A stretch of DNA of 64,000 nucleotides from Planctomycetota bacterium (GTDB lineage Bacteria > Planctomycetota > UBA1135 > UBA2386). The DNA is taken from contig CANEYR010000002.1 of NCBI GenBank assembly GCA_947444055.1, positions 62,001 to 126,000 of the forward strand, given 5' to 3'. Below, piece by piece: positions 1-64,000 of this stretch. The stretch's first letter is position 1, and each line of letters begins with the position of its first letter. The translations under genes were made by a program, and so were the position numbers. Below the pieces are notes generated by a model. It did not search any database and had not been told where the DNA came from. It worked only from the letters and a program-made list of their open reading frames with translations.

Positions 1-99
1 GGGCTCAAGAAGAGCCCGCGGCTGCTAGCCGACATCGGGCGCTGCAATGTGGCGGTCCGCTACCAGGCAGCCGATGCGATGGGGTTCGCGGAGGGGTGA
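1..99 (+). CDS. C-terminal end of an unidentified protein (5' truncated by window edge)
   Basis: An open frame runs from base 1 to a TGA at 97-99 and encodes the last 32 residues of a protein (ending AADAMGFAEG). It has no start because the window begins inside it. The fragment is too short to assign a family. It lies on the same strand as the STAS and histidine kinase genes that follow, separated from them by 137 bp, so it could belong to the same signalling cluster, but nothing in the visible residues proves this. Confidence 0.45.
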   Translation, partial: GLKKSPRLLADIGRCNVAVRYQAADAMGFAEG

Positions 100-226
100 C
101 TGCTCGGGGAACTCGGTCAGCGGCGCACTTTGCTACGCCATTTTTTCACGGCGACGCTCAACCTGACAGGGATCTTCGACCGATGGACGGCAGGCACGTG
201 CTCGTTGAACCGGGCGCGCGTTCACC

Positions 227-230
227 GAGG
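227..230 (+). promoter_or_regulatory. Shine-Dalgarno site of the STAS gene
   Basis: GAGG lies 6 nt upstream of the ATG at 237. It fixes the start of the STAS-domain protein. Confidence 0.55.
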
Positions 231-236
231 TAAGTC

Positions 237-626
237 ATGGAAATCGTCGGGAAGAAGAGTCAAGGACTGTCGGTCACCGCCCTTAAGGACGACAAGACCG
301 TCATCATCTCCTTCAACGATCGCAGTCTGAACTTCTACGTCACAGACTCCTTGAAGGAGTCGCTCAAGGAGACGATCAACGGCAAGATCGAGGAAGGTTA
401 CCAGCACTTCGTGCTGAACCTCGACAACGTCAAGATCATCGACTCGTGCGGCGTTGGCCTGATCATTGTGGCCAACAACGTGACGTCGTCGCGCAACTGC
501 AAGCTCTACCTGAGCAACATCAAGCCGTTCATCGTGAAGATCTTTGAGATCATGCGGATCTCGAAGCACTTGGCGATCTACGACAAGGAAGACGACGCGT
601 TGGCGGCGATCAAGGGCGGCAAGTAG
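237..626 (+). CDS. STAS-domain protein, anti-sigma factor antagonist type
   Basis: A 129-residue single-domain STAS protein of the SpoIIAA/RsbV type. The conserved loop reads IIDSCGVGLI (residues 67-76). Ser70 lies where SpoIIAA carries its phosphorylated serine (DSSG in that protein, DSCG here). The length is only slightly above the family norm of about 110. Such proteins bind anti-sigma kinases or act inside partner-switching complexes in the cytoplasm, and the switch is serine phosphorylation. The start is supported by GAGG 6 nt upstream. It is followed within 70 bp by a histidine kinase, a response regulator and a degenerate HD-GYP protein, so it probably belongs to one signalling unit. 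No partner Ser/Thr kinase or phosphatase is visible in the window; it may be encoded upstream. Confidence 0.85.
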   Translation: MEIVGKKSQGLSVTALKDDKTVIISFNDRSLNFYVTDSLKESLKETINGKIEEGYQHFVLNLDNVKIIDSCGVGLIIVANNVTSSRNCKLYLSNIKPFIVKIFEIMRISKHLAIYDKEDDALAAIKGGK

Positions 627-695
627 CCCTTCGCTGACTTCCGTCGTGAGCACACGAGGTCGCTTCGTTGTGCCTTCCTTCGGCCGCCGCGAACC

Positions 696-2255
696 ATGGC
701 TATCAGTGCGAGCATCCTGATCGTCGAGGGCGACGGCCGTAGCAGCGGCAAGCTGCGCGATCGCATCCTGGCGTCCGGCGGCAGCGTCACGGTTGCGCCC
801 ATGGTTTCGTCGTTGGCGACGATCCAGGCTGGCTCCTGGGACGCGGTGGTGCTGCCGTGCCCGGAGACTCCGTCGGCACTGGCCGATGCCGCGTTTGAGA
901 ACGGTACCGAGCTGCTGTTGTGGGCCGAGGCGGCCCCGAGCGCGGCCCAGTTGATGCTGGCCATGCGTGCTGGGTGCCTCGGAGTGTTGTCCACAGACAC
1001 CGACCCAAGCGCACTGCAAGAGTTGCTCACGTGCGTGCAAGGGCGGCGCCGACGCAGCGCGCACGCGCGGGAAGAGACCCGCCGCTTGCGCTACCAAGCG
1101 GACGATCTGCGGCTGCGCTGTTCGCGGCAGTCAGAGCGTTTTCAAGAGAACCAAGAGACCTACTTCCTCGACCTCTCCCGGATGATGACCATCATCACCA
1201 ACATCATGGATGGCATCGTGTTCGTCGATCGTGGTGGCAACGTCACGTTGATGAACCCGGTGGCCGAGGACTTGCTTGGCGCCAAGTCCTTCGTCGCGAT
1301 CGGCAAACCGATCGCTGCCTTGCAAGGACGCCGCGACCTGCTGCAGACGATTGCGACGGATCATGCGCGCATGACCACGCAGAAGGAGGTTGCCCAGACT
1401 GTCGAAGTGCACCACACCGAGCAGGATCTGCTCTACATCAAGTGCATGACGAGCCGCGTGCACGACTACCGCGGCGAGCCCGCCGGTGTGCTGACGGTGT
1501 TGCGGGATGTGACCGCCGAGTTCAAGACCGACCAACTCAAGAACCAGTACCTGTCGATCGTCGCCCACGAGCTGCGCACGCCGCTGACCGGCATCAAGAC
1601 GTTCGCCACCATGATGACCAAGGGCACGCTTGGCGCGCTCAGCGACCGTCAGATGCGTGTCTGCGAGTCGATTCGCGAGCAATCGATCCGGCTCGAACAC
1701 CAGATCGACAAGTTGATCAACCTCGGCAATCTGGAGTCGGCCGACTACGGGCAAGACCGCGAGGTGTTCTCGGTCACAGATTTGGCGACCGGCCTGCTGG
1801 TGCCGTTCGAGCAGCCGGCGCGCGATCGCCGGATCGCGCTCACGCTCGCGATCGACGAGAACAACGAGGACCTCTTCGCCGACCGAGCGGATTTGCGTCG
1901 GGCCTGCCAGGCGCTGGTCGAGAACTCCGTCAAGTTCGCTCGCGATGGTGGGCAAGTGGCCGTTCGCATCGAGCGTTTGGGCTCCAGCCTGCGATTCCGG
2001 GTCGCCGACGACGGCATTGGCATCGACCCTCGCTACCACCGGCGCATCTTCGAGAAGTTCTTCCAGGTGGAAGACCCTCTTACGCGCCACCACGGTGGGG
2101 CTGGTCTTGGCCTGTTTGTCGCAAAAGGGATCATCGAAGCACACGGAAGTCGCATCGAAGTCTCCAGCCAACTGGGTCAAGGTGCCGATTTCTCCTTTGT
2201 CCTGCCACTTCATCGGCAGGGCGTGGTCGCCGCTGTCGCATCCGCAGTCAAGTAA
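696..2255 (+). CDS. sensor histidine kinase with N-terminal pseudo-receiver and PAS domain
   Basis: A 519-residue soluble histidine kinase with no membrane segment. Residues 5-115 resemble a response-regulator receiver fold (ASILIVEGDG at the first strand), but the expected phospho-acceptor Asp is replaced: the strand reads DAVVLPCP, with Pro54 at that place. A PAS domain follows (about 155-275, MDGIVFVDRGGNVTLMNP). Next come HisKA with HELRTPL (phospho-acceptor His291) and HATPase_c with the N box ENSVKF (about 409), G1 box DDGIGID (about 439) and G2 box GGAGLGL (about 468). The gene ends in TAATG, sharing one base with the start of the response regulator, so the two are translationally coupled and very probably a cognate pair. 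The ligand of the PAS domain is unknown. Confidence 0.88.
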   Translation: MAISASILIVEGDGRSSGKLRDRILASGGSVTVAPMVSSLATIQAGSWDAVVLPCPETPSALADAAFENGTELLLWAEAAPSAAQLMLAMRAGCLGVLSTDTDPSALQELLTCVQGRRRRSAHAREETRRLRYQADDLRLRCSRQSERFQENQETYFLDLSRMMTIITNIMDGIVFVDRGGNVTLMNPVAEDLLGAKSFVAIGKPIAALQGRRDLLQTIATDHARMTTQKEVAQTVEVHHTEQDLLYIKCMTSRVHDYRGEPAGVLTVLRDVTAEFKTDQLKNQYLSIVAHELRTPLTGIKTFATMMTKGTLGALSDRQMRVCESIREQSIRLEHQIDKLINLGNLESADYGQDREVFSVTDLATGLLVPFEQPARDRRIALTLAIDENNEDLFADRADLRRACQALVENSVKFARDGGQVAVRIERLGSSLRFRVADDGIGIDPRYHRRIFEKFFQVEDPLTRHHGGAGLGLFVAKGIIEAHGSRIEVSSQLGQGADFSFVLPLHRQGVVAAVASAVK

Positions 2256-2641
2256 TGAGCACAGTCATGCAACGAACCGTTCTGATCATCGAAGACGAGA
2301 AGCTGATCATCGTCTCCACCCAGATGGTGCTCGAAGCGGCAGGCTTCCGCGTCGAATCGGCGACCAATGGCGAAGACGGTATCGCCAAAGCCAAGTCGCA
2401 AACTCCAGACCTCGTGCTGCTCGACATCATGATGCCGGGCATCGATGGGTGGGAGACGTTGACCAGGCTCAAGCGCGATACCGCGACGGCGAACATTCCC
2501 GTCGTTATTTTCACGGCCCGTGAACACTCGCGCGGCCACCAGAAGAGTGCCGAGATGGGCGCGGTCGACTACTTCCGCAAGCCGTTCGAGCCGGACGAGC
2601 TGATCGAACTCGTCGAGAAGCACGTCGGCCAGCGCGCCTAA
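2255..2641 (+). CDS. single-domain response regulator (CheY/DivK-like receiver)
   Basis: A 128-residue stand-alone receiver domain. All key residues are present: the acidic cluster E13-D14-E15, phospho-acceptor Asp57 (VLLDIMMPG), Thr87 (VIFTA) and Lys109 (FRKPFEP). It has no output domain, so its signal must pass by protein-protein contact. Its ATG overlaps the stop of the histidine kinase gene by one base, which makes that kinase the natural phosphodonor. The next gene, 7 bp downstream, encodes a degenerate HD-GYP-like protein and is a candidate partner. A second ATG 12 bp downstream (MQRTVLII) would give a slightly shorter product. Confidence 0.92.
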   Translation: MSTVMQRTVLIIEDEKLIIVSTQMVLEAAGFRVESATNGEDGIAKAKSQTPDLVLLDIMMPGIDGWETLTRLKRDTATANIPVVIFTAREHSRGHQKSAEMGAVDYFRKPFEPDELIELVEKHVGQRA

Positions 2642-2648
2642 GCGAGTC

Positions 2649-3302
2649 GTGGCGACGGACGAACCGATTGCGCCGATGCGGCGCCAGGAACGAGCTGCTC
2701 CGGATGCTGGCTCGCGCCTGCGGTCGGTGTTCTTGCAACATCGGTTGATCGCGGATCTGCCGCGCATCCCGGGGGTCGCGCCCTCGACGGCAAAGTTCGT
2801 CGTGGAGCAGGTCGTGGAGCGGTTGTTGGCGGTGCCCGCTGGGCTGGAGCCGTTGATGCTGCTGCAGCGTGACGAGGGTCTGCTGCGCCGTAGCACCGCG
2901 ATCGCCGTGCTGGCCGTCGTTCTCGCGCGGGCGGCGGGCTGGCCCGTCAGCAGCTTGCCGGACCTTGGTGGCGCCGCGTTGCTGGCGGACTTGGGGACGA
3001 TCCTCGATGAGGGGTGCCCGGGAACGGCAGCGTTCGCATGGCTGATCGAACGTGGAGTCGACGATTTCTGGCTGCGCAGCGCCTTGGTTGCCCGGCACGC
3101 ACGCATGACCGCTGCTAGCGACACCAGCCGACATCAAGAACTTGGAGCGGTCACGATCGTCAGCTTGGCGGCGGCTGTGCATGCTGCGCAGCAGCGATCG
3201 GGTGCGATGGCGCAATGGCTGACCGAGCTGCGAGCCGACGCGGCGAATGCGTTCCCGAGCGAACTGCTGGCCATCGTGCCGCAGGCGCTGCGCGGCAGCT
3301 GA
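2649..3302 (+). CDS. degenerate HD-GYP/HD-like signalling protein
   Basis: A 217-residue soluble alpha-helical protein with no clean match that I recognise. Its middle part (about 75-125) has the spacing of the first helices of an HD-GYP domain: a helix RRSTAIAVLAVVLARAAGW, then AALLADLGTI where HD-GYP proteins have A-A-L-L-H-D-I-G-K. His is replaced by Ala113, while Asp114 and Gly are kept. A later RHARM (150-154) may stand for the HHE region. The metal-binding residues are therefore mostly missing and c-di-GMP hydrolysis is unlikely. The start used is GTG at 2649; an ATG at 2676 is also possible. It lies 7 bp after the response regulator and is probably co-transcribed as an interaction module. 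The family call is inference. Confidence 0.55.
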   Translation: MATDEPIAPMRRQERAAPDAGSRLRSVFLQHRLIADLPRIPGVAPSTAKFVVEQVVERLLAVPAGLEPLMLLQRDEGLLRRSTAIAVLAVVLARAAGWPVSSLPDLGGAALLADLGTILDEGCPGTAAFAWLIERGVDDFWLRSALVARHARMTAASDTSRHQELGAVTIVSLAAAVHAAQQRSGAMAQWLTELRADAANAFPSELLAIVPQALRGS

Positions 3303-3314
3303 GAAGTCGCCTGC

Positions 3315-4577
3315 CTATTCGTGGCGCAGGGCTTCGACCGGATCCATGTTGGCCGCGCGCCAGGCGGGGTAGAGGCCGAACACCACGCCGACCGCGGCAG
3401 AGATGCTGAACGCGAGCAGCACGTGGATCGGCAGGATGTCGGTGTTCTGCTTGAAGAACTTCTCGATCGCGAGCGGCACGACCATGCCAAGCCCGACGCC
3501 GACGATGCCGCCGAGGGCGGACAACACGCCTGCTTCGACCAGGAACTGCTGCACGATGTGCTTCTTCTTGGCGCCCAGCGCGCGGCGGATGCCGATCTCG
3601 CGAGTGCGCTCGGTGACCGTCGCGAGCATCACATTCATGATGCCGATGCCGCCGACCAACAGGCTGATCGAGGCGATCACCGCCAGCACCAGGTTGAACA
3701 TGCGCTGGGTCTCTTCGGCCTTGCGCAGCAGCTCGAGCGGCACCGTCAGCTCGACATCCTTCTTGTTGCCGTGCGCTGGCTTCAGCATGTAGTCGAGCAC
3801 AGCCGCCGCTCCCACGACTTCGTCCATCGTCGGCAGCTTCACCTTGATCTCGTGCACCTCAACGTTCTCGTAGCGGTTGGTCGAGGGGTTGCGCACCGTG
3901 TCACCGAAGCGCCGCCGTGAACTAGCGAGTGGAATGAACGCGCATTCGTCGAGCGTCGTGCCGTTGGGCGAGGCGGCGCGGCCTTGGTACTGCAGCACGC
4001 CGACGACTTCGAAGCGGTCTTCGATGCCGACGAGAATGGTGTGACCGAGTGGATTCTCCAGTGGGAACAATTGCTTCGCCAAGCTGGCGCCAAGTACGCA
4101 CACGTTGGTCTGGCGTTGCTGGTCGAGTTCGGTCAGCCACCGGCCTTCGACCACCTTCATGTTGGTCACCGGCAGGAAGTCGACTTCCGTGCCGACGATC
4201 AGCGTGCTGCTCCAATTCTCGCCGCGAATGATGCCGCGTTGGAATTCACGCACGCGCACGACCGTCGCCGTCGGCAGCAGGTTCTGAATGCGATCGGCCT
4301 CTTGGTAGAAGAGGCCGTAGCCGAGCACGCTCATCGTGCTGGTCGTTGACGATTGCTGGGTCTCCTCGGGCTTCTTGCTGCGAATCAGCACGTTGGTGAC
4401 GCCCATTTCGCGGTACTGCTTCAGCGTCTCGGCGGAGGCGCCCTCACCAACGGCGAGCATCGCGATCACCGACGCCACGCCGAACAGGATGCCGGCGGTG
4501 GTGAGCGAGCTGCGCAGCTTGTGCAGCATCAGGCTCTTCAAGCCCAAGTTCACCATTCGCATCGTGTCGCGAATCAT
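3315..4577 (-). CDS. MacB/LolC-type ABC transporter permease
   Basis: A 420-residue inner-membrane permease of the MacB family. It has one N-terminal membrane segment (about 18-40, within KLRSSLTTAGILFGVASVIA), a large periplasmic MacB_PCD domain, and three C-terminal segments in the FtsX domain. The FtsX domain contains the conserved TERTREIGIRRALGAKK stretch after the second membrane segment, and the protein ends VEALRHE. The start is the ATG at 4577, which overlaps the stop of the ATPase gene by 4 bp (ATGA); a longer upstream frame is only read-through of the ATPase tail. With the ATPase, adaptor and TolC-type genes on the same strand it completes a tripartite pump. MacB systems move peptides, lipoproteins or drugs from the periplasm outward; the substrate here is unknown. 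Confidence 0.92.
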   Translation of the reverse strand: MIRDTMRMVNLGLKSLMLHKLRSSLTTAGILFGVASVIAMLAVGEGASAETLKQYREMGVTNVLIRSKKPEETQQSSTTSTMSVLGYGLFYQEADRIQNLLPTATVVRVREFQRGIIRGENWSSTLIVGTEVDFLPVTNMKVVEGRWLTELDQQRQTNVCVLGASLAKQLFPLENPLGHTILVGIEDRFEVVGVLQYQGRAASPNGTTLDECAFIPLASSRRRFGDTVRNPSTNRYENVEVHEIKVKLPTMDEVVGAAAVLDYMLKPAHGNKKDVELTVPLELLRKAEETQRMFNLVLAVIASISLLVGGIGIMNVMLATVTERTREIGIRRALGAKKKHIVQQFLVEAGVLSALGGIVGVGLGMVVPLAIEKFFKQNTDILPIHVLLAFSISAAVGVVFGLYPAWRAANMDPVEALRHE

Positions 4578-5353
4578 GCGTGGCCTCCGTTCGTTGCCGC
4601 GCCGCCACGATTGTCGACCAGCCGATTGTCGACCAGCCGACCGTCGACCAATCGATTGTCGACCAGCTTTTCGACCTGGCCGTCCTTCAGCCAAAGCGTG
4701 TGGTCAGAGCGTTCGGCGACCTTGGGGTTGTGGGTGACGATGACAATGGTGACGCCGTCGGCGCGCAGGTCATCGAACAGGTCGAGGATCTCCTTCTCGG
4801 TGTTGCTGTCGAGATTGCCCGTCGCTTCGTCGGCGAGCAAGAACAGCGGATCATTCATCAGGGCGCGTGCAATCGCCACGCGCTGTTGCTGGCCGCCAGA
4901 AAGCTCCATCGGCCGGTGTTCGAGCCGTCCACCCAGGCCTACGCGCTCGGCCAGGTACTCCGCCTTCGCCCGTGATTCGGCGCCAACTCGCCCTTGGTAG
5001 AACAGCGGCACTTCGAGGTTCTCCAGCACACTCAACTGCGGGATCAGGTTGAACGACTGGAAGATGAACCCGATCTCGCGGCCGCGCACGTCGGACAGAT
5101 CGTCGTCACTCAACTGGCTGACGTCGCGCCCGCCGACGCGGTACTGGCCGGTGGTCGGGCGATCGAGGCCGCCGAGGATGTTGAGCATCGTGCTCTTGCC
5201 CGAGCCGGAGCGTCCCATGATCGACAGGTAGTCGCCTTTCTTGACCTGAACCGAGACGCCGTTCAAGGCGCGCACGACGTTCTTGCCCATCACATAGTGA
5301 CGATGCACGTCGACGAACTCGGCGATGACCGCGCGTTCCGAAGTGGTTTGCAC
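4574..5353 (-). CDS. ABC transporter ATP-binding protein (MacB/LolD type) with a repeated C-terminal tail
   Basis: A 259-residue ABC ATPase. It has Walker A GRSGSGKST (47-55), the Q-loop in FIFQSFN (97-103), signature LSGGQQQR (151-158), Walker B FLLADEA (171-177) and the H-loop in VTHNP. It energises the MacB-like permease whose start it overlaps by 4 bp. It begins 12 bp after the adaptor gene, so the operon order is TolC, adaptor, ATPase, permease. After the normal end of the domain (QVEKL) the protein carries four copies of LVDNR/LVDGR (230-249), encoded by a 15-bp tandem repeat, then GGAATNGGHA. This tail is not part of the family fold and looks like a recent expansion. Confidence 0.95.
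   Translation of the reverse strand: MQTTSERAVIAEFVDVHRHYVMGKNVVRALNGVSVQVKKGDYLSIMGRSGSGKSTMLNILGGLDRPTTGQYRVGGRDVSQLSDDDLSDVRGREIGFIFQSFNLIPQLSVLENLEVPLFYQGRVGAESRAKAEYLAERVGLGGRLEHRPMELSGGQQQRVAIARALMNDPLFLLADEATGNLDSNTEKEILDLFDDLRADGVTIVIVTHNPKVAERSDHTLWLKDGQVEKLVDNRLVDGRLVDNRLVDNRGGAATNGGHA
4607..4666 (-). repeat. 15-bp tandem repeat, four copies, in the 3' end of the ABC ATPase gene
   Basis: Four consecutive 15-bp units, read on the + strand as variants of CGATTGTCGACCAGC, encode LVDNR-LVDGR-LVDNR-LVDNR. The period keeps the reading frame, so copy number can change without a frameshift. Confidence 0.85.
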
Positions 5354-5365
5354 TGGGGATCCAGA

Positions 5366-7525
5366 TCAGTTGCCGCGCCGGCCGCCGCCGCCGCCGCCAT
5401 TGCCACCTTCGCCGTTGCCGCGGCGCGGACGATCGCCGCCAGGCTCGGCGGGGCTTGCTCCGCCTGGGCGATTGCCGCGGTTGCGCATCAACGAGCTGAG
5501 CTTGTCCTTTTGGATCTGACCAGCGACGAGGTCGTTCTTGTCGAGGGCCGCTTTGAGGGCCGTGATCGCCGTCTCCATTTCGTTGGCGGCATCGAGGCTG
5601 CCCGTCTCCCGCATGCCATCGATCATGCGTTGCATGCCACCGAGACGCTCCTTGTAGCTGGCCAGATCCTCCGCGGTCATGTCGGCGAGCTTCTGGTTCA
5701 TGCCGCCCGTACCTTGACCGCGTCGCCGCGCGGCGTCGCCGTTCGCGGCATCGCCTTCGCCATTGGTGTTGGCGGTCTCCTTCAGTGGGGCCGGGATCGG
5801 CACCACCGGCTGCTCGAACTTCGGTGGTTGCACACCAGCCGGATCCTTCAAGAGCAGGGTGTCGCCGGCGCTGATGCCGGATAGCACTTCGACGCGCTCG
5901 GTGTTTTGGCGGCCACACTGAATCGGCACGGCCTTGGGGCCCCCGGCCTCTAGGCGCCACACGTAGTTGACGGAACGGTCGCGGAAGATGGCTTGCAGCG
6001 GCACTGGCAGCGTGTCCTTGATCACGTCGACCATGATCGTCACGTTGGCGGCCATGCGGGACCGCAGGCGGCCCTCGGGGTTGTCGCTGTCGAGCTCGAC
6101 GACGGTTGTGTAGACCTTGCGATCGCTGGTCATCCAGCCGCTATTGCTGTCGGCTACGGGCGCGACGCTGGTGACGCGGCCGGTGAAGGTCTCGCCTTGG
6201 AATGCCTCGGCGCTGACGAAGGCCGGCTGGCCGCGGGTGACCTTGTCGATCTGGGCTTCTTGCACCTTGATCACGCAGCGCATCTTGGTGGTGTCCGGCA
6301 GGCTGATCAGTTCTTGTCGTTCACGCACTTGCACACCTTCGCGCACGGCTTCGCCGCCACCGCGATTGCGGTCGATGCGGGCGTAGACGACGGTGCCTGG
6401 CGTGGGGGCGAGGATGACCGCACTCGTGATCTGGCGTTGCAGGTTGTCGAGGCGCTCCTTGGCGAGCGAGTACTCCTTCTCCTTGGCCTCGACGTCGAAT
6501 TGCATCTTCTTGCGTTCGGCGTCGTTGCTCGCATCAACGCGCTCGAGTTCCAGCGAAGCATTCTCGAAGTCCTGCGTCATCTTGATGCGGCTGGTCTTCA
6601 GCGTGTAGTTGACCAGCAGCTCGAGATCGTTCCACGCGATGGTGACCTTGCTCGCTTGGCTCTGGTAGGAGAGCTCGTCGCGTTCGAGTTCGTTGCGCGT
6701 GATGAACTTCTTGCCGGCGAGCCGACGACTGTGTGAGACCGTGTCTTCCTTGACCTTGAGCTCCGCCATCGCGAGGCGGATCTGGTCGGCTTGCTGCAGG
6801 ATCTTGTTGGCCATCTCGCCCATGTCGCGATCGAGCGCATCGGGCTCACCGGCAGCGACGGGAACGTCGAGCAGCTGCACGACCTTGTCGATCAGGCCGA
6901 CGTAGTTGTGCGGGTTGATGCGGGCGACGATGCCCTGCGGGGCCGCCGGACCGCTCTGGGCGTTGGCTTCCGTCGCGGTCGGTTCGCCGGCTGGTTCCGA
7001 CACCAAGTCGCGCAAGCGCCGCACCATGTCCGCGTTCTTGCCCTCAGAGCCCTTGCCGCCACTTGCACCAAGCAGCTTTTCGAGGTCCATGCGCGCGATC
7101 TCGAGCTGGGACTTGGCCGTGTTCCTTTTGGTCGTCAGCTCCTTCTCAAGGATGTCCTTTTGCGTGCGCGCCTGTTCGTGGGCGCTGTGTGCCTTCTCGA
7201 CGGAGATCTCTTGCGTGGAGGCTTTCTCGACGAGTTCGCTGACGTCGAGTTCGACCAGCTTCTCGCCCTTCTTCACCAGCGTGCCTTCGGCCACGATGAA
7301 AATGATCGTCGATTGGCCTTCGACTTCGGAGCGAACGATCGTCTCGCGCAGCGCCTGCAGCTCCGCGTTTTCGCGCACGGTGATCGGCAGTTCTTCGCGC
7401 TTGACGAGGAAGTGGTTGGGGTCCTGAGCGGGCGGCGTGCCGTCGCCATTGCTGCAACTGGCGAGACCGGCGGCGAGCATCAAGACGGCGAAACGAGCAC
7501 GGGAAACGATCATGGGAATGTTCAC
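5366..7525 (-). CDS. periplasmic adaptor (MacA/HlyD family) lipoprotein with unusual extensions
   Basis: A 719-residue membrane-fusion protein, about twice the length of MacA. The N terminus is a lipoprotein signal (lipobox LASC, Cys24). The biotinyl-lipoyl half-motif is around TIIFIVAEGTLVKKGEKL, followed by a long coiled coil rich in Glu, Lys and Ala. A second coiled-coil arm (about 320-375) precedes PTPGTVVYARID, and then comes the beta-barrel/membrane-proximal domain. From about residue 585 there is a non-family extension: a helical segment (MTAEDLASYKERLGG), a Pro/Gly-rich linker and a tail of Arg-Gly and poly-Gly (GGNGGGGGGRRGN). The start overlaps the TolC-type gene stop by 4 bp. It should bridge the permease and the outer-membrane channel. 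The role of the tail is unknown. Confidence 0.88.
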   Translation of the reverse strand: MNIPMIVSRARFAVLMLAAGLASCSNGDGTPPAQDPNHFLVKREELPITVRENAELQALRETIVRSEVEGQSTIIFIVAEGTLVKKGEKLVELDVSELVEKASTQEISVEKAHSAHEQARTQKDILEKELTTKRNTAKSQLEIARMDLEKLLGASGGKGSEGKNADMVRRLRDLVSEPAGEPTATEANAQSGPAAPQGIVARINPHNYVGLIDKVVQLLDVPVAAGEPDALDRDMGEMANKILQQADQIRLAMAELKVKEDTVSHSRRLAGKKFITRNELERDELSYQSQASKVTIAWNDLELLVNYTLKTSRIKMTQDFENASLELERVDASNDAERKKMQFDVEAKEKEYSLAKERLDNLQRQITSAVILAPTPGTVVYARIDRNRGGGEAVREGVQVRERQELISLPDTTKMRCVIKVQEAQIDKVTRGQPAFVSAEAFQGETFTGRVTSVAPVADSNSGWMTSDRKVYTTVVELDSDNPEGRLRSRMAANVTIMVDVIKDTLPVPLQAIFRDRSVNYVWRLEAGGPKAVPIQCGRQNTERVEVLSGISAGDTLLLKDPAGVQPPKFEQPVVPIPAPLKETANTNGEGDAANGDAARRRGQGTGGMNQKLADMTAEDLASYKERLGGMQRMIDGMRETGSLDAANEMETAITALKAALDKNDLVAGQIQKDKLSSLMRNRGNRPGGASPAEPGGDRPRRGNGEGGNGGGGGGRRGN

Positions 7526-9189
7526 TCCGCGGCCTTGGCTTGCGGGATCGGCAGCGATTGGTCGAAGCGCAGCCCTGCTGGTTGCAGGGCGATCGCTTCC
7601 AGGTCGTTCATCAACTGCAGGCGCGCGATCGAGTAGTCGACGATGGCGGCGGTCAATTCGAGTTGGGCTTGCAACAGCGCGTCTTGGGCGTCGAGCTTCT
7701 CCAGCGCATCGACGCGGCCGGCGTCGTACAGGTCAGTCGTTGCTTCGACGCGCTGGCCCGCCAGTTCGACCGCGACGGTTTGAATGCGGAAGCTGTCGAT
7801 GGCGCTCTGGATGTTGCGCAACGACGTGCGAACGCCGGCGCCGACCTGATCTTCGCTCTCTTCGCGCGAGCGAACGGCCTGGTCGAAACTGATCAGCGCG
7901 CCGCGGTAGGCGTTGCGTTCCGCCAACTTGTCGAGCGCCAAATCGAGTTGGAACCCAGCCGACCAGTTGACGCGCGACCAGTCGAGATTGAGTCCTTTGC
8001 CAGACTCGGCGGGCACGTTGAGCGCTGCCGTGAAGTCGAGCGCCATCGTCAGCGCATCCTCGGCGACGTAAATGCGGCGACCGGCGTCCTCGACTTCATC
8101 GATGACGGTGCGATGGTCCAAACGCCGTTGCAGGGCGAGGTCGAGGGCCGAGTTTTCGGTCAGTGTCACTTCGCTGACGCCTTGCGCGTTCAACTTCTCG
8201 ATCTCCTTCGGATCGAGTTCGAGCTGAGCCGTGATGGGCAGGCCGAGCGTGAGCTTGAAGCGATCCAGGGCACCCTGCAGCCGGTTCTTGGCCGCCACGC
8301 GCTGGGCGTCAGCGGAGAACTCGCTCTGCTTGGCGCGGCCGAGGTCCGTGATGGTGCGACGCCCGGCGTCGAACAGCTCTTCGATTTGCTCGCGCGATTG
8401 GCGCAAGGTGCGGTAGTTGGCTTCGACGTTGACGAGGTCGGCCATCTGCGCCGCGACGTTCCAGTAGTCGCTGACGATGGTGACTGCGAAGTCGGCGCGG
8501 AAACGTTCGAAGCTGCGCATCGCGTAGATGACGTCGCGTTCGGATTGCGTCAGCGGCTCGCGCACGATGCGGCGCCCCGCACCACTCAGCAGCGGTTGGG
8601 TCAGAGTCAGGTTGAGGATCGAGCTGCCGTCGAAGCTGCCGCCCGAGATCACCGAGCGCAGGAAGGTGTTGACGAAGCTCGCGACCACGCGCGTGCCGGC
8701 CACACTGGTTGCGCTGGCCCCCAGGTCGTTGCCGAGCCGTGCATCGGCGCTGGTGTCTGACTCGCCACTCACTTCCCCTTCGCCGCCGCCGCCAAACCGC
8801 CAAGCGAAGTCATGTTGGCTGCGCGTCAGGCTCAGCGCCGCCAGATACAGCTGTTCCTTCTGCCGCTGGAAGTCGCGGCTGTTCTCGGCGGCGACATCTA
8901 AGGCCTGCGCCAACGACAGGTTCACTGGTTGCTTGGTGGCGACCAGCTTTTCGCGCAGTGTGTCAACAGGCCGTTCGACGGCGAACTTGGGTCGCTCCGC
9001 GGTGGTTGTCCCGCTGACCTTCTGCGCGACTTCGTCGAGGATCGAATAGACCTGCTCATCGGCCGACTCCTTGTTGGCACTCGGGGACCAGCAAGCAGCG
9101 AGTGCCAAGAGGCACAGCGACGACGTCGAGCGATAGAAGGCTTGGTTCTGCAAGGCGAACGGATGGTTGCGGGCGGCTTTGGTGGGCAA
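7522..9189 (-). CDS. TolC-family outer-membrane efflux lipoprotein
   Basis: A 555-residue outer-membrane factor. It has an N-terminal lipoprotein signal (lipobox LAAC, Cys33). Two long alpha-helical coiled-coil repeats carry family hallmarks such as LNLTLTQPLLSGAGR (strand region), YWNVAAQ, and VELAGQRVEATTDLYDAGRVDALEKLDAQ in pieces near 480-510. It is the first gene of the four-gene minus-strand export operon and gives the exit duct for the MacAB-like pump. Its 5' end faces the coaB gene across a 104-bp divergent spacer (9190-9293) that must hold both promoters; I see no convincing -10/-35 pair there. Confidence 0.9.
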   Translation of the reverse strand: MPTKAARNHPFALQNQAFYRSTSSLCLLALAACWSPSANKESADEQVYSILDEVAQKVSGTTTAERPKFAVERPVDTLREKLVATKQPVNLSLAQALDVAAENSRDFQRQKEQLYLAALSLTRSQHDFAWRFGGGGEGEVSGESDTSADARLGNDLGASATSVAGTRVVASFVNTFLRSVISGGSFDGSSILNLTLTQPLLSGAGRRIVREPLTQSERDVIYAMRSFERFRADFAVTIVSDYWNVAAQMADLVNVEANYRTLRQSREQIEELFDAGRRTITDLGRAKQSEFSADAQRVAAKNRLQGALDRFKLTLGLPITAQLELDPKEIEKLNAQGVSEVTLTENSALDLALQRRLDHRTVIDEVEDAGRRIYVAEDALTMALDFTAALNVPAESGKGLNLDWSRVNWSAGFQLDLALDKLAERNAYRGALISFDQAVRSREESEDQVGAGVRTSLRNIQSAIDSFRIQTVAVELAGQRVEATTDLYDAGRVDALEKLDAQDALLQAQLELTAAIVDYSIARLQLMNDLEAIALQPAGLRFDQSLPIPQAKAAE

Positions 9190-9293
9190 CGGTCTTAGAA
9201 GGCCTTCGATGTTTTTTCTCCCCCGCGCCGCTCGTGTTACTACGATAGGACGGCTGGCGGTTGCGGCCCAGAAGGCCGCTGTTCGACGGGGGT

Positions 9294-9947
9294 ATGGTCT
9301 CCATCTTGATCACGGCGGGTCCGACCCGCGAGTACCTCGACGACGTGCGATTCCTGAGCAATGGCAGCTCGGGACGCATGGGGTGCGCCTTGGCGCAGGC
9401 GGCCCGCCAGGCGGGTTGCAGCGTCACCTTGGTGCTCGGCCCCATCGAACGCACACCACCTAGCGAGGTCGCTGTGGTGCCGGTGGTTTCGGCGTTGGAG
9501 ATGCAAACTGCCGCTGAACGCGCGTTCGCCAGTTGTGACATCGTGATCGCGGCCGCAGCGGTCAGCGACTGGCGCCCGCAGCAGCGTTCGCTCGGTAAGC
9601 CAGCACGCGTGGAAGGCGCGGTTCGCCTCGACCTGGTACCGAATCCTGACATCGTCGCGGGGCTCGCGGCGCAGAAGCGTCACCGTGTGGTGGTCGGCTT
9701 CGCCCTCGAGTCCAGCGCCGCGGGCATGCCGGCGGCGATCGTGCGCGGCCGCGAGAAGCTGCGCCGCAAGGGGCTCGATCTCGTCGTCGTCAACCTGCAC
9801 GACACGATTGGCAATACCGCAGCGGAGTTCGTTCTGTGCCATGCCGATGGCCGCGACGAGCCGCTGCCTCGACTCAACAAAGAAGCTGCCGCGACGCACA
9901 TCGTCACGGTGGCTCTGCACCTGTGGCGGATGAGGGAATCGAAGTGA
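9294..9947 (+). CDS. coaB: phosphopantothenate-cysteine ligase (CoaB domain, stand-alone)
   Basis: A 217-residue CoaB. It ligates 4'-phosphopantothenate to cysteine in coenzyme A synthesis. The family signature is clear at the N terminus: ITAGPTREYLDDVRFLSN with GSSGRMG following (residues 6-30). Later come AAAVSDW (about 94-100), KPARVEG, LVPNPDIVAGLA and GFALES. Most bacteria fuse CoaB to CoaC (the decarboxylase); only the ligase half is here, so CoaC must be encoded elsewhere. The start is the ATG at 9294 behind a G-rich stretch (CGGGGGT). It overlaps the ftsK start by 4 bp (GTGA). Confidence 0.9.
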   Translation: MVSILITAGPTREYLDDVRFLSNGSSGRMGCALAQAARQAGCSVTLVLGPIERTPPSEVAVVPVVSALEMQTAAERAFASCDIVIAAAAVSDWRPQQRSLGKPARVEGAVRLDLVPNPDIVAGLAAQKRHRVVVGFALESSAAGMPAAIVRGREKLRRKGLDLVVVNLHDTIGNTAAEFVLCHADGRDEPLPRLNKEAAATHIVTVALHLWRMRESK

Positions 9948-12742
9948 GCAAGAGCGAAAACAAAGAGTCCGAGGCGCCGCCGAAGAAGCGCGCCAACCGC
10001 TACGTGCCGCTGGACGACGTCAGGCCACCGGGCTTGTCGCAGCGCGCGCGGGAAGTGGTGGCGTTGGCCCTATGCGGGTTCGCGCTGTACGCGATGTTGT
10101 GTCTGGCGACGTTCAGCAAGGCCAACCTCGACGCCGAGATCCCGACGGGAGGCATGCAGAACCTTGGTGGTGCCATTGGCTACCACCTGGCGCATGGCTT
10201 CACGCGGTCGCTCGGGCTCGCCGGCTGGGTCCCGTTCGCCATGCTGTTGTGCAGCGCGCTGTGGCTGTTCGTCGGTCGCCCGCTGCAACGCCCGACCATC
10301 AAGGCGCTCGGCACCGTGGTGTTCGCGGCGATGCTGTCGATCCTGTTCGCGGGTGGTGACGGCCAGGCCGGTGTCAGCGCGACCACTCCATGGGGGGCTG
10401 GTGGCGTGTTTGGGCACACGGTGTCGCCGCGGCTTGAAGCGGGGTTTGGCAGCACCGGCCGATTGTTGCTGGTGATCTTCGGTGCCGTGATGGCTCTGAT
10501 GATCGCCACCGAGTGGTTGTTCTCGCAGTTGGTGCTGCGGGCCGTGGCTGGCATGGAGGCGCTGTGGCGTCGACTGCTGCGCCGACCTGCCGCTGCTGCG
10601 GTCGGCGGTGGCGCGATGCTGGACGAAGAGGATGACGTGCTGCCGAAGCGGCGGCGGCGTGCGCTTGCCGATGACAAGTCGGGGGCGACGCCGGGCAATG
10701 CGATTGAGCTGCCCGGTGACGAGATCGCGACGGCGACGAAGCGCCCGAGTCCGAACGACACCGACGAAGCCAGTGACGACATCCGACCGAGCGAACTGGC
10801 TGTGGCCGCGGGCCCGGATGACGACCGCAAGGGCGCGTCCCGGCGTCGACGCGGCCGTTCGGCCGCTAGCGAGGACATGGAGGCGAGCAAGGATGCGGCG
10901 AGCGAGCCGATTGTGGTGATCCCTGCATTGGTGGACGACGAGGACGTCGTGGGCAGTTCACGCCAGCAAGAGGACGTGGGCGACAGCGTCGACCACAGCT
11001 CCGCGGTCGCGGCCGCACCGGTAACGCCGCCGCCAATGCCGATCGTGGTGTTGAAGCCAAAGCCGCCGAAGCCGAAGCCGCCGAAGCCGAAACCGAAGAA
11101 GCCGGCCGGCCAGAGCACGTTGCCGTTTGAGGACTACCCGTTCCCGCCGATCGAGTTGTTTCAGGAGCCCGCACTCAACGACGCGACCGTCACGTCCGAC
11201 ATGTTGGCCAAGGGTGGGCAAGCGATCGTCAACAAGTTGGCGAACTTCGGCATCCAGTCGGTGGTGGTCGAGGCCTCGGTCGGCCCGGCCGTTACACAGT
11301 ATGAACTGCGCCTCGACGAGAGCATCCGCGTCAACAAGATCGCCGGCTTCGAGTCCGACCTCGCGGCGGCCCTGAAGGCGGTGTCGGTGCGCGTCGTGGC
11401 GCCCATTCCCGGCAAGGACACGATTGGCATCGAGGTGCCGAACGCCGAACGCCAGAAAGTGTTCATGCGCGATCTGCTCGACCAGTTCGGTCGCTCCGAG
11501 GATCTGGCGATCCCGCTCTACCTTGGCAAGGACGTCGCTGGCAATGCGATCGTCGAAGACCTGGCGCGCATGCCGCACTTGCTGATCGCCGGCACCACGG
11601 GTTCGGGCAAGTCGGTGTGCATCAATACGATCTTGCTGTCGATCCTGATGACGCGCACGCCGAGTCAGGTGAAGTTGATCCTGGTCGACCCGAAGATGGT
11701 GGAGTTGCAGGCCTACAAGCGGGTGCCGCACCTGTGCTGCGATGTTGTCACCAACATGAAGAAGGCTGCCGGCGTGCTGCAGTGGGCAGTCGACGAGATG
11801 GAGAACCGTTACGCGCTGCTGTCGGGAGCCGGCGTCAACCACATTCGCAACTACAACCGCCTCGGTCAGCAAGAGCTCGCGAAGCGTTTGCAGCGCGAAC
11901 CCGACCCCGAGCGGGTGCAGTTGCCGTACGTCGTCATCGTCATCGACGAGTTCGCCGACTTGATGAACGTGGCGCAGAACGAAATCGAGGAGCTGATCCA
12001 ACGTCTGGCCCAGAAGTCGCGCGCCGTCGGCATGCATGTCATCCTGGCTACCCAGCGCCCATCCAGTGAAGTCATCACCGGCATCATCAAGGCCAACCTG
12101 CCGTGCCAGATCGCCTTCAAGGTCAATCGGCGCATTGATTCGCGCGTGATCCTCGACGCCAATGGGGCTGAGAAGCTGCTCGGCTTTGGCGACATGCTCT
12201 ACATGCCGCCGGGGGGTGGGGCGTTGATGCGGGCGCAGGGCACGTTCGTGGCGGACGATGAAATGCAGGCGGTCGTGCGGTTCTTGGAGGAACACGGCCA
12301 GGAGCCGCAGTTCACGGCGGCGTTGATGCAGACGCAGAGCAGTTCGCGGCCCGCCATCGCCGATCGGGATGAACGCTACCGCGAAGCGGTCGAGATCATC
12401 CTCGGCCAACAGCGCGGTTCGGCGACCCTGCTGCAGCGCGCCCTCGCGGTCGGCTATACGCGGGCGACGCGCTTGCTTGAGCTGATGGAAGAGGACAGCA
12501 TCGTCGGCGCTTTCGTCGGCAGTAAGTCGCGTGAGGTGCTACTGACGCTCGAAGAGTGGCGGGCCCGCGAAGAGCAGCGTGAAGCACTTGCCGAGGAAGC
12601 GCCGCCGGACGAGGGCGGCGGCGACGAAGCCGCGGCGGCTGCTGAGGATGTTGTGGACCCGGCCACGGTGATGCCCGACGGCGAGGTTGGGCCCGTGGGG
12701 GAAGGCGAAGCCGCAGCTCCCGACGCGGAGGGCTCTCGCTGA
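9944..12742 (+). CDS. ftsK: FtsK/SpoIIIE-type DNA translocase
   Basis: A 932-residue chromosome translocase of the division septum. The start is the GTG at 9944 within GTGA, coupled to coaB. There are four membrane segments in the first 200 residues (for example CGFALYAMLCLA and WVPFAMLLCSALWLFVG). A long acidic and basic linker (about 220-400) follows, with a run of KPPKPK-type repeats. The motor has Walker A GTTGSGKS (550-557) and Walker B VVIVIDEF (663-670). The C-terminal gamma winged-helix domain (about 808-872, ILGQQRGSATLLQRALAVGY) reads KOPS-type polarity sites. A further acidic tail (about 60 residues) follows gamma, which is unusual because gamma normally ends the protein. The next gene is a motor-less relative. 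Confidence 0.95.
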   Translation: MSKSENKESEAPPKKRANRYVPLDDVRPPGLSQRAREVVALALCGFALYAMLCLATFSKANLDAEIPTGGMQNLGGAIGYHLAHGFTRSLGLAGWVPFAMLLCSALWLFVGRPLQRPTIKALGTVVFAAMLSILFAGGDGQAGVSATTPWGAGGVFGHTVSPRLEAGFGSTGRLLLVIFGAVMALMIATEWLFSQLVLRAVAGMEALWRRLLRRPAAAAVGGGAMLDEEDDVLPKRRRRALADDKSGATPGNAIELPGDEIATATKRPSPNDTDEASDDIRPSELAVAAGPDDDRKGASRRRRGRSAASEDMEASKDAASEPIVVIPALVDDEDVVGSSRQQEDVGDSVDHSSAVAAAPVTPPPMPIVVLKPKPPKPKPPKPKPKKPAGQSTLPFEDYPFPPIELFQEPALNDATVTSDMLAKGGQAIVNKLANFGIQSVVVEASVGPAVTQYELRLDESIRVNKIAGFESDLAAALKAVSVRVVAPIPGKDTIGIEVPNAERQKVFMRDLLDQFGRSEDLAIPLYLGKDVAGNAIVEDLARMPHLLIAGTTGSGKSVCINTILLSILMTRTPSQVKLILVDPKMVELQAYKRVPHLCCDVVTNMKKAAGVLQWAVDEMENRYALLSGAGVNHIRNYNRLGQQELAKRLQREPDPERVQLPYVVIVIDEFADLMNVAQNEIEELIQRLAQKSRAVGMHVILATQRPSSEVITGIIKANLPCQIAFKVNRRIDSRVILDANGAEKLLGFGDMLYMPPGGGALMRAQGTFVADDEMQAVVRFLEEHGQEPQFTAALMQTQSSSRPAIADRDERYREAVEIILGQQRGSATLLQRALAVGYTRATRLLELMEEDSIVGAFVGSKSREVLLTLEEWRAREEQREALAEEAPPDEGGGDEAAAAAEDVVDPATVMPDGEVGPVGEGEAAAPDAEGSR

Positions 12743-12842
12743 CGCCGTCCCATCGCTTGTGGCGTGCTAGGCAGCGCTGTAGATTCCTAGTGTTCCGTTC
12801 GGTGGCGCCGGACGAACGCTGAGCAACCGCCTGGAGGGGCGC

Positions 12843-14264
12843 ATGACCGTGAATTCGCTGGCTTCACCGGACTTCTCTCGTCCATCGCGCACCGTCGCCG
12901 AGTGGCTGTGGCCATTCATCCCAATGGGGATCGCGGCGTTGTCGCTGTCGGCGCTGGTTTACTACCACCTGCATCAGCAAGTCTTCGAGGTCCGCTCGGC
13001 GCTGCAGCAGTTCTATGCCGGCCTCTACCGCATGGTCGGGTTTGCCCCGGCGGTGATGTTCTTCTTCTTCGTGATCGTGTGGAGCACGATCTGGCTGGTG
13101 GTCGGCAAGCTCGATCGCCCGCTATCGCGCCTTGGTCGCTTGGTGGCGATGGCGGTGATGCTCGGCATCTTTCTCAACCTCGGCGATGGCAAGGTTTCGC
13201 CCGACTTGCACAAGGGCGCGATCGGGGCCTGGTTTGCGGAGACGTTGGTCGGGGCGTTCGGCTACCTGCCGAGCCTGATTGTCGTCGGCGCCATCACCTT
13301 CGCGTCCTTGCTGTTGGCCACGGACTACCTCTTTCACGAGAGCTTCGAGCGAATGCGAATTCGCCAGCGGCCGCTGCTGGATGTCGGCGTGGAAGATGCG
13401 GTTACGGAACACTTGCGTGGCTTGGCTGAATCGGCGCCGGTGGTCTCGCCGACCATCTCGCCGACCATCTCGCCTGCCGTCTCGCCTGCCGTCGCGCCGT
13501 TGGCTGACGAGGCCACCGAGGCCCCGGCGAACGAGGCGCCAGCGCATGCTGCTAACGACCAGCAGGGAGTCGATCCGGACGAGCCGTCCGCCAGCCCCTC
13601 GTACCTAGAGCGGCGTCGGCGGCGCGAAGAACGTTCCTGGCGGCGTCATGACGAAGACGAATGGGTGCCCGCCGCGCCGGAGAGCCAGGAGATCGACAAC
13701 CCTGAAATCTCCGCCGTCCTGCCCGTGGTTGAGGCCGAACTCAGTGTCGTCGTGGCGCCCGATTTGCAAGGTGTGGCGGCGGTGGATTCGCCAGTCGAAG
13801 TCGAGCCAAGCGCGGCACCTTCACCGGTCGCTGAGTTGGCAGGGACGATCGGCGAGAGTTCGGTTGCTGACACCAACACCGAGCCTGTCGACGGTGAGTC
13901 TTCGCCAACTGCCTTCGATCCTGGTTCGGTCTGGCCAGACGAGCTACCGCCGCCGGTCGAACGCATGGTGACGATCCCGAGGCCGGATCCAGCGCCAGCG
14001 CCAGCGCCAGCACAGGAGCCGGTGACGGATGGGTGGCCAGAGTCGCCGCGCAAGCAGCAGCAGCTGTTTGGTGCTCAGCTCGAGGAAGGCTTGGTGCAGG
14101 AAGCCATTGATGTCGTGACGGGATCGCGCCGTGCCAGCGTGGTGTTGCTGCAACGCAAGCTGCGCATCGATTACGCGCGGGCCTCAGAGTTGTTGATCGA
14201 GCTGGCGGCCCGCGGCGTGATCGCCCTCGAAGGCGACGCGACGCATGGTCGCGTGCTCGGTTGA
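12843..14264 (+). CDS. motor-less FtsK-like protein: membrane anchor, linker and gamma domain only
   Basis: A 473-residue protein built like the FtsK encoded just upstream but without the ATPase. The N terminus has four predicted membrane segments (about 22-42, 67-88, 98-114, 141-161). Its segment APAVMFFFFVIVWSTIWLVVG and the later GDGK and ATDYLFHESF stretches line up in order with WVPFAMLLCSALWLFVG, GGDGQ and ATEWLFSQ of FtsK. Next is a long acidic, Pro/Ala-rich linker (about 175-405) holding a TISP/AVSP repeat. The C-terminal 62 residues match the gamma winged helix (VTGSRRASVVLLQRKLRIDY against LGQQRGSATLLQRALAVGY). No Walker A or B exists. It probably arose by duplication of ftsK and could modulate FtsK assembly or DNA recognition. 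The role is inference; the architecture is directly seen. Confidence 0.8.
   Translation: MTVNSLASPDFSRPSRTVAEWLWPFIPMGIAALSLSALVYYHLHQQVFEVRSALQQFYAGLYRMVGFAPAVMFFFFVIVWSTIWLVVGKLDRPLSRLGRLVAMAVMLGIFLNLGDGKVSPDLHKGAIGAWFAETLVGAFGYLPSLIVVGAITFASLLLATDYLFHESFERMRIRQRPLLDVGVEDAVTEHLRGLAESAPVVSPTISPTISPAVSPAVAPLADEATEAPANEAPAHAANDQQGVDPDEPSASPSYLERRRRREERSWRRHDEDEWVPAAPESQEIDNPEISAVLPVVEAELSVVVAPDLQGVAAVDSPVEVEPSAAPSPVAELAGTIGESSVADTNTEPVDGESSPTAFDPGSVWPDELPPPVERMVTIPRPDPAPAPAPAQEPVTDGWPESPRKQQQLFGAQLEEGLVQEAIDVVTGSRRASVVLLQRKLRIDYARASELLIELAARGVIALEGDATHGRVLG
13443..13490 (+). repeat. 12-bp tandem repeat, four copies, in the linker of the motor-less FtsK-like gene
   Basis: Four units of the type (G/A)TCTCGCC(G/T)(A/C)CC run in frame and encode SPT/I-type residues (TISP, TISP, AVSP, AVAP follow one another in the linker). 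A fifth, diverged unit follows. Confidence 0.8.
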
Positions 14265-14290
14265 TCTGCCCGTTCGAGTGCAGATTTCTT
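14264..14290 (+). terminator. possible weak hairpin terminator after the motor-less FtsK-like gene
   Basis: ATCTGC (14264-14269) can pair with GCAGAT (14280-14285) across a 10-nt loop, followed by TTCTT. The stem is only 6 bp, so termination may be partial. It lies in the 164-bp gap before dnaB. Confidence 0.3.
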
Positions 14291-14428
14291 GCGAGTGCGT
14301 GCAGGCTCGCGGTGGAGCGGCTCGTGGCGCGTCATCCCCACTCACTCCACGATTGCTGACAGGTTCTCCACAGAGCGTTGGCTTGCGGTCTCCAACGTGG
14401 TTGCTAAGGAAGACTCGGGCGGTGATGC

Positions 14429-15778
14429 ATGGTGGATTTCAAGCAGACCTTTGATGGGCGCGGTGTGCCGCAGAATCTCGAGGCCGAACGATCGGTGCTC
14501 GGGGCGTTGCTCCTGCACTCCGATGCGGTGGTGGACGTCACGTTCCTCAAGCCGGACGACTTCTACCTGCCTCGTCATCAGCTGATCTTTCAATCGATTG
14601 TCGGCGCCTACAACGGTCGCCACGCCACCGACCCCATCGTGGTTGGCGAGGAGCTGTCGCGCAGCGGGCGGCTGCAGGAAGCTGGCGGACACGAACAATT
14701 GCTCGATCTGATGGAGAGCGTGGTGACGGCGGCCGGTGTCGTCTACCACGCTGAGATCGTGCGCGAGAAGGCGATCCAGCGGAAGCTGCTGGAGACCTGC
14801 CTCGATGTCGCTCGTCGCGCCTACGACAACGAGATGGACGCCAAGGAGCTGCTGGACGAAGCCGAGCGGCAGATCTTCGAAATCTCGCGAATGGACAAGA
14901 GTGGCGACGCGGTCAGCATCGCCGACGTGTTGCAGTCGACCTTCGAACGCATCGATCGCCTGCGCGAACGTGACGGCCGTTTGACCGGGCTCGACACCGA
15001 CTTCTACGACCTCAACGACATCACCGGCGGCCTGCAGCCGGGCGAGTTGATCATCATCGCGGCGCGCCCCTCGATGGGCAAAACGACGTTCGCCCTCAAC
15101 CTGACCGAGCGCTCAGCCAGCAAAGGCGCCTGCGTGGCGTTCTTCTCGCTCGAAATGTCGAACCAGCAGATCATCCAGAACATGCTGTGTTGCCGGGCGC
15201 AGATCGACGGCCAGGCGATGCGCCGCGGCCGCATCACCGACCAGCAGTACAAGCGGTTGCAAGAGGAAGCGGCCCGGCTCTACGAAACGCCGATCTTCGT
15301 CGACGACACGCCAGGCATCTCGATCACCCAGCTGCGGGCCAAGTGCCGCCGACTCAAGCAGAAGAACAAGATCGACCTCGTGGTTGTCGACTACCTGCAG
15401 CTGATGTCCGGCGGCGGCCGCTTCGAGAGCCGTCAGCAGGAGATTTCCGCGATCTCGCGTGGTTTGAAGAGCATTGCGCGCGAGCTTTCCATCCCGGTGA
15501 TCGCGCTATCGCAGCTCAACCGCGACGTCGAGAACCGCGACGACCACAAGCCACGCATGAGTGACTTGCGTGAGTCGGGGGCAATCGAGCAGGATGCCGA
15601 CGTCATTGTCTTGCTGCACCGCGACGACTACTACAAACCGACCGAACAGAATGCTGGCTTGGCGCAGATCATCATCGCCAAGCAGCGCAACGGCCCGACC
15701 GGCGAAGTCGTGCTGCGGTTCTTCCGCGAGTACATGCGTTTTGAGAACTACACCAGACGGGCTGAACCGATGCAGTGA
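14429..15778 (+). CDS. dnaB: replicative DNA helicase DnaB
   Basis: A 449-residue replicative helicase. The N-terminal domain opens with VPQNLEAERSVLGALLLH, as in DnaB. The RecA-like motor has Walker A ARPSMGKTT (about 212-220) and Walker B LVVVDYLQLMSGGGR (about 318-332). The C-terminal stretches SQLNRDVENRDDHKPRMSDL and SGAIEQDADVIVLLHRDDYY (about 355-395) are also typical. Length is normal (E. coli 471). It unwinds DNA ahead of the fork and recruits primase. The gene lies 164 bp after the FtsK-like gene, and its 3' end overlaps the coding frame of the next gene on any reasonable start of that gene. Confidence 0.97.
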   Translation: MVDFKQTFDGRGVPQNLEAERSVLGALLLHSDAVVDVTFLKPDDFYLPRHQLIFQSIVGAYNGRHATDPIVVGEELSRSGRLQEAGGHEQLLDLMESVVTAAGVVYHAEIVREKAIQRKLLETCLDVARRAYDNEMDAKELLDEAERQIFEISRMDKSGDAVSIADVLQSTFERIDRLRERDGRLTGLDTDFYDLNDITGGLQPGELIIIAARPSMGKTTFALNLTERSASKGACVAFFSLEMSNQQIIQNMLCCRAQIDGQAMRRGRITDQQYKRLQEEAARLYETPIFVDDTPGISITQLRAKCRRLKQKNKIDLVVVDYLQLMSGGGRFESRQQEISAISRGLKSIARELSIPVIALSQLNRDVENRDDHKPRMSDLRESGAIEQDADVIVLLHRDDYYKPTEQNAGLAQIIIAKQRNGPTGEVVLRFFREYMRFENYTRRAEPMQ

Positions 15779-18488
15779 CCGCCGTCCTGGCCGCCCGCGC
15801 TTTGGGTGGCTGGGGCCGGCGTTGCTGTTGGGCATTGTGCAGGCGGTCGCCGCCAGCACCTTGCACGCGCAGACGGTCACGCCGCAAGAGCCCGGCCGCC
15901 GCATCGACGGCAGCCGCATCGACGGCAGCCGCATCGACACGCCGCCACAGGAAGGTGGTGAGATCGTGCTCGATGAAGCGGTGCGCAAGATGCACCAAAA
16001 GCCGGTGCGGTCGCTGGTGTTCGTGAAGTCCGGCAAGGCGGGGGTGGCGCCGAGCCAGCTCGATCCGGCCGCGGCCGAGTCGTATGTGCGCGGCTTGCAG
16101 ACGCGAGTCGGCCAGCCATTCGAAGCGCGCAAGGTCACCGCCGACTGCAACAACCTCTGGAGCGAGCGGCGCGTGGTTGTCAGCGCCTTTGGCGCGGAAG
16201 TCGACGGCGAGATCGCCATCACGTTCTTCGTGGAGTTGGAGGTCGAGGTCTACGCCGGCGTGGAGTTCGTTGGCCTCAATCACTTGGACCGGTTCACCGT
16301 CGATGGCTTGCTTGGGCTGTATCCCGATCGGCAGGTGACGCGCACCGAAGCCGAGGCGATGCGCAAGGTGCTGATGACTCGCTATCGCCGCGATGGCTAC
16401 GCGTTTTGCAGCGTTGCCATCGAGGACCTGCCATTGCCGGATGCGCCGACGGCGGCTGAGGGCCGGGCGAAGTCGGCGCAGCCGTTGCGCAGCTTGCGGT
16501 TTCGAATCGATGAGGGGCCAGCGGTGACCGTCGGCAACTTGTTGTTCCTCGGCAATGCGTCGTTTGCCGCCGATCCAGTGTTCGGCATGTTCGGCGTCGA
16601 CACGTATCTGGTGCGCGAAGCTCGCATCGAGAGTGATCCGCGGCGCGGGCTCGTCAGCGGTGGCGTCTACAGCCGCGAAGTGCTCGACGAAGACCTCGAT
16701 CGCCTGCGCCTGTTCTATCGCAGCCGCGGCTTTCTCGATGCGACGGTCGATGTCGCCGATGTGCGCTTCACGCACGATCGCACGCGAGCGGACCTGTCGT
16801 TCGTCATTGTCGAAGGCCCGCGCTATCGCATTCGTTCCCTGCGGATCGAGCACGTCGATGCCAATCAGCAGCCGCTGACCACCGCACCGCTCTACCAAGC
16901 GAGTGACATCGCGCGCGAAGTGAAGGTGACGCCGGGCGAGTTCTACGATCACGACGCGCTGCAGCGCGACGTGCTGGCGATCCAGGACTACTACGGTCGC
17001 CGCGGCCATCCGCCGTGGAACTATCCGGGCATGATCAACCGCCCGCAGGGTTGTCAGGTGTTCACTCCGGGCGAGACCTATGGGGTGGTGACGCCGGAGG
17101 TCGATGTCGTCTTCCAGGTCAGCGAAGGCGTTGCCAAGAAGCTGCGGGACGTCGTCATCCGCGGCAATCGCTTCACACGCGACCACGTCATTCGCCGCCG
17201 CTTTCGGGTGTTGCCCGGCGACCGCATCGACATGGTCGAAGTGAAGCGATCGCAGCGAGCGATCGAGCAGACGCGCTTCTTCCAGGACCCGACGACGCTG
17301 ATCGGGCCGCGGCTGCAGATCGAACCGGTGGCGAACGAACCTGACTACGTCGACCTTGGGCTCGATGTGACGGACGGGCCGACGGGGCAGCTGCGTTGGG
17401 GTGTTGGCATCAGCACGGGCCAGGGCGTGCAGGCGCAGATCACCTACAACAAGAGCAACTTCGATCTGTGGAACCCGCCGAGCAGCCCCAACCCGATCAC
17501 CGTCATCTCCGAGATTCTCGACAACCAGGCGTTCCACGGGGGCGGCCAGAACTTCGGCATGTTGCTGGCACCGGGTAGTCGCCAGAGCCAGTTTCAGTTG
17601 ACCTTCGTCGAGCCCGACGTGTTTCGCCAGTTCCTCGATACGCACGAGCTGCGCGTTAGTGGTCGCCGCCTGATCCGACGTTTGCCCGATGGCTACACGT
17701 CGGACGTGCTGGGGGCGGAGGTCGGCCTGTCGCGCAACTTCACTGACCACTTCAACGCCGGCATCTCCGTGCGCCAAGAGTCAGTGGAAGTGGATGCGCT
17801 GGCCTCCGACGCGACGTCTTTGGCGTTCGATGCCGAAGGCCAGACCGAATTGCGCGGCGGGCGCCTGTCAGCCCGTTACCGCGACTACGACGATCCCTTG
17901 CGTCCGACTGCCGGCTTCGACCTCAGTCTGTCGTGGGACATTGTCGGCGGGCCGTTCGGTGGCGAAGAGAGCCTGACCAAGTGGACCCACGCCGCGCACC
18001 TTTACGTGCCGGTGACGGAGAACGAGATGGGGCATCGCACGGTGTTGCACCTCGAGCACTTCGTTGGCTTTGCGAACGAGTTCGGCGGCAGCGATGACGT
18101 CTTCTTGACCGAACGCTTCTACCTCGGCGGCCCCAATCTGCGTGGCTTCGACTTCCGGCGCGCTGGCCCCAAGCAGTTCGGTCGTCCGATCGGTGGCGAA
18201 GCGACCTACACCGCGACCGCAGAAGTGTTCTTCCCGTTGATCGCGACGCGACTCGAAGGCGAAGTGCGCGACCGCGAACTGCTGCGGTGGCTGGTGTTCA
18301 CCGACATTGGGCTGCTCGGCCTGTCCCCTAGCGACTCGACGTTTCGCGAAGTGCGCGCGGCCTCGGGTATCGGCCTGCGCATCGAGATCCCGCTGCTCGA
18401 GATCCCCATCGCGCTCGACCTCGGCTGGCCGTGGCTCTACGAAGAGAGCGACGATCGTCGGCAGCTCTACTTCTCGATCAGTCGATGA
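15741..18488 (+). CDS. bamA: Omp85-family outer-membrane protein (BamA/TamA-like)
   Basis: About 915 residues. A signal peptide (WLGPALLLGIVQAVAASTLHA) is followed by a Pro/Arg region with a 15-bp repeat (RIDGS copies). Several POTRA domains come next (for example VFVKSGKAG, VEFVGLNHLDRFTVDGLLG and IRGNRFTRDHVIRRRFRVLPGD), then a C-terminal 16-strand barrel with the hallmark FYLGGPNLRGFDFRRAGP (the VRGF loop as LRGF). It inserts beta-barrel proteins into the outer membrane. No ATG lies in a suitable place: the frame reaches back into dnaB, and the signal peptide is preceded only by TTG (15741) or CTG (15762), so the start is uncertain. It overlaps the Nudix gene start by 4 bp (ATGA). BamA is the likelier identity, but TamA-like proteins share this layout. 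Confidence 0.85.
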   Translation: MRTTPDGLNRCSDRRPGRPRFGWLGPALLLGIVQAVAASTLHAQTVTPQEPGRRIDGSRIDGSRIDTPPQEGGEIVLDEAVRKMHQKPVRSLVFVKSGKAGVAPSQLDPAAAESYVRGLQTRVGQPFEARKVTADCNNLWSERRVVVSAFGAEVDGEIAITFFVELEVEVYAGVEFVGLNHLDRFTVDGLLGLYPDRQVTRTEAEAMRKVLMTRYRRDGYAFCSVAIEDLPLPDAPTAAEGRAKSAQPLRSLRFRIDEGPAVTVGNLLFLGNASFAADPVFGMFGVDTYLVREARIESDPRRGLVSGGVYSREVLDEDLDRLRLFYRSRGFLDATVDVADVRFTHDRTRADLSFVIVEGPRYRIRSLRIEHVDANQQPLTTAPLYQASDIAREVKVTPGEFYDHDALQRDVLAIQDYYGRRGHPPWNYPGMINRPQGCQVFTPGETYGVVTPEVDVVFQVSEGVAKKLRDVVIRGNRFTRDHVIRRRFRVLPGDRIDMVEVKRSQRAIEQTRFFQDPTTLIGPRLQIEPVANEPDYVDLGLDVTDGPTGQLRWGVGISTGQGVQAQITYNKSNFDLWNPPSSPNPITVISEILDNQAFHGGGQNFGMLLAPGSRQSQFQLTFVEPDVFRQFLDTHELRVSGRRLIRRLPDGYTSDVLGAEVGLSRNFTDHFNAGISVRQESVEVDALASDATSLAFDAEGQTELRGGRLSARYRDYDDPLRPTAGFDLSLSWDIVGGPFGGEESLTKWTHAAHLYVPVTENEMGHRTVLHLEHFVGFANEFGGSDDVFLTERFYLGGPNLRGFDFRRAGPKQFGRPIGGEATYTATAEVFFPLIATRLEGEVRDRELLRWLVFTDIGLLGLSPSDSTFREVRAASGIGLRIEIPLLEIPIALDLGWPWLYEESDDRRQLYFSISR
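15900..15938 (+). repeat. 15-bp tandem repeat in the N-terminal region of the Omp85 gene
   Basis: CGCATCGACGGCAGC occurs twice exactly (15900-15914, 15915-15929), and a third partial copy CGCATCGAC follows. It encodes RIDGS-RIDGS-RID just after the signal peptide. Confidence 0.9.
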
Positions 18489-19048
18489 ACCAGCGCCGAT
18501 CGTTCACACCGTTCTCCCGGTTGTCGCGCGAGGTGCTGGTCGACAACCCTTGGCATCGCTACTGCCGCGACCGGTATGTGCAGGCCGATGGCAGCGAGGG
18601 CACTTACTACTACATCGACATGCCGGGCAGCAGCGCGGCGATCCCGGTGTTTGACGACGGCTCCACCATGTTGGTCCGCGTGCACCGCTACTTGTTGGCG
18701 ACGGATCTGTGGGAGTTTCCGATTGGCGGCATGCGACCTGGCGAGCAGGCCCAGCTCGTCGCGCAGAAGGAGCTGCACGAAGAAGCTGGTGTCGTCGCCA
18801 GCGAGTGGACGCCGCTCGGTCGCTTCGCCCCGTACAAGGGTGTGTCGAACGAGGTCTGCCACGTCTTCCTCGCGCGCGGGCTTCGCATCGAGCAGCAAGA
18901 CCTTGAGCCGAGCGAACGCATCACCGCGCACCGGATGCCCTTCTTGGACGCGCGGCGGTTGTTGATGGAACAAGAACTCGGCGACGGCCAGTCGATGGTG
19001 GGCTTGATGTTGCTGGATCGTTGGCTGGCTGCAGGCAACCGGCTGTGA
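18485..19048 (+). CDS. Nudix hydrolase (ADP-ribose pyrophosphatase-like)
   Basis: A 187-residue Nudix enzyme. The Nudix box is at residues 81-103: G-GMRPG-E, then seven residues, then KELHEEAGV, which fits G-x5-E-x7-R/K-E-U-x-E-E-x-G-U. The arginine before the first catalytic glutamate is lysine here. The layout, with FPIGGMRPGE and a preceding strand VHRYLLATDLWE, resembles ADP-ribose pyrophosphatases (NudF-type), which split nucleoside diphosphate sugars. It overlaps the Omp85 gene before it and the LOG gene after it by 4 bp each, so the three are translated together. The true substrate cannot be told from the sequence. Confidence 0.9.
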   Translation: MNQRRSFTPFSRLSREVLVDNPWHRYCRDRYVQADGSEGTYYYIDMPGSSAAIPVFDDGSTMLVRVHRYLLATDLWEFPIGGMRPGEQAQLVAQKELHEEAGVVASEWTPLGRFAPYKGVSNEVCHVFLARGLRIEQQDLEPSERITAHRMPFLDARRLLMEQELGDGQSMVGLMLLDRWLAAGNRL

Positions 19049-19656
19049 ACGCGGCGTCGACGTCGCGCCCGTTCCGGGTCACGGTGTATGCGGCGTCCAG
19101 CGAACGCATTGATCGTGCCTACGGCGTGGTCGCCGAAGAACTGGGCCGACTCATCGGCGCGCGCGGCTGGGATCTTGTCTGGGGCGGCGGTCGCTTTGGC
19201 CTGATGGGGGCGGTGTCGCGCGGCGCGCGAAGTGCCGGTGGGCGCACGCTAGGTGTCATATTGCAGCAGTTCATCGACAAGAACGTGCACTGCGAAGCGG
19301 CGCACGAAATGGCGTCGGTGCAGGACATGCGCTCGCGCAAGCGCGGCCTCGACGAAGGTGGCGATTGCTTCATCGCGCTGCCGGGAGGGCTTGGCACGCT
19401 CGAAGAGTTGCTCGAGATCCTGTCGTTCAAGCAGCTCGGCTTTCATGGCAAGCCGGTGATCGTGTTGAACACCATGGGCTACTGGCAACCGTTGCTCGAC
19501 ATGCTCGAGCGCGGGCTGCAACAGGGCTTCATCCAGGAGCACTTCCGGGGGCTGTGGTCGGTGGCGGCAACCCCAGCCGAAGCGATTGCGCAGATCGAGC
19601 GCGCCGAGGCTTGGCGCGCCAAAGCCACCGATGCGCGCGGCGGCGGCACCGGCTGA
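19045..19656 (+). CDS. LOG-family protein (TIGR00730, nucleoside 5'-monophosphate phosphoribohydrolase-like)
   Basis: A 203-residue Rossmann-fold protein. It has the family motif PGGLGTLEE (113-121) and upstream VWGGGRFGLMGAV (about 45-57) and MRSRKRG (95-101). LOG proteins hydrolyse the N-glycosidic bond of nucleoside monophosphates, releasing a base and ribose 5-phosphate; older annotations call them lysine decarboxylases. The start is GTG at 19045 inside GTGA shared with the Nudix gene. The pairing with a Nudix enzyme suggests nucleotide clean-up or salvage. It ends 17 bp before the convergent CBS gene. Confidence 0.9.
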   Translation: MNAASTSRPFRVTVYAASSERIDRAYGVVAEELGRLIGARGWDLVWGGGRFGLMGAVSRGARSAGGRTLGVILQQFIDKNVHCEAAHEMASVQDMRSRKRGLDEGGDCFIALPGGLGTLEELLEILSFKQLGFHGKPVIVLNTMGYWQPLLDMLERGLQQGFIQEHFRGLWSVAATPAEAIAQIERAEAWRAKATDARGGGTG

Positions 19657-19672
19657 ACGACGAGTGCGCGCC

Positions 19673-20080
19673 TTACGGGCGACGCAGCGCGCGCGCGAAG
19701 ATGTCGGAGGTGCTGAGCACACCGATCACGGTGGTGCCGTCGAGCACTGGCATGCGTCGCACGCCACCCATGCGCATCAGGTTGATGCAGTCGCGCAGGT
19801 TGGTCTGCGCGGGCACACAGATCGCGGGCCGAGTCATGACGTCGCTGACGCGCAGTTCGCCGAGCACGGCTGGATCCTGGCTGCCCAGCAGATTGACGAT
19901 GTCCTTGCTGGTGATGATGCCAGGCAGATCGCCGGGGTCGTCACCGGCAACGAGCAACGCCCGGATGCCGTGGGATGCCATATGTTCGCCGGCGACCCGC
20001 AGGTTCTCGTGTGCGGTGGTCCACTGCACGTTGGTGTTCATCACTTCGCGAGCGCGCAAGTGGTGCAAGTTTTCGGTCAT
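19673..20080 (-). CDS. CBS-domain pair protein
   Basis: A 135-residue protein made of two CBS motifs (about 12-65 and 77-130). Typical residues are REVMN, HGIRALLV, GIITSKDIVNLL, VSDVMTRP, GGVRRMPVLD and GVLSTSDIF. CBS pairs bind adenosine nucleotides and act as energy sensors, usually controlling a partner enzyme. The start is ATG at 20080, which overlaps the stop of the FapA-like gene upstream by 4 bp, so the two form one minus-strand unit. It ends convergently with the LOG gene. Confidence 0.9.
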   Translation of the reverse strand: MTENLHHLRAREVMNTNVQWTTAHENLRVAGEHMASHGIRALLVAGDDPGDLPGIITSKDIVNLLGSQDPAVLGELRVSDVMTRPAICVPAQTNLRDCINLMRMGGVRRMPVLDGTTVIGVLSTSDIFARALRRP

Positions 20081-21387
20081 GGCAGCGCCTCTTCGATCGT
20101 GGTGTCGTCGTTCGCGGACCATCGATAGCGAACACCCTTGCGGGTGCTGTCGTTGATCCACGAGCGTTCGCCGAATGTCAGACGCACACCGACGTGCAAG
20201 GTGTCGATCACTTCGATCTGCGCGGTCTGCAGCAGTTCGCGTTGTTGCTGGCGCAGCCGCAAGCGTTCCTCAAGGGTGGCGTCGCCGACCCGGAGGCCAG
20301 CTCGCTCTGCCTTGCCGGGGCTCTTGCCATTTGCCGCCAGCGCTTGCTGCGCGCGTTCGGCGACCTTGCTTTCGTGGTTGGTTGTGCGCACCAAGTTGGC
20401 GATGCCTGCCAGCATGTCGCCGACCACGAAGTGCGTGGCGGCGCCGTTGGCGGTGCCGGCTGTGCGGACCGAGATGCGCTGTGTCACGCGCGCCTCCCCG
20501 CCGAACACCGTGCCGCGGCCACTGTGCGCGAGCAGTTGATTGGCGCGGATACGACAGTGAGTTGCCTGGTCGCCGACCACGACGTTGCCGCCCGCCTCAA
20601 GCGAAGCCGAGGTCGCGTGGCGACAGGCGACATCGAGCGTGGCGCGGGCGGCGGCATGCATTCCCTGCACGCCTTGGTCGATGCGCAGGCTGCCGCCCGC
20701 TTGTACGCAGCCATCGAACACCGAACCCAGCACGTGCAGATCGCCCTGGGCGTTGGCGTTCATGCCGAGTTGCACATCGCCGCGCACCACGATCGAACCG
20801 TCGCTGTGCAGGTTGCCGCTCGCTAGGTCGACATCGGCCCCATGCTCATAGAGGGCCACCACATCGATCTGGCGACCGTCCTGCAGCAACACCCCGCTGC
20901 GGGTGGCCAGCAAGCGCTCGCCGTCGACGCGAATGCCGGCGCCAAAGCGGGTGGCCAAGGCCTTGCCTGGTTTCGGCGCGAGCACGGCACCGTGCACGTC
21001 GCGACCGGCGCACCCGGGCGTTGGCGCGACGACGCGAGCGATCGGTTGGCCTGAGGTCTTCGGCACCAGGAAGTGGCGCTCGTGAAAATCGATGCTGCCG
21101 TCTGCCCGCAATTCGCCCGGCAACGGGTTGCCCGCGGGCAAGCCTTCGAGCCGGCCGTCTTCCCCGGGCACCGGGGCAAGGCCGCGTGCCAGCATCGCTT
21201 GCCCGTGGAACGCTGCATCCGCAACACTCTGGGCAAACGCCGCAACGGCTGCGTCGTCGATGCCGTGCACGATGCGCGCCGCGGTGAGCGCGAGCAGCAC
21301 GTCTTGCTTGCTCATGGCGGGGCCGGCCGTCGCGGTGGCGAAGGCGAACAGGCCTCTCTCGGTGGTCGTGATGCGCAGGCGTGCCAC
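20077..21387 (-). CDS. FapA/DUF342 family protein
   Basis: A 436-residue protein with the DUF342 (FapA-like) layout. An N-terminal region carries DGSIDFHERHFLVPK and GQPIARVVAPTPGCAGRDVHG, followed by a right-handed beta-helix in which Gly recurs at regular spacing (HSDGSIVVRGDVQLGM, AGGSLRIDQGVQG, LEAGGNVVVG). A C-terminal helical segment rich in Arg, Glu and Gln (about 340-395) and a small tail complete it. The start is GTG at 21387. FapA proteins are cytoplasmic and polymer-forming or membrane-associated, and their role is poorly known. It is coupled to a CBS protein, and three 15-bp repeats lie just upstream of its start. Confidence 0.82.
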   Translation of the reverse strand: MARLRITTTERGLFAFATATAGPAMSKQDVLLALTAARIVHGIDDAAVAAFAQSVADAAFHGQAMLARGLAPVPGEDGRLEGLPAGNPLPGELRADGSIDFHERHFLVPKTSGQPIARVVAPTPGCAGRDVHGAVLAPKPGKALATRFGAGIRVDGERLLATRSGVLLQDGRQIDVVALYEHGADVDLASGNLHSDGSIVVRGDVQLGMNANAQGDLHVLGSVFDGCVQAGGSLRIDQGVQGMHAAARATLDVACRHATSASLEAGGNVVVGDQATHCRIRANQLLAHSGRGTVFGGEARVTQRISVRTAGTANGAATHFVVGDMLAGIANLVRTTNHESKVAERAQQALAANGKSPGKAERAGLRVGDATLEERLRLRQQQRELLQTAQIEVIDTLHVGVRLTFGERSWINDSTRKGVRYRWSANDDTTIEEALP

Positions 21388-21413
21388 GCCCCTTCATCGG
21401 CGGCCATGCACGC

Positions 21414-21453
21414 TCTGCTGATGGCAGGTCTGCTGATGCCCGCTCTGCTGATG
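21414..21453. repeat. 15-bp period repeat upstream of the FapA-like gene
   Basis: TCTGCTGATG occurs at 21414, 21429 and 21444, exactly 15 bp apart. It lies in the 70-bp gap between the FapA-like gene and the next gene of the same strand, in the likely leader of the FapA-like mRNA. Confidence 0.85.
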
Positions 21454-21457
21454 GCGA

Positions 21458-23314
21458 CTACAGCAGCAACACGGTGCTGGCAGCAGTTAGCCACGGCGCT
21501 TGCCCATTGCGCAGCACGACCGCTTGCAGGCCCACTTCGAGGCCGACCAACGGTGGCGCACTCGGCAGCGTGAACACCATCCGCGCCGGTTCGCCCGTTG
21601 GCGTCGATGGCACCGGCACGGTGACCAGGCCCACCGCATCGAGCAGCAGTTCGCCAAGGCCAGGGACCGGCACCGGGCTCGTCGCTAGGCGGCCCACACC
21701 GAGCACGGCGAGGGCTGTCGCTGGCACCGGCAAGACGATCCGCAAGTTGCCGTTCCTTGGCTGCACTCGGCGGAACTCAGGGAACTGGGCGAATGGGATC
21801 ACTTCGGGCAGTGCCGAGAAAACCAACAGCTCGTTCCCGCTGATCACGCGGCAGCTCTCGCTGTTGGCGCGAATGCCCATGATCGGACCAGGCAAGGTCT
21901 GTTGCGACCAAGTGCCGCCTTGGGCGCCAAAGCCAAAGGCCGAGCCGCCGTCGATGACCAGTGCCGCCGTTCGCCAGATCTGCACTTGCGGCGTGCTGGT
22001 GCCACTGCGCGTGATGGTCTGCCACCGCGCCGAGCGGCTGTCGAACGCGAACAGATGCGTGGCATCAAAGGCTAGCAGTGGCGCGCTCGCTGTGTTTGAG
22101 GTGAAGGCCAAGCCGGGTCGCGCTAACGGCACGAAGGTGCCGCTGCGCGCAGCGAACGCCAACAGGCCGGTGTTCGTCAGCAGGGCTGCACTCGTCGTGG
22201 TCATGGCCGGATCGATGGGCAGTGCCGAGGCCGGGGCGGGATGCCAAATCCCAGTCAGCCCCGAGAACAGCATGGGGTGGCCGGTGGCTGCAGGGCGTGC
22301 AAAGGCGATGGTGCCGGCGGCGCCTTGGCTAGTGGTTGCGACCACTTGCGTGGCCACGCGGTCGTTGACGGCACTGTAAGCATGCAGGCCTTGGGCATCG
22401 GCGAGCAGCGCCACGCTGGTGCCAGCCGTGAGTGTGGCACCGGCCGCGGCGACTCTCGTGAACGCGCCCGTGATCGCTGAGAACGCCACGCTGTCGGTGG
22501 TCGTCGTCGCGAGCGCGAAGAGATCGTTGGCCACCGCCGTGCTGGCGCCGCCTGCGAACGCAGTGAAGCGGTTCTGCAGGCTTGAGTATCCCAGCATGCG
22601 GTTGGCGTCGAACCACAGGCCCCAGTCATCGCCGCGCACGAACGTGGCCGCCGCTGGCAGGCGCGCCGTGCTCCACGTTCTGGCGTTGCCGCTGAACGCA
22701 TGCACGCCGCCGTTGCTGAACGCCATCGCCGCGGTGCCGTCGCAGCTCAGCTGCAGCGCGGTTGCCGAGGTCGGCAGCACGAGGTCGAGCCACTGGCCGG
22801 TCTCGGCGTCATAGCCGGAGAGCACGTTGCTGTCGGCGATCAGCGCGACGTGCCGTTGCACCGCCGAATGGAACGCGGCACCAACACTGCGCGTGGTCCA
22901 AGTGCCGACGAACGCGCTGAAGGCATGCAGTTGCGTGCCATCCAACACGAGCACAACGGAGTCATTGGTGTTGCTGGCTGGGTTGAGCACGAGCGCACTG
23001 GCGGACACCGGCAACGACTCGAAACGCCCGCGATACGACGAGAAGGCCGTGATGCCGGCGGCACCGACGGCGACCAGGCAATCGTTGAACACGCGGATCG
23101 CCGAGCTGCCCACGGTGGTGACGCGCCATTCGCGAGTGACCGCCGACCACGCGTGCAGTTGGCCGGCCTCGTGGTAGCAGATGGTCTTGCCGACGTTGCC
23201 GACGCTGCTGATGGCCACGCCATTGGCGACGTGCAGGTTGCTCCAGGCCGCAGTCGCTTGGCCCCGTGCGAGGGCGAACAGCGTGAGGGTCAGCAAGGCG
23301 GCGGGAAGGCGCAT
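21458..23314 (-). CDS. secreted repeat protein, possible beta-propeller, with planctomycete-type C-terminal domain
   Basis: A 618-residue exported protein. A signal peptide (MRLPAALLTLTLFALARGQA) is followed by about twelve degenerate repeats of roughly 40-45 residues. Each repeat has a core of the form hydrophobic-AFSA-x2-G-x-W/F (LHAWSAVTREW, ITAFSSYRGRF, LHAFSAFVGTW, VHAFSGNARTW, MLGYSSLQNRF, LFAFDSRSARW, AFGFGAQGGTW). This periodicity suggests one or two beta-propellers. The last 95 residues form a separate beta-rich domain ending in LVGLEVGLQAVVL. The start is ATG at 23314; earlier in-frame codons lack a signal peptide at the right place. Function is unknown; it may bind a ligand at the cell surface. 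Confidence 0.65.
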   Translation of the reverse strand: MRLPAALLTLTLFALARGQATAAWSNLHVANGVAISSVGNVGKTICYHEAGQLHAWSAVTREWRVTTVGSSAIRVFNDCLVAVGAAGITAFSSYRGRFESLPVSASALVLNPASNTNDSVVLVLDGTQLHAFSAFVGTWTTRSVGAAFHSAVQRHVALIADSNVLSGYDAETGQWLDLVLPTSATALQLSCDGTAAMAFSNGGVHAFSGNARTWSTARLPAAATFVRGDDWGLWFDANRMLGYSSLQNRFTAFAGGASTAVANDLFALATTTTDSVAFSAITGAFTRVAAAGATLTAGTSVALLADAQGLHAYSAVNDRVATQVVATTSQGAAGTIAFARPAATGHPMLFSGLTGIWHPAPASALPIDPAMTTTSAALLTNTGLLAFAARSGTFVPLARPGLAFTSNTASAPLLAFDATHLFAFDSRSARWQTITRSGTSTPQVQIWRTAALVIDGGSAFGFGAQGGTWSQQTLPGPIMGIRANSESCRVISGNELLVFSALPEVIPFAQFPEFRRVQPRNGNLRIVLPVPATALAVLGVGRLATSPVPVPGLGELLLDAVGLVTVPVPSTPTGEPARMVFTLPSAPPLVGLEVGLQAVVLRNGQAPWLTAASTVLLL

Positions 23315-23470
23315 GGAACGAGAGTGCGGACGATAGCAGGACGCCTGTGCTACTGGGTTTGCCCCCGGCGGGCGAGCGTGGTGGACCGGCTGCGCGCAGC
23401 GATGACGCATTCGGGACGTCGATGGCAAGGCCGCCACTGTGCTGCCTCATTCCCATTCGCCTCGCTGTCG

Positions 23471-24331
23471 ATGAACGGAGCGATGGAGACCGCAACTTCG
23501 GACCTCTCGCGGGTGTTCGCTCGGCTCATTGCCGATCGCAAGCTCGAACTGCCTCCGCTGCCAGCGACGGCGGCCGAGGTGATGTCGCTCTGCCAGCAGG
23601 AGGCGACCGACGCGGCGAAGTTGTCGGCGGTGATTCATCGCGACCAGACGATCGCGTCCAACGTGCTGCGCGTCGCCAACTCGGCGGCCTACGCCGGACC
23701 AGTGGCGTGTTCCTCGTTGCAACAAGCGGTCAGTCGCCTGGGCCTGCAGTTGATCACCGAGATCGCGATGGCGGTGTCGGTGCGGGGCCGCATGTTCGCC
23801 AACCCGGCTTGCAAGGAACTGCTCGGCTTCTTGTGGAAGCACTCGGTCATCACGGGCTTCTACACGAAGGAGATCGCGCGGCTGCGCCGGCGCAACGTCG
23901 AGATTGCGTTCCTGTGCGGGCTGTTGCACGACGTTGGCAAGGCGTGCCTGCTCAACAGTGTCGACAAGGCAATCGGCAAGGCCGACATGGCGCTGTCGAT
24001 GGATGCCCTGCTGGCAGCGCTCGAACACCAGCACATCGCTGCGGGCGGCTTGCTCGCAAAGGAATGGAAGCTGCCCGACCAGATCGCCGAGGCGATCTTG
24101 TGTCACCACGACCCGGCGACGGCCACGCGCTTTGCGGACATGGCGATGACGGTCGCGCTCGCGGACCAGCTTGCCCACCACGTAGTGCCAACGCGGCTGG
24201 CGGTGCCACCTACCGAAGAGCAGTTGCTGCAGCATCCGGTTCTGGTCGGTCTCAACATCTACCCAGACCAACTGGACGGCCTGCTGAAGATGAAGGAACG
24301 CGCGCTGTTGGTGACGGAGGGCATGGCGTGA
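23471..24331 (+). CDS. HDOD-domain signalling protein
   Basis: A 286-residue protein that is one HDOD domain. Features include LPPLPATAAEVMSLCQ near the N terminus, DQTIASNVLRVANSAAY, LQQAVSRLGLQLITEIAMA and GLLHDVGKA, where the HD pair is still present (about His153-Asp154). A C-terminal helical part contains AILCHHDP. HDOD proteins act in signalling and normally lack catalysis; here the HD and HHD residues remain, so phosphohydrolase activity cannot be excluded. The start could be ATG 23471 or 23483; the GGAG at 23477-23480 is too close to the second. It overlaps the next gene (transhydrogenase) by 4 bp (GTGA). Confidence 0.85.
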   Translation: MNGAMETATSDLSRVFARLIADRKLELPPLPATAAEVMSLCQQEATDAAKLSAVIHRDQTIASNVLRVANSAAYAGPVACSSLQQAVSRLGLQLITEIAMAVSVRGRMFANPACKELLGFLWKHSVITGFYTKEIARLRRRNVEIAFLCGLLHDVGKACLLNSVDKAIGKADMALSMDALLAALEHQHIAAGGLLAKEWKLPDQIAEAILCHHDPATATRFADMAMTVALADQLAHHVVPTRLAVPPTEEQLLQHPVLVGLNIYPDQLDGLLKMKERALLVTEGMA

Positions 24332-25758
24332 GCACTGCGGAACCGTGGGATGTGGTCGTGATCGGCAGTGGTCCAGCGGGGCAGAAGGCAGCCGTGCAGG
24401 CGGCCAAGGCTGGTAAGCGTGTCTGTCTGGTGGAGCGCGATGTCGGCGTCGGCGGCTCCTGTGTGCACCGCGGCACCATTCCGTCGAAGACGCTGCGCGA
24501 GACGGCGCTGCACCTCGCCGAGTCGCGCAACCGACTTGGCGCGCACATCAAGATCGAAGTGCCGCGCGACCTGCCGTTGGCGAGTCTGATGGATCGCATG
24601 CAGAGCGTCGTCACCGCTCACGTCGAATATCAGTCAAAGCAGTTGCGTCGCAACAAGGTGGAACAGATCCACGGGCGCGCGCGCTTCGTCGATGCGCACA
24701 CGGTCGCCGTCGACGCGATCCAAGGGCCTGCCCGGCTGTTGCAAGGTGAGGTCCTCGTCATCGCGACCGGCTCGCGCCCGCGCACGCCTGCGGACGTGCC
24801 CGTTGATCACGAAAACGTCTACGACAGCGACTCGATCCTCAGCATGACGTACTTGCCGAAGTCGCTGACGGTGCTCGGCAGCGGCGTCATCGCGTCGGAG
24901 TACGCGACCATCTTCGCCGCCCTCGGGGTGCAGGTGACGATGATCGACAAGTCTGATCGGCCGCTGGCGTTCCTCGATCGCGAGATCACCGACCGCTTCG
25001 TCGAAGCCTTCGAACTGCGTCCAGGCTGCGTATTTTTCGGCGGTGCCAAAGTGAAGAGTGTCGTCTGGAATGGCGTCGACACCGTCGTCACGACTCTCGA
25101 CAACGGTTGGGAAGTGAAGTCAGAACGACTGCTGTGTGCGCAGGGTCGCCTGGCGAACGTTGAGGACCTGGCGATCGACAAGGCTGGCCTCTGCATCAGT
25201 GAACTCGGTCACATTCCGGTCGACAAAGATTGCCGCACCAAGGTCGCGCACATCTTCGCGGTCGGCGACGTGATGGGTCCGCCATCGCTGGCCTCGGCTT
25301 CGATGGAGCAGGGGCGGCGCGCCATGCGCAGTGCGCTCAATCTGCCGGTCGGCAAGTATGTGGAGCTGATCCCGGTTGGCATCTACACGCTGCCGGAGAT
25401 CTCCAGTGTTGGCCAGACCGAGGCCGAAGCGAAGAAGGCGGGGGCGGACGTGGTTGTCGGCCGTGCCAAGTTCGCTGAGCTGGCGCGCGGCCAGATCAGC
25501 GGCACGCAGGATGGAATGTTGAAGCTGGTGGTGGACGGCACGACGCAGTGCATTCTTGGTTGCCAGATCATCGGCGAGGGCGCCACCGAGATCGTGCACT
25601 TGGCGCAGATGGCGATGATGACGAACGCCGACGTCAACTTGTTCGTCGAGAAGGTCTTCAACTTCCCAACGCTGGCGGAGGGCTACCGCGTGGCGGCGCT
25701 CGACATCGTTGGGCAGTTGGCGATGCGGGCCAGCGCCGCGGCGTCGCCGTCGCGCTGA
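24328..25758 (+). CDS. sthA: soluble pyridine nucleotide transhydrogenase (SthA/UdhA-like)
   Basis: A 476-residue FAD flavoprotein of the dihydrolipoamide dehydrogenase superfamily. The N-terminal FAD site is VVVIGSGPAGQKAA. The redox motif region reads GGSCVHRGTIPSKTLRE: the second cysteine of the usual CxxxxC is Thr, exactly as in soluble transhydrogenases (GTIPSK), so this is not a disulfide reductase. The NAD(P) Rossmann motif GSGVIASEYA (about 190) and FAVGDVMGPP (about 310) follow. It equilibrates NADPH and NADH. The start is GTG at 24328, coupled to the HDOD gene. The pairing of a signalling HDOD protein with a redox enzyme is odd. Length fits SthA (464-470). Confidence 0.88.
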   Translation: MSTAEPWDVVVIGSGPAGQKAAVQAAKAGKRVCLVERDVGVGGSCVHRGTIPSKTLRETALHLAESRNRLGAHIKIEVPRDLPLASLMDRMQSVVTAHVEYQSKQLRRNKVEQIHGRARFVDAHTVAVDAIQGPARLLQGEVLVIATGSRPRTPADVPVDHENVYDSDSILSMTYLPKSLTVLGSGVIASEYATIFAALGVQVTMIDKSDRPLAFLDREITDRFVEAFELRPGCVFFGGAKVKSVVWNGVDTVVTTLDNGWEVKSERLLCAQGRLANVEDLAIDKAGLCISELGHIPVDKDCRTKVAHIFAVGDVMGPPSLASASMEQGRRAMRSALNLPVGKYVELIPVGIYTLPEISSVGQTEAEAKKAGADVVVGRAKFAELARGQISGTQDGMLKLVVDGTTQCILGCQIIGEGATEIVHLAQMAMMTNADVNLFVEKVFNFPTLAEGYRVAALDIVGQLAMRASAAASPSR

Positions 25759-25764
25759 GCGACG

Positions 25765-26559
25765 TCAGCGTCGTTCGGGCAGCAACTCGGCGAACCACCA
25801 CAGGCCGCCATCACTGCGAAGCAGCTGGTTGCGGCGGCTGCCCTCAGCGGGCGCCACGAGGTGTTCCGGCGGTTCGCCGCCGAGTGCTTGGGACGGCACG
25901 GCGCAGCGAGCGATGAGCGCCCCGTAACCGAGCAGGTGCGCTTGGCCGACGACCACGACGATCAGGTGTTCGGGATAGCGCGCGGCCAGACGCTGCACCC
26001 TGGTGGCGATGAGCGCATCGCGCTGGTCGAGCGGCAGGCGAGGGGTCGGTTCGAGACCATGCACGGGAATCGCGTGGCGCTTGCCGAAGGCGACCAAGGC
26101 GCAGAAGAACGCGCAGTCGAGCGCTTCGTCATCGAGCCACGAGCCAGGCCAGCGGGTGCGAATGCGCCCGCGCAGGGTCAGCGCATCCATGTCGCCGCGG
26201 AGATGGGCGGCGACCAGACGATCATCCTGTTCCCCGATCGCTTCGAGGGCCAAGACCAGGGGGCGGCCCGAGGCTTGCAGTTCTGCTAGCAACTCGTTCT
26301 GCAGCTCGTGCAGGTGGTGGCTGACATGGTGATCACCAAGCCACAGCACGCGCGCGGTGGTGGTGTCGCGCACGAACTCGCGGCGGCTGGTGCTGGCGAC
26401 GAAGCGCGTGCCGGTGGCGGCGAGGAAGCTTTCGCGATAGATCGCGATGTCGTTCGTCTTCGCCTCATCCCACAGGAATTGCGACGGCGAGCACGCGCTC
26501 GTCAGCGCCACCGCCGTTAGTGCAATCGTCAGGGTGGCGGATCGCGAGCCGAATGTCAT
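25765..26559 (-). CDS. ChaN-like (DUF399, haem-binding uptake) lipoprotein
   Basis: A 264-residue lipoprotein (lipobox TSAC, Cys23). The fold belongs to the ChaN/Tiki superfamily. VLWLGDHHVSHHLHELQNEL (71-90) replaces the usual LGExH motif, and the C-terminal strand VVVVGQAHLLG carries the second conserved His. Residues between contain LALEAIGEQD and PVHGLEP, also typical. ChaN homologues bind haem or act as putative proteases at the outer membrane. The Glu of the LGE motif is Asp76 here. It is convergent with the transhydrogenase gene (6-bp gap) and divergent from the SDR gene. Confidence 0.8.
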   Translation of the reverse strand: MTFGSRSATLTIALTAVALTSACSPSQFLWDEAKTNDIAIYRESFLAATGTRFVASTSRREFVRDTTTARVLWLGDHHVSHHLHELQNELLAELQASGRPLVLALEAIGEQDDRLVAAHLRGDMDALTLRGRIRTRWPGSWLDDEALDCAFFCALVAFGKRHAIPVHGLEPTPRLPLDQRDALIATRVQRLAARYPEHLIVVVVGQAHLLGYGALIARCAVPSQALGGEPPEHLVAPAEGSRRNQLLRSDGGLWWFAELLPERR

Positions 26560-26589
26560 GATCGACGCGAGACACTCTCAGGAGCGATG

Positions 26590-27402
26590 ATGAAGCGCAA
26601 GGTCGACGTCGGGCACGCACGCCCTGGTTCAGATGAGTTGGCTGGCAAACGATGCGTCGTCACCGGCGGTGGCACCGGCATCGGCGCTGGCATCGCCCAC
26701 GCCTTGGCGCAGCGTGGCGCGCGCGTCGCCGTGCTTGGTCGGCGCAAGAAGCCGTTGCAGGATGTGGTGGCGATGCTGCAAGCAGAGCGATGCGATGCGC
26801 TCGCAGTGGTTGCGGACGTCACCGACAAGGCCTCGATGCGCCGCGGACTCTTGCGGGTCGCGAAGCAGTTCGGCGGCATCGATGTGCTGGTGGCGAACGC
26901 GGGCACCGGCGGCCCCAATGCGTGCGCGCTGCCGGGACCAGATCGTTGGACCGAGATCCTGCGCACCAACCTGGATGGCCTCTACCACTCAGTGCTCGGG
27001 GCCTTGCCGCACTTGGCCGACGGCGGCCGCATCGTCGCCATCAGCTCGGTGCTCGGCCGGTTTGGCGTGCCTGGCTACACGGCATACTGCGCGAGCAAGC
27101 ATGGCGTCATCGGGTTCGTGAAGGCGCTGGCGCTCGAACTGGCCGGGCGCGGCATCACCGTGAATGCGATTTGCCCAGGCTGGGTCGACACCGACATGGC
27201 GAGTGCTGGCCTGCAGGCGTTGGCGGACGCCATGCAGGTGGAGTTTGCTGTGGCGCACAAGCACGCCATGACGGCGGTGCCGATCGGCCGCATGCTGCAG
27301 CCGGACGAAATCGGCGAGACGGTCGCGTGGTTGTGTTCCCCCGGCGCGCGCGGCATGACCGGCCAAGCGATCAGCCACTGCGGTGGCCAAGTGATGTGGT
27401 AA
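26590..27402 (+). CDS. SDR-family oxidoreductase (3-ketoacyl-ACP reductase-like)
   Basis: A 270-residue classical short-chain dehydrogenase. The NAD(P) site is TGGGTGIG (25-32), NAG is at about 103-105, and the catalytic residues Ser153, Tyr166 and Lys170 lie in ISSVLGRFG and YTAYCASK. The ending ICPGWVDTDM, LCSPGARGMTGQAISHCGGQ is close to FabG and PhaB-type reductases. AGGAG at 26580-26584 sits 5 nt before the ATG at 26590, which I prefer to the ATG at 26587 (2-nt spacing). It stands alone between a divergent ChaN gene and an outer-membrane lipoprotein gene, so its substrate is unknown. Confidence 0.9.
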   Translation: MKRKVDVGHARPGSDELAGKRCVVTGGGTGIGAGIAHALAQRGARVAVLGRRKKPLQDVVAMLQAERCDALAVVADVTDKASMRRGLLRVAKQFGGIDVLVANAGTGGPNACALPGPDRWTEILRTNLDGLYHSVLGALPHLADGGRIVAISSVLGRFGVPGYTAYCASKHGVIGFVKALALELAGRGITVNAICPGWVDTDMASAGLQALADAMQVEFAVAHKHAMTAVPIGRMLQPDEIGETVAWLCSPGARGMTGQAISHCGGQVMW

Positions 27403-27534
27403 TGTCCCGCGAAGGGACGCGGCATCCGACCGATGGGGTCGGGGCTTCCCGGATGCACGCGGTGGGCACCTGCCGCTAGCTGGGGCCGTCGGGGGGTAGG
27501 TTGGTTGGCCGGGGCTTCGCTTCGGCGATCCCCT

Positions 27535-28467
27535 ATGCGCTCCGTCGCCATTCTCACCCTCGGCGTGCTCGCTGCCTGTGCAGCCAAGCCTGGTGCCAGC
27601 ACCGAGTGGACCCAGATCCAGCGCGACCGCTTGGAACGGCTGCATGCGGTGCGGCGGCCGGATGCGGCGCTCGCTGGGGTGTTGGGCCACGCCCCGCAGG
27701 CGGGCGGCCAAGACCCTCGCCACATCGACCAACGGGAGCCGCAGCTACCGGGCGCTGGCCCGCGTCCCTTCCGTGGTCCGTTGCTGGCGACCAGCGTCGC
27801 GCTGGGCTTTGGCAACGTCGCCGCCCGCATCGACGGCACCCGCCTCGATGATCGCGCCGACGCTCGCTCTCTCGCCGTCGGCCTCGATGCCGGCACCGGG
27901 GCTGGACTCGAGACCAAGTTGTGGTCGAGCGAGACGGAGTTGTTCTTGGGCCAACGCATCAACGACGGCGTCGTGCCAGCGGACGCGGCGGCCAACCTGA
28001 CCGGCGTCGATGCCTTCCCGCATGTGTGGTTCTCGGCGTTGGACGGGGCCCTGCGAGTGCCAGTGCGTCTCGGGGTGTTCGCCGACTGGCAGCATCTCGA
28101 TCATGAACGGGCAGGCGTCGACCGCGAGTGGATCGGCATCGGCCCGCGCCTTGTCATCGAACCAACCTGGCGGCTGCTATCAGGCCAACGAGCCGCTCTC
28201 GACTTGGTCGGGCGCCTCGGCGGGGACGTGGGTGCCGCCTGCTTTGGCGAGACCTTTGTCGGCGGCGACGATCGCGATCTGACGGTGCGTTGGGGCGGGG
28301 AAGCCGGCCTCAGCCTGCGCGCCCTGCTCGGCGCGATGCATGCCGAACTCGGCTACCACGTGCAGCACACGTGGTACGGACCGATTGACAGCGACCTGTT
28401 TGGTGACCGCGCCCGCACTGAGTTGCAGCGGCAGCAGGTCTTCATCGGCTTCGGCTTGACCTACTGA
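27535..28467 (+). CDS. outer-membrane beta-barrel-like lipoprotein, unknown function
   Basis: A 310-residue protein with a lipoprotein signal (VLAAC, Cys15). After a flexible Arg/Gln/Pro-rich stretch (about 20-80) it is made of alternating hydrophobic strands rich in Gly and aromatic residues and ends in FIGFGLTY, a C-terminal aromatic as in outer-membrane barrels. Several strands look amphipathic (ATSVALGFGNVAARIDG, MHAELGYHVQHTWYG). No family is recognised. The preceding 132-bp gap (27403-27534) is G-rich without a clear promoter. It converges with the M36-like protease gene across a hairpin terminator. Confidence 0.6.
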   Translation: MRSVAILTLGVLAACAAKPGASTEWTQIQRDRLERLHAVRRPDAALAGVLGHAPQAGGQDPRHIDQREPQLPGAGPRPFRGPLLATSVALGFGNVAARIDGTRLDDRADARSLAVGLDAGTGAGLETKLWSSETELFLGQRINDGVVPADAAANLTGVDAFPHVWFSALDGALRVPVRLGVFADWQHLDHERAGVDREWIGIGPRLVIEPTWRLLSGQRAALDLVGRLGGDVGAACFGETFVGGDDRDLTVRWGGEAGLSLRALLGAMHAELGYHVQHTWYGPIDSDLFGDRARTELQRQQVFIGFGLTY

Positions 28468-28490
28468 GTGGTCGCCAGTTGCCGAGCCAG

Positions 28491-28515
28491 TCGTGAGCGC
28501 CCGTGGCGCTCACGA
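28491..28515. terminator. bidirectional hairpin between convergent genes
   Basis: A perfect 11-bp inverted repeat (TCGTGAGCGCC, loop CGT, GGCGCTCACGA) sits in the 62-bp gap between two convergent genes. There is no T-run on either side, so it may act as a stable 3' end barrier rather than a classical intrinsic terminator. Confidence 0.6.
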
Positions 28516-28529
28516 CGGCGATCCATCGT

Positions 28530-31487
28530 TCACGGCGTCTGCGTGAACATGTTGATGAACGGGTTCGACGCGACGAACGTCGTGAACCCAGCATCCACCG
28601 TCAGCACTTGGCTGTAGTAGAAGATGCCAACCGCCGACGGCACGTTCGGCGCCGTGAACGGGAACGACGCGTTGCCACTGCCGTCCGTCGAGCCACCGAG
28701 CAGCGTGATGGTGCCACCGACCTGCATGGTCGGGAAGCCTGGCACGCTAGTCGGGCCGGCGGTGTCGGCGACGGCCAGCAAGAACGGCCGCGAGTTGCCG
28801 GGCGTCAGGATCGTGGCGTTCATCAGCGTGCCTTGCACCGCTTGCTCCGGCAGCATGCGCAGCTCGGCATCGATCGTCGGCACAATGGTCTCGCCGAGTT
28901 CGACGTCGTCGATTTGCCAGCCGCCGAGGTTGAGGCCAGCATCGCTGACCAAGCGCCACTCGAGCTGCACCGACGGGTTGTTGTCGGCCATCGGGATCGC
29001 GTACTCGACCGATTGCCAGGAGGTGTCCAGGTGGTTGCCATTCAAGGCGTTGACCCAGATCTGCACGCCGTTCACCGAGACCGTCGCTTGGTCGAAGATG
29101 GCTTCTTCCACCGACAGCCAACGCTTGAAGCGCAGCTTGACGCCGAACTTGCCCGTGCAGTCGAGGATCGGCGAACGCAAGAACTCGTTCACGCTGTTCG
29201 GGTAGCGGCCATTGAAGGTGCCGTTGCCGAGGTCGGTCGAGTAGACGTTGAGCCCTGAGGTCGCGGTCTGCGGGTCGATCCAGGTGACGCCGCTAACGGT
29301 GCTGGTCTTGCCGGCGGGGTCGCCGAGTTGCCAGTCGTTGGTGAGGCCCGACGTGAGGCCGGTGGTCCAGCCGACGGCGCCGGTGTCGAAGTTCTGCAGG
29401 TGGAAGCCGGCGAAGGTGCCGCCGTCGATCGAGTAGAAGATCTCGCCCGCCGCTGGGAAGCGCACGATCGGGCCCGTGCTGTGCACGGCTTCGATGTGGT
29501 AGCTCACCGCGCCGACCGAGACACCCGGCAGCATGGCGACGTAGCCGTTGACGGCGCCGTTGCTGTGCATGTTGCGGATCAGGTTGCCAGCGCCACCGTT
29601 GTAGTGCAGGCGAACTTGCGTGAACGAGCCGCTGATCGGCGTCACCGTGGCGGTGACCTTGCGCGGCGACACCTGTTGCGCGGTGTTCGTCAGCGCCGTG
29701 TGCGTGATCGAACCGACTTGGATCGCTGGGAACGGGATCGCCTTGTCGTTGGCTGCGCCGCTGAGGTGCGCATAGTTGGGCGTGCCGTTCAGCAGGTTGC
29801 CGTCGTCATCGTCAGCGATGAACACTTCGCGCACCGCGTCAACACGGGTCGTGGCGTTGGCCGCGATCGAGCTGATGACGATGTCGTTCGAGATCGCGAT
29901 GGCACTCGGCGTGCCGAAGGCCGTCCGCAAGCGTTCGCGCAGGCGCCAGGCAAAGCCCATCCACACCTGACCAGCGCCGTGCGGCGAGGTCGTTGAGTAC
30001 GGATAGAGGAACGCGTTGTCGCCGCGACGCAGCGCGACGTTGGCCGTCTGGAAGCCAGAGCCGAGCAGCGGGCTGTCGACCTGAAACAGGCCCCAGATGT
30101 CGCCCCAGCCTTCGCTCAGGCCTTCGGCGTTGCTGTTGAAGATGCCGCCGTAGCGCTCGTCGATGCCGTGGCCCCATTCGTGCGCGGCGACGGTCGAGAA
30201 CGCGGTGTTCGAGCAGCCACCGCCGGCTTGGTAGAAGTTGATCGTGTTGCCGGTGTAGTAGGCATTGCACGTGCTGGCGATGTTGGCGGTCACCGAGATG
30301 GCGCTCGCCGTGGTGAATTGCGCGGAGTTGCCGAGGATGCTGCGGCCGTACTCGTTGGTGCGATCGATCCAGTAGGTCAGGTTGGTGTGCGCCGACTCAT
30401 TGGTCGTGGCCGCTGCCGTCAGCAATTGGATCGTCGTGTTGACGCCCGGGTTGACGGCGAAGACGCCGGCCGGAGCGTTGGCGCCCGAGATCGGGTTGTG
30501 GTGGCGACCATCGAGGGCGCCGACCGTGATGTTCACCGCCGCGGCGATGTCGATCGTGAACTGACCGTTGATGTCCGTGGTGACCGTGCCGACACCGGGC
30601 ACGTTGAGCACGACGCCAGGCAGTGGCGTGTTGACCAGGGCGGCGAAGGCATCGATGCCGACGTTGGTCCAGCCCATCAGCGTCACCGTCGTCAGGACGG
30701 GCGGGGCCGTGACCTTGGCGGTTGCGTTGACGGCATGCGTGGTGGTCGAGCAGCCGGCCATGCCGCACTCGTGCTTGTCGTTGTGGAAGCTGAGCACGGC
30801 GCCCGTCTGCGCGTCGACGTAGTAGCGGCCGATGGGGCCAACGCCTTGCGCGTTGACGTTGCTGATCGGCACTTCCCAAGCCAAGAACACCGGCGTCGCC
30901 GCCGTGGCACTCGTGTCACCCCAGATCACCAAACGCGGGCGGCCAGCCGGAGCTGGTTGCGGCACGTTGGTCGGATCGGCGCCGACGGCTTGCCAAGCGG
31001 CGGCCACGGCCACCAATTCGCCAACGGCAGGTACGGTGTTGAAGTTGACGGCGATCGGCCAAGCGCGACTGCCGAGCATGGCGACCACACCGCTCATGTT
31101 GATGCGGATGTCGGCGCGCCCGTCGATCACTGGCAGGCCACGGTAGTACTGATCGAACGTGAACGTCCAGCTGCGGCCCATCCGCGAGCCGATGCTCTCG
31201 CGGAAGTCCGACGTGCCGAGGCCGAGCAATTCGTGGTGCTGTGCTAGCAGTGCATTGGCATGCACGCGTGCCGCGGCCAACGAGTTCTCACCCCAACCTG
31301 CGATCGGCAAGCCGGTGCCATAGATGGCGCTCGGCGTACCAGTCGCGGGGTGCCACTGCACAACCCACTCGCCGCCGCGTTCGGCGCGGAATGCGGCCAA
31401 GGCGGTCTTGGGGGTTGCACCGTCAGCGGCGGGGTCTTGAGCAGACGAAAAGGCAGCGAGACTTGCTGCGAGCGCAATCATTCGCAT
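28530..31487 (-). CDS. secreted metallopeptidase, M36 (fungalysin)-like
   Basis: A 985-residue exported zinc protease. A signal peptide (MRMIALAASLAAFSSAQD) is followed by an N-terminal inhibitory propeptide (about 35-240) and then a catalytic domain with HEWGH (His436, Glu437, His440) and a downstream GLSEGWGD (Glu459), the usual M36 arrangement HExxH...E. Nearby Asn-rich and CNAYY stretches also fit. C-terminal parts contain a bacterial Ig-like or CBM-like module (YSIDGGTFAGFHLQNFDTG) and a last beta domain shared in kind with other secreted proteins of this genome. It likely degrades extracellular protein. It is flanked downstream by a hairpin and upstream by a 331-bp gene-free stretch. 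Confidence 0.85.
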   Translation of the reverse strand: MRMIALAASLAAFSSAQDPAADGATPKTALAAFRAERGGEWVVQWHPATGTPSAIYGTGLPIAGWGENSLAAARVHANALLAQHHELLGLGTSDFRESIGSRMGRSWTFTFDQYYRGLPVIDGRADIRINMSGVVAMLGSRAWPIAVNFNTVPAVGELVAVAAAWQAVGADPTNVPQPAPAGRPRLVIWGDTSATAATPVFLAWEVPISNVNAQGVGPIGRYYVDAQTGAVLSFHNDKHECGMAGCSTTTHAVNATAKVTAPPVLTTVTLMGWTNVGIDAFAALVNTPLPGVVLNVPGVGTVTTDINGQFTIDIAAAVNITVGALDGRHHNPISGANAPAGVFAVNPGVNTTIQLLTAAATTNESAHTNLTYWIDRTNEYGRSILGNSAQFTTASAISVTANIASTCNAYYTGNTINFYQAGGGCSNTAFSTVAAHEWGHGIDERYGGIFNSNAEGLSEGWGDIWGLFQVDSPLLGSGFQTANVALRRGDNAFLYPYSTTSPHGAGQVWMGFAWRLRERLRTAFGTPSAIAISNDIVISSIAANATTRVDAVREVFIADDDDGNLLNGTPNYAHLSGAANDKAIPFPAIQVGSITHTALTNTAQQVSPRKVTATVTPISGSFTQVRLHYNGGAGNLIRNMHSNGAVNGYVAMLPGVSVGAVSYHIEAVHSTGPIVRFPAAGEIFYSIDGGTFAGFHLQNFDTGAVGWTTGLTSGLTNDWQLGDPAGKTSTVSGVTWIDPQTATSGLNVYSTDLGNGTFNGRYPNSVNEFLRSPILDCTGKFGVKLRFKRWLSVEEAIFDQATVSVNGVQIWVNALNGNHLDTSWQSVEYAIPMADNNPSVQLEWRLVSDAGLNLGGWQIDDVELGETIVPTIDAELRMLPEQAVQGTLMNATILTPGNSRPFLLAVADTAGPTSVPGFPTMQVGGTITLLGGSTDGSGNASFPFTAPNVPSAVGIFYYSQVLTVDAGFTTFVASNPFINMFTQTP

Positions 31488-31818
31488 GGGAAGACAGTCC
31501 TTGGGCGCTGGGCAGCGTCGTCATTGAGGCTGAACCAGCATGAGTCGCAGGGGCGGCGACCCGGCAGAGAGAATCAGGCGGGGGGAGTATGGCCCGGGCC
31601 GATGCGACGTCAACGGGGCCAGGCTGGCGTTCTTGTCCCATGCTCGTCGAGTTCCGCGCGGATTCTCTCGGCCGCATGGAGCGTTGCGCGACGAGTGAAC
31701 GGCTGCCCGCTGCGTTCTCGAATCAAGATCGCGACCGGCCGCGTTCACGCAGGCGGTGGTCTGGCGGGACGCTGGCGGTGCAGGCGGCGACCGAAGATGA
31801 GTGTGCAGGCGCGCATGT
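31488..31818. other. gene-free stretch, 331 bp
   Basis: Lies between the start of the M36-like protease gene (minus strand) and the end of the flagellin gene (minus strand). Frames on both strands look like shadows of neighbours and show no ribosome site, RNA gene or repeat that I can support. It should contain the protease promoter. Confidence 0.5.
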
Positions 31819-32622
31819 TCACCCCAGCAAGTCGAGCAGTTTGGGACGGCTGCTCGCGGCCCGTTGCCCAGACACCTGCAGGCTGAACAGGATGCGATCG
31901 CGGGTCTGCTCCGCAACCGCCTGCGCCACGTCCACGTCCTCAATGCGCGAACGGGCGGCTTCGGCAGCGGCTCCCGACGCGGCGAGCTGCCGGCCGTGAC
32001 TGGCCAGTGCGTTGTCGGCGGCACCGAGCCGCGCTCGCGAACTGGCGAGCGTCGCGCCAGCCGCATCCAACGCCTGCATCGTTGCCGGATCGGCAACCGA
32101 CCTGCCAGCGACTGCTAACGTCGAAGCGCGTGCATCGGGCAAGTCGAGCGAGTGCTCGCCGCCACCGCCGTCGCTGATGACCACCGCATTGCCGCCGCTC
32201 GCCGAACCATCGAGCAGCTGGGTGCCGGCGAACGACGATCCGCCGGCCGTCTGATCGAGGCCCAGCGCCAACTGGTCGTACTCCTGTTGGATCGCGTCGC
32301 GATCGCTCGCCGACAGCGTGCCGTTCTGCGCCTGCACGGTCAGCTCGCGCATGCGCCCGAGGCTGTCCTGGCTCGATTGCAGCGCCCCATCGGCGGTGCG
32401 CAGCAGACTCTGCCCATCGGCGACATTGCGTTCGCCCTGCGCGCTGCCGCGCACCTGAGCCTCCAGGCGTTTGGCGATCGCCAACCCAGCCGGGTCGTCG
32501 GCAGCGGTCGCAATGCGCTTGCCGCTGGCCAGCCGCTGCGAACCGCGCTCGCGCCGCCGCTGGATTTGGTCCATCTGCCGAAGGCGCGCGTCATCGCCAT
32601 GCGATCGAATGCTCAGGCTCAT
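31819..32622 (-). CDS. fliC: short flagellin
   Basis: A 267-residue flagellin holding only the conserved D0/D1 ends. The N-terminal half has QRLASGKRIATAADDPAGLA (about 34-53), TADGALQSSQDSLGRMRELTVQA in pieces, and GTLSASDRDAIQQEYDQL. The C-terminal half has SRIEDVDVAQAVAEQTRDRIL and ends KLLDLLG. The middle variable domain is nearly absent. The start is ATG at 32622 with GGAG 5 nt upstream. No other flagellar gene (hook, export, FliS, FliD) is present within the window, so it is an orphan here. It is divergent from a short sigma factor gene, with a hairpin between them. Confidence 0.9.
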   Translation of the reverse strand: MSLSIRSHGDDARLRQMDQIQRRRERGSQRLASGKRIATAADDPAGLAIAKRLEAQVRGSAQGERNVADGQSLLRTADGALQSSQDSLGRMRELTVQAQNGTLSASDRDAIQQEYDQLALGLDQTAGGSSFAGTQLLDGSASGGNAVVISDGGGGEHSLDLPDARASTLAVAGRSVADPATMQALDAAGATLASSRARLGAADNALASHGRQLAASGAAAEAARSRIEDVDVAQAVAEQTRDRILFSLQVSGQRAASSRPKLLDLLG

Positions 32623-32704
32623 CGTTGCTCCAGGTCCAAGTGCGGCCACCCCACGTCGCTGCACCAACCCATCGATCGGAGCGAAGGTGCCTGCCCTTGA
32701 ATCC

Positions 32705-32725
32705 GCGGTCTCCTTCCGAGACCGC
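32705..32725. promoter_or_regulatory. inverted repeat in the flagellin / sigma factor divergent region
   Basis: GCGGTCTC-CTTCC-GAGACCGC, an 8-bp perfect stem with a 5-nt loop. Read as flagellin leader RNA (minus strand) the loop is GGAAG, 83 nt before the flagellin ATG. It could be an RNA-binding site (CsrA-like, GGA in a loop) or a protein operator. This is only a structural observation. Confidence 0.4.
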
Positions 32726-32794
32726 CACAGGCCAAGTCGCCGACGCCGTCGAATTTTCCTGCACCCGCAACCCAGGGTCGTGGATTCTGGTGGC

Positions 32795-33265
32795 GTGGCC
32801 GAACCTGCGACCATTTCCCGAGACGACGTCGTGCGCCTGGTGCAGCGGCACCAAGTGCAGGTGTGGCGCTACGTGCGCTTCCTTGGCGCCTCGGCAGAAC
32901 TGGCGGACGATCTCGTGCAAGAGACGTTCTTGCAGTTGTTGCGGGCGCCGTTCGCGGAGCGCTCGGAGGCCGCGACCGTCACCTGGCTGCGCATCGTGGC
33001 GCGCGGCCTCTACGTGCGGTCGTTCCGGCGGCAGCCGTTCCAACTCGCGGAACTCGACGACATCGAAGCGGCGTGGAATGGCTTTGCTGCCGACGATGGC
33101 GGCGAGCAGCGAGTCGCGCGCTTGCGTCGCTGTGTCGAGCAACTGACTGGCCGCGCCCGCGACGTCGTGCGTTGGCACTACGAGGAACGTTGTTCGCGCA
33201 CCAACATCGGCGAACGGCTCGGCATCGGCGAAGACGGCGTCGCACGCGCGAGCCGCGGCCCGTAG
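32795..33265 (+). CDS. ECF-type sigma-70 family factor, short C terminus
   Basis: About 156 residues. The sigma-2 region is clear (VVRLVQRHQVQVWRYVRFLG, then ADDLVQETFLQLLR), a short linker follows, and sigma-4 starts (LTGRARDVVRWHYEERCSRTNIGERLGIG). The reading frame stops at EDGVARASRGP, in the middle of the DNA-recognition helix, where relatives continue with about 15 further basic residues. A one-base shift near 33240 would continue as HARAAARRLRRS, which resembles that missing end, so a frameshift is possible. The start is probably GTG 32795; GTG 32780 is an alternative. It is divergent from the flagellin gene and sits 12 bp before the M14 peptidase gene. No anti-sigma gene is adjacent. 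Confidence 0.75.
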   Translation: MAEPATISRDDVVRLVQRHQVQVWRYVRFLGASAELADDLVQETFLQLLRAPFAERSEAATVTWLRIVARGLYVRSFRRQPFQLAELDDIEAAWNGFAADDGGEQRVARLRRCVEQLTGRARDVVRWHYEERCSRTNIGERLGIGEDGVARASRGP

Positions 33266-33277
33266 ATTGCGCCGCTC

Positions 33278-36040
33278 ATGCGCGCCATCGCTCCGTTCGT
33301 TCTCGCCAGCGCTGCGTCGCTCTTGGCGCAGGTTCCGGACCCGACCCCGTTGCCAAGCCAGCCGTTTGCGCCCGGGGTGACCTACGACGCGAAGATCCCT
33401 TCGCTCGACCAGGTCACCGGCCACGCCTGGGGTACCGAAGTCTCCGCGCACAGCGATGTCGAGAAGTACCTGGCAGCGCTCGCCGCGGCCGCTCCCGAGC
33501 GCGTGCGGCTGGTGCAGTACGGCGCCAGTTGGGAAGGCCGCAAGCTGTGGTACGCGATCGTTGGTTCGCCCGCCAACATCGAACGCTTGCCGACCATTCG
33601 CCAAGGCATGCAGCGCCTCGCCGATCCACGCGGGGCGGCGGATGCCGAGCTCGACGCCTTGCTGAAGGACTTGCCCGCGGTCGGCTGGCTCGCCAACTGC
33701 GTGCACGGCGATGAACCGTCGGGCACCGACGCCGCCTTGCTCGTGCTCTACCACTTGCTTGCCGCGCAGAACGATCCGGTCGCCACCAAGGTGTTGGCGG
33801 AATGTGTGGTGTTGGTCGATCCGTTGCAGAACCCCGACGGTCGCGATCGCTTCGTGCACAGCACGCGGGCGGCGCGCGGTCGCTGGGCGGATGCGACGCC
33901 GCTCGGGGCCGAACACAGCCAGCCGTGGCCTGGTGGGCGCGTCAACCACGCGCTGTTCGACATGAACCGCGATTGGTTCGCGATGTCGCAGCCAGAGACG
34001 CAGGCGCGCGTGCGCGCGTTCCTCGATTGGTGGCCGCTCGTCTATGTCGACTTGCACGAGATGGGTGGCAACTCGAGCTACTACTTCGCGCCGCCGGCCG
34101 CACCGGTGCATGCCGAGATCACCGTCGGCCAGCGGGAATGGCTGACGCGCTACGGCCAGAACAACGCGCGCTGGTTCGATCGCTTCGGCTTCGACTACTT
34201 CACGCGCGAGGCCTACGACAGCTTCTATCCAGGCTATGGCGAGGGGTGGCCGACCTTCCACGGCAGCATCGGCATGACCTTCGAGATGGCCAGCGCGCGC
34301 GGCCTCGTCTACCGCCGGCGCGACGACAGCTTGCTGTTCTATCGCGATGGTGTGCACCGACATTTCGTGGCGTCGATGGGCACGCTCGAGACGTTGGCGA
34401 ACGGTCGCGACGGGGCGTTGCGTTCGTTCTTGCAGCATCGGCGGGCTGGCATTGCCCGCGGCGAACGTGGCGCCGTGAAGGCGTGGGTGTTCCCGGATCG
34501 CGGCGACCGCACGCGGCTGTCGCGGCTGATGAACTTGCTGCTGGCGCAAGGCATCGAGGTGCATCGCGCGACGGGTGAGCTCACGAGTGCGCAGAGCCTG
34601 CCGCTGCTCGGCGGCGTCGCGAGTGCGCAGACGTTTCCGATCGGCAGCTACGTGGTGTCGGCGTCGCAACCGGCGAGCACGTTGGCGACGGTGTTGCTGC
34701 AGCCGCACTTCGAAATGGACCCGGCCTTCTTGACCGAGCAGAAGCGGCGCGAGGGCCGTCGCCGCGACACCGAGTTTTATGACCTGACGGCGTGGGCGTT
34801 GCCGTTGTTGTTCGGCGTCGATGCGTGGACCGCGGCCGAGTCTGTGCGCGGCGAATTGACGCTGCTGCGCGCGGGGGATGCCAACGCCAGTGCGGCGGCA
34901 CTGCGCGAACAGCCGCCGTTGGTTGCGTACGTGATGGCCTGGGGGCAGAACGGTGCCGCGGCGATGCTGGCGGAGTTGCTGCGGCTCGGCGTCAAGGCGC
35001 GTTGCATCGACAAGCCGTTCACGCTCGATGGCGTCAGCTACCCAGCCGGTTCGTTTGTCGTGAAGGTCAAAGATCAGCCAACCGACTTGCATGCGCGTCT
35101 GCGCGACTTGGCGAAGGCGCACGGTGTCACGCCGTACTGCGCGGACAGCTCGTGGGTGGAGTCGGGGCCGAACTTCGGCACCAATGAGGGGCTGACGCTG
35201 AAGTTGCCGCGCGTGGCCATGGCGTGGGACCGGCCGGTGTCGGCCAACTCGGCGGGCTGGGTGCGCTTCCTGCTTGAGCAGCGCTACGGCATTCCGGTCT
35301 CGCCGCTGCGCACGCACGAACTCACGCGGGTGGATCTCGATCGCTTTACGGTGCTCGTGTTGCCAGAAGGCGGCGGCTACGCGAACGTGCTCGGCAAGGC
35401 GGGAGCAGAGGCGATCAAGGGCTTCGTCGAACGCGGTGGGGTGCTGATCACGCTCGGTTCGGCGTCGCGCTGGTTGATGGACAAGGACGTCGCGTTGTTG
35501 GCGAGCGAAGCGGAATCGCGGCAGAAGCCGAAGGGCGACGACAAGGACGCCAAGAAGGACGCGCCCGCCAAGGAAGGCGAGCCACCGGTCACGCCACCGA
35601 CGACGCCACCGGCGACGACCGATAAGACCGACAAACCGGAAAAGCCGTTCGACTACGACGCCGCGGTGCGCCCGGAGAAGGAATCACCCGCGAGCACCCC
35701 GGGCGCCATTCTCGCCGTGACGATCGACCGCGACCACTGGCTTGGCTTTGGCTACCAAGGCTCCGCGAGCGTCGTGCACGACAGCTCCAACATCTTCACG
35801 CCGGTCAAACTCGACCGCGGCACCAACGTCGCGATCTACGAGAAGGGCGAGCAGTTGCTGCGGGCGGGGTTCGTGTGGGACGAGAGCAAGCGGCAGTTGC
35901 CGCAGAAGGCCTACCTCGTGCACCAGCCGCATGGACAAGGCCACGTCGTCGCCTTCGCCGAGGATCCGAATGTGCGCGGCTTCGCCGATGGACTCAACCT
36001 GCTGCTGCTCAACGCCGTGTTGCTGACGGCGGGGCGATGA
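33278..36040 (+). CDS. secreted zinc carboxypeptidase, M14 family
   Basis: A 920-residue exported M14 peptidase. After the signal peptide (MRAIAPFVLASAASLLAQ) the catalytic domain has the zinc ligands His143 and Glu146 (HGDEPSG) and His260 (VYVDLHEMGG). NPDGRD (185-190) and DMNRDWF (228-234) are typical of this family. A catalytic Glu is probably within TFEMASARG (about 335-343). The long C-terminal half (about 400-920) includes a non-catalytic glutamine-amidotransferase-like fold (VLVLPEGGGYANVLG) and a Lys/Pro-rich linker (about 745-800). It likely degrades peptides in the periplasm or outside. It follows the sigma factor gene by 12 bp, so the two may be co-transcribed. Confidence 0.9.
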   Translation: MRAIAPFVLASAASLLAQVPDPTPLPSQPFAPGVTYDAKIPSLDQVTGHAWGTEVSAHSDVEKYLAALAAAAPERVRLVQYGASWEGRKLWYAIVGSPANIERLPTIRQGMQRLADPRGAADAELDALLKDLPAVGWLANCVHGDEPSGTDAALLVLYHLLAAQNDPVATKVLAECVVLVDPLQNPDGRDRFVHSTRAARGRWADATPLGAEHSQPWPGGRVNHALFDMNRDWFAMSQPETQARVRAFLDWWPLVYVDLHEMGGNSSYYFAPPAAPVHAEITVGQREWLTRYGQNNARWFDRFGFDYFTREAYDSFYPGYGEGWPTFHGSIGMTFEMASARGLVYRRRDDSLLFYRDGVHRHFVASMGTLETLANGRDGALRSFLQHRRAGIARGERGAVKAWVFPDRGDRTRLSRLMNLLLAQGIEVHRATGELTSAQSLPLLGGVASAQTFPIGSYVVSASQPASTLATVLLQPHFEMDPAFLTEQKRREGRRRDTEFYDLTAWALPLLFGVDAWTAAESVRGELTLLRAGDANASAAALREQPPLVAYVMAWGQNGAAAMLAELLRLGVKARCIDKPFTLDGVSYPAGSFVVKVKDQPTDLHARLRDLAKAHGVTPYCADSSWVESGPNFGTNEGLTLKLPRVAMAWDRPVSANSAGWVRFLLEQRYGIPVSPLRTHELTRVDLDRFTVLVLPEGGGYANVLGKAGAEAIKGFVERGGVLITLGSASRWLMDKDVALLASEAESRQKPKGDDKDAKKDAPAKEGEPPVTPPTTPPATTDKTDKPEKPFDYDAAVRPEKESPASTPGAILAVTIDRDHWLGFGYQGSASVVHDSSNIFTPVKLDRGTNVAIYEKGEQLLRAGFVWDESKRQLPQKAYLVHQPHGQGHVVAFAEDPNVRGFADGLNLLLLNAVLLTAGR

Positions 36041-36050
36041 TGAGGGCTTA

Positions 36051-36064
36051 GCGCGCTAGCGCGC
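36051..36064. terminator. palindrome between convergent genes
   Basis: GCGCGCTAGCGCGC, a perfect 14-bp palindrome at the shared 3' end of the M14 gene and the PilX-like gene, covering the stop codon of the latter. As RNA it could fold only with a tiny loop, so its role as a terminator is doubtful. Confidence 0.3.
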
Positions 36065-37282
36065 CAAGCGCGGCAGCAGGGTGGTGTTGCCCGAACGGTA
36101 GTTGCCGAGGCGAGTCATCAAGGTGTTGAGGATGTCTTCGTCGAAGTTGACGGTCGCGTAGTCCGAGGCTCCCTGCACGGTCATGTTGCCCGTGCAGATG
36201 ACCGAGCCGTTGATCTCGGACGGCGCCCGCATCGTGAAGTTGCCATCGACGTAGAGCAGCCCCGAGAAATTGGAGTTGTTGCCGGGGCTCAAGACCAAGT
36301 TGCCGCGCACGACCACGATGCCGGTGCCGAGCAGCGGTCGGTCATCGTCGAGGTTGAGGGTGCCGACGTCGACGACGACGAGGCCCATGTCCGGCACTGG
36401 GCTTGGGAAGTCCGCTTCGTCAGTGACCACCAAGGTCGCCATCGACTGCAGTTCGGCAAAGCTGACACCGAACACGGCTTCGTAGCTGTCGTCGTAGGTG
36501 CCGACTGGCGCCGTTCCCAAGCGCGGCGTCCCGGTGACGCGGTTGGCGCCCGCTGGCCCGGTGGTGGGCGTCCCGGTGCCAATTGGGTAGTAGATCCCGG
36601 TGCCGGTGCCCCCGTTGATGCGACCATTGGTGTTGATGTGCAGGGAGTTGCCGTCGCCGACGTTGACGGCGGCGTTGCCGGGCAAGCCGATCACCATGCG
36701 GCGGCATTCATTGACCGCGACTTGCGAGGCGATCACCGAGTTCGGCGCCACGTTGAAGGCGACGGTGGGGTCAATGCGGTTGTAGATGTAGCCGACGCTG
36801 CGCAGTTGCCAGATGGTGCCGGGGCTCGTTTGCGCGCGCGCGGCCGAGATGTCGCCGCATTCGTATTGCAGGCGCCAGGCCAATCGCGCCGCGTCCGGAT
36901 CCGCGCCCCATTCCTTCCACACTTCGTAGCGGGCGTAGATCTTGCCGGTGATCTTGAACTCGCGCACGAGCCCGATGTCCGGGGCGATGGTGTCGAGCAC
37001 CTGTGGCGAAGCCGCGGTGTCCAGCAGTGGGCCGAAGGCCAACACCGGCTGCGAGGTCTGCCGCCGCATCCAGCTAAGTGCTTCCGTCAGTCCAGAGCGC
37101 GCCACCTGCATCGCCTGGCTCTTGCTGGCCCAGCTGGTGCGGTTCTTCGTGATGTGCGCCTTGAGCAGGAGGGAGCCCGTCAGCGTGATGCCGCTGACGA
37201 TCACCGTGAACAGCAACGCCAAGATAAGGGCGACGCCGCGTTCTTCCTGACGAGCAACGACCGCCGTGCGAGGATGGTCCAT
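36056..37282 (-). CDS. PilX-like prepilin-type protein with a polymer-forming C-terminal domain
   Basis: A 408-residue protein. The N terminus MDHPRTAVVARQEERGVALILALLF leads into a single hydrophobic helix (about 16-40, ALILALLFTVIVSGITLTG), as in PilX or minor pilins of type IV pilus and secretion systems. Beyond it are a helical stretch (QAMQVARSGLTEALSWMRR), a beta-rich domain with many Gly/Thr (about 210-290), and an end made of strands NLDDDRPLLGTGIVVVRGNLVL and SGLLYVDGNFTM. That end resembles repeats of polymer-forming proteins. The start is ATG at 37282. It is divergent from a HEAT-VWA gene, and pilus VWA proteins often accompany PilX. The assembly system itself is not in the window. 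Confidence 0.68.
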   Translation of the reverse strand: MDHPRTAVVARQEERGVALILALLFTVIVSGITLTGSLLLKAHITKNRTSWASKSQAMQVARSGLTEALSWMRRQTSQPVLAFGPLLDTAASPQVLDTIAPDIGLVREFKITGKIYARYEVWKEWGADPDAARLAWRLQYECGDISAARAQTSPGTIWQLRSVGYIYNRIDPTVAFNVAPNSVIASQVAVNECRRMVIGLPGNAAVNVGDGNSLHINTNGRINGGTGTGIYYPIGTGTPTTGPAGANRVTGTPRLGTAPVGTYDDSYEAVFGVSFAELQSMATLVVTDEADFPSPVPDMGLVVVDVGTLNLDDDRPLLGTGIVVVRGNLVLSPGNNSNFSGLLYVDGNFTMRAPSEINGSVICTGNMTVQGASDYATVNFDEDILNTLMTRLGNYRSGNTTLLPRLAR

Positions 37283-37456
37283 GACAGACGACTCTCGGCA
37301 GAATGGGGGGGTGGCCTGAAGGGGCTCGGCTCGAATTGAGACTGGGGCAGCGGCGGCGCCGCGCTTGACGCCATTCCTGCTCGCTTCGACGATCCCCGGT
37401 CGCGCCGGTGCCAAGCCCAAAGCCCCGGCCGTTGCCCCGCAACTCCAAGGTGCTCT

Positions 37457-39589
37457 GTGTCGATGCTCCGTCGTCTGCTACTCGCGTTCCTGTTCGCGTC
37501 CGTGCTGCCGGCCCAAGCTGGCGTCACCGCCTGGATCCAAGAGTTGTTGCGCACCAAGGACGACGCCGACATCGCCTTGGTTGACAAGATCGCAGGCGTG
37601 CGCACGCGCGAAGCGGCGGACGGGCTGATCAAGGCTCACGATGCAGTGAGCACGCTGCTGTTCCGCCGCGAGATCGTGCGCGGTCTGCTGCAGCTGACGA
37701 CGACCAAAGAGACCGAACAACCGGTGCTGCAGAAGTTGGCGACCTTGGCGGGCGATCCGGAAGCCGACGAAGCAGTGCGCGGGCTCGCGCTCACGGGGCT
37801 CAGCCAATCGGCGACCATCGGTCACGCCTTGCTGCGCAAGATCGTCGAGGGCGAGGCGCCGGACACTCTGCGCGAGCCGGCCATGCGCGAGCACATCAAG
37901 GGCGCGACGGCGGACGACGCCGCCTGGTATCGCCATCTGTGGAACGTCAAGCAGGAGCAGCGCAAGGACAGCAAGGGCAACTTGGTCGCGCTGGAGTTCA
38001 ACACCATCCGCCTGCTCGCGGTGCAGGCCCTGCTGCCGTTCGTCGGTGAGGACGAAGTGGTCGAAGGCATCAAGCGCGAAGTCGATCCCAAGATCCGTCG
38101 CGCCGCGTTGACCTTCATGCACAAGCAGACCATGAACAAGGCGGCCGAGATGGCTGAGTGGTTGCTCGATCGCACCGAGTTTCCTGGGGCGGATCGCGCC
38201 GAAGCAGCGCGCATCCTGGTCGATCGCATTGGCGTCAAGGCGGTGCCGACGTTCCTGGCGCTCGCGAAAAAGCGCGACGTGACGCCGGAGGACTTGCGCA
38301 CGCGCATGGCGGAGCTGATCGCGGGCATGGGGGACGACGCCACCGACAAGCGCATGGTCAAGTTGATCGGCAAGGGCAAGCCGCATGAGCAGGTGTTTGC
38401 GTTGCTGGCGACCGAGAAGGTGGTCGACCCCAAGATGCTCGCCACGATTCGCAAAGGCCTCGCCGACGAGTCTCTGGAGGTGCGACGGGCAACGGCGCGA
38501 GTGCTTGGCAGCCGCCGCGATCGCGACTCGCTGCCCGACCTGCGCGCCTTGCTGACCAAGAGCAAGAACTCCGACGATGCGCGCTTGGCGTTGGAGGCGA
38601 TCACCGCCATCGAAGGCATGGCCAGTGCTTGGCTGAAGGAATTGACGGCGTTCTGCACGCACACAGATCGCGAAGTGCGCAACGCGGCTGTCGCCGTGCT
38701 CGGCCAGTCGCGCGACAAGCGGCACATTGCTGCCATTCTGCAAGCGTTGGAACACGACGATTGGTCGACGCGGTTTGCCGCGATCGAGGCGATCGAAGCC
38801 ATCAAGGACAAGCAGTCGGTGCCGCAGCTGATTGCGCGCCTGGCGAGTGAGAAGGGGCGCATGAAGCGACGCCTCGCCGAGGCACTGTGGCAGTTGACGG
38901 CGCAGCCGTTCGACGACGATCCGGCGCGCTGGCAGACGTGGTGGACCGAAGCGGGCGAGAAGTTTGCGGTGGCCACCGAGAAGGAACTCGACAAGGCGGC
39001 GGCCGAGCGCGAACGCAAGCGGCTCTCGGCGCGCACCGTCACCCAGGCGAAGTTCTTCGGCATCAAGGTCGAGTCGCAGCGCGTCATCTTCATTCTCGAC
39101 GTGTCTGGTTCGATGCTGGACCCGATGTATGGCCGCTACGTCGGCAAGCGCGGCGCTGCCCGCATCGACGTCGCCAAGCAAGAGCTGGCGCAAGCGATCG
39201 CCAACCTCGAGCAGGGCACGTTGTTCAACATCTTCACGTTCTCGAGCGGCGTCGCGCGCTGGCAGAAGGAAGGCATCGGCGTCAATACCGCGCAGAGTCG
39301 GCAAGAGGCCTTGACGTGGGTGGAGCGCCTCGGTGCCACCGGCGCCACCAACCTCTATGACGCGGTCAAGCAAGCCTTCGACGACAAGGATGTCGACACG
39401 ATCTTCATCATGTCCGACGGCGAACCGACCAGTGGCGAAGTGATCGATCCGTTCCGCATCCGCGAAGACGTCGCGTTCTGGAACAAGCACCGCAAGGTGA
39501 TGCTGCACACCATCGCGATCGGCGGCAACTTAGAGGTGCTCGAGTGGTTGGCGAAGGACGCCGGCGGCAAGTACGTGCAGATGCGGTGA
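37457..39589 (+). CDS. secreted HEAT-repeat protein with von Willebrand A domain
   Basis: A 710-residue exported protein. A signal peptide (MLRRLLLAFLFASVLPAQA) is followed by about ten HEAT repeats (30-490; for example LEVRRATARVLGSRRDRDSLPDL and DREVRNAAVAVLGQSRDKRHI). A short helical link leads into a VWA domain with MIDAS motif DVSGS (Asp548). Further MIDAS residues are GATGATNLY and FIMSDGEPTSG. VWA domains bind ligands through a metal ion; HEAT repeats make protein contacts. The GTG at 37457 is used because AAGG at 37447-37450 lies 6 nt upstream; ATG 37463 is possible. It is divergent from the PilX-like gene. Exact function unknown. Confidence 0.85.
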   Translation: MSMLRRLLLAFLFASVLPAQAGVTAWIQELLRTKDDADIALVDKIAGVRTREAADGLIKAHDAVSTLLFRREIVRGLLQLTTTKETEQPVLQKLATLAGDPEADEAVRGLALTGLSQSATIGHALLRKIVEGEAPDTLREPAMREHIKGATADDAAWYRHLWNVKQEQRKDSKGNLVALEFNTIRLLAVQALLPFVGEDEVVEGIKREVDPKIRRAALTFMHKQTMNKAAEMAEWLLDRTEFPGADRAEAARILVDRIGVKAVPTFLALAKKRDVTPEDLRTRMAELIAGMGDDATDKRMVKLIGKGKPHEQVFALLATEKVVDPKMLATIRKGLADESLEVRRATARVLGSRRDRDSLPDLRALLTKSKNSDDARLALEAITAIEGMASAWLKELTAFCTHTDREVRNAAVAVLGQSRDKRHIAAILQALEHDDWSTRFAAIEAIEAIKDKQSVPQLIARLASEKGRMKRRLAEALWQLTAQPFDDDPARWQTWWTEAGEKFAVATEKELDKAAAERERKRLSARTVTQAKFFGIKVESQRVIFILDVSGSMLDPMYGRYVGKRGAARIDVAKQELAQAIANLEQGTLFNIFTFSSGVARWQKEGIGVNTAQSRQEALTWVERLGATGATNLYDAVKQAFDDKDVDTIFIMSDGEPTSGEVIDPFRIREDVAFWNKHRKVMLHTIAIGGNLEVLEWLAKDAGGKYVQMR

Positions 39590-39747
39590 GCCAGGGCCAG
39601 CCAGGGGGCCGCAGCTCGCGAGGAGTCCTTGCCGGGGCGGTTACGCATCGGCGGCTGGGTTGGCGCCAGAGATCCTCGGCGAACGCGCTGCGGGAGGGGC
39701 ATGCCCTCCGTAAGCTGCTCGCCCGTTCCGGCCTCTGATCGCAACCG

Positions 39748-42309
39748 ATGACCTCGATGTTCCGCGCCACCTTCCTTCTGCCTCTATTCGCCCTGCTGCT
39801 CGGTCTGCGGCCTGCCGCTGGCCAAGACGCCTTCGCCAAAGAAGAGCAGGATCTCGTTCGCCAATGCGTCAGCACGCTGTCGACCTTTGCCAGCGTGGCG
39901 AAGTCGCAGAAGGTCGGCCAGCGCGCCAAACAGGCCTACGACTTGGTGCTGCTGTACGACACCAACCAGCCGCAGGCGCGCAGCGAACTCGGCTACCGCA
40001 AGGAGAAGGACGTGTGGATCGCGATGCCGCCGGAGAAGCGGAAGAAGTGGGTCGACAAGGCCAACTACGAAGGCCGCTTCAAGGTGATGGACCAGTGGGC
40101 CATCACCTCGGTCAAGCTCGGCGAGCTGCACCGCAAGCTGGGGCTCAAGCAGAAGGAGGCGGGCAACGCCGTGCGCGCGACCTACCACTTGGAGAAGGCG
40201 ACCTACTACAACGCGATGGACAAGGAGGCGAACCTCGCCCTTGGCTACAAAGAAGGTCCGGGCTTCTTCGGCACCGACGAGCAGATCGTCTTCGCCAAGA
40301 AGATGAAAGAGATCGAGATGAAGGCGGTCGAGATCGCGCGCAAGGACTACCCGGTGACGGCGCTGCCGCTCGAACAGATGCCGGCGGAGTTGGCGGGGCT
40401 GAAGGACGTCATTCCCGATTGGATGAAGAAGCCCGACTTCAACATCTTCGGCGCCAAGTCGGCGAACTTCACGGTGTGGACGCGCGGCACGCAGGAAAAC
40501 GCGGACACGTCGGTCAAGTGGGGCGAGCGCGCGTTGGAGTTCGGCGTCTACCTGCTCGGCGATGAGATGGCGAAGAAGCTGCGGTTCGTGGAGCGCGCGA
40601 CGCGCACCTACGCGTGGCGCGGCTTCCTCTTCACGGGGCGCGAACGCGAAGAGTTCGTCAAAGCCAACGCCAATACGCACGACGGCGAGAAGATCGAAGA
40701 CGCGCTTCGCTTTACCAACACGACGTGGCGGGCGAAGGACGGCCTCGCGGTTGTCATGGTGGGCGGCTCGCCGCGGACTGTTCAAGACAGCATGATCGCC
40801 TTCGTGTTCTTCGATGGGTTGCTTGGCGGTCGCAACAACGGCATCGGGCAAGGCATCGTGCACGCGGTGACCTGGTACATGAAGGCCACCTCGATCTCAC
40901 GTTGGGGCGCCCTGCCCGAGGGCTCGCAAGAGGAGTCGCTCGCGCTGCCGGAGGGCACCAATTGGTGGATGCGCACGGTACGCGACCAAGCGATGTCGAA
41001 TCAGGATTGGCCGATGGTGCAGATTCCGCGCGAGAAGCTGTCGCGCTTCCGCAACGACTGCCGCCTGAAGTCCTGGAGCCTGATGACCTGGATGATGGCT
41101 GCGTATCCAGACAAGTGGCTCGAGTTCTTCCTCGCCCTGCCCGATGTCGACAAGAAGATGCCCGACCTCGAAGTGCTCGAGGCGACCGTGCAAAAGGTGT
41201 TCGGCAAGTCGGGCGAAGCCATCGACGCCGAGTGGCGCGAGTGGGGCCGCGGCGACTCGGGTGTGGCCTTCGGCACCGGCTATGGGCCGCCGCTGTCACC
41301 GGAACGGCCGAGCAAGGAAGAGCTAGCCGCGCTCGATCGCATCAACTCGGTGCGGCGCCAGCTGATTGGGTTCACCTGGCCCGCTGGTGGCAACATGACC
41401 GAAGGCGTCTTCGTGCCGCTCATGGAGTGTGAGATGGATGCCGAGACGTCGCTCGGTTGCGATCTGCACGCCAAGTACATCCTCAATCACCCGGACCTCG
41501 CCGAGAAACCAGGCCCCGAGATCCATGAAGAGGATCCGGCCCACGCCGATTTCACGCGGCGCGGCCAACAGGCTGGTCAGGGCAACATCATCACGGCGAC
41601 TGGCGAGCGCGGCACCGAGTTCGCCCGCGACTCGGTCGACGGCTGGATTGGCACGCCGTACCACCGCTTCCCCATGCTTGAGCACAACATCAAGCGGCTT
41701 GGCTACGCGTACCTCTTTGGCGACAAGACCGCCGACGGGGCGCCTTCCAACATGTCGGTGGGTGTGCTGGACATGGGTTCGCTCGAAGAGCCCTACGACC
41801 CTGGTTTGGCCCCGCGACTGGTGACGTGGCCGCCGCACAATCTGACCGGGGTGCCAACCAAGTTCCCTTCGCGCGAGAGCCCCAACCCGCTCGAAGACCA
41901 ACCCGAGAACGAGCAGGACGTCACCAAGTGTGGCTACACCGTGAGCCTGCAACTGCAGAACGAGATCGCCACCAACCTGGGCGAAGCATCGATCGCCTTG
42001 TGGGAAGCGAACCGCGGCGGCAAGCAGCCAGCCAAGAACATGTGCGCCAAGGGGCAGGAGGACTACACGGCGTGGTTGGCTCGCGGCAAGAAAGAGGTGC
42101 CGTGCTACGTGCACACACCCAAGGTTCCTCTCAACAAGAAGCGCGACATGCGGGACGTGCTGTTCCTGTTGCCGAAGGAGCCGCTCGAGCCGAACAAGCA
42201 CTACCAAGTGCGCACGCTCCTGCAGATCAGCGGGGCTGATCCGCTCTGGTTCTTCTGGGAGTTCACCACCGGCGGTTCGGCGCACGATCTGAAGTTGAAG
42301 GAGAAGTAG
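39748..42309 (+). CDS. secreted peptidase-MA-like protein fused to a CAP (SCP/PR1) domain
   Basis: An 853-residue exported protein (signal MFRATFLLPLFALLLGLRPAAG). The first 510 residues form an alpha-helical region with a tetratricopeptide-like part and an MA-like peptidase fold. It lacks an HExxH motif: the corresponding helix reads GIGQGIVHAVTWYM. From about 520 to 660 there is a CAP domain (LDRINSVRRQLIG, then CDLHAKYILNHPDL, HADFTRRGQQAGQGNII, FARDSVDGWIGTPYHRFPML). CAP domains bind sterols or lipids or cut peptides. The last 190 residues are beta-rich. The 486-residue protein of 49008-50468 matches its N-terminal part closely (NQDWPMVQIPREKL against NQDWPLAQVPREKL). The preceding 158-bp gap shows no clear promoter. 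Confidence 0.72.
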   Translation: MTSMFRATFLLPLFALLLGLRPAAGQDAFAKEEQDLVRQCVSTLSTFASVAKSQKVGQRAKQAYDLVLLYDTNQPQARSELGYRKEKDVWIAMPPEKRKKWVDKANYEGRFKVMDQWAITSVKLGELHRKLGLKQKEAGNAVRATYHLEKATYYNAMDKEANLALGYKEGPGFFGTDEQIVFAKKMKEIEMKAVEIARKDYPVTALPLEQMPAELAGLKDVIPDWMKKPDFNIFGAKSANFTVWTRGTQENADTSVKWGERALEFGVYLLGDEMAKKLRFVERATRTYAWRGFLFTGREREEFVKANANTHDGEKIEDALRFTNTTWRAKDGLAVVMVGGSPRTVQDSMIAFVFFDGLLGGRNNGIGQGIVHAVTWYMKATSISRWGALPEGSQEESLALPEGTNWWMRTVRDQAMSNQDWPMVQIPREKLSRFRNDCRLKSWSLMTWMMAAYPDKWLEFFLALPDVDKKMPDLEVLEATVQKVFGKSGEAIDAEWREWGRGDSGVAFGTGYGPPLSPERPSKEELAALDRINSVRRQLIGFTWPAGGNMTEGVFVPLMECEMDAETSLGCDLHAKYILNHPDLAEKPGPEIHEEDPAHADFTRRGQQAGQGNIITATGERGTEFARDSVDGWIGTPYHRFPMLEHNIKRLGYAYLFGDKTADGAPSNMSVGVLDMGSLEEPYDPGLAPRLVTWPPHNLTGVPTKFPSRESPNPLEDQPENEQDVTKCGYTVSLQLQNEIATNLGEASIALWEANRGGKQPAKNMCAKGQEDYTAWLARGKKEVPCYVHTPKVPLNKKRDMRDVLFLLPKEPLEPNKHYQVRTLLQISGADPLWFFWEFTTGGSAHDLKLKEK

Positions 42310-42423
42310 CGGCCGCGGCTGGCGTCGCCTGGACCGCCGCCGCCCTTGCATCGCAGAGGCACCGCACCACAATCTCCCGCCTTCCAAACGCGGCCGACCT
42401 TCACACGGCTGCCCCCAAGACTC

Positions 42424-43344
42424 ATGAGCAAGCGCGTCGAAGAAATCCTCAGCTGGTACGAATCCGACAACCCCGGCGTTCTGAAGAACCTGCGCTGGAT
42501 GATGGACACGGGAGCCCTCGCGGGCACCGGCAAGTTTGTCATCCTGCCGGTCGACCAGGGCTTCGAACACGGCCCGGCTCGTTCGTTCGCCAAGAACAGC
42601 CCTGGCTATGACCCGCACTACCACTTCGAGCTGGCGATCGATTCGGGCTGCAACGCCTACGCCGCGCCGCTCGGGTTCATGGAAGCTGGGGCGCGCAAGT
42701 ACGCCGGCCGCATCCCGCTGATCCTCAAGCTGAACAACAGCGACTCCCTCTTCAGCACGCCGGACCCGAAGCCCGCGATCACCGGCTCGGTGAAGGACGC
42801 GCTGCGACTCGGTTGCGCGGCGGTTGGCTTCACCATCTATCCGGGCAGCAACCAGCGCGACGCGATGTACATGGAGTTGCGCAAGATCAGCGAGGAAGCG
42901 AAGGAAGCCGGCCTCGTCGTCGTCGTCTGGAGCTACCCCCGCGGCAGCGCGCTCAGCAAGAAGGGCGAGACGGCCATCGATGTCACCGCCTACGCGACGC
43001 AAATCGCGGCGCAGCTCGGCGCGCACATTCTGAAGGTCAAGCCGCCGACCGAGCACCTCGAACAGGACGCGGCGAAGAAGGTGTATGAGTCCGAGAAGAT
43101 CCCCGTCGGCACCTTGGCTGAGCGCACGCGCCACGTCGTGCAGGCCGCCTTTGGTGGCCGCCGCATCGTGATCTTCTCGGGTGGTGAAGCGAAGGGCACC
43201 GACGAGGTGTTGGCGGAGATCAAGGGTCTCGCCGACGGCGGCGCCTTTGGTTCCATCATGGGCCGCAACGCCTTCCAGCGACCGAAGGCCGAGGCCTTGA
43301 AGCTGCTGAAGTCCGTGCAGGACATCTACCGCGCTGCTAAGTAG
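42424..43344 (+). CDS. fbaB: class I fructose-bisphosphate aldolase (FbaB/DhnA type)
   Basis: A 306-residue aldolase of the archaeal/FbaB type. It has FVILPVDQGFEHGPARSFA (38-56), YDPHYHFELAIDSG (62-75), APLGFMEAGA (81-90), TGSVKDALRLGC (120-131), TIYPGSNQRD and HILKVKPP (201-208). The Schiff-base lysine is in the LKVK stretch (Lys204 or Lys206). It splits fructose 1,6-bisphosphate in glycolysis without a metal. The E. coli FbaB is about 350 residues, so this version is slightly shorter. The start is ATG 42424. Its neighbours are secreted proteins, with no link to glycolysis. Confidence 0.95.
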   Translation: MSKRVEEILSWYESDNPGVLKNLRWMMDTGALAGTGKFVILPVDQGFEHGPARSFAKNSPGYDPHYHFELAIDSGCNAYAAPLGFMEAGARKYAGRIPLILKLNNSDSLFSTPDPKPAITGSVKDALRLGCAAVGFTIYPGSNQRDAMYMELRKISEEAKEAGLVVVVWSYPRGSALSKKGETAIDVTAYATQIAAQLGAHILKVKPPTEHLEQDAAKKVYESEKIPVGTLAERTRHVVQAAFGGRRIVIFSGGEAKGTDEVLAEIKGLADGGAFGSIMGRNAFQRPKAEALKLLKSVQDIYRAAK

Positions 43345-43346
43345 CG

Positions 43347-43392
43347 CCCCCAGGCCGGACCCCAGGACCGGTCCCCAAGACCGGCCCCAGGC
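43347..43392. repeat. 12-13 bp imperfect tandem repeat downstream of the aldolase gene
   Basis: Units of CCCCAGG(A)CCGG(A/T) follow one another four times (CCCCAGGCCGGA, CCCCAGGACCGGT, CCCCAAGACCGG, CCCCAGGCC). They begin 2 bp after the aldolase stop and fill half of the gap before the next gene. Confidence 0.8.
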
Positions 43393-43437
43393 CACTGCGC
43401 GGTTGGCAGCGCCGCGCTGGCGCGGCACGATGCGAGC

Positions 43438-44718
43438 ATGCTGCTCGCCTTCGCTCGTGTCGTTGCGCTCGCCCTGGTGTGTGGGCTGTTCGGATGCACC
43501 AGCGGGTCGCAGTTCGACCACGTCACGACCGACCCTCGGGTGCACGGCCGCGTCGAACACCACGGCGGCCTCAAGGTGCTGCGCCTCTGGGGCACGCCGC
43601 AAGAACGCGGGCATGCTCATGGCGTGTTGCTCGGCGCTGACTTCGCCGCGGTGGCGTTGCCGGAGTTCACCGCCCGCTTCGCGCGGCAACAGCCGTTGCT
43701 CGAGCAAGCGCGCGCGGCGGTGAAGCGTCTGATCGAGTACCCCGAGGACGTGCAGCAAGAACTGCAGGGCCTGTGGCAGGGCCTGGTGGAGAGCCGCGTC
43801 TCCCTGCGCATGGACGAGCTGGACCGTTCGTTCGACTTCACCGACTTGCTGGTCGCGAACGCGCTCGACGTGTTCGGGCTGATGGGCTGCAGCAGTTTCA
43901 CCGTCTGGGGGCAGCAGGCTGAAGGCGGCGGCGTGTTGTCGGCGCGCAACTTCGACTGGCCGTTCACTGGCGAGCACCTGTTGAAGCACACGGTGGTCGT
44001 CGTCACGCATCTGCCAGGCGGCAGGGCGGTCGCCGCGGTGACGTGGCCTGGCTATCTGGGTGCGGTCACCGGCGTCAACAGCGATGGCATGGCGGCGTTC
44101 CTGCATGTTGGCTCCGCGAAGATCACCTTCACGCCCGAGCCGTCGTCGTGGCCGTCGGCGTTGGCGGTGCGCGCCATCTTGGCGAGCGAGGCGAAGGCCG
44201 ACGCGCGCACGACCTTTGCCGCGGCGCAGAAGGTGCTCGAGTTCACCAGCCCGCCGGCTGGCTACATCACGCACGTCGCGTTGCCGACCACCGCGGTCGA
44301 CGGCAGTCCGGCGGTGGTGTTTGAGACGGATGCCGACTCGTGCGTAGAAGGCGAACGGCAAGCCTCGGCGTTGGTGTTGACCAACCACTTCCGCACGCGC
44401 ACCGACGGCCGCAAGGCGAGCAAGGACAGCTTGGACCGTGAGCAACGCGTGCAAACCGGCCTGCGCGGCTGCATCGACATCGGCGACCACGTGGTGTCGC
44501 CAGCCGAAGCTTGGCAGGTGCTTGCCAGCGTGCAGCGCGGCGGTGGCCATGCCTTTGGCACGCTGCACGCGTTGGTGTTTCGGCACGAGCCGTGGTGCTT
44601 TCAGCTGCGCATCGCCGAGCTCGGCCCAAAGGGCGTGGTGGCGGCGCCAGCCGTCAGCAAGCTGCATGAGCTGACGCGGCAGCAACTGTTCGCGCTCGGC
44701 GAGTCCTTCGGCAAGTGA
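43438..44718 (+). CDS. C45-family Ntn hydrolase (acyl-CoA:6-APA acyltransferase-like) lipoprotein
   Basis: A 426-residue lipoprotein (lipobox LFGC, Cys20). The Ntn hydrolase core starts at Cys151 in GLMGCSSFTVWG, where family members cleave themselves before Cys, making it the N-terminal nucleophile. Then come LSARNFDWPFTGEHLL and WPGYLGAVTGVNSDGMAAFLH, all standard for C45 peptidases and isopenicillin N acyltransferase relatives. Here the precursor part before Cys151 is kept on a lipoprotein, so the enzyme would act in the periplasm or outer membrane. The substrate is unknown (acyl amides or peptides). It lies alone between the aldolase and a membrane spermidine-synthase-like gene. Confidence 0.85.
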   Translation: MLLAFARVVALALVCGLFGCTSGSQFDHVTTDPRVHGRVEHHGGLKVLRLWGTPQERGHAHGVLLGADFAAVALPEFTARFARQQPLLEQARAAVKRLIEYPEDVQQELQGLWQGLVESRVSLRMDELDRSFDFTDLLVANALDVFGLMGCSSFTVWGQQAEGGGVLSARNFDWPFTGEHLLKHTVVVVTHLPGGRAVAAVTWPGYLGAVTGVNSDGMAAFLHVGSAKITFTPEPSSWPSALAVRAILASEAKADARTTFAAAQKVLEFTSPPAGYITHVALPTTAVDGSPAVVFETDADSCVEGERQASALVLTNHFRTRTDGRKASKDSLDREQRVQTGLRGCIDIGDHVVSPAEAWQVLASVQRGGGHAFGTLHALVFRHEPWCFQLRIAELGPKGVVAAPAVSKLHELTRQQLFALGESFGK

Positions 44719-44853
44719 GGGCAAGGCGCTGATTCGTCGGCAAACTCCGATCGCACCGAACGCACGCGCCGCGGCGATTTCTCGGTTCCACGTGTTCGCG
44801 AGCGAGCTACCCTCTTTCGCCTCGCTTGTCGCCAGGACCAGCTCGTCCCCCTC

Positions 44854-47298
44854 ATGAACGAACTTTCGGAACGTAAGGTGCCGTGGGGCATGTTCCTCGG
44901 CATCGCCGTGCTGTCGGCGTCGCTGCTCGCCTTCCAAGTGCTGCTGACGCGCGTGTGCGCCCTGCGTTTGGCGTTCCACTTCAGCTTCTTGATCATCAGC
45001 AACAGCCTGCTCGGTCTGGGGGCTGCGGGGTCGGTGCTGACGCTGCTTGAGGGGCGTTGGCGCCAGAACCCGGTGGCGTGGATCTTTGGCAGCACGGTTG
45101 CCTACGTTGTCAGTCTCGGCGCCGTGTGGTGGTTCGCGATCGTGATGCCAGTGCCCGAGCGCATCGAGTTCGGGCTCAGCGAGGCGGAGCTAGCACAGTT
45201 CCTGTTGTTCGCGGGGTTCAATCTCGGGTTGGCGGTGCCGTTCTTCTTCGGCGGCGCGGCCGTCGGTCTGATCTTGTCGGCGTACGCGCACCGGGTGCAT
45301 ACGGTCTACGCCAGCGATCTGGTCGGCGCCGGTCTTGGCTGTCTGTTGTGTCCGCTGTTGCTGTGGTCGTTCGGGGCCGGTGGTTGCCTGTGCGCCGTGG
45401 CGATCCTCGGCGTGCTGGCCGCGGCTTGCGTGGCGCCGGTGGCGATCCGGAAGCACGTCGGCGTCGCGGCGGTGGTGCTGGCCATTGGCTTTGGCGCGTG
45501 GATGCCTTCGTTCGACGCGACGTTCCCAGTGCCGGGCAAGAAGTACCTGCAGATGACCAGGGCGCAGGGCATGGAGCTGGACGCGCAGAAGGAGTTCTCG
45601 CGGTGGAGCGCCAACAGTCGCATCGACGTCATCCCGAGCCCGTTTGCGCACTGGTACGCCTTCAGCCTCGGCGGCAACGACCGGGCCTTCGCCCTCGATC
45701 CCGCTAACCGGGACAATCTCGGCCAGCAGAAGTGGATCATGCAGGACGGCGACGCCGGCACGTTCGTGTCCGACTACACGGGCAGCGAGCTGGGGCGTCA
45801 GTACCTGATGCGGACACTCTATGCGTTGTCCGCGACCGTCAAGCAGGGCACGGCACCGCGCGTGTTCGTCATCGGCGTTGGCGGCGGCCCGGACCTCTGG
45901 GCCCACAAGCTCGCGGGCGCCAGCTACGTGAAGGGCATCGAACTCAACAACGGCGTGCTCGAAGTGCACAAGACGGTGGCGAAGCAGTTCTCGAGCGGCT
46001 TGCTTGAGGATCCGCGCATCGAGTTGGTGTGCGACGAGGGCCGCTCGGCGCTGATGCGCGATCCGGCGCGTTACGACATCATCCAGATGACGGGCATCGA
46101 CACCTGGACGGCGCTGGCGTCCGGTGCCTACGTGCTGGCGGAGAACTACCTCTACACCGTCGAGGCCATGCAGCAGATGTACGACCACCTCGCCGACGGT
46201 GGTCTGCTGCAGATCACGCGCATGGGCGCGGACATGGAGAAGCTGCGGCTGCTGGTGAACATCCAGCAGGCGTTCACCGACAGCTTCGTCGGCGACATCG
46301 CGCCCTCGGTCGCCGTGGTCACCGCTCCGATCGACGAGTTGACGACCGTGCTGGTCAAGAAGGGGACGTTCACCGAAGACGAAGTGGCGAGGCTCGAGGC
46401 GTTCGTCGCGCGATCCGGTCACGTCGCCCAGTACTTGCCGCGGCGCACCCTCGACGGCCGCGTCGTCGAACACTTCATCAAGCTGCCGGTCGCGGACAAG
46501 GCCACGTTCATCCGCGACTTCCCACGGCGCATCACGCCGACCACGGACGACGAACCGTACTTCTTCAACTTCACGCGTTGGGACACGCCGCCGGCGCAGG
46601 CCAAGCAGTGGCTCGCCGACAAGACCGAGGTCTCGCAGGGCAACCCGCTGTTCTTGTGGGGGCAGCTCGCGTTCTCGTCGATCGTCGCGGTGTTGCTGAT
46701 CGTGGTGCCCCTGTGGTGGCGCCGCCGCGACGCGCGCGGCCGTCACGCCGGCCGCTTTCTGGTGTTCTTCGCCGGCATCGGCATCGGCTTCATCTTCTTG
46801 GAGATCGCGATGATCCAGAAGCTGACGTTGTTGCTCGGGCAGCCGCTCTACTCGATCGTCGTTACCTTGCTGTCGATCCTGCTGTTCACCGGGCTCGGCA
46901 GTTATCTGTCGGCCGCTTGGTTGGCGGCGGGAGTGTGGCGCGCGCGCGCCATTCCACTCGGCATCGCGGTCGTGACGGTAGGCATCATCGGCTTTGGCAC
47001 CGACATCGTGAACGCCGCAATCGGCCAAGGCCTCGCGGTGCGGGCGAGCGTCGCCGCCCTCATGATCGCCCCGATGGCGTTCTTGCTGGGCATGCCGTTC
47101 GCCCACGGCATCGGCCTGCTGCGGCGCATCAATCCGTCGTTCGTACCGTGGGCTTGGGCCGTGAACGGCTCCGCCACCGTCGTCGGTTCCGTCGTCACCG
47201 TCATCGTGTCGATGAACTTCGGCTTCCATGTGGTGCTGGCCGTGGCCGTCGGCATCTACGCGGTCGCTTTCCTCGCGGTCGACAAACTGACGCGCTGA
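44854..47298 (+). CDS. membrane protein with embedded spermidine-synthase-like domain
   Basis: An 814-residue protein with three parts. Residues 1-210 form six predicted membrane segments, from FLGIAVLSASLLAFQVLLTR onward. Residues 290-575 are a Rossmann methyltransferase-like domain of the spermidine synthase type. Its VIGVGGGPD (339-347), IELNNGVLEV and DIIQMTGIDTWTALASG stretches replace the motif where true polyamine synthases bind substrates. Residues 600-800 form a second set of about six segments (FLVFFAGIGIGFIFLEIAMI). Such proteins occur in myxobacteria and planctomycetes. They may be fused transporter-synthase-like proteins; the active residues of aminopropyl transfer are not clearly conserved. 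Reaction unknown. Confidence 0.8.
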   Translation: MNELSERKVPWGMFLGIAVLSASLLAFQVLLTRVCALRLAFHFSFLIISNSLLGLGAAGSVLTLLEGRWRQNPVAWIFGSTVAYVVSLGAVWWFAIVMPVPERIEFGLSEAELAQFLLFAGFNLGLAVPFFFGGAAVGLILSAYAHRVHTVYASDLVGAGLGCLLCPLLLWSFGAGGCLCAVAILGVLAAACVAPVAIRKHVGVAAVVLAIGFGAWMPSFDATFPVPGKKYLQMTRAQGMELDAQKEFSRWSANSRIDVIPSPFAHWYAFSLGGNDRAFALDPANRDNLGQQKWIMQDGDAGTFVSDYTGSELGRQYLMRTLYALSATVKQGTAPRVFVIGVGGGPDLWAHKLAGASYVKGIELNNGVLEVHKTVAKQFSSGLLEDPRIELVCDEGRSALMRDPARYDIIQMTGIDTWTALASGAYVLAENYLYTVEAMQQMYDHLADGGLLQITRMGADMEKLRLLVNIQQAFTDSFVGDIAPSVAVVTAPIDELTTVLVKKGTFTEDEVARLEAFVARSGHVAQYLPRRTLDGRVVEHFIKLPVADKATFIRDFPRRITPTTDDEPYFFNFTRWDTPPAQAKQWLADKTEVSQGNPLFLWGQLAFSSIVAVLLIVVPLWWRRRDARGRHAGRFLVFFAGIGIGFIFLEIAMIQKLTLLLGQPLYSIVVTLLSILLFTGLGSYLSAAWLAAGVWRARAIPLGIAVVTVGIIGFGTDIVNAAIGQGLAVRASVAALMIAPMAFLLGMPFAHGIGLLRRINPSFVPWAWAVNGSATVVGSVVTVIVSMNFGFHVVLAVAVGIYAVAFLAVDKLTR

Positions 47299-47336
47299 GT
47301 CCCCACGCTCGCGGTCGCGCGCTATGGTGCCGCGCC

Positions 47337-48992
47337 ATGGCAACGCGTGCTCTCGCCGTCACCGTGCTGCTTCTGCTGGCTCCGGCTGCGGCTCAGGTGC
47401 CGCCCGGCTACAAGACCTACGAGAACAAGCTGCAGCGGGTCACGTTCATCTACCCGACGGCCTATCAAGAAATGCCGCTGCCGCCGACGGAGCAGGTGAC
47501 GGTTGCGAAGTTTGTGCTGAAGGGCAAGCCGGAGGAATTGAAGCGAGTGCCCGATCGCATCTTCGATGCCGTGAAGCCGCAGATCGAGGTCTTCCACTTC
47601 AGCCCACCGACCGCGACCACCAGTGCTGGCAGCGAACCGGCGCCACCGAGCGAAGGCGACAAGCCCGTCGACGACAAGTCGCCAGCGACGTTGCGGCAGG
47701 CCATGGAAGAGAGCAGTCGGGTGACGACGTGGGAGGAGTTCTGCAAGCGACTCGGCAAGTGGCGGCTCGACGAAGACCCGAAGAAGCCCGGTCACTTCAC
47801 GATGACCTTCATCGGCGATTGGAAGGTGCCCGACACGCGGCCCGTCGGCTACCTGGTCAAGAAGCAGGAGGGCACGTCGACGTTCGGGGTCTACGGCTAT
47901 GCGCTGCTCGAATACCAGAAGCTGCAACAAGCGCAGTTCCTGAAGATCGCCAGCAGCCTTAAGCTCGCGAGTGAAGAGTCGGGCGAGGCGGCCGAAGCGG
48001 CGATCGAGAAGGTCTACGCCAGCGGCAAGTTCCGCGCCGTCGACTTCCGCAAGAAGGCGCGGGCCGAACTCGCGCAGGGCTGGAAGGCACTCGACACCGA
48101 GAACTTCCTGATCGTGCACCACAGCAAGAACGAAGGGCTGGTGCGGCGCATCGCGCGCGACATCGAAGCGATGCGCGTCTTCTACATGGAGCTGTTCGCG
48201 CCAACCGGGCCGATGGACAAGCTCGCGATCGTGCGCATCTGTCGCACCAAGGAGGAATACCACCAGTACGGCGGGCCACCGAGCAGCGGCGGCTACTGGC
48301 ATCCCGGCAACGAGGAACTGGTCTTCTTCGACTACTCGTACACGATGAAGACGCTCGACGACGACGAGCGCAAGCGTCTGGGCCGCACGAAACTCACCGA
48401 CGACGACTCGCTGCTGGTGCTCTACCACGAGGCCTTCCACCAGTACATCCACTACGCGGTCGGCGAGTTCTCACCGCACGATTGGTTCAACGAGGGCTTC
48501 GGCGACTACTTTTCGGGTGCGGTCGTCGCCAATGATGCCCCGCGCGTGCTGCGCATCGATCCGAGCCCGTGGCGCATTCACACTGCCAAGGACATGTGCG
48601 AGTTCGGCCTCGGCTTCATCCCGCTGAAGGAGATTCTCGAAGCCGAGCGGGCGGTGTTCTACGGCCCAGCCCGGGTGCGCTTCTTCTACGCCGGCGCGTG
48701 GTCGTTCCTCTACTTTTTGAAGCACAGCAAGGAAGTGGCGGCGAACCCGGCGTGGTCGCAGCTGCTGGTGACCTACTTCGACGCGATGAAGACGTGTTAT
48801 GCCGCGGAGCTGGCGAAGATCGAAGGCGAAGCCAATCTGCAACAGAAGACGGTGGCTGGCTTCCTGACCCGCAAGGCGGCGATGAAACAGGCGCTGACGG
48901 GCATCGATGTCGACGAGCTGGAGAAGGTCTGGAAGAAGTGGGTCGTCGACATGAAGGACCCGTGGCCCAGCAAACGCCAGAAGATCAAGTAG
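47337..48992 (+). CDS. secreted DUF1570-like metallopeptidase
   Basis: A 551-residue exported protein (signal MATRALAVTVLLLLAPAAAQ). The C-terminal half carries the gluzincin motif HEAFH (His364, Glu365, His368), then NEGFGDYF with Glu386, so the zinc ligands are complete. KFRAVDFRKKARAEL and NFLIVHHSK (about 235-260) are typical of DUF1570 proteins. It lies 38 bp after the spermidine-synthase-like gene and converges with a paralogue-type MA-like gene that has lost this motif. Substrate unknown; it acts outside the cytoplasm. Confidence 0.82.
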   Translation: MATRALAVTVLLLLAPAAAQVPPGYKTYENKLQRVTFIYPTAYQEMPLPPTEQVTVAKFVLKGKPEELKRVPDRIFDAVKPQIEVFHFSPPTATTSAGSEPAPPSEGDKPVDDKSPATLRQAMEESSRVTTWEEFCKRLGKWRLDEDPKKPGHFTMTFIGDWKVPDTRPVGYLVKKQEGTSTFGVYGYALLEYQKLQQAQFLKIASSLKLASEESGEAAEAAIEKVYASGKFRAVDFRKKARAELAQGWKALDTENFLIVHHSKNEGLVRRIARDIEAMRVFYMELFAPTGPMDKLAIVRICRTKEEYHQYGGPPSSGGYWHPGNEELVFFDYSYTMKTLDDDERKRLGRTKLTDDDSLLVLYHEAFHQYIHYAVGEFSPHDWFNEGFGDYFSGAVVANDAPRVLRIDPSPWRIHTAKDMCEFGLGFIPLKEILEAERAVFYGPARVRFFYAGAWSFLYFLKHSKEVAANPAWSQLLVTYFDAMKTCYAAELAKIEGEANLQQKTVAGFLTRKAAMKQALTGIDVDELEKVWKKWVVDMKDPWPSKRQKIK

Positions 48993-49007
48993 CGGCCGCC
49001 GCCCCTA

Positions 49008-50468
49008 CTAGCCGCGGCTGCGCGTCGCTTTCGCAATCGGGGAATCGCCGCGCGCCCACTCGCGCCATTCGGCGTCGAGCTGCTGCAGGCTGACGCCGAA
49101 CTCCCGCACGTAGATCTGCTCGATCTGCTCCGGCATCAGGTTCTGATCGCTGTCGATCGCTTGCAGCACCTGGGACCAGTTGGACGGGTAACGCGCCAGC
49201 ATCCACAGCACGAAGCTCCACGACTTGACGCGCACCTGCTCGCGGAAGTTCGTCAGCTTCTCGCGTGGCACTTGCGCCAATGGCCAATCTTGGTTGGCTC
49301 GGATCTCCTCAGCGATGCGCTGCGCCCACGCCTTGGGATCGCGCGGCAGCGGCACTTCACGAGCGGCTCGCGTCGGCGGCTCCGCACCAAACCAAGTGTG
49401 CATGGTGCCGACCAGCAGCGAGGTCATCGCGTGCACCAGCCCTTGGCCGAGCCCTTCGTTGTGCTGCGTGGCAAAGCCCCACATGGTCACATGCGCGATG
49501 AGCTCGTCGGCGTCGAGTTCGACCGGGTGGCGGAAGACTTCGGCGAGCCCCGTGGTCGACTGGAATCGGAAGGTCGAGCCATCAGGTGCTGCCGTCAGCT
49601 TGGCCGCGTTCAACAGTTGCGGGTTGGCGTTGAAGAAGGCCATCCATTCGGCGTCGTTGCGCAAGAGCCCGATCCACGACACCGGGCGACCGTCGATGCG
49701 AGCGACGCGCCGTGCGGGTCCACTCGGCAGCAGGAACTCGAGCAGGTCACAGCCGCGCTCGGCCCACTGCGCGGCGTCGCTCGCGGCCTCGGTGTTGGGC
49801 GAGGTCGTCCACACCTTCCATTGCCGCGCCTTCGCACCGACGACGGCGAGTTGCGCATTGCGGAACTCCAGCGGCACCTCGTCAGCCGCGAGCGGCGTGC
49901 AGGCGAACGCCGTCGTCGCCAGTTCTTTGGCCTTCTGCTCGATCACTTCCAGGCGCCGACAGAACGCCACTTGCTCGGGGGTGCCGTAGAAGCCGCGAAA
50001 GCTCTCGTGCCCCAGCGCTTCATGAGCGGCCACATCCTTGGGATCGAAGTCGAGGCAGCGCTGCAAGTGGTGCGGCCCGCGCGCCAACTCATCGGCGGCG
50101 ACGAAGGCGAGGCCGAGGTCGCGATGCTGCGGCGCCAGCTTCTTGCAGACGACCGTCCACGCTTGCTCGGTGCTGCGCACCTGGGCCAGCGCCCCTTGAT
50201 CGGTCCATTGCCGCCCCTTCAAGGCGAGCGCCGTCCGCGCCGCCTTGTTCTCGGGGTCGTAATGATCCACCACCATTTGGTAGGCAGTCTTGGCCCGGGC
50301 AAACATCTTGTTGCCCTCGGCCGCGCGGGCAAACGACAGCAGCGATTGCGTGGCCGCGGTGTGCAGCGCTGTCTCGCGTGCTGGTAGCGGTGCCGGATCT
50401 TGCGCTGGCAGCAGCGTCAGCCACAGCAGCCACAGCAGCGGCGCCAACATCCCGGTTCGTCGATCCAT
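49008..50468 (-). CDS. secreted peptidase-MA-like protein without catalytic motif
   Basis: A 486-residue exported protein (signal MLAPLLWLLWLTLLPAQD). It is a clear paralogue of the first 510 residues of the 39748-42309 protein: EEIRANQDWPLAQVPREKL, VKSWSFVLWMLARYP and LDAEWREWARGDS match in order. The place expected for HExxH reads AHVTMWGFATQHNEG and LVHAMTS, with no clear zinc pair, so catalysis is unlikely. It lacks the CAP domain of its relative. It converges with the DUF1570-like gene and is divergent from the TM2-like gene. The start is ATG 50468; ATG 50450 would also keep the signal. Confidence 0.72.
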   Translation of the reverse strand: MDRRTGMLAPLLWLLWLTLLPAQDPAPLPARETALHTAATQSLLSFARAAEGNKMFARAKTAYQMVVDHYDPENKAARTALALKGRQWTDQGALAQVRSTEQAWTVVCKKLAPQHRDLGLAFVAADELARGPHHLQRCLDFDPKDVAAHEALGHESFRGFYGTPEQVAFCRRLEVIEQKAKELATTAFACTPLAADEVPLEFRNAQLAVVGAKARQWKVWTTSPNTEAASDAAQWAERGCDLLEFLLPSGPARRVARIDGRPVSWIGLLRNDAEWMAFFNANPQLLNAAKLTAAPDGSTFRFQSTTGLAEVFRHPVELDADELIAHVTMWGFATQHNEGLGQGLVHAMTSLLVGTMHTWFGAEPPTRAAREVPLPRDPKAWAQRIAEEIRANQDWPLAQVPREKLTNFREQVRVKSWSFVLWMLARYPSNWSQVLQAIDSDQNLMPEQIEQIYVREFGVSLQQLDAEWREWARGDSPIAKATRSRG

Positions 50469-50570
50469 GCGGCGCAGGCTAGCGGCCGCGGGCACCGCGT
50501 CCAGGTCACCAACGTCACCGCCACAGGAACCTCGACCCGGGGCGGCCGGACGCTAACCTCTCCGCCCGAC

Positions 50571-51434
50571 ATGATGCGCAGCAACATCGACCCCGCCCGC
50601 GGTCTTGGTTGGGGAACCTTCCTCGCGGGCTTCGTGCCAGGGTTGTTGCAGTACCAGCTCGGCCAAAAGCAGCGCGCGGCCGTGGCGTTGATCAGTTGCA
50701 CGGCGCTGTTTTTTGCGGGCTGGGTGGTCGTTGGCGAGCGCCTGTTCTATTGGGGCCTCGTCGAGCCCGCCGAAACCGGCAGTGCTGCGTTGCGAACGGC
50801 CGCCCGCTTTGGTTTGCCACTGACTCTGCCTGAGCTGCTCAACCTGCCGGCCAATGCACTCGGCGCCATTCTCGCTTGGGACGGTTCGCCGTCGGGCGAA
50901 CGGTTGTGGCGCTTGCCGCGCGGCTTGGAACACATCGCTGCGTTCCTCACCGGCGCGTCCGGAATGTTGGCAGCGTTCTGGTCGGCGGCCGGCCACTGGG
51001 ATTTGCGCCGTTTGCGCGATGGTGGCAAGGATGCGCCGCTGGCGATCGCCAACCCCGCGTTGTGCGCCGGGCTGAGTTGGCTCGTCCCCGGTCTCGGCCA
51101 CGCGCGCGCTGGCCAGAAGGGCAAGGGCTTGCTGATGGGCACGGCGGTGATGGTGGTGTTTGTGATGGGGCTGTTGTTCTCGCATGGCCACGCGGTCGAT
51201 CGCGCGACGGCTTCGGTGTGGTGGATCGCGCAGAACCTGTGCGGCGGCGGCTCGCTGCTGGCGGCGCTGTTCACCGGGCCGCTGCGCATGGAAACTGCTC
51301 CAGCCAACCTCGACCTTGGCGTGATCCTGTGCACGGTCGCGGGGCTGATGAACCTGGTCGTGATGATCGACGCGTTCACGGTCGCGGAGCGGTCGGTGTT
51401 TCCCGTGAAGAAGGCGGCGGAGGTGGCGTCGTGA
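50571..51434 (+). CDS. multi-pass membrane protein with two TM2-like motifs
   Basis: A 287-residue inner-membrane protein with about six hydrophobic segments. Two related motifs start membrane pairs: VPGLLQYQLGQKQRAA (22-37) and VPGLGHARAGQKGKGL (172-187). Both have the form P-G-L-x-H/Q-x3-G-Q-K-x4, as in TM2 and DUF5683-type proteins, so the protein looks like an internal duplication. Known relatives in planctomycetes are of unknown function. The start is ATG 50571. It overlaps the following 64-residue membrane protein by 4 bp (GTGA). Confidence 0.7.
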   Translation: MMRSNIDPARGLGWGTFLAGFVPGLLQYQLGQKQRAAVALISCTALFFAGWVVVGERLFYWGLVEPAETGSAALRTAARFGLPLTLPELLNLPANALGAILAWDGSPSGERLWRLPRGLEHIAAFLTGASGMLAAFWSAAGHWDLRRLRDGGKDAPLAIANPALCAGLSWLVPGLGHARAGQKGKGLLMGTAVMVVFVMGLLFSHGHAVDRATASVWWIAQNLCGGGSLLAALFTGPLRMETAPANLDLGVILCTVAGLMNLVVMIDAFTVAERSVFPVKKAAEVAS

Positions 51435-51625
51435 GCCTGCTGTTCCGCATCGCCGTCTACGTGCCGGTGCTGTTCTTGATCGCGCTCGTCGTCGTCGGCC
51501 AACACCACACGACCGCGCGCGACACCGTGCGCGCGGCGGTACCGCGCACGCTGCGTTGGGTGTTCTGGTCGTTCGCACTGGTGGTCGGGATGCTGTTGCT
51601 CGAGATCGTGTTCATCGGCTGGTAG
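51431..51625 (+). CDS. small membrane protein, two predicted segments
   Basis: A 64-residue protein starting at GTG 51431 inside GTGA, coupled to the TM2-like gene before it. Two hydrophobic helices (RIAVYVPVLFLIALVVVG and WVFWSFALVVGMLLLEIVFI) flank a short basic loop (about 24-40) containing HHTTARDTV. It ends GW. It resembles no family I know. The overlap and codon pattern support it as a real gene; it may form a complex with its partner. Confidence 0.65.
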   Translation: MSLLFRIAVYVPVLFLIALVVVGQHHTTARDTVRAAVPRTLRWVFWSFALVVGMLLLEIVFIGW

Positions 51626-51726
51626 CAAGGCACTCGCCGCCGACACGATCTCGCCGCCCCGCAGCGTTTTCAGCGGTTCGCCGCCTGACTATGCTGCGCC
51701 GCTGCCCGGCCCCGCACTCGTCTCCC

Positions 51727-54700
51727 ATGCCGACTCCTGCCTTGAGCCTCTTCGTCGCCTGGCTGCCCCTTGCCTTGGGGGCGGCGGTTACCGGAATCAC
51801 CGCTGCGATCGCGCAGCAACCAGTGCCCGACCTGACGCAGGGAGGCACGATCGACAAGCCCTGGCGTCATCACGGCACCTGCTGGCTGCTGACGACGAAG
51901 GACGGCGCCGACCTGCCCGATGACGCGGTGGTCGAGAACTTCCCGGTGCTGGTGCGTCTGCAGCGCGGCCTCTTCGACTTCGCGCAGGCCAAGCCGCACG
52001 GTGAGGATCTGCGGTGCACGGACGCTGCTGGCGCGACCCTGCCGCATGAGATCGAGCACTGGGACGCCGATCTCGGCACGGCGAGCGTGTGGGTGTTGGT
52101 GCCGCGCCTCGTCGGCATGGCGCGACAGCCGCTGCATCTGCATTGGGGCAACAGCGAAGCCGCCGCCACGTCGAACGGCCGCGCGGTGTTTGGCGCGCAC
52201 AACGGCTATTGCAGCGTGCTGCACCTCGGCGCGGAACTCGGCGATGCCGTCGGCACCGTGCAAGCGCAGAACCAGGGCACCACCACCGTGCGCGGCATGA
52301 TCGGCGACGCGCGCCACTTGAGCGGCGACAGTGGCATCTTCGGCGGCGATGGCATCACGACGTTCCCGCAGGGGGCCAATGCGAGCAGCACACAGGCATG
52401 GTTTCGCGCCGAGCGCACCAACACGACGGTGCTGGCATGGGGGCAAGAACAGCGGCCGGGCAAGGTGATGATGAACCTGCTGAGCCCACCGCACGTCGCG
52501 ATCCAGTGTTACTTCGCCGACGTCGAAGGCAAGAGCCCGCTGGCGCTGCAGCAGTGGACGCATGTCGTGCACACGTACGAACGCGACGATTCGCGCGTCT
52601 ACGTCAACGGTGTGCTTGACGGCGCCTCGACGCCGCGGCTCGACCTTCCCAAGGCCGTACGCTTTGACCTCGGTGGCTGGCATGGCCACGGCTTTCGCGG
52701 CGATCTCGATGAAGTGCGCATCAGCAACGTCGCTCGTTCCGCCGCGTGGATTCGCCTTGAGTACGAGAACCAGAAGCCGCTGCAGACCTTGGTTGGCTCG
52801 CTGGTCGCGGCCGGTGACGAGTGCTCGACGTCGGTGCCAGTGCTGTTGCTGCGCGAAGGCGAAGTGGCGACGGTGACGGCGAAGGCCGGTGGGGCGCAGA
52901 AGGTCAGTTGGCGGCTGGTGCGCGATGGCGCTGAGACCACGATTGCCGTCGACCAACTCACGTGCGACCTCGCGGCTGGACGCGTCGCCGGCGACCAGGC
53001 GATGGCGCTGCGCTTCGTCGCGGTCTACCCGGACGAGACGCGCACGCTCGATGTGCCGGTGACGATCCGCGAACACGTGCCGGACCCCGAGGTCACGTTC
53101 ACGGCACCGCCACGTTGGGATGGACGGCAACCGCTCACCTTGGCACCGGTCATCACCAATCTCGCGGCGTTGCAGCAGCGGTCGGCAGCGACCCTTCGGT
53201 ATTCGTGGCGTCTGGAAGGGGTCGCGGTCGTGCAGCACAGCGAGCAGGATCGGCTCGTGCTCACGCGCGCGATGGCGAGTGGTTCGCTGGCGATCACGGT
53301 GACGGTCGACAATGGTGGTGGGCCGGTGTCGCGCGCTGTCGTGATCCAGGTGACGGAACCTGCGCACGATGCGTGGGTACAGCAGCCATGGGGCGACGAC
53401 GAGCGGCCCGAGGACCATCAGTTCTTCGCGCGGGACGATCGCGGCGTCGGCACGCTCGTTTGCCGCGGCACCTTGCCGGTGGCCGCTAAGACGGTGCTGC
53501 TGCGCGTGTTTGCGGATGGCAAGCCGTTCGCTGAACGGCAGGCGCCACTGGCCGCCGATCGCCGCTACGACCTCGCGGTCCTTCTCAAGCCAGGCCTCGT
53601 GCAGTACCGCGCCGAACTGGTCAGCAAGACCGGCGACCAAGAGGGGATCGTGTTCACCGCTGACGACTTGGTCTGCGGCGATGCGTTCTTGATCGACGGC
53701 CAATCCAACGCCGAGGCTACCGATGTCGGCGAACAGAACCCGCCGCTGCAGAGCGAGTGGGTGCGCACCTTCGGCTTCGCCGGCGGCGATCCGCAGGCGG
53801 CGCGCACGCGCAAATGGGGCAACGCCGTTGTTCGCGCTCGCGATGGTGAGTTGCAGGTTGGCTATTGGGCGATGCTGCTTGGCCAGCAACTCGTCGCGTC
53901 GCAGCGCGTGCCGGTCTGCATGCTCAATGGTGCCGTGGGTGGCTCACGCCTCGACCAGCACCAGCGGTCGGTGGCCGACCCCGAAGACGTGCGCACGATC
54001 TATGGTCGCCTCTTGTGGCGTGCGCGCGCCGCGAAGTTGACGCACGGCATTCGCGCCGTGCTGTGGCATCAAGGCGAGAACGACCAGGGCGCCGACGGTC
54101 CGAGCGGGCGTTTTGGCTGGGAGACGTATCGCGACGACTTCGTGGCGATGGCGGCGGGGTGGCAGCGCGACTACCCGAACGTGCAGCATCGCTGCGTCTT
54201 CCAGATCTGGCCGCATGCGTGTTCGATGGGCCGCGACGGGTCCGACGACATGCTGCGGGAGGTGCAGCGCTCGCTGTCGCGTTCGTTCTCGCACCTGACC
54301 GTGATGTCGACGCTCGGCATCGAGCCACCGGGCGGTTGCCATTACCCGCTCGCGGGGTGGGCGCAGTTTCCTCGCTTGCTCGGGCCGCTGCTTGAACGCC
54401 ATGTCTACGACGTCGCCACGGACCGCTCGATCACGGCTCCCGACTTGCTGCATGCCAAGTATCTGACGAAGACGCGCGACCACGTCGTGCTCACGTTCGA
54501 CCAGCCAGTGGTCTGGGACAACCAGCTCGCGGCCGACTTCTTCCTTGGGGATGAACGGGGGCAGGTGGTGGAGGCCACGGTGACGGGCAACACGCTCGGG
54601 CTGCGCTTGCGGGCGCCTTCGACGGCCCAGCACATCACCTACTTGCGCAGTCGCCACTGGCAACCTGGCCGCGTGTTGCGCGGCGCGAACGGGATTGCGG

Positions 54701-54744
54701 CGCTGACGTTCTGCCACGTCGCCATCGCGGAGCCTGCCCAATGA
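51727..54744 (+). CDS. secreted sialate O-acetylesterase-like protein with DUF2341 and LamG-like domains
   Basis: A 1005-residue exported protein (signal near MPTPALSLFVAWLPLALGA). The first domain (about 40-170) resembles DUF2341 (FPVLVRLQRGLFDFAQAK), followed by a LamG/concanavalin-like domain (about 175-350, ending WHGHGFRGDLDEVRISNVARS). Ig-like regions come next (360-560), and then an SGNH-type esterase of the sialate O-acetylesterase family with GQSN (658-661) and WHQGEND (about 780-786). The protein probably removes acetyl groups from surface or host-like glycans. ATG 51727 is used because a signal peptide starts there; ATG 51691 is possible. Its end overlaps the next gene by 4 bp (ATGA). 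Confidence 0.82.
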   Translation: MPTPALSLFVAWLPLALGAAVTGITAAIAQQPVPDLTQGGTIDKPWRHHGTCWLLTTKDGADLPDDAVVENFPVLVRLQRGLFDFAQAKPHGEDLRCTDAAGATLPHEIEHWDADLGTASVWVLVPRLVGMARQPLHLHWGNSEAAATSNGRAVFGAHNGYCSVLHLGAELGDAVGTVQAQNQGTTTVRGMIGDARHLSGDSGIFGGDGITTFPQGANASSTQAWFRAERTNTTVLAWGQEQRPGKVMMNLLSPPHVAIQCYFADVEGKSPLALQQWTHVVHTYERDDSRVYVNGVLDGASTPRLDLPKAVRFDLGGWHGHGFRGDLDEVRISNVARSAAWIRLEYENQKPLQTLVGSLVAAGDECSTSVPVLLLREGEVATVTAKAGGAQKVSWRLVRDGAETTIAVDQLTCDLAAGRVAGDQAMALRFVAVYPDETRTLDVPVTIREHVPDPEVTFTAPPRWDGRQPLTLAPVITNLAALQQRSAATLRYSWRLEGVAVVQHSEQDRLVLTRAMASGSLAITVTVDNGGGPVSRAVVIQVTEPAHDAWVQQPWGDDERPEDHQFFARDDRGVGTLVCRGTLPVAAKTVLLRVFADGKPFAERQAPLAADRRYDLAVLLKPGLVQYRAELVSKTGDQEGIVFTADDLVCGDAFLIDGQSNAEATDVGEQNPPLQSEWVRTFGFAGGDPQAARTRKWGNAVVRARDGELQVGYWAMLLGQQLVASQRVPVCMLNGAVGGSRLDQHQRSVADPEDVRTIYGRLLWRARAAKLTHGIRAVLWHQGENDQGADGPSGRFGWETYRDDFVAMAAGWQRDYPNVQHRCVFQIWPHACSMGRDGSDDMLREVQRSLSRSFSHLTVMSTLGIEPPGGCHYPLAGWAQFPRLLGPLLERHVYDVATDRSITAPDLLHAKYLTKTRDHVVLTFDQPVVWDNQLAADFFLGDERGQVVEATVTGNTLGLRLRAPSTAQHITYLRSRHWQPGRVLRGANGIAALTFCHVAIAEPAQ

Positions 54745-56483
54745 ACCTCGCCACGAGCTTCGGACTGATGTTGGCATCGTGCTCCCTCAGTGCGCAGGAA
54801 TTGCGCTGGCAACTGCCGCCGCGCGGCGCGGCTGTCTACGTGCGCAAGCTGACCGTCGAACAGACCTACGAGCCGAAGGACGTCTGGGTGCCCGGCGTGT
54901 GGGCTGGCGAGCCGCAGATGGCAGCCGTGTTGGCCAGTGAACTCGCCGACAACCGCCAACACGTCGACGAAGTGCCGTGTGATCCGCGCGAACTGCTGGC
55001 GAGCGTGGCGTTCGATCTGCGGCCGCTGCGCGGCGGCAAGGCGCGCGTGCCGTTTGAAGGGCGGGATCGTTTTCAGCCGGTGCGCGCCGATGTCGTGATG
55101 GGCGAACTCGCCGCTGACGGCGGGCAGTCGATCGAGATCACCATTGAGTTGGATGCGAAGGCGGCGCGCACGCTGGCGAACCCCAACCTGGCCACCATGC
55201 GGGGCCGCTGGCGCGGCAGTCGAACGATCGACAGCAAGAAGGGTTTGGTGACGCGTCTCGCCGGCAGTGCGGAGTTCACGGTTGACTACCCAGCGTTCGT
55301 GGAAGGTCAGGAGAATCGGCCCAAGCGCCAGCAGCGCATCCGCATCACCGACCTGTGGACGCTCGACGCCGTGCTGGTGCCGGACGACGCGGAGTTTCGT
55401 CGTCGCGTGACGAAGGCGATCCACAGCTCGGTCGCCAAGCTGCAGAAGGATCTGACCACTCGGTTCGAGCAACCGTTCGTGCCGGGCGGGGATCCGTTCC
55501 ACGACCATCAACCCGGGGAACTGGCGCTGGTGTTGCTGGCGGTGGTGCGCGGCGGCGAGGACGCGCGCGATCCGATCGTGCAGCGTGGCTACACCGAACT
55601 GCGCAAGCTGGTGATCCAAGGCACCTACGAACTTGGCGTTGCCATCCTCGCGATGGAAGCGCTCTACACGCCGCTAACCGAGTGGGCTGGATTGCGCGAG
55701 GGGCGGTTGCAGGCGCCGATGCCGCGCACGCTCGCCGCTGAGGACTTCGCGATTGTGCAAGGTTGGGCGAAGGAACTGCTCGACAACATCGATACGACGA
55801 CGGATCCCGCCTACCTGCGGCGTTGGCACTACGGCCCGTCGGTGTCGTGGGACAACAGTACGACCCAGTACGCCTTGCTCGGCTTGTACGGCGCCGCGTT
55901 GTGCGGGGTCGAGATCAGCCCGACAGTTTGGACCTCGGCGATGAACCACTGGTTGCAGTGTGCGCAGCGCCAAGGTTCGCCGGATTGGTTGCGGATCGCT
56001 TCCCATCAGGATGTGCAGAAGGGCTCGCGCACGCGAGCCAGCGGCAACAAGGTGCAGCCGACCGGTTGGAGTTATCACGAGGGAGAAGTCACCGGTTCGA
56101 TGACGACCGCCGGCATCGCCGCATTGACGCTCTGTTGCTCGGCTCTGCGCATCCAGAAGAAAGGCAGCGCGAAGGTGTTCGCCGAAGCCGACGCGGCGGT
56201 GCGTGGCGGGTTCTTGTGGCTGCAACAGAACTTCAGTGTGCGCCACAACCCGGGCCCGCGCGGCGAGTGGGACAATTGGCAGCTTTACTACCTCTACGGG
56301 CTCGAACGGGCGTGCGAACTCAACCAGGTGGCGCTGCTTGGCGAACACGATTGGTACTTCGAAGGGGCCGTGCGCTTGCTCAGCACGCAGCGCGACGATG
56401 GCGGTTGGGGTGGGTGGGTCGACACGGCCTTCGGCTTGCTGTTCCTGAAGAAGGCGGCGCTGCCGGTGGTGACGGGGCGCTGA
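54741..56483 (+). CDS. secreted protein with a terpenoid cyclase/prenyltransferase-like toroid
   Basis: A 580-residue exported protein (signal MNLATSFGLMLASCSLSAQ). The first 230 residues are beta-rich without a family match. From about 250 to 575 there is an alpha/alpha toroid like squalene cyclases and protein prenyltransferases: WDNSTTQYALLGLYGAALCG, GSMTTAGIAALTLC, GGFLWLQQNF and STQRDDGGWGGWVDTAFGLLFL are QW-type repeats. No DxDD cyclase motif is seen, so it may be non-enzymatic, like many planctomycete toroid proteins. It is translationally coupled to the esterase-like gene (ATGA), suggesting one secreted pathway. Confidence 0.75.
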   Translation: MNLATSFGLMLASCSLSAQELRWQLPPRGAAVYVRKLTVEQTYEPKDVWVPGVWAGEPQMAAVLASELADNRQHVDEVPCDPRELLASVAFDLRPLRGGKARVPFEGRDRFQPVRADVVMGELAADGGQSIEITIELDAKAARTLANPNLATMRGRWRGSRTIDSKKGLVTRLAGSAEFTVDYPAFVEGQENRPKRQQRIRITDLWTLDAVLVPDDAEFRRRVTKAIHSSVAKLQKDLTTRFEQPFVPGGDPFHDHQPGELALVLLAVVRGGEDARDPIVQRGYTELRKLVIQGTYELGVAILAMEALYTPLTEWAGLREGRLQAPMPRTLAAEDFAIVQGWAKELLDNIDTTTDPAYLRRWHYGPSVSWDNSTTQYALLGLYGAALCGVEISPTVWTSAMNHWLQCAQRQGSPDWLRIASHQDVQKGSRTRASGNKVQPTGWSYHEGEVTGSMTTAGIAALTLCCSALRIQKKGSAKVFAEADAAVRGGFLWLQQNFSVRHNPGPRGEWDNWQLYYLYGLERACELNQVALLGEHDWYFEGAVRLLSTQRDDGGWGGWVDTAFGLLFLKKAALPVVTGR

Positions 56484-56509
56484 CGCGGCGTCTGCTAGGC
56501 AGTTGTTGG

Positions 56510-57580
56510 TCAGCGCGTCCGACGCCACAGATCGCCGGGCAGTCGTGTGATGGCGCCCTTCTGCTCGAGCCCGAACAGGCTCTTCAAGAACGTCGTTCGA
56601 TCGAGCCCCGTTTCGCGCGCCAACAAGTCCGTCGGCCGCGGGCCGTTAGCCAGCACAGCGAGCAAGCGTTCCTCCTCTGCACACGCAGCGAGTTGGTGGG
56701 CGGCGGCGGCACCTAATTCGACTTGCAGGCCCAACGACTGCAACAGTCCTTCGGTGCTCTCGATCAGCTGCGCGCCTTCGGTGATGAGGCGGTGGCAGCC
56801 TTGGCTGCGTTCGCTCGTCCATGGCCCCGGCACGGCGAACACATCGGTGTCGCAGTCGCTCGCAAAGCGTGCGGTGTGCAAGGCGCCCGACGTCAGGCTC
56901 GCTTCGACGACGACGATGGCGGTGGCGCCCATCGCGAGAATGCGATTGCGGCGGACGAAGTGGCCGCGGCGCGCGCGGTAGCCGGGCGGCAGTTCGCTGA
57001 CTAGGCAGCCGCCTTGGTCGACGATGCGGTTGGCGAGCGCGTTGTGTTCGGGTGGGTAGATCGCATCGAGACCACCGGCGAGCACGGCGACCGTCGGCAC
57101 CTTGGCGTCGACGCAGGCCGTGTGCGCGATGCCGTCGATGCCACGCGCGAGGCCGCTCCACAGGCAGGTGCCAGCGCGCGCCAGCGCCGCTGCAAGCAGG
57201 GTCGCCGCTTCGGTGCCGTAGGGCGTGGGGGTGCGACTGCCGACGAACGCGGCCGCCGGGGCACACTGCAGGGCTTCGACCTCGCCGCGCACGAACAACA
57301 CCAACGGGCGCGTCGGTGCGTTCGCCAAGCGCGGCGGCCAGCGCTCGTCGCTTGGCACCAACACCGTGAGCCCGGCGCGTTCGGCCCGCGCCCGCATCTG
57401 GGCCGCCTGCCCCGCGAGATCGCTTTCACGCAGCCGCGCCGCCACCCGCGGCGGTACCTCCGGCGGCTCGGGTGGGGCCGCGAGCCACGCCGCTGGATCG
57501 ACATCGGGTTGCAGAACGGCGGCGACCGGCGCTTCCCCAAAGCCCTCGGCGATCGCCAACATCAAGTGAAGATCGTGCAC
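56510..57580 (-). CDS. dprA: DNA-processing protein DprA
   Basis: A 356-residue DprA. The Rossmann core is clear: VGSRTPTPYGTEAA, SGLARGIDGIAH, AGGLDAIYPPEH, GHFVRRNRILAMGATAIVVVEA and FAVPGPW follow in order. The C-terminal winged helix (about 300-356, LLARETGLDRTTFLKSLFGL) is of the DprA_WH type. DprA loads RecA on incoming single strands during natural transformation. The start is probably GTG 57580; ATG 57562 is close. It comes after the clpC terminator on the same strand, and its promoter should lie in the 154-bp gap. Confidence 0.93.
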   Translation of the reverse strand: MHDLHLMLAIAEGFGEAPVAAVLQPDVDPAAWLAAPPEPPEVPPRVAARLRESDLAGQAAQMRARAERAGLTVLVPSDERWPPRLANAPTRPLVLFVRGEVEALQCAPAAAFVGSRTPTPYGTEAATLLAAALARAGTCLWSGLARGIDGIAHTACVDAKVPTVAVLAGGLDAIYPPEHNALANRIVDQGGCLVSELPPGYRARRGHFVRRNRILAMGATAIVVVEASLTSGALHTARFASDCDTDVFAVPGPWTSERSQGCHRLITEGAQLIESTEGLLQSLGLQVELGAAAAHQLAACAEEERLLAVLANGPRPTDLLARETGLDRTTFLKSLFGLEQKGAITRLPGDLWRRTR

Positions 57581-57660
57581 ACCCCTATTGGGGCCACGAA
57601 CGCGCCAACGGTTACAGGAATCGGGGCGAGGGCGGCGTCGTGCACTCGCCAGCGCAGCGT

Positions 57661-57708
57661 CGCCTAGAAAAACAAACTGGCGGCCGTGCCAAGGGCACAG
57701 CCGCCAGT
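57661..57708 (-). terminator. intrinsic terminator of clpC
   Basis: The arms at 57676-57690 (ACTGGCGGCCGTGCC) and 57694-57708 (GGCACAGCCGCCAGT) form a 15-bp stem with one mismatch and a 3-nt loop. On the minus strand the hairpin is followed by GTTTGTTTTTC, a good T-run. It lies just after the clpC stop and separates the clpC operon from dprA. Confidence 0.85.
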
Positions 57709-57734
57709 CCTTGCTTCGACGACGTGTCGAGCGA

Positions 57735-60314
<2,580 letters not shown>

Positions 60315-60363
60315 GCGCGATGAATCCTCGGTGAGCCTTGCTGTACCGGTCCTTAGATCGGAT

Positions 60364-60400
60364 GCCAGGGGTATAGGATTAACCTCACTTCGAGATCCAG
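60364..60400 (-). promoter_or_regulatory. possible promoter upstream of clpC
   Basis: In the 171-bp gap between mcsB and clpC the minus strand shows TATACC (complement of 60370-60375) within TTAATCCTATACC, an AT-rich island in a GC-rich context. The -35 region is not convincing. No CtsR-like tandem heptad or CIRCE repeat is seen. Offered only as a candidate. Confidence 0.25.
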
Positions 60401-60485
60401 CGCCGGATGCGACTCCTTAGGGAATTCCTCGCCGAGGCCGCGGCTCGCGCATCGCGCGATGCCAACGAACCTCGAACCGGGTCGG

Positions 60486-61556
60486 TCAGGGGGTGCAGCC
60501 GAGCACGTCGCGCAGCACCTGCGCGCGCCGTTGATCGCGTTCTTCGGGCTTCAGCAGTTCGCGCGTGTGTCGTTGCAGGTGACCGGGTTGCGACAGCAGC
60601 AGGGCGCGGTTGACGGCCGCAAGTTCGAAACCATCGAGCAGTTCGGTGGCGAGGCCGAAGCGAATGGCCGACAGGCAGCCGAGCGCTTCCTCACTGGTGA
60701 GGATCTGCGCCCGTTCGAGGGTGCCGAGCGCCCGGTGCACGCGGTCGAGGGTGCGAACGCGGGCCGAACCGCGTAGCAGGGCGCCGCGCACTTCGCGTTC
60801 CCACTGGGTGATGCGGCCGACGGCGAGCAGCACGTCGTTCTGGATCTGCATCTCGTCGCGGCCGAGCGTGACCTGGTTGCTGACCTGGTAGAAGTCGCCC
60901 AGCGCGCGGCTGCCTTCGCCGTAGAGGCCGCGCACGGCGAGGTGGATCTTCTGGGCGGTGTTGGTTGCCTTGTCGATTTCCTCGGACCAGACGAGGCCGG
61001 GCAGGTGCAGCATGACCGACAGGCGCAGGCCGGTGCCGGTGTTGGTGGGGCAGGACGTCAGGAAGCCGAACTCTTCCGACCAAGCCATCGGCAGTCGTTG
61101 GATCAGCGCGTCGTCGAGGCGTTCGGCGCGGCGCCAGGCGGCCTCGGGCTGCAGGCCGGGAGCGAACACCTGCAGGCGCAGGTGGTCCTCTTCGTTGATC
61201 ATGATCGCGACACTTTCCTCGGTGTCGACGGCGACCCCGCTCGGTCGCTTGCTCGCCGCCAGTTCGCGGCTGATCAGGTGCCGCTCAACCAGCACTGTGC
61301 GTTCAAGTTCGTCGATGGGTTCGAGGTCGACGATGGACAGTGGCTCTGGCAGCCCACCTTGGCGCAGCCGGGCGACCACGAACTCGTACAACTGCCGCGA
61401 CTCCGCGTCGGCGAGGCAGGGTGCGAACGGGTAGCCCTGCAGGTTGCGCGCCAGGCGCACGCGCGTGCAGATCGCGATGTCGGACTCGGGGCCGTTGCCC
61501 TGCAGCCACGTGCCAGGCTGGAAGTCCGGAGGCTTGTCGCCGCGTCGTTTGCTCAC
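60486..61556 (-). CDS. mcsB: protein-arginine kinase McsB
   Basis: A 356-residue phosphagen-kinase-fold protein. It has CTRVRLARNLQGYPF (30-44), NEEDHLRLQV (121-130), LTSCPTNTGTGLR (166-178, with the active-site Cys169) and GEGSRALGDFYQVSNQ. The RDxxRA phospho-arginine pocket motif of McsB reads RDQRRA (340-345) near the end, so this is McsB rather than a creatine or arginine kinase. It phosphorylates arginine residues on proteins, marking them for ClpCP. The start is GTG 61556; a 14-bp repeat fills the gap to mcsA. Length equals Bacillus McsB (about 363). Confidence 0.93.
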   Translation of the reverse strand: MSKRRGDKPPDFQPGTWLQGNGPESDIAICTRVRLARNLQGYPFAPCLADAESRQLYEFVVARLRQGGLPEPLSIVDLEPIDELERTVLVERHLISRELAASKRPSGVAVDTEESVAIMINEEDHLRLQVFAPGLQPEAAWRRAERLDDALIQRLPMAWSEEFGFLTSCPTNTGTGLRLSVMLHLPGLVWSEEIDKATNTAQKIHLAVRGLYGEGSRALGDFYQVSNQVTLGRDEMQIQNDVLLAVGRITQWEREVRGALLRGSARVRTLDRVHRALGTLERAQILTSEEALGCLSAIRFGLATELLDGFELAAVNRALLLSQPGHLQRHTRELLKPEERDQRRAQVLRDVLGCTP

Positions 61557-61572
61557 GTGGTGGGGGTGGGGA

Positions 61573-61600
61573 GCTGTGGTGAGGAGGCTGTGGTGAGGAG
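61573..61600. repeat. 14-bp tandem repeat in the mcsA-mcsB gap
   Basis: GCTGTGGTGAGGAG occurs twice in direct succession (61573-61586 and 61587-61600). It fills most of the 49-bp intergenic region and lies within the leader of mcsB. Confidence 0.9.
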
Positions 61601-61605
61601 ACCGG

Positions 61606-62118
61606 CTAGGTGGTTTGGCCGCGTTCGAGTCGGCGGAGTTCGTCGCGCAGGCGGGCGGCCTCTTCGTAGCGTTCGCCCCGGACCGCGTCCTCCAGTCGTT
61701 TGCGCACGTCGGTGAGGGTGCGTTCGTCCGGCGCCGCAGGGGCGGTGCTCATGACGCCGGGCAGGCGGCCGGTGTGTGCCTGCGACTCGTGAATGCGCTG
61801 CAGCAGCGGCATCAGTTCGGTGCGGAACGTCTCGTAGCAGCGCGGGCAACCGAGGCGTCCTTTGGTGCGGAAGTCGGCTGGCGCTAGGCCGCAGCCTGGG
61901 CAGGCTTCGGTGCGCGGCGCGCGCGCGCGACTGGTCTTCAACCCGCCGAGCAGGTCTTCGAGCATCTCGGGGGAGAACTTCGGCGGCTTGGGCGTGCCGA
62001 TGCCAAGCTGCTCCGCACACGCTTGGCAGATGTGTTGCGAGCCGGTGACGGCGCCCTCACTGAGGTCCATGATGACGATCGTCGCAATCGCCTTCTGGCA
62101 CGCGGTGCAGTACTGCAT
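61606..62118 (-). CDS. mcsA: McsA, activator of the arginine kinase
   Basis: A 170-residue protein with eight... in fact four CxxC pairs are not all seen: Cys4/Cys7, Cys31/Cys34, Cys73/Cys76 and Cys91/Cys94 are present, giving two zinc sites as in McsA. The C-terminal UVR motif (about 135-168, KRLEDAVRGERYEEAARLRDEL) matches UvrB/UvrC and ClpC. McsA binds and stimulates McsB. The start is ATG 62118, 13 bp after murD. Together with mcsB and clpC it forms the pArg quality-control cassette, but the repressor CtsR that starts the Bacillus operon is missing. Confidence 0.9.
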   Translation of the reverse strand: MQYCTACQKAIATIVIMDLSEGAVTGSQHICQACAEQLGIGTPKPPKFSPEMLEDLLGGLKTSRARAPRTEACPGCGLAPADFRTKGRLGCPRCYETFRTELMPLLQRIHESQAHTGRLPGVMSTAPAAPDERTLTDVRKRLEDAVRGERYEEAARLRDELRRLERGQTT

Positions 62119-62131
62119 CGAGGCGGCGAGC

Positions 62132-63532
62132 TTAGCGAGTGGCCTCGCCCTGCGCACGGCCTTCGGCGAGCAGGGCATGGAACTCCAGGGCGCGGGCGCG
62201 GAAGTTTGGGTACTGGTCGAACGACGCGAACGCCGGGCTCCACAAGATCGCATCCCCTGGGCGCGCGGCAGCAACGGCCTGCTGTAGCGCTTCGCGCAGC
62301 GTCACCGAAACCGTCGTCGGCGCCGTCGTGCCAAGCGCTTGCAGGGCGGCGGCCAGCGGCGTGGCGGCGGTCCCAAAGATGTGCGCCGAGGCGATGTGGG
62401 GAGCGAGCGCGGCGGCAACGGTCGCGTAGTCGCCATCCTTGCTCTTGCCGCCACCGAGCCAATGCACGCGACCGAGCAGGGTCTGCAAGGCCGAGCGCGT
62501 CGATTCGATTTCGGTCGAGACGCCGTTGTCGTAGATGCGCACGCCGTTCTTCGTCGCGATCAGCTGCAGGCGGAACGGCAGCGGCGCGGCATTCGCCATC
62601 GCGAGGCCAATGCCGTGGGCGGTGCCGCCGACCATGTGTGCCGCCAAACTCGCGGCCATGACGTTCTCGACTTGGAAGGCGCCGAGCAAGCGCAGGGCGT
62701 CGGCATGCACGATGCGCTGGCCTGGGCTCGCATCCAGGCGCAGCGCCACGAAGCCGCCGATCAGGCCAGCGCTGCGCGGGGCTGGCGTGGTGGCGGCGTA
62801 GCGCAGGCGCAGCGCGGCGTTGGTGGCGTAGTCGCTGGCCACCGGATCGTCGGCGGCATGGATGACGAACGCGGTCGCCGCCGCCGCCAGCCGCGACTTG
62901 GCCTGATGGTAGGCCTGCAAGGTGCCGTGGCGATCGACGTGGTCTTTCAGCACGCGGGTGAAGACGGCGCCATGCACGCGGCGATGCGCCGCCAGGCGAT
63001 CGAGCTGGAAGCTCGAGATCTCCAGCACCGCAATCTGGTCGGCCCGCCAGTGCGCGTCGTCGGCGAGCAAGCTGTGCCCGATGTTGCCGCCGAGCAGCGC
63101 GTCGACGCCGCTTTGCACGAGGGCTTTGTGCAGCAAGGTCGAGGTCGTCGACTTGCCGTTGGTGCCGGTGATCGCGATCACACGACCGGGGTAGGCCGCC
63201 AGAAACAGGTCGACTTCCTGCGTCACTTCGATGCCGCGCGCCCTGGCCGCGAGCAGCAGCGGATGGTGGTCGGGCACCGCCGGGTTGGCGACGAAGCGTT
63301 CGACATCCGTCAGCAGCGCTTCGTCTTCGCGCCCCAGCTGCCAATCGAGGCCTGGCAGATCCGCGAGCGAATGGCGGATCTCCTGCAAGTCATCGCCTGC
63401 ACTCTTGTCGGCGATGCGCACGGGAAAACCTCGGCGGGCCAGGTAGCGCACGGCTTCGCGGCCGCCGCCAAAGCGGCCGAGTCCATGCACCAGCACGCGG
63501 CCGCGCGCGGTTGAATCGCCAACCGGAGTCAT
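62132..63532 (-). CDS. murD: UDP-N-acetylmuramoyl-L-alanine:D-glutamate ligase MurD
   Basis: A 466-residue Mur ligase. An N-terminal Rossmann domain (VLVHGLGRFGGGREAVRYLA) is followed by the ATP loop ITGTNGKST (121-129), GNIGHSLLADDA and LEISSFQLDRL as in MurD. Then come ADDPVASDYA, HVDRHGTLQAYHQAKSRL (the central domain) and GGGKSKDGDYATVAAALA in the C-terminal part. It adds D-glutamate in peptidoglycan synthesis in the cytoplasm. The start ATG 63532 overlaps the PEGA-like lipoprotein stop by 4 bp. This is direct evidence for a peptidoglycan wall. Placement just before mcsA is unusual. Confidence 0.94.
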   Translation of the reverse strand: MTPVGDSTARGRVLVHGLGRFGGGREAVRYLARRGFPVRIADKSAGDDLQEIRHSLADLPGLDWQLGREDEALLTDVERFVANPAVPDHHPLLLAARARGIEVTQEVDLFLAAYPGRVIAITGTNGKSTTSTLLHKALVQSGVDALLGGNIGHSLLADDAHWRADQIAVLEISSFQLDRLAAHRRVHGAVFTRVLKDHVDRHGTLQAYHQAKSRLAAAATAFVIHAADDPVASDYATNAALRLRYAATTPAPRSAGLIGGFVALRLDASPGQRIVHADALRLLGAFQVENVMAASLAAHMVGGTAHGIGLAMANAAPLPFRLQLIATKNGVRIYDNGVSTEIESTRSALQTLLGRVHWLGGGKSKDGDYATVAAALAPHIASAHIFGTAATPLAAALQALGTTAPTTVSVTLREALQQAVAAARPGDAILWSPAFASFDQYPNFRARALEFHALLAEGRAQGEATR

Positions 63533-63978
63533 CGGGCGATGCGCGCGGCTTTGGCGCGTTCGGCCAGGGCCGCGACCTCGGCGTTCGCGGATTCGTCTTC
63601 GGTGCGGCGGTCGCCTGGTGCTGGATCGACCGCAATCTGGGTCGTGACGTCGCCGCGCCCGTTCGCGGCGCGAGCCAGCAGTTCGAGTGGAAAGTCGAGT
63701 GGGAAGATCCACGCGCTCACCGGCACCGGCATGAGCACCAGCTGACTCTTCGGTTGGTGGCGCCAATCGCTGCGACCGCCGACATCCGCTGGCACCGCGT
63801 CCCAGCGGGTGGTGCCGTAGTAGCGGAACGGCAGGCTCGTCGCCGTGGTCGCGCGGCCGTCGACGAAGACGGTGTGCTGGCCCGGGTTGTCGATGTGCAG
63901 GGCCGGTCCAGTGCAAGCGGTCGCAACCGCCAGGGTGGCGGCGATGGCGAACAGCAGGGGCTTCTGGTGAGGGCGCAC
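63529..63978 (-). CDS. PEGA-like lipoprotein
   Basis: A 149-residue lipoprotein (lipobox ATAC, Cys22). A short beta-rich domain carries NPGQHTVFVDGRATTATSLPFRYYG, resembling PEGA modules (P-G-x-VFVDG ... LPFRYYGT), followed by FPLDFPLELLARA and a charged tail (about 125-149). PEGA domains are found in surface proteins. The start is GTG 63978, 22 bp from the end of the window, so an earlier start is possible. It is coupled to murD by a 4-bp overlap. Confidence 0.65.
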   Translation of the reverse strand: MRPHQKPLLFAIAATLAVATACTGPALHIDNPGQHTVFVDGRATTATSLPFRYYGTTRWDAVPADVGGRSDWRHQPKSQLVLMPVPVSAWIFPLDFPLELLARAANGRGDVTTQIAVDPAPGDRRTEDESANAEVAALAERAKAARIAR

Positions 63979-64000
63979 GGGCGTCGAGTTCGGAACGTGC

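Follow-up and report, generated by a model that had tools for sequence, protein, structure and literature searches.

Planctomycetota divide without FtsZ, and among the few division proteins that they have kept and apparently need is FtsK. FtsK appears to be essential in the planctomycete P. limnophila, for which one FtsK homologue is reported (PMC6952346), and in Chlamydia, which are also FtsZ-less, FtsK is an early organiser of division and of the divisome (PMC11975371). In the present analysis FtsZ went undetected in the genome under study and in all but a few of 292 Planctomycetota genomes, and no match exceeded the curated cut-off. The locus described here raises the question of what a second, shortened version of FtsK, encoded beside ftsK itself, could be doing in such a bacterium. 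It lies in a window of 64,000 nucleotides (the whole stretch of DNA that was analysed) from a Planctomycetota contig, where an ORF of 473 aa with an intact reading frame (12843–14264, + strand) has ftsK before it and dnaB after it. A conserved anchor and DNA-contacting tip of FtsK without the pump would be a candidate part of the missing division machinery.

Domain layout of the gene between ftsK and dnaB

The upstream neighbour is a full-length ftsK (9947..12742, + strand; GTG start at 9947 set by comparison with relatives) encoding 4TM, alpha, motor and gamma domains (PF13491, PF17854, PF01580 and PF09397, respectively), and the downstream neighbour is the replicative helicase gene dnaB (14429..15778, + strand). 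The N-terminal part of the 473-aa protein between them (residues 18–175; 12894..13367, + strand) is a 4TM region of the FtsK type. A profile-profile comparison (hhalign) of 23 paralogues with the 4TM domains of 22 adjacent FtsK proteins gave a probability of 98.8% and an E value of 5.5e-17, and an AlphaFold model derived from 33 members of the family showed four long helices at residues 25–43, 67–87, 93–114 and 141–175. Taken alone, the window protein matched the Pfam 4TM model over an N-terminal piece with an E value of 0.55, which is under the cut-off, and PF13491 was matched individually by 11 of the 33 paralogue members. The C-terminal residues 414–473 (14082..14261, + strand) form a gamma winged helix. 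FtsK_gamma (PF09397) was matched by the window protein over the curated cut-off (E 1.9e-10) and by 32 of the 33 members, and the sequence matches of this end in the PDB were the FtsK gamma structures 2j5o, 2ve8, 2j5p and 5dcf, a set of gamma domains from P. aeruginosa and E. coli. The assignment is further supported by the AlphaFold model, in which residues 415–471 comprise three helices and two strands with block-mean pLDDT values of 84–97, and by a Foldseek search with the gamma model, whose top 13 matches were all FtsK gamma chains, the best E value being merely 3e-3 because the domain is small. A long disordered linker joins the 4TM and gamma regions.

When the FtsK motor model was compared with all six frames of positions 12743–14428, no match was obtained (best E 1.2), as against an E value of 5e-292 for the neighbouring FtsK. 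The paralogue is therefore not a translocase, and a frameshifted or hidden motor is ruled out by the same search. Chance likeness of both ends to FtsK is ruled out by the Pfam, hhalign and Foldseek results, and also because of the conservation and synteny described in the next section. A MarR-type regulator was considered and rejected, PF12802 matching the full window protein with an E value of 0.11, under the cut-off, and 2 of the 33 members at E values up to 0.01. A sequence-only reading of this DNA had taken the gene for a tandem FtsK paralogue that had lost its motor and kept the anchor and the gamma domain, and Pfam, hhalign and the six-frame search agree with it: the likeness to FtsK is significant in both the N-terminal profile comparison and the C-terminal Pfam match, and the gamma-like end is predicted to be a winged helix, closest in fold to FtsK gamma domains of known structure. 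The outcomes named beforehand as counting against that reading (no profile match, another fold or a motor-restoring frameshift) did not occur, and the window gene is almost certainly a motor-less FtsK paralogue.

The protein resembles the FtsK (E. coli) and SpoIIIE (B. subtilis) translocases in its N-terminal 4TM region, long linker and C-terminal gamma winged helix, and it is encoded beside ftsK and derived from it. Unlike these translocases, it has no alpha/beta motor and no Walker motifs, its KOPS-reading residues are lost in the window's own family and a QxxLF motif stands ahead of gamma. Gamma domains outside a motor protein are also found in phage gamma proteins and fusions such as the Sam46/Sam112 small terminase, but the latter carries a terminase domain and its gamma is reported to retain the DNA-binding residues (PMC8190038). 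As far as the searched literature shows, the 4TM-linker-gamma layout without a motor appears to be undescribed; the earlier reading had likewise known of no family with this layout, and no published description was found.

Distribution and age of the paralogue

In what follows, f1 denotes the window's own family, other f numbers denote family-level groups of Planctomycetota and L numbers denote loci. A search of 61 related genomes showed the paralogue to be present throughout f1. In a synteny sample of 30 f1 loci (29 fetched loci and the window), ftsK lay upstream of the paralogue in 28, the two exceptions being L034, at a contig edge, and L055, with none within reach, and dnaB lay downstream in 29, the exception (L046) being at a contig edge. 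A 422-aa ORF stands between ftsK and the paralogue in L038, and the two genes are 6.7 kb apart in L058. Whole-gene dN/dS values of the paralogue ranged from 0.11 to 0.51 (six pairs). Beyond f1, the ftsK-paralogue pair was found in nine further family-level groups, seven of them (f3, f6, f8, f25, f31, f33 and f54) with clear and two (f2 and f4) with weaker matches. Within the window's order the paralogue occurs in f3, f6, f7 and f8 and also, in a more divergent form, in f2 and f4; in groups that do not belong to this order (f25, f31, f33 and f54) it immediately follows ftsK. Named relatives are uncultured Planctomycetota, including a CL500-15 bacterium. Its conserved position, purifying selection and recurrence beside ftsK in further families show that the paralogue is a genuine gene, and the pairing next to dnaB extends through f1, with the pair itself reaching more families. 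In the sampled loci of f5, f10, f21, f28, f30, f45, f57 and other families, the full FtsK alone was detected at the ftsK locus with the models used, a result that concerns this position and does not prove that the paralogue has been lost. Matches from Hydrogenedentota (L115, L116, L118 and L119) and Sumerlaeia (L120) were full FtsK proteins with motors and not paralogues.

Three further loci were recorded in the same survey. In f7, L129 (3125–5260) encodes a paralogue that has gamma and matches 4TM weakly, and no ftsK was detected in the 3 kb upstream. In f18, L152 (4536–4955) holds a 140-aa ORF after ftsK with a weak gamma match and no membrane part. In f59, L148 (G156, 1–10001) holds a second ORF with motor and gamma (584 aa) in which no 4TM was detected, the full FtsK being at L149.

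The age of the duplication was estimated from a 4TM and gamma tree of 47 rows from six families (f1, f2, f4, f5, f6 and f8), all of the window's order. In this tree a single branch, with a support of 99/98, set every paralogue apart. A recent, local duplication confined to f1 was rejected with these 47 rows (p-AU 6.4e-5). The duplication is therefore older than at least the split between f1 and f6, and the paralogue is an ancient tandem copy of ftsK from which the motor has been lost. The same split of the paralogues was seen in phylum-wide trees, though with poor support (57/0 and 16/27); a single origin across the phylum is no more than likely.

Linker motif and a proposed tethering role beside FtsK

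In the f1 alignment the per-column mean conservation was 0.28 for the linker, 0.60 for the 4TM region and 0.63 for gamma. The linker nevertheless contains conserved islands, namely GVE (residues 182–184), SYLERR (residues 253–258; 13599..13616, + strand; SYxERR in its family form), ERMVTIPRP (residues 373–381; 13959..13985, + strand; several columns at 85–96%) and a segment with the f1 consensus [RK]QxxLF (residues 404–409). In the window the last of these includes QQQLF (residues 405–409; 14055..14069, + strand), a clamp-type Q-x-x-L-F pentapeptide 11 residues ahead of gamma that the sequence-only reading had not noted. QxxLF was found in 24 of the 27 f1 paralogues against 0.30 expected from shuffled linkers, always 10–12 residues ahead of the first gamma helix and in an exposed stretch with a model pLDDT of about 50; the segment is missing from L035 and L044 (sister lineages) among the three f1 paralogues in which the motif is absent. 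Four f6 members show QALLF, QEQLF, QEALF and QALLF at −12. QxxLF next to gamma was absent in f8, f25, f31 and f33, so the motif is not common to the whole paralogue group. QxxLF is the general consensus for clamp binding in bacteria, with QL[SD]LF as a narrower form (PMC12309361), and DnaE of the same genome contains GQKMLFAAP, i.e. QKMLF followed by A. The paralogue is thereby similar to the clamp clients PolC, DnaE and Hda, which carry a pentapeptide of QxxLF consensus in a disordered stretch; unlike them, it is a membrane protein of FtsK descent and its clamp binding is putative. The motif is short, and its conservation shows its importance without identifying the clamp as its partner.

A related hexapeptide was noted in FtsK itself. 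Residues 389–394 of the window FtsK read QSTLPF, immediately ahead of the alpha domain, and Q-x-x-L-P-F occurs at this pre-alpha site in most f1 FtsK proteins, resembling the hexapeptide clamp form QLSLPL (PMC12309361). In L035 and L044, where the paralogue is without QxxLF, the FtsK copy is one residue shorter. The QxxLPF of f1 FtsK proteins may be a coincidence arising from a structural element.

The reading that we tentatively favour, as a serious possibility, is that the paralogue is a passive, membrane-anchored, non-translocating partner of FtsK and acts as a tether for DNA or for the replication machinery, the clamp being its most concrete candidate partner. The 4TM part would bring the protein to the division site with FtsK, perhaps as mixed oligomers, and the gamma domain would grip DNA without reading KOPS, or would grip a protein partner. 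If QxxLF binds the sliding clamp, as proposed, the paralogue could tether the replisome, or newly replicated DNA that still bears clamps, to a division machinery that has no FtsZ, and the clamp-type motif in this way hints that replication and division are directly linked. A more specific and fairly doubtful version is that QxxLF binds clamps left behind on newly replicated DNA and so keeps this DNA next to FtsK at the division membrane; the clamps, which have a single orientation on DNA, would provide a mark linking replication to division that replaces KOPS reading by the paralogue.

The main alternative to such a tether is a regulatory subunit of FtsK, in which the 4TM part would join FtsK oligomers and tune their assembly or activity while the C-terminal domain would merely aid contact with FtsK or DNA. 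The homology of its 4TM region to that of the adjacent FtsK and the constant neighbourhood are consistent with this, as is the overlap of the paralogue start codon with the ftsK stop in three f6 members (L062, L063 and L066). However, gamma is kept under purifying selection and therefore does more than ride along as a passenger. Moreover, a conserved promoter-like sequence belongs to the f1 gene itself, so that its product need not be made there in a fixed ratio to FtsK. An alignment of 15 intergenic regions revealed this sequence as the pair TTGTGG and TAGATT separated by 17 nt (12757..12785, + strand); the pair was not reported by a generic promoter scanner. A regulatory subunit, a role that the sequence-only reading had also suggested, is regarded as somewhat unlikely.

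Two other signals were found in the leader. A pattern search showed a 19-nt inverted repeat, CGTTCGGTGGCGCCGGACG (12796..12814, no strand assigned), which occurs once in the genome and once in each of five relatives, always just upstream of the paralogue, and in which 92.8% of cells are paired. It may serve as an operator or as a hairpin of the leader; the repeat showed no compensatory changes and the hairpin gave no Rfam match, on which grounds a proven RNA was rejected. The sequence GGAGGGG (12833..12839, + strand), invariant in a 12-leader alignment, is the ribosome-binding site.

Contacts of the gamma domain and the less probable roles

Residues of gamma are given below in E. coli FtsK numbering; the part of the E. 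coli gamma sequence used for it agrees with the 2j5p alignment. In the E. coli FtsK gamma domain, Q1288, R1289, R1292, I1293, G1294 and N1296 touch XerD, R1289 being the most critical (PMC5052618). The window paralogue retains Q437, R438, R441 and I442, corresponding to Q1288, R1289, R1292 and I1293, and has D at G1294 and A at N1296. All 27 f1 paralogues carry Q, R or K at 1288 and retain R1289, R1292 and I/V1293. This conservation, and the ability of a gamma blind to KOPS to activate XerCD all the same (PMC5052618; PMC2680272), would fit a protein that activates XerCD recombination independently of translocation, like the E. coli XerD-gamma fusions. However, the two best Xer proteins of the genome, its XerC/XerD-like pair, have K-P and D-G at XerD E183-E184, with which R1289 critically pairs. 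These gamma residues touch DNA as well, so that keeping them is no specific sign of XerD, and the adjacent motor FtsK likewise has Q1288 and R1289. Such an activator is considered rather improbable. As to the earlier proposal that the protein may activate recombination, the four XerD-touching residues of gamma named above are retained, and their counterparts on the Xer side are not. Since the XerD side is not conserved, R1289 may have been retained for contact with the DNA backbone or with another partner.

The KOPS-reading residues gave a different pattern. R1300, E1303 and E1306 in the recognition helix of E. coli FtsK read KOPS, and the triple change R1300A, E1303A, E1306A, made to abolish this recognition, is a route to KOPS-blind FtsK mutants, which still support XerCD recombination (PMC2680272). 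In the window paralogue these three residues are replaced by E449, I452 and A455, respectively. Among the f1 paralogues R1300 was retained in 0/27, E1303 in 1/27, E1306 in 0/27 and R1297 in 2/27, whereas the adjacent FtsK retains all four throughout f1, and R1300 was present in 74 of 79 FtsK rows phylum-wide (two of the 79 being misplaced rows). The f1 pattern therefore indicates that the DNA-reading face was abandoned and that helix 2 kept its basic end. The sequence-only reading had suggested that the protein marks DNA polarity, and a septum-bound reader whose gamma recognises KOPS-like sites and marks the direction of the chromosome would accord with the clear homology and fold of gamma and with the more distant paralogues of f2 and f4, in which R1300, E1303 and E1306 are retained. 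The loss of these residues in f1, with the neighbouring FtsK retaining them, nevertheless makes polarity marking by the paralogue unlikely, and the recognition helix varies among paralogues, where a common site would demand conservation; a polarity reader is thus held to be highly improbable. As f2 and f4 retain the reading residues, their loss was not simultaneous with that of the motor everywhere. The paralogue resembles E. coli FtsK[blind] and the XerC/D-gamma fusions in that gamma is blind to KOPS or works without the motor, but those are engineered laboratory constructs and the paralogue is a natural conserved gene, whose activation of Xer would be putative. Evolution would thus have separated what laboratory mutants separated by hand, namely the contacts of gamma from the reading of KOPS.

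A decaying, functionless duplicate, to which the missing motor, the loss of several residues in gamma, a split reading frame in L045 and a missing gamma match in L049 might point, is practically untenable and is refuted by conservation, as the gene is intact in nearly all f1 genomes, its dN/dS is well under 1, its linker islands are conserved and the duplication predates f1 and f6.
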